From NCBI GenBank assembly GCA_028287545.1, contig JAQBPL010000339.1, positions 1 to 11,626 on the forward strand: DNA of 11,626 nt, read 5' to 3'. The notes beneath the pieces are model-generated. The model was not told the origin of the DNA. It did no database searches and saw nothing but the letters and a program-made list of their open reading frames with translations. This document shows positions 1 to 11,626 of this stretch, piece after piece (position 1 is the first letter of the stretch; each line of letters opens with the position of its first letter). Both the position numbers and the translations under genes were made by a program. Origin of the DNA: Vulcanimicrobiota bacterium (lineage in GTDB: Bacteria; Eremiobacterota; Eremiobacteria; Baltobacterales; Baltobacteraceae).

Positions 1-186
1 CGCGCGACCGGGACCACCTGTCTCGACGTCTGCGCGAAGGGGCGGGTCACGATCTTCCTCGACCCGGTCGCTCGGGACGGCGAACCGAAGTGCCTCGTGT
101 TCGACCCGCTCGAGGACCGCGAGCTGATCTATCAGACGATCGTGCGCGAGCTGGGGCCGCCGCAAAGCCACAAAGCGGCGTCGTAA
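1..186 (+). CDS. C-terminal part of a probable thioredoxin-like [2Fe-2S] ferredoxin (5' end outside window)
   Basis: The reading frame is open from base 1 to a TAA at 184-186, giving the last 61 residues. It contains TTCLDVCAKGRVTIFLDP, which resembles the second cysteine pair of thioredoxin-fold [2Fe-2S] ferredoxins. There the pattern is T-x-C-x3-C-x2-GP followed by a V/I-rich strand and a proline. The next stretch, ending in RELIYQTIVRELG, suits the terminal helix of that fold, and a basic tail follows. The first cysteine pair would lie upstream and cannot be seen, so cluster binding is inferred. One departure is Arg where the family usually has Pro after Gly. The stop lies 21 bases before the GTG of the next gene, so the two may be co-transcribed. 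It could also be an unrelated protein with two cysteines. Confidence 0.5.
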   Translation, partial: RATGTTCLDVCAKGRVTIFLDPVARDGEPKCLVFDPLEDRELIYQTIVRELGPPQSHKAAS

Positions 187-207
187 GCCCGGCGGGCCGG
201 CGGCGAC

Positions 208-852
208 GTGGAGGCGCATGAGCGATTTCGCGACCGCCGGGACGGCGGCCGGTCGCTGGCGGCGCAGCTGCAAGGCTACGCCGGCCGGCGCGATCTCCTG
301 GTTCTCGCGCTCCCTCGCGGCGGCGTCGCGGTCGCGCATGAAGTCGCGCGCGCGCTGAGGGCGCCGCTGGATCTCGCGATCGTCCGCAAACTCGGCGTCC
401 CCGGCCGCGAAGAGCTCGCGCTCGGCGCGATCGGCTCCGGCGGCGTCATCGTCCTCAACGACGACGTGATCGACGCGCTGCGGATCGATCGCACCACGAT
501 CGACGAAGTCATCGCGCGCGAGCAAATGGAACTCGCCCGGCGCGAGCTGCGCTACCGCAACGATCGCCCGCTCCGCGACCTGCGCGGTGCGACCCTCATC
601 GTGGTCGACGACGGTCTGGCTACCGGCGCGAGCATGCTCGCGGCGGTCGCGGCCCTGCGCGTGCGCGAACCTGCTCGAATCGTCGTCGCGATCCCGGTCG
701 CGGCGACGGAGACGTGCGAACTCGTGCGGCACGCGGCGGATGAGGTGGTCTGCTGCTGGACGCCCGTGCCGTTCGGCGGCGTCGGCGCGTGGTACGAAAA
801 CTTCACGCAGCTCAAAGATGCCGACGTGCGGCGGTTTCTCACCCGTCGGTGA
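208..852 (+). CDS. Phosphoribosyltransferase-family protein (type I PRTase fold)
   Basis: This 214-residue protein is the usual length of stand-alone 'putative phosphoribosyl transferase' proteins. The PRPP-binding loop is clear: VVDDGLATGAS at residues 132-142, with hydrophobic strand residues before the two aspartates. Upstream, LALPRGGVAVAHEVARAL (residues 33-50) is the typical N-terminal P-R-G-G pyrophosphate-contact segment, and IVRKLGVPGREELALGAIG (58-76) is the flexible hood region of this subgroup. The substrate base is not known for the family. The start is a GTG; no ATG is available in frame and there is no convincing Shine-Dalgarno. The gene is 21 bases downstream of the ferredoxin-like gene and ends inside a strong hairpin. 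It is convergent with sigH. Confidence 0.85.
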   Translation: MEAHERFRDRRDGGRSLAAQLQGYAGRRDLLVLALPRGGVAVAHEVARALRAPLDLAIVRKLGVPGREELALGAIGSGGVIVLNDDVIDALRIDRTTIDEVIAREQMELARRELRYRNDRPLRDLRGATLIVVDDGLATGASMLAAVAALRVREPARIVVAIPVAATETCELVRHAADEVVCCWTPVPFGGVGAWYENFTQLKDADVRRFLTRR

Positions 853-889
853 ACGAATGAGACCCCGCGCGAGCGGGGTCTCATTCGTT
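852..889 (+). terminator. Perfect 17-bp hairpin terminator between convergent genes
   Basis: Bases 852-868 pair without mismatch with 873-889 around a GCGA loop, which is a GNRA tetraloop. The core is GACCCCGC/GCGGGGTC. The stem begins at the last base of the phosphoribosyltransferase TGA. Only a short run of T (888-890) follows, so it is not a textbook U-tract terminator. The symmetry could let it stop transcription arriving from sigH on the other strand as well. Confidence 0.75.
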
Positions 890-947
890 TCCGTCCGGAT
901 CCTCGAAGGCGTCGGCTGACGGATCAGCTACGCGCCCCTAGGTCCCT

Positions 948-1595
948 TCAAGGAAGCTCGATCTCGGCGAGGTTCTTCTCGATCTTTCGCTTCACGCGCT
1001 GCAGCGCGTTGTCGATCGACTTCACGTGCCGATTCAGATCGCGCGCCATCTCCTGATAGGACTTGCCTTCCAGGTACGAGAGCAACACCTGCGATTCGAG
1101 ATCGGAGAGGTTCTCTTGAATGCGCGCCTTGATGTCTTCCGAGACTTCCTGATTGATCACGAGCTCTTCGGGATCGGAGGTCTTCTGCGAAGGCATCACG
1201 TCGAGCAGCGTGCGTTCGCTGTCCTCGTCGTAGATCGGTTTGTTGAGCGAGATGTACTGATTGAGCGGGATGTGTTTCTGCCGGGTCGCGGTCTTGATCG
1301 CGGTGATGATCTGCCGCGTGATGCAGAGCTCCGCGAAGGCGCGGAAACTCGAAAGCTTGTCCGCCTTGAAGTCGCGAACGGCTTTATAGAGACCGATCAT
1401 GCCTTCTTGGATGATATCCTCTCGGTCGGCGCCGATGAGGAAGTAGCTCTTTGCCTTGATCCGGACGAAGTTCTTGTACTTGTTGAGCAAGAACTCCATG
1501 GCGAGATTGTCGCCGGATTTCGCCGCTGAGACGAGGTCTTCGTCCGGCCGCTCGTGATATTCGAGGGCCTCGGCGGCGGGCTGCGTGAGCGCCAA
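948..1595 (-). CDS. sigH: RNA polymerase sigma factor, SigH family
   Basis: This 215-residue sigma-70-family factor has the length and sequence character of SigH (stage 0 sigma factor) of Bacillus and its relatives. Region 2 covers about residues 20-100. It includes FLLNKYKNFVRIKAKSYFL, the core-binding DREDIIQEGMIGLYKAVRDF, and SSFRAFAELCITRQIITAIK for -10 recognition and melting. The C-terminal region 4 helix-turn-helix is SYQEMARDLNRHVKSIDNAL, followed by basic residues. Region 3 is short, as usual for the family. The start is TTG: an in-frame TAG lies two codons upstream, and AAGGTAGG (1601-1608) sits 5 bases ahead of the TTG. Its own promoter lies about 75 bases upstream. Position next to rlmB and cysS matches the Firmicutes order. 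Whether it controls sporulation or another stationary-phase response cannot be judged here. Confidence 0.93.
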   Translation of the reverse strand: MALTQPAAEALEYHERPDEDLVSAAKSGDNLAMEFLLNKYKNFVRIKAKSYFLIGADREDIIQEGMIGLYKAVRDFKADKLSSFRAFAELCITRQIITAIKTATRQKHIPLNQYISLNKPIYDEDSERTLLDVMPSQKTSDPEELVINQEVSEDIKARIQENLSDLESQVLLSYLEGKSYQEMARDLNRHVKSIDNALQRVKRKIEKNLAEIELP

Positions 1596-1600
1596 GTGAA

Positions 1601-1608
1601 CCTACCTT
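1601..1608 (-). promoter_or_regulatory. Ribosome binding site that sets the TTG start of sigH
   Basis: On the minus strand this reads AAGGTAGG, 5 bases before TTG at 1595-1593. An in-frame TAG (1604-1602) overlaps it, so no longer sigH reading frame is possible. Confidence 0.65.
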
Positions 1609-1634
1609 GCCAGGAACGGTCACACACGAAAACG

Positions 1635-1648
1635 CGGGCCGGGGCCCG
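1635..1648 (-). promoter_or_regulatory. GC-rich hairpin followed by TTTT in the sigH leader
   Basis: The leader contains CGGGCCCCGGCCCG, which can fold into a 5-6 bp all-GC stem. Two bases later comes TTTT (CGTTTTCG). The element lies between the promoter and the sigH ribosome binding site, so it could act as a weak attenuator or pause site. The stem is short and the T-run only four bases, so function is uncertain. Confidence 0.3.
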
Positions 1649-1670
1649 TCGAGCCGTGCATGACCGTCCT

Positions 1671-1699
1671 AGTATAGGAGGGTCCTGCTAATGGGTCAA
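1671..1699 (-). promoter_or_regulatory. Sigma-70-type promoter for sigH
   Basis: On the minus strand the -35 box is TTGACC (1699-1694) and the -10 box is TATACT (1676-1671), separated by exactly 17 bases. Both are one base from consensus. Transcription should begin near 1664, leaving a leader of about 70 bases before the TTG start of sigH. This is the best promoter in the window. It lies in the 170-base gap after rlmB, so sigH can be expressed independently of the upstream operon. Confidence 0.8.
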
Positions 1700-1765
1700 G
1701 GACAAGGGAGGCCTTCACCGGCTTTGTACGGCGGGATCACTGAGCCAAAGAAGGTCAAACCAAGC

Positions 1766-2593
1766 CTACGCCTGCTGGGCACCCTCGTCGGGGACGGACC
1801 GCCGCTGTCGAACCGCCTCGTACAGCAGGATGCCCGAGGCGACCGAGGCGTTCAGCGAGGCGACCCGGCCCAGCATGGGGATCGAGACCAGCCCGTCGCA
1901 CTCGCGCTTGACCAGCGCCGAGATCCCCTCGCCCTCGGCCCCGATGACGAAGGCCGACGGACCGTCGAAGCGGAGCTCGGTGTACGGTTTCGCTCCTTCT
2001 CCGATCGCGGCGCCATAGACCCAGACGCCGGCCTTCTTCAGGGTGCGGACCGCCTGCGCGACGTTGGCGATCCGCGCGATCGGAACGAACGCGGTCGCCC
2101 CGGCCGACGATTTGCGGACGGTCGGGTTGACCCCGGCCGAGCGCCGCTCCGGCAAGATCACCGCGGTCGCTGCCGCACATTCGGCCGACCGGATGATCGC
2201 GCCGACGTTGTGCGGATCGGTCACGTGGTCGAGCACGACGTAGAGGGCGGGACGGGGACCCTTGCCTGCGTCGATGACCTCTTCGAGCGTTACGTATTCG
2301 AACGGCTCGCCGAACGCGACCACGCCTTGGTGCGCCTTGTACGGGAACGACGCGAAGTACGCGCGGCTCTCGAAGCGCACCGGAACGTTGGCCGCGCGCG
2401 CACGCTCGAGCAGGTTCTTCAGCACCGGGTCGCGCTTGCGGTCGTCGCCGACGTGGATGTGGCGCAGCGGCTCGCCGGCCACCAGCATCTCGTCGACGGC
2501 ATGCACGCCGTAGATGACGTCGTCCAGATCGATCCGCGGCGCGCGGCGCTGCGGTTCGGGACGTCCTGCACCTATGCGCCGGCGGCGGTCCAC
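1766..2593 (-). CDS. rlmB: 23S rRNA (guanosine-2'-O-)-methyltransferase, TrmH/RlmB family (SPOUT)
   Basis: This 275-residue protein has the SpoU layout. An N-terminal substrate-binding domain (about 24-100) begins DDVIYGVHAVDEML. A knotted SPOUT methyltransferase domain follows, with all three motifs. Motif 1 is LDHVTDPHNVGAIIRSAE (121-138; Asn129 and Arg135 are the usual catalytic positions). Motif 2 is FVIGAEGEGIS (215-225). Motif 3 is IPMLGRVASLNASVASGI (238-255). By family it methylates a 2'-OH in 23S rRNA (G2251 in E. coli) using S-adenosylmethionine. TrmH-family relatives that act on tRNA cannot be fully excluded. The GTG start is supported by a very strong AAGGAGGG six bases upstream, inside the end of cysS. 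The gene overlaps cysS by 22 bases, so translation is probably coupled. A basic, low-complexity N-terminus precedes the domain. Confidence 0.93.
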   Translation of the reverse strand: MDRRRRIGAGRPEPQRRAPRIDLDDVIYGVHAVDEMLVAGEPLRHIHVGDDRKRDPVLKNLLERARAANVPVRFESRAYFASFPYKAHQGVVAFGEPFEYVTLEEVIDAGKGPRPALYVVLDHVTDPHNVGAIIRSAECAAATAVILPERRSAGVNPTVRKSSAGATAFVPIARIANVAQAVRTLKKAGVWVYGAAIGEGAKPYTELRFDGPSAFVIGAEGEGISALVKRECDGLVSIPMLGRVASLNASVASGILLYEAVRQRRSVPDEGAQQA

Positions 2594-4062
2594 GTCGTAC
2601 CCTCCTTGGAATCCTTGAGCGCGATCCCCTCGGCGGCGAGCGCGTCGCGGAATTTGTCGCTGAGCGCGAAGTCCTTCGCTTTGCGGGCCGCGATGCGCGC
2701 CGCGATCACCGCTTCGATCGCGGGCTCCGGCGCGTGTCCGTTCAGGTGTACGGCGTCACCCAAGCGCGCCGCCAGCCGTTCGACGAAACCGTCGTCGAGC
2801 GTGGAGAGCACGGTGCGCACGCGGCTCTCGGTCGAGAACGCGTCGAGCGCGGCGTCGTCGAACGCCGGTCCGATGCCGAGGATCGCGCCGGCATCGCGCA
2901 GCACCGCCAGCGCCGCGCCCGCGTTGCCCTCCGCGACGATCGTCTGCACGGCGTTCGCCAGCTTGAAGAGCGCGCCCAGCGCGCTCGACGTGTCCATGTC
3001 GTTGTCGAGCGCGGCGAAGACCTCGTCCGCGTTGACGCCGGAGCCTCCGCTGGGCTCGGTGCGGGCCGCTTCGCGAAAGCGGTACGCGGCCTTTTGCAGC
3101 CGCTCGAGCGCGGTCTTCGCGCCGGCGATCGACTCCTCGGTGAAGTTCATCGGCTTCTGATAGCCGGTGCTCAGGAACAGCAGCCGAATCGCCAACGGGT
3201 CGTGCCGGTCGAGCAGCGCGGAGAGCGGCTCGAAGTTGCCGAGCGACTTCGACATCTTGCGGCCTTCGAAGTTCAGCAGGCCGCCGTGCGACCACATCAC
3301 CGCCATCGGCGGCGCATCCATCAGCGGTTCGCTCTGCGCGATCTCGTTCTCGTGATGCGGGAAGATCAGGTCGTACCCGCCGCCGTGCAGGTCGAACGGA
3401 ACACCGAGCAGCGCGCGCGACATCGCGCTGCACTCGATGTGCCAGCCGGGCCGCCCCTCACCCCACGGCGACGGCCACGACGGCTCGCCGGGCTTGGCGA
3501 ACTTCCACAGCGCGAAATCGAGCGGGTCGTGCTTCTGCTCGTTTTCGGCGATGCGCGCACCGACCAGCAGCTCGTCGACGTTCTTCCCGCTCAGCTGTCC
3601 GTAGCGCGGGAACGCGGCGACGCGGTAGTACACGCCGTCGCCGGTGACGTAGGCGAAGTCCCGCGCGATGAGCTCTCCGATCATCTCGACGATCTGCGGA
3701 ATGAAGTCCGTCGCGAACGGTTCCTCATCGGGCTCGCGCACGCCCAGCCGCTCCATCGAGGCTCTGAACGCGTCGTAGTAGCGCGCGATGATGCGGTCGT
3801 AGGTCGTGCCTTCACGCTGCGCGGCGGCGATCGAACGGTCGTCGATGTCGGTCACGTTCTTCACGAACGTCACGCGGTAGCCGTTGCGCGGGTGCTCCAG
3901 ATACCGCCGCAGGACGTCGAAAAAGAGGAACGAGCGCGCGTGGCCGAGGTGCCCCTCCGCGGACGGCGTCAGGCCGCACACGTAGATCCGTGCGTGGTTC
4001 GGTTCGAGCGTGCGGAACGGTTCGACCGTGCGAGTCCGCGTATTATAGAGACGAAGAGCCAT
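2572..4062 (-). CDS. cysS: Cysteine--tRNA ligase
   Basis: This 496-residue class I synthetase is complete. The start is ATG at 4062-4060 (MALRLYNTRTRTVEPF), the typical CysRS beginning. The frame stays open to 4122, but those 20 extra codons are read through an interspersed repeat and are not family-like. The HIGH motif is HLGH (38-41) and KMSKS is intact (269-273). The zinc ligands expected for CysRS are present: Cys29, Cys211 (in GWHIECSAM), His236 and Glu240 (in FPHHENEIAQSE). FVKNVTDIDD and DPLDFALWKFAKPGEPSW are further signatures. The segment after Cys29, CGLTPSAEGHLGH, departs from the common CGPTVYDxxHIGH, though its length is kept. It charges tRNA-Cys in the cytoplasm. No good Shine-Dalgarno is seen. 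The gene lies 56 bases after the gltX-like frame and overlaps rlmB by 22. Confidence 0.95.
   Translation of the reverse strand: MALRLYNTRTRTVEPFRTLEPNHARIYVCGLTPSAEGHLGHARSFLFFDVLRRYLEHPRNGYRVTFVKNVTDIDDRSIAAAQREGTTYDRIIARYYDAFRASMERLGVREPDEEPFATDFIPQIVEMIGELIARDFAYVTGDGVYYRVAAFPRYGQLSGKNVDELLVGARIAENEQKHDPLDFALWKFAKPGEPSWPSPWGEGRPGWHIECSAMSRALLGVPFDLHGGGYDLIFPHHENEIAQSEPLMDAPPMAVMWSHGGLLNFEGRKMSKSLGNFEPLSALLDRHDPLAIRLLFLSTGYQKPMNFTEESIAGAKTALERLQKAAYRFREAARTEPSGGSGVNADEVFAALDNDMDTSSALGALFKLANAVQTIVAEGNAGAALAVLRDAGAILGIGPAFDDAALDAFSTESRVRTVLSTLDDGFVERLAARLGDAVHLNGHAPEPAIEAVIAARIAARKAKDFALSDKFRDALAAEGIALKDSKEGTTWTAAGA
2600..2607 (-). promoter_or_regulatory. Strong Shine-Dalgarno for rlmB inside cysS
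   Basis: On the minus strand this reads AAGGAGGG, 6 bases before the rlmB GTG (2593-2591). It lies within the last codons of cysS and fixes the rlmB start despite the 22-base overlap. Confidence 0.85.
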
Positions 4063-4096
4063 ACTGCGATGCCGTGCTTTCGGCGATCCCGCCCCC

Positions 4097-4140
4097 GTCA
4101 CCCTGAGCGGTCCCTCTGTCACCCTGAGCTTGTCGAAGGG
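4097..4140. repeat. Interspersed short repeat, two partial copies (TCACCCTGAGCTTGTCGAAG family)
   Basis: Two direct copies of GTCACCCTGAGC start at 4097 and 4118. The second continues as TTGTCGAAGGG and forms an imperfect palindrome. This string is a familiar interspersed repeat in many high-GC and environmental bacteria; that is general knowledge and was not searched. Read on the minus strand, it supplies the last codons (PSTSSG plus TGA) of the gltX-like frame. It also supplies the false N-terminal extension of cysS. Copy number elsewhere in this genome cannot be seen from the window. Confidence 0.7.
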
Positions 4141-5546
4141 CCAGGCGGCGTGGGCTGGATCGTTTCGAAGGGCACGCCGCCGGGGCCGTACTTGATCGGT
4201 TCGAGCCCCCGGCCGTGCAGGATGTGCGAGCTGACCGCGCCGATCCGAATCATGATGCGGTCGTGCCCGAGCAGCGGAAAGAGCAGCGCGAGCGGCGGTC
4301 CGTCGTGCGACCCGGTGATCGCCATGCGCACGGCCGCGAACGCGTCATTCGGCGCCAAGCCGAACTCTTTCGCGATCTCCGGCAGGTCTGCGCCGAGCGG
4401 CAAGCCGCGCAGTTCCGGCTGGGCATCGACGTATTGCGAGTCCGCGTCGAGAAAGAACAACACGTGCCGATTGCGCAGCCGCTCGAGCTACAGCGCGGGC
4501 AGCGTGACCGCTTCTTCACGCAGCTTCGCGATCTCGTCGACCGCTTCACGCAGCGTGTGGAGTTCGCCGCCGTACGCATCGAGAAACGTCTCGATCCAGC
4601 GGCCCGCCGCATCCGGCACCGGATCCTCGAGCAGGCCGTAGCGTTGCATCCACTCGGCCACCAGCGCGTGATAACGGTCGCGCGGAAGCGCGCGCAGCGC
4701 GCGGCCGTTGAACGCGCGCAGCCGGGCACGGTCGTGATGCGACGGAGCGTGGCCGACCCGGTCGAGCGAGAACAGCGGGGCGAGCTCGTCGAGGGTGAAG
4801 GCTTCGCGTGCATCGGGCGCCGACCAGCCCAGCAGCGCGAGGTGCTCGATCACCGCCTCCGGCAGGTAGCCGGCGCGCCGGAGCGCGCCGATGTCGTCCG
4901 CATCGGCAGGACCCGGCTCGCCGACGAGAACCGGAGCGGTGTGCGCGTAATGCGGCGGCTGATAGCCGAGCCCGCGGGCGAGGAGTATCTGGCGCGCCGT
5001 GGACTCGAAGTGCTCGTCGTCGCGCAGCACCAGGTCGATGCGCATCGTCGCGTCGTCGACCGCCGTTGCGAGGTTTGAGGATGGGGCGCCGTCGGCTTTG
5101 CGGACGACGAAGTCCGAGATGGCCGCGTGGTCGAACGCGACGTCGCCCTTGATGAGATCGTGGACCACCGTCGCGCCGGGCGGCACGCGAAACCACAGCG
5201 CGCCGTCTCGCTCGTAGGCCCCGCCGTTTTCGATCAGTCGGTCGAGGTGGTCGCGGTAGATCGCGGCGCGTTCAGAACGCCGATACGGCCCGAAGGGACC
5301 GCCGACGTCGGGGCCCTCGTCCCAGACTAGCCCGAGCCAGCGGAGGTCGCCCAGCAGCGCACCCTCGTCCACCGCACCGCCATCGACGAGCTGCGCATCG
5401 GGGAAGCGCACGATGAACTGGCCCGCGCTTCGGCGCGCAACGAGCCAATTGAAGAGCGCGGTTCGCGCTGCTCCGATGGGCAGTGTCCGTTGCGCGCGCG
5501 GTTCGAACCGCGCGCGCAACGGTCGGTCAAGGTCGAGACGATCCAC
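4119..5546 (-). pseudogene. gltX: Glutamyl-tRNA synthetase-like gene with lost active-site motifs and an internal TAG
   Basis: The fold is clearly class Ib GluRS: ARTALFNWLVARR (27-39), LRWLGLVWDEGPDVGGPFGP (68-87), TVVHDLIKGDVAFD (126-139), AGYLPEAVIEHLALLGWS (225-242). Past the stop, MAITGSHDGPPLALLFPLLG is the usual C-terminal signature. However, the catalytic signatures are gone. APSPTGxLHIG has become EPRAQRTLPIG (15-25), with the HIGH His now Pro23. RIEDTD has become RFPDAQ (47-52). The Y of the TYN/H segment is Ser157. KLSKR is missing, with GEPGPADADDIGALR (209-223) in its place. About 35 residues of the insertion after GGAY are absent. Codon 353 is TAG (4490-4488), yet the same frame stays homologous for 122 more codons. 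The first start after an in-frame TGA (5600-5598) is GTG 5546, with no good Shine-Dalgarno. It is either a decaying gene or a non-catalytic GluRS paralog. The organism should encode a working GluRS elsewhere. Confidence 0.85.
5487..5522. repeat. 36-bp perfect palindrome over the start of the gltX-like gene
   Basis: Two 18-base arms, CCGTTGCGCGCGCGGTTC and its exact complement, meet with no spacer at 5504/5505; no pair is mismatched. On the minus strand the first arm encodes residues PLRARF and the second EPRAQR of the gltX-like protein. The second arm sits exactly where GluRS should read APSPTG. It may be a mutational product (template switch) or a regulatory or structured site between the divergent regulator and gltX. 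Confidence 0.9.
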
Positions 5547-5601
5547 CCGGCCAACATCGTCCCCCGCACCGAGGTGTTCCTCCGGCGCGGGGCGGCGTCA
5601 G

Positions 5602-5781
5602 CTACTTGGCTTCTTCGTCTTCCTCCTCGTCGCCCTCGGGGACTTCGGCGGGCTCAGGACGGCCCGGAGGCGTGATGTTGGCGAGAATGGTCGGTCGGTC
5701 GAGCAATTCAAGAGGCATGCGGCCGCGGTTCGCGCTTGTTTTCACAAACCATGCTTCGGCGCGGCCCTTAACGAAGATCAA
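5602..5781 (-). CDS. Possible small acidic-tailed protein (59 residues), unrecognised
   Basis: The frame upstream of the gltX-like gene encodes IFVKGRAEAWFVKTSANRGR, then MPLELLDRPTILANITPPG, and ends in the strongly acidic tail EGDEEEDEEAK before TAG (5604-5602). Codon third positions and the acidic tail look like real coding rather than a shadow. No family is recognised. The start is the weak point. GGAGGT (5799-5794) is an excellent ribosome binding site, but the nearest in-frame start, TTG at 5781-5779, is 12 bases beyond it, which is long. A longer frame continues to 6180, but there it is only antisense to the regulator gene. The TTG lies 6 bases from the GTG proposed for the divergent regulator, so one of the two starts may be wrong. 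It lies 55 bases before the gltX-like GTG on the same strand. Confidence 0.4.
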   Translation of the reverse strand: MIFVKGRAEAWFVKTSANRGRMPLELLDRPTILANITPPGRPEPAEVPEGDEEEDEEAK

Positions 5782-5787
5782 ACGGAC

Positions 5788-8520
5788 GTGATTACCTCCG
5801 GCGTACTTTGTCGGGAATTTTTCGGGCGTTCCGCAGAAATGGCGTACCTGAGCGATCGGGTGTTTTCGCGAAATCAGGAGCGTGGCGGCGGCGTCGTGCT
5901 CCGGGGCTCGGCCGGCATCGGAAAGTCGCGGCTGGTAGACGAGTTCGTCTCGGACGTTCGCTCGATGAAGGCCCGCGTCGGCGTCGGACGTGCGCGCGAA
6001 TTTGCCAACGCGCCGTATCTCGCAGTGGATGAAGCCCTGCGCGAGCTTGACGTCGAGCTGGAGCTCGGTCTTGCCGCTGACGTCGATCAGCCGCAACGAT
6101 TCGCCGCGATCGCACAGGCAATCCAGACGCATGCAGAGCGCGCGGGCGGCGTCGATGTGCTCGTCGTCGAGGACCTGCATTGGGCCGACCGCGGAACGAT
6201 CGAGCTCATTCGATTCTTGGCCGTGCGCCTAAAGAACACGCCCGCGTTGGTCGTCGCGACCTATCGTAATGACGCCGTCGAGGCGGACCCAATCCGCGCT
6301 GCGGCGTTGGAAGCGCTCGAGCGCGACGCCGGCTACGTGGTCACACTCGAAGCGTTGCCGCCCGCGATCATCGACAAGGTGCTTTCCGCGGCACTCAGCG
6401 GCGTCGGCGTGAAGTTGCCGCTGCAGACATTGGCACGCGTCAGCGAGCTTTCCGATGGCCGTCCGCTGTTCGCCGAGGAACTGCTGCGTGGCGTTCTGGA
6501 ACGCCTCGACAGAGACGGCACGGCTGAGCCGACCGTTCCGACCAGCATCCGAGCCAGCGTTCGCGAACGATTTTTAGCGCTGAACGACGTCGATCGGGAC
6601 GTGCTGCTGCACGCGGCAGTCATCGGCCGTCGGTTCTCCGCGTCGTTCGTCGCTGCGCTCGTTGGGTGCCCGGCGGCGACAGTCTATTCCGCGCTCCGGC
6701 GCGCCCGCTCGCTACAGCTCGTTGAGGAACAGAACGATGCGGACGGTGACGGATTCGCCTTCCGACATGCGCTCACGCGTGAAGCGATCTACGCCGAGCT
6801 GCTGCGGGCGGAGTCGCGGCTGCTGCACCGGCGGGTCGCACACGAACTGACGCGAAGCGAACCGCTCGACGTTGCCGCCGTCGCGGAGCACACGTGGCGC
6901 GGCGGTGACGACGCGGCCGGCGTCTGGAACGAACGCGCCGGGGACGAGGCTCTGGCGGTACAGGCATATGCTGACGCGGCGGTCGCATTCGAACGCGCCT
7001 ATACTGTCTCGCAAGATCCCGAGGTGCGGGCGCGCGTCAGCGTGCGCGTCGCGGAGGCGCTCTACGCCGTCGGCCAAACCGAGCGCACCGCGGAATGGTA
7101 TGCAACGAGCGCGAGCGATCACGCTGAAGCAGGCCTGACCCGGCGTGCCGCGAGCCTGCGCCTGCGGCATGCGCGGGTCCTCGTCGAAGCAGGCCGCTAC
7201 GCGGATGGATTGTTCGAGGCCGATCGCATTGCCACCGCGCCCGGCATCGACTGGGAGCTGCGGTTCGAAGCCGACGTTATGGTCGCCGGGTTGCTCGCGG
7301 CTACTGGTCGTCCGGCCGAGGCGCTGGATCGACTGGAACGCGCACCTCGAGAGGGCTCCCACCCCGACGCTGCGGTGCGCGCGCGGTACGACGGCACCCT
7401 CGCCTGCGCGTTCTATCTCCTCGGCCGGGCGTCGGAAGCACGAAGCCGGTTCGTCGAGGCTGCTGAAGGCGCGAACCTTGCCGGCGACCTTGATCTCGTA
7501 GTACGCACGCTGAACAACTGGGGGAACCTCGAACTGGGATACGGCCATCTGGGCCGGGGACGTACCCTCTACGCCGAAGCCCTCGCAGCCGCCGAAGAGA
7601 TGAAGAATCTCCGCCAAGTCGCTTTGCTCGCACAGAATGGCGGCCTCGGGGCCGTTCTTGCCGGTGACCTAGCGGAGGCCCGCAGTTTGCTCGCGCGCTC
7701 CAATGCAATCGAGCACGGCGTCAGCCGTGTGGTGACCTGGTCGTCTGCGATCGAGCTGCGCCTGAAGCAATTGGTCGGCGAACCAGACCCGGTCGCGCTG
7801 GAACGCTCCATCGCTGCCCTGGAGAAGGCATTGCGCGTGAACGATCTCTCCACGGGGGCCCTGCTCGCCGCCGTGATCGCCTACGGGTATGCCGCAGACG
7901 GAAGGCTCGTCGAAGCGGCCGACGTCGCGGGGAGTGTCGTCGCCATTCTCGACGTCGCCGAGCCGCCGTACTGGCTGCTCGATGCCGCGGGGCGCTTCGG
8001 GGAGCCGATTGTCCGCGACCGCGCTCGGGCCTTGTTGCGCGAGATCGCGGAGCGCGAGGACGCGGTCCCGGCACGCGGTTTTCTCGCTATGGCTGATGCC
8101 CGCGCGGCCGCCCGGGCGCGGCGGCGCGAGGATGCTGTCGGCTATGCCGAACTCGCTGTTTCAGCGTTCCGCGAAGCGGGCTGGAACCTCGATCTCGCCT
8201 ACGCGCTGGAACTCGGCGGTCGCACCGCCGAGGCGGTCGCAGCATTCGAGGCTGCCGGGGCGGTCGGCGAGGTTCGACGGCTTACGGCAACCGAGAGCGC
8301 ACCGGCACGTCGCCGGGGCGAAGCGACCCTGACGGCGCGCGAACGGGAGATCGCCTCGATGGTCTCCGTGGGGCGCAGTACCCGAGCGATCGCGGAAGGC
8401 CTGGTGATCTCCGAGCGGACCGTCGAGACGCACATCGCATCCGTCTACCGCAAGTTCGGCGTCGCCAGCCGTCGCGAACTCGCCGACCTACTCGCCCGTG
8501 CGGGCACTGCCTCCGGCTAA
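5788..8520 (+). CDS. Large ATP-binding LuxR-family transcriptional regulator (LAL/MalT-like)
   Basis: This 910-residue regulator has three parts. The N-terminal AAA-type ATPase opens with the typical FFGRSAEMAYL. It has Walker A GSAGIGKS (40-47) and Walker B VLVVEDLHWAD (124-134), and HALTREAIYAELL is typical of the region after the ATPase. A long alpha-helical, alanine-rich middle (about 360-830) fits TPR-like repeats. The C-terminal LuxR helix-turn-helix runs from LTAREREIASMV (848) through RAIAEGLVISERTVETHIAS to VYRKFGVASRRELADLL. Family members sense a ligand through the middle region and activate transcription in an ATP-dependent way; the signal here is unknown. GTG 5788 is chosen because the conserved FxGRxxE segment starts 13 codons later. 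ATG 5839 would remove it, and the frame further upstream (to 5413) is antisense to gltX. No clear Shine-Dalgarno. It is on the opposite strand to the surrounding operon. Confidence 0.88.
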   Translation: MITSGVLCREFFGRSAEMAYLSDRVFSRNQERGGGVVLRGSAGIGKSRLVDEFVSDVRSMKARVGVGRAREFANAPYLAVDEALRELDVELELGLAADVDQPQRFAAIAQAIQTHAERAGGVDVLVVEDLHWADRGTIELIRFLAVRLKNTPALVVATYRNDAVEADPIRAAALEALERDAGYVVTLEALPPAIIDKVLSAALSGVGVKLPLQTLARVSELSDGRPLFAEELLRGVLERLDRDGTAEPTVPTSIRASVRERFLALNDVDRDVLLHAAVIGRRFSASFVAALVGCPAATVYSALRRARSLQLVEEQNDADGDGFAFRHALTREAIYAELLRAESRLLHRRVAHELTRSEPLDVAAVAEHTWRGGDDAAGVWNERAGDEALAVQAYADAAVAFERAYTVSQDPEVRARVSVRVAEALYAVGQTERTAEWYATSASDHAEAGLTRRAASLRLRHARVLVEAGRYADGLFEADRIATAPGIDWELRFEADVMVAGLLAATGRPAEALDRLERAPREGSHPDAAVRARYDGTLACAFYLLGRASEARSRFVEAAEGANLAGDLDLVVRTLNNWGNLELGYGHLGRGRTLYAEALAAAEEMKNLRQVALLAQNGGLGAVLAGDLAEARSLLARSNAIEHGVSRVVTWSSAIELRLKQLVGEPDPVALERSIAALEKALRVNDLSTGALLAAVIAYGYAADGRLVEAADVAGSVVAILDVAEPPYWLLDAAGRFGEPIVRDRARALLREIAEREDAVPARGFLAMADARAAARARRREDAVGYAELAVSAFREAGWNLDLAYALELGGRTAEAVAAFEAAGAVGEVRRLTATESAPARRRGEATLTAREREIASMVSVGRSTRAIAEGLVISERTVETHIASVYRKFGVASRRELADLLARAGTASG

Positions 8521-8529
8521 AGACGCTAC

Positions 8530-8555
8530 GTACCGAGGACTGCGAACCTCCGTAC
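8530..8555 (+). promoter_or_regulatory. Imperfect inverted repeat downstream of the regulator gene
   Basis: GTACCGAGG (8530-8538) and CCTCCGTAC (8547-8555) pair at 8 of 9 positions around an 8-base loop. It begins 10 bases after the regulator's stop codon. There is no T-run, so it could be a weak terminator, an RNA-stabilising hairpin or a protein site. A smaller GCGGG-TG-CCCGC hairpin follows at 8571-8582. Confidence 0.35.
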
Positions 8556-8599
8556 CGTCCCGGATAGTTGGCGGGTGCCCGCTTCGATAGGGTAGGCCC

Positions 8600-8791
8600 A
8601 TGAGCTCCCCATTCGAAGCGCGCCGCATCGGCGGCACCCTGCGGTTCCTCGCAGAACTCGAGTCCGTCGCGACCGAGTTCGTCGCGAGCGGCGTGCTTGA
8701 CGACGAGCTCACTTCCCGCCGCCGCCTGCGCGGCGATTCCTACGGCTTCGAAGAGGCCGTTACCGAGGAGCTTCAGGTGAAAGCGCTGTGA
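8600..8791 (+). CDS. Small unrecognised protein (63 residues)
   Basis: This complete frame runs from ATG to TGA, starting MSSPFEARRIGGTLRFLAEL and continuing ESVATEFVASGVLDDELTSR. It has high G/C at third codon positions. AGGG (8589-8592) lies 7 bases before the ATG, which is a good ribosome binding site. The composition is acidic at first, then a basic RRRLRG patch, then an acidic end; mostly helical character is likely. There is no signal peptide or membrane segment. I recognise no family. It follows the LuxR regulator by 79 bases in the same direction and may be part of the same inserted segment. Its end faces the ispF side with a short gap. Confidence 0.6.
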   Translation: MSSPFEARRIGGTLRFLAELESVATEFVASGVLDDELTSRRRLRGDSYGFEEAVTEELQVKAL

Positions 8792-8814
8792 TCTGGTTCG
8801 CCCCGTTTGCCGGC

Positions 8815-8955
8815 CTAGGGGACGACGTGGTGCGCCCTCCATTCGGGAGCGAGCGCGATAACCGTCCCCAGCCCCCGCGCCTCCGCATTGCCGATCGCGC
8901 GGATGCCGTGCCCGACCGGGATGCGGATCCCGTCGACGAGAGCGAACGGCCGCAC
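8815..8955 (-). CDS. Doubtful tiny ORF downstream of ispF (46 residues)
   Basis: Starting at GTG 8955, this frame gives MRPFALVDGIRIPVGHGIRA, then IGNAEARGLGTVIALAPEWR and a short end before TAG (8817-8815). Codon third positions are G/C-rich and the peptide looks protein-like, without the Arg/Ser/Ala bias of shadow frames here. The frame is also open a little upstream, overlapping the end of ispF in another phase. No Shine-Dalgarno precedes the GTG, which is 17 bases past the ispF stop, so it would depend on coupling to ispF. It could be the remnant of a gene cut off when the plus-strand segment was inserted. No family is recognised. Confidence 0.3.
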   Translation of the reverse strand: MRPFALVDGIRIPVGHGIRAIGNAEARGLGTVIALAPEWRAHHVVP

Positions 8956-8971
8956 CAGGCCCGCGCTTCGA

Positions 8972-9475
8972 TCAGGTAGGTTTCGGCCCCATCGCTTCGA
9001 CCAGCACGACCGCGTAGGCGGCGATGCCGGTGCCGTCGCCGGTGTAGCCGAGGCCTTCGCTCGTCTTGGCTTTCACGCTGACGCGCGATGTCTCGAGGCA
9101 GAGCACGTCGGCGATCGCATCGCGCATCGCGCCGACATACGGTGCGAGCTTCGGCAGCTGGACGACGACCGTCGAGTCGATGTTGGCGATCGTCCAGCCG
9201 TGGCGCACGGCAAGTTCGTGACACGCCGCGAGCAGCCGCAGCGAGTCGGCGCCCTTCCACTGCGGATCGCTATCGGGGAAGTGCGCGCCGAGATCGCCCT
9301 GTGCGCACGCGCCGAGCAGCGCGTCGCAGATCGCGTGCGTCAGCACGTCGGCATCGCTGTGCCCGAGCGGCCCCTTCTCGAACGGAATCCGCACGCCACC
9401 TAAAATAAACGGCCGCCCTTCGACCAAACGATGCACATCGAACCCATGCCCAACACGAGACTTCGGTTCGTGCAT
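8972..9475 (-). CDS. ispF: 2-C-methyl-D-erythritol 2,4-cyclodiphosphate synthase
   Basis: This 167-residue enzyme of the MEP isoprenoid pathway makes 2-C-methyl-D-erythritol 2,4-cyclodiphosphate and releases CMP. The start is ATG at 9475-9473 ([20 protein letters not shown]). The metal ligands are Asp13 and His15 in GFDVH and His47 in DVLTHAICDALLGA. GPLGHSDAD (35-43) is the family signature, and KAKTSEGLGYTGDGTGIAAY is the nucleotide-binding end region. The length matches the family (about 155-165) with a few extra N-terminal residues. The ATG shares one base with the ispD stop (TGATG), so translation is coupled. The longer open frame upstream is only a shadow of ispD. ispF is the last clear gene of the hemW-yacL-ispD-ispF group before the plus-strand insert. 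Confidence 0.96.
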   Translation of the reverse strand: MHEPKSRVGHGFDVHRLVEGRPFILGGVRIPFEKGPLGHSDADVLTHAICDALLGACAQGDLGAHFPDSDPQWKGADSLRLLAACHELAVRHGWTIANIDSTVVVQLPKLAPYVGAMRDAIADVLCLETSRVSVKAKTSEGLGYTGDGTGIAAYAVVLVEAMGPKPT

Positions 9476-10434
9476 CAGTGCTGGCGATCCAATGTCGCGG
9501 GCGTGCGCGGAGCGAGGTGCGAGAGGTGCGCGGTGAAGAGCGCGTCTTCGCCGGCGAGCGCGTGCAGGCGCGTGCCGAAGCCGCGCAATGCGGCGTTCGT
9601 CGCATAGGCGCGGATCACGACGGCGCCGGGCAACTCGCGGTCGATCTCGTCGATCCGCGCGTCGCGCTCTTCGAGCTCGGCCAGCACCGCATCGACCGCG
9701 CGCGCGTCGACGTAGCATTCGACCACGAGGATCTCTTCGTCGCCGATCCCCGGCGCGCGCGCTTGCAGCAGCGCTTCGGCGCGCAGCAGATCGCTCGGGA
9801 GCGTCACCTTGAAATTCTCCGGCGCGCCGCCCACGATCACGACGTCGAGGCCGGCGCGTTCGAGCAACGCCGCATCGTCGGTGGCGGGCGCCGTGCCGTG
9901 CTTGAACGCTTCCGCGTGCGCGCGGCGCAGGTCGCGCGCCGTCGCGAACTGCGGCGTTTGCGCGGCCCACAGCGTCCCGCGGTCGAGCGTGCGCGTGACC
10001 TTGCCGTCGGCATCGGCAACTTTGATCGTGTCGATGACCGGCGTTGCGAGCAGCGAGGCTGTTCCCGGCCGCACCGCACGCATCCCCGCGCGGACGTCCT
10101 GGGCATGCACCAGCGGCCGCGCGCCGTCGTGCACGAGAATCGCCGCGACCTCGTCGGAGAGCGCCTCGATCCCCAACCGCACGCTCGCCTGCCGCTCGTC
10201 ACCGCCGCGCACGACCCGCACGGCGGCGTGACGCACCAGCGGATGCGCCAGCGTCTCCATTCGCGCGACGAACTCCGGCTCGGTCACCACGACCAATTCG
10301 CTGATCTCCGGCATCGAGGCGAACGCCTCGATCGACCACGCAACCATCGGCCGCCCCGCCAATTCAGCAAATTGCTTGGGCCCCCCAAACCGCGTCCCGC
10401 GCCCCGCCGCGACAATAACGGCACCCCAGATCAT
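9475..10434 (-). CDS. ispD: 2-C-methyl-D-erythritol 4-phosphate cytidylyltransferase fused to an EF-G domain V-like C-terminal domain
   Basis: Residues 1-225 are a standard IspD, which joins CTP and MEP to give CDP-methylerythritol. The evidence is [18 protein letters not shown] (5-22, with Arg15 and Lys20 as CTP contacts), [13 protein letters not shown] (77-89), [11 protein letters not shown] (99-109), LWAAQTPQ, and [17 protein letters not shown] (Lys209). Typical IspD proteins end here at about 230 residues. This one runs to 319. The extra 86 residues start [20 protein letters not shown] and include [40 protein letters not shown] and SHLAP. In order and spacing these match EF-G domain V (EFG_C): V-E-V..., RG-x-I..., QVIRAFVPL..., GYATDLRSLTQGRGTFTMxFxHY. 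Start ATG 10434 overlaps the yacL stop by four bases (ATGA), and the stop overlaps the ispF ATG. The role of the added domain is unknown. Confidence 0.93.
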
Positions 10435-11543
10435 AAGCGCACTTTCGGGCGCGCGAAGATCATGCGGCCGGCGTTGGTTTGCAGGGCGCTGGTTACTGCG
10501 ACATCGATAGTCTCGCCGATCAGGCGGCGTCCATTTTCCACGACGATCATCGTTCCGTCGTCCAGATACCCCACGCCTTGGTGCATCTCTCGGCCCTCGC
10601 GGATGACCGCGACCCGCAGCTCGTCGCCGGGGAGCAGCACCGGCTTGACTGCATTGGCGAGCTCGTTGATGTTCAGGACCGTAACTCCCTCGACGAGTGC
10701 GACGCGGTTGAGGTTGTAATCGTTGGTTACCAGCTTCGCGCCGCGCTCTTGCGCGAGACGCACGAGTTTGGCGTCGACCTGGGCGATCTCTTCGGGATCG
10801 CGCTCGACGATCTCGATCGGGACGGTTTCCTGGAGCTTCCCCAGCAATTCGAGCCCGCGGCGTCCGCGCGTCCGTTTGAGCGGATCGGAGCTGTCCGCGA
10901 TCAGCTGCAGTTCGCGCAGCACGAAACGCGGCAGGAGCAGCGGTCCTTCGAGGAAGCCGCTGCGCACGATGTCGAGCACACGGCCGTCGATGATCACCGA
11001 GGTGTCGAGGACTTTCGGCTCGCCGCCGGCCGACGCGCCCGACGAACCCGCGATGCGGGAGAGCGCGACGCGCTGTTTCGCACCGACGCGCGCGCCCAAG
11101 AACGCCGCGAACAGACTGAGCACGAGATAGAGCGCGATCGCGATGTAGCCGCCGGTCGGGCCGGCGAATGCGACGAACTCGAACAGCACGCTCTTCACCA
11201 AGAACGCGACGACGAGGCCGGTGACCAAGCCGATCGCGCCGCCGACGAGTTCGCCCGGCGCGAGCCGGTCGATCGCGCGCTCCATCGCGTGCAGCTCGCG
11301 CTCGAAGAACGTCTGCGCGAGCGGGACGACGAGCACGCCGACGACCGCGCCGACGACCGGTGCCACTACCAGCAGCGTCAGCTGCCAGAACTGGCTTGCG
11401 ACGTGCAGCGAGATCAGCCGCAGATAGGCTTCTTTGCCGAGCAGAAATCCGGTAATGCCGAAGATCCCGACGAAGCTCAGCCGCAGCAGCGCCGTGGACA
11501 GCCGGCGGCCCGGCTCAGTCGGCGAGGAACGCGCCACAGACAT
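10431..11543 (-). CDS. yacL: Membrane-anchored PIN/TRAM-domain protein (YacL family)
   Basis: This 370-residue protein has four probable membrane segments: about 22-36, 55-75, 99-121 and 132-152. A cytoplasmic PIN nuclease-like domain follows (about 176-293), and then a TRAM RNA-binding domain (about 303-365). PIN acidic residues are visible: Asp180 and Asp186 in [16 protein letters not shown], Glu211 in [16 protein letters not shown], Asp257, and Asp275 in [12 protein letters not shown]. The TRAM part includes [20 protein letters not shown] and [16 protein letters not shown]. Family members are thought to be ribonucleases, but the substrate is poorly known. ATG 11543 fits the family N-terminus, with a hydrophilic lead before the first segment. 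No strong Shine-Dalgarno is seen, and the start lies inside the end of hemW, so coupling is likely. The stop overlaps ispD (ATGA). The gene holds its usual position ahead of ispD and ispF. Confidence 0.93.
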
Positions 11544-11625
11544 CGTTCGCTACGAAACGCCCGCGCTCGGTGAGGCGCAGGGCACCCTCACCGGCGACGA
11601 GGACGCCCGCAGCGACCAGATCATC
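11515..11625 (-). CDS. hemW: C-terminal end of HemW-like radical SAM protein (5' end outside window)
   Basis: On the minus strand an open frame enters from the right edge and ends at TGA (11517-11515), giving 36 residues. These include [20 protein letters not shown] and [16 protein letters not shown]. This matches the end of HemW (formerly HemN-like coproporphyrinogen oxidase), where a small winged-helix-like part ends with L-T-x-R/K-G-x-x-x-x-N-x-V-x-x-x-F-L. HemW is a heme-binding radical SAM protein, but the catalytic part is outside the window. Its end overlaps the yacL start by 29 bases, so it is probably the upstream gene of the same operon. Only the short C-terminus is available, so another protein with the same tail is possible. 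Confidence 0.7.
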
Positions 11626-11626
11626 G

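Follow-up and report, generated by a model that had tools for sequence, protein, structure and literature searches.

The cytidylyltransferase IspD, an essential enzyme of isoprenoid synthesis and a studied inhibitor target, is described both as a monofunctional protein (TIGR00453) and as part of a bifunctional enzyme, IspDF (NF006899), in which IspF is attached at the C-terminal end of IspD. Ferredoxin-like regulatory domains of the ACT type also occur on enzymes. PMC4342817 assigns EFG_C (PF00679), which corresponds to domain V of elongation factor G (EF-G), to the translational GTPases of the EF2 family.

The 11,626-nucleotide stretch of DNA analysed here, referred to as the window, includes an ispD gene that differs from all of these. 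Its product resembles monofunctional IspD in having a complete IspD part that scores above the curated cut-off and includes the conserved positions, but it carries an extra C-terminal domain, here called the tail, of about 80 residues. As in IspDF, a second domain occupies the C-terminal place; here, however, that domain resembles EF-G domain V, and a separate, overlapping gene encodes IspF. The tail is related to domain V of EF-G in sequence and in fold, and of the phylum's translation GTPases canonical EF-G is the closest to it. It differs in standing without the GTPase domain and domains II–IV, in the replacement of sarcin-ricin-contact residues, in a new invariant motif D-x-x-[DE]-R-[DE]-L-P together with an invariant R275, and in its location on IspD. 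The way of working proposed for the tail, a small domain of ferredoxin-like fold terminating a biosynthetic enzyme, is also that of the ACT-type domains, but the ancestry of the tail is EF-G, and Pfam scans listed no ACT match for the window protein or for any of the tails; a shared general fold would be possible without a sequence match.

As the preliminary description of this locus had supposed, no account of an IspD-EFG_C fusion was found in the literature searched, most subscription papers and preprints being outside the reach of that search. Automatic labelling does already pair PF01128 with PF00679 on some database proteins, namely 6 of the 120 listed in one search (the best 120 of 199) and 24 of 25 relatives in another. 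The protein is classed here as an IspD bearing a new accessory domain.

Results

Organisation of the ispD locus

The features of the locus are collected in Table 1. The 319 aa frame is read from the minus strand, and a plus-strand reading of bases 9475–10434 as the gene was rejected. The gene is coupled to its neighbours at both ends, as previously reported, with ATGA shared with the PIN-TRAM (yacL-like) gene and TGATG with ispF.

Table 1 Features of the ispD locus, numbered from the first base of the window.
Feature	Position	Strand	Basis
ispD-EFG_C fusion gene, 319 aa plus stop	9475..10434	minus	Open frame; relatives of similar length
IspD cytidylyltransferase part, approximately residues 5–224	9763..10422	minus	PF01128 (5–224), TIGR00453 (5–223), 12 conserved positions
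EF-G domain V-like tail, from residue 231; C-terminal end ragged (about 314–319)	9478..9744	minus	
Tail-specific motif D-x-[IVLF]-[DE]-R-[DE]-L-P, residues 262–269	9628..9651	minus	D262, R266, L268 and P269 in 34/34 aligned tails, not so conserved in 33 EF-G copies
Stretch aligned with the sarcin-ricin-contacting loop of EF-G, residues 291–298, contact residues replaced	9541..9564	minus	
ispF	8972..9475	minus	YgbB/IspF 220.7 bits, TIGR00151; separate gene, overlaps ispD stop (TGATG)
PIN-TRAM protein gene (YacL-like), upstream of ispD	10431..11543	minus	PIN and TRAM matches; overlaps ispD start (ATGA)

The Pfam matches of the protein were confined to IspD/NTP-transferase-type families and EFG_C. 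The scan revealed neither the GTPase domain nor domains II–IV of EF-G, and the ispD chain of the window contains no IspF domain. The IspD part scored 209 bits with PF01128 (cut-off 27) and 218.8 bits with TIGR00453 (cut-off 181.3), in agreement with the earlier view that IspD is complete to about residue 225. It has R15, K20, D103, R106, T136, K138, R152, T160, T185, D186, N207 and K209, which we take to be active-site positions after E. coli IspD. All 12 are kept in the 34 tail-bearing sequences, except for a gap at R15/K20 in one and S or N in place of T185 in four.

Elsewhere in the window, the region of a glutamyl-tRNA synthetase gene (4119–5546, minus strand) is split into two frames. Frame 4488–5546 carries the gltX catalytic part in two stretches and below the NCBIfam cut-off (225.5 versus 289.95 bits), while the separate frame 4119–4463 matches Anticodon_2. 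The usual HIGH/KMSKS-type signatures look degenerate by eye, and the split may represent a frame break, a degenerate paralogue or an assembly error. A large regulator of the AAA-LuxR type (AAA_16 and GerE) lies at 5413–8520 on the plus strand, opposite to the housekeeping cluster.

The tail is homologous to domain V of canonical EF-G

EFG_C covered residues 235–313 with an E-value of 7.3e-5 (23.2 bits) when the whole protein was scanned and 5.1e-6 (26.9 bits) when the tail was scanned alone. Both scores fall short of the Pfam gathering score of 27.9 bits. The family was nevertheless matched by 32 of the 34 aligned tails at E ≤ 0.1, the best at 3.3e-12. Thus the profile check upheld the homology proposed in the preliminary description, but the window copy itself does not reach the gathering score. 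The alternative profile named there, DUF1949 (the C-terminal domain of YigZ), matched none of the 34 tails at E ≤ 0.1 and was rejected.

With phmmer, the window tail alone reached no better than E 0.53 among PDB sequences, so a profile was needed for a match. All 30 rows returned by the profile of the tail family were EF-G, EF-G homologues or mtEFG2. The predicted fold of the tail is confident, with the order beta-alpha-beta-beta-alpha-beta over about 80 residues, and superimposed in a fold search on bacterial EF-G with an rmsd of 1.0–1.7 Å over about 80 columns. When the full-length model, which is poor at approximately residues 130–165, was submitted to Foldseek against the PDB, IspD-type and related cytidylyltransferase structures were found in the best 50 rows listed.

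Profile-profile comparison (hhalign) aligned the tails with the EF-G of the phylum itself over 77 columns (probability 96, E 3.9e-9). The corresponding probabilities were 57.9 for EF-G2-like proteins, 1.1 for LepA and 0.1 for BipA, the four class profiles being of unequal size (34 EF-G, 7 EF-G2-like, 6 LepA and 6 BipA) and their labels having been assigned by eye and partly assumed. Because of this inequality, a reciprocal scan of the phylum genomes with the wide profile A3, built from the window tail and 33 others, is a fairer test of the donor. It returned 35 tails at E ≤ 2.5e-32, followed from 4.4e-9 down by 78 rows that, compared by eye, were all at EF-G-class sites (at least 101 bits to EFG_C). 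LepA, BipA and EF-G2-like proteins were rejected as donors, their matches being weaker than those of EF-G. The tail is homologous to domain V of canonical EF-G, and the identification first made from the single sequence was borne out by the family profiles, the fold search, the profile-profile comparison and the reciprocal scan.

Replaced contact residues and new invariant positions

Residues R660, S661 and Q664 of EF-G are reported in PMC6562825 to contact the sarcin-ricin loop. On our reading of the alignment, they probably correspond to the motif L-R-S-x-T-Q. At these positions the 34 tails have R in none, S in four and Q in none, versus 34, 34 and 33 of the 34 EF-G copies from the phylum. 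As a control, LepA has K, S and K in all six copies and BipA has M or L (three each), T and R in its six, while EF-G2-like proteins have R and T in all seven, with mostly A and one Q at the third position.

Other positions have become fixed in the tails. D262, R266, L268, P269 and R275, which sit in and after the beta2-beta3 turn, are present in 34 of 34 tails and are not conserved so in EF-G (33 of the 34 copies, of equal length, entered this column table). E239, A276 and T301 are likewise invariant in the tails and are common in EF-G. Judged from strand alternation rather than from coordinates, E239, R275 and T301 would lie on the open face of the sheet.

Two lineages (L064, L065, L066, L154, L158, L159, L161 and L170) have tails whose final strand is shorter or has lost the S-H motif, and in three genomes (G064, G117 and G122) the wide profile extends past a TGA stop.

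Distribution and conservation

IspD was found in 144 of the 149 genomes of the phylum. The 143 loci parsed, a few fragmentary frames remaining unparsed, include four second copies of the same gene and represent 139 distinct ispD genes, 105 of them without a tail. A narrow tail profile matched 35 of the 149 genomes, once in each, and the wide profile A3 matched the same 35. The tail is visibly on IspD in 34 of these, and in the other (G006) it sits at the edge of a contig, away from any IspD core. Between the NFKVT-type motif and the stop, genes with a tail match have 102–120 residues versus 17–50 in those without, the exception being G017 with 187, where, unlike in the other ispD frames parsed, the frame continues into IspF.

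Searching a protein database with the tail yielded 797 candidates, 199 of them at E ≤ 1, and the best 120 of the latter, which were listed, all bear the PF01128 label and are mostly of 280–329 aa. One of the relatives (P0064, WPS_14190, 317 aa) is named from Vulcanimicrobium alpinum, whose phylum is Vulcanimicrobiota in NCBI; the records of the loci are titled Eremiobacterota or, once, WPS-2. No tail was recognised outside the phylum in these searches, which were word-based and of limited sensitivity, with 120 of 199 matches listed and most rows lacking an organism name; as far as searched, the tail is a lineage-specific addition, one of the possibilities raised at the outset.

In 13 hand-chosen pairs dN/dS was 0–0.33 for the tail and 0.08–0.49 for the core. 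Mean identity over 135 random pairs was 0.61 for the core and 0.47 for the tail, with a correlation of 0.88. The tail is under purifying selection. Its presence in 35 genomes together with the low dN/dS rules out the chance read-through that had already been considered improbable, and a frameshift near residue 230, the error that the preliminary description had envisaged, is contradicted by the same recurrence. Indeed, frameshift, misassembly or reading beyond the IspD stop as the source of the tail has a practically negligible probability: the sub-threshold Pfam score of the window copy is all that speaks for such an artefact, and it is refuted by conservation, with the 199 database matches, the V. 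alpinum homologue and the confident fold pointing the same way.

Nineteen short proteins carry the domain, 15 of them without an IspD label. Seven of the nineteen, and P0072, were inspected and seem to be predictions from an internal start within a broken or truncated ispD gene. P0148, P0150, P0155 and P0162 contain little beyond the domain and are predicted on long contigs. The short proteins may result from such internal starts in broken ispD genes or may represent a genuinely free-standing domain. A tail-bearing IspD named from Candidatus Sulfotelmatobacter (P0095) has the same C-terminal half as L048 from a genome of this phylum (G129) and is possibly a misnamed MAG.

Origin and losses

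A tree of 87 domain V sequences, which has few columns and was built by a quick method, separates the tails from all the other sequences by a branch with SH-aLRT 100. Mapped on the IspD core tree, tail presence changes 7 times in 138 rows, at least 4 of these changes being forced by well-supported branches. In the inner clade of 93 rows there are 9 changes, at least 3 of them forced. Six tail-less relatives (L148, L128, L147, L141, L080 and L126) are nested among tail-bearing ones, which indicates that the domain can be dispensed with. A six-frame scan beside ispD in these six loci detected no decayed tail (best E 0.31), the reading that they hold such remnants was rejected, and ispF directly follows ispD in all six; the losses look clean. 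From the trees, one fusion followed by several losses seems the likeliest course, and it fits best because the tails form a single clade and share residues that are not conserved in EF-G.

A core position associated with the tail

Among approximately 224 core columns, R167, with which the helix after the QTPQ motif begins, ranks second by mutual information with the tail. It occurs in 24 of 34 tail-bearing rows versus none of 59 tail-less rows; it is absent from the six nested tail-less rows and from 10 of the 34 tail-bearing ones, including all six of the L066 group. Three well-supported independent pairs were available, in which 1.8 changed in the same direction, 0 in the opposite one and 1.2 showed no difference (median p 0.5). 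With so few pairs, R167 gives a hint that the tail may pack near this helix.

Discussion

The course of events that we favour, and hold to be probable by a modest measure, is that a single fusion, in an ancestral member of the Eremiobacterota/Vulcanimicrobiota, joined a copy of canonical EF-G domain V to the C-terminal end of IspD, the lineage's own factor being the most likely source. The fusion would have been placed between ispD and ispF with their coupling unbroken, and the tail subsequently lost several times. Where retained, the tail would be an accessory domain of ferredoxin-like fold that works in cis. It would most likely pack against the IspD dimer, perhaps close to the helix that follows QTPQ, and tune the stability, assembly or activity of IspD rather than serve the ribosome. 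Such a structural or regulatory module is favoured over a ribosome anchor on the replaced contact residues, the new invariant residues and the R167 hint taken together. Its presence on IspD wherever the context is visible speaks for a role in cis, whereas the nested tail-less relatives and the greater variability of the tail relative to the core count against this explanation. Within it, a regulatory or oligomerisation role is our best guess. Rather more tentatively, and with the balance somewhat against it, the tail with its D262/R266/R275 cluster may form a site for allostery or docking which, by sensing either an intermediate of the pathway or a partner, sets the flux of the MEP pathway in the phylum.

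The main rival is that IspD uses the tail to dock to IspF, or to IspE, in a non-covalent equivalent of the covalently fused IspDF. The tail does occupy the site where IspF attaches in IspDF enzymes, ispF directly follows in 34 of the 34 tail-bearing loci examined, and the IspDF-type frame of G017 (L142) belongs to the same phylum. However, ispF also directly follows in 78 of 105 tail-less loci, so that this neighbourhood is independent of the tail, and PMC5821942 reports no complex of IspD, IspE and IspF in vitro for E. coli and B. subtilis, calling the question controversial; docking appears rather unlikely. A purely structural relic, that is, an accidental fusion kept since the folding of IspD came to need it and without regulation, would accord with the patchy losses, with the erosion of the final strand in L064, L065 and the L066 group, and with a tail that diverges faster than the core. 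This too is unlikely, given the low dN/dS and the newly invariant polar residues D262, R266 and R275.

The link to ribosomes suggested in the preliminary description has become less likely. On this explanation the tail would still bind the ribosome, or an rRNA or protein site of the GTPase centre, and tie isoprenoid synthesis to translation, as its fold and ancestry and the residues shared with EF-G (E239, A276 and T301) would allow. Against it stand the near absence of R660, S661 and Q664 from the tails, the S or T of position 661, which all 53 translation-GTPase copies compared have and 5 of the 34 tails keep, and a mean net charge of -6.5 versus -2.9 in EF-G. The evidence is moderate, since LepA and BipA bind ribosomes and also depart from the R660/S661/Q664 pattern, so that the replaced contacts alone do not exclude the ribosome. 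The charge is no firmer proof, because LepA is itself acidic (-4.8) and BipA nearly lysine-free (mean count 0.2). Both arguments, from lost contacts to no ribosome and from an acidic, lysine-poor surface to no RNA binding, are weakened by these controls. Taking the residues together, the tail has probably lost ribosome binding, and its retention seems quite improbable.

V. alpinum is, according to the title of PMC9758169, the first cultivated member of the phylum, and it carries the tail, so the role of the domain is directly testable. EFG_C detached from the remainder of its factor and carried by an essential isoprenoid enzyme represents a clean natural case of domain exaptation from the translation machinery, with the domain under selection and bearing new invariant residues. 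The fusion suggests that IspD can gain an added C-terminal domain for control or assembly. If the role in pathway flux proposed above is true, the ribosome-facing domain of a translation factor would have been recruited for metabolic control.
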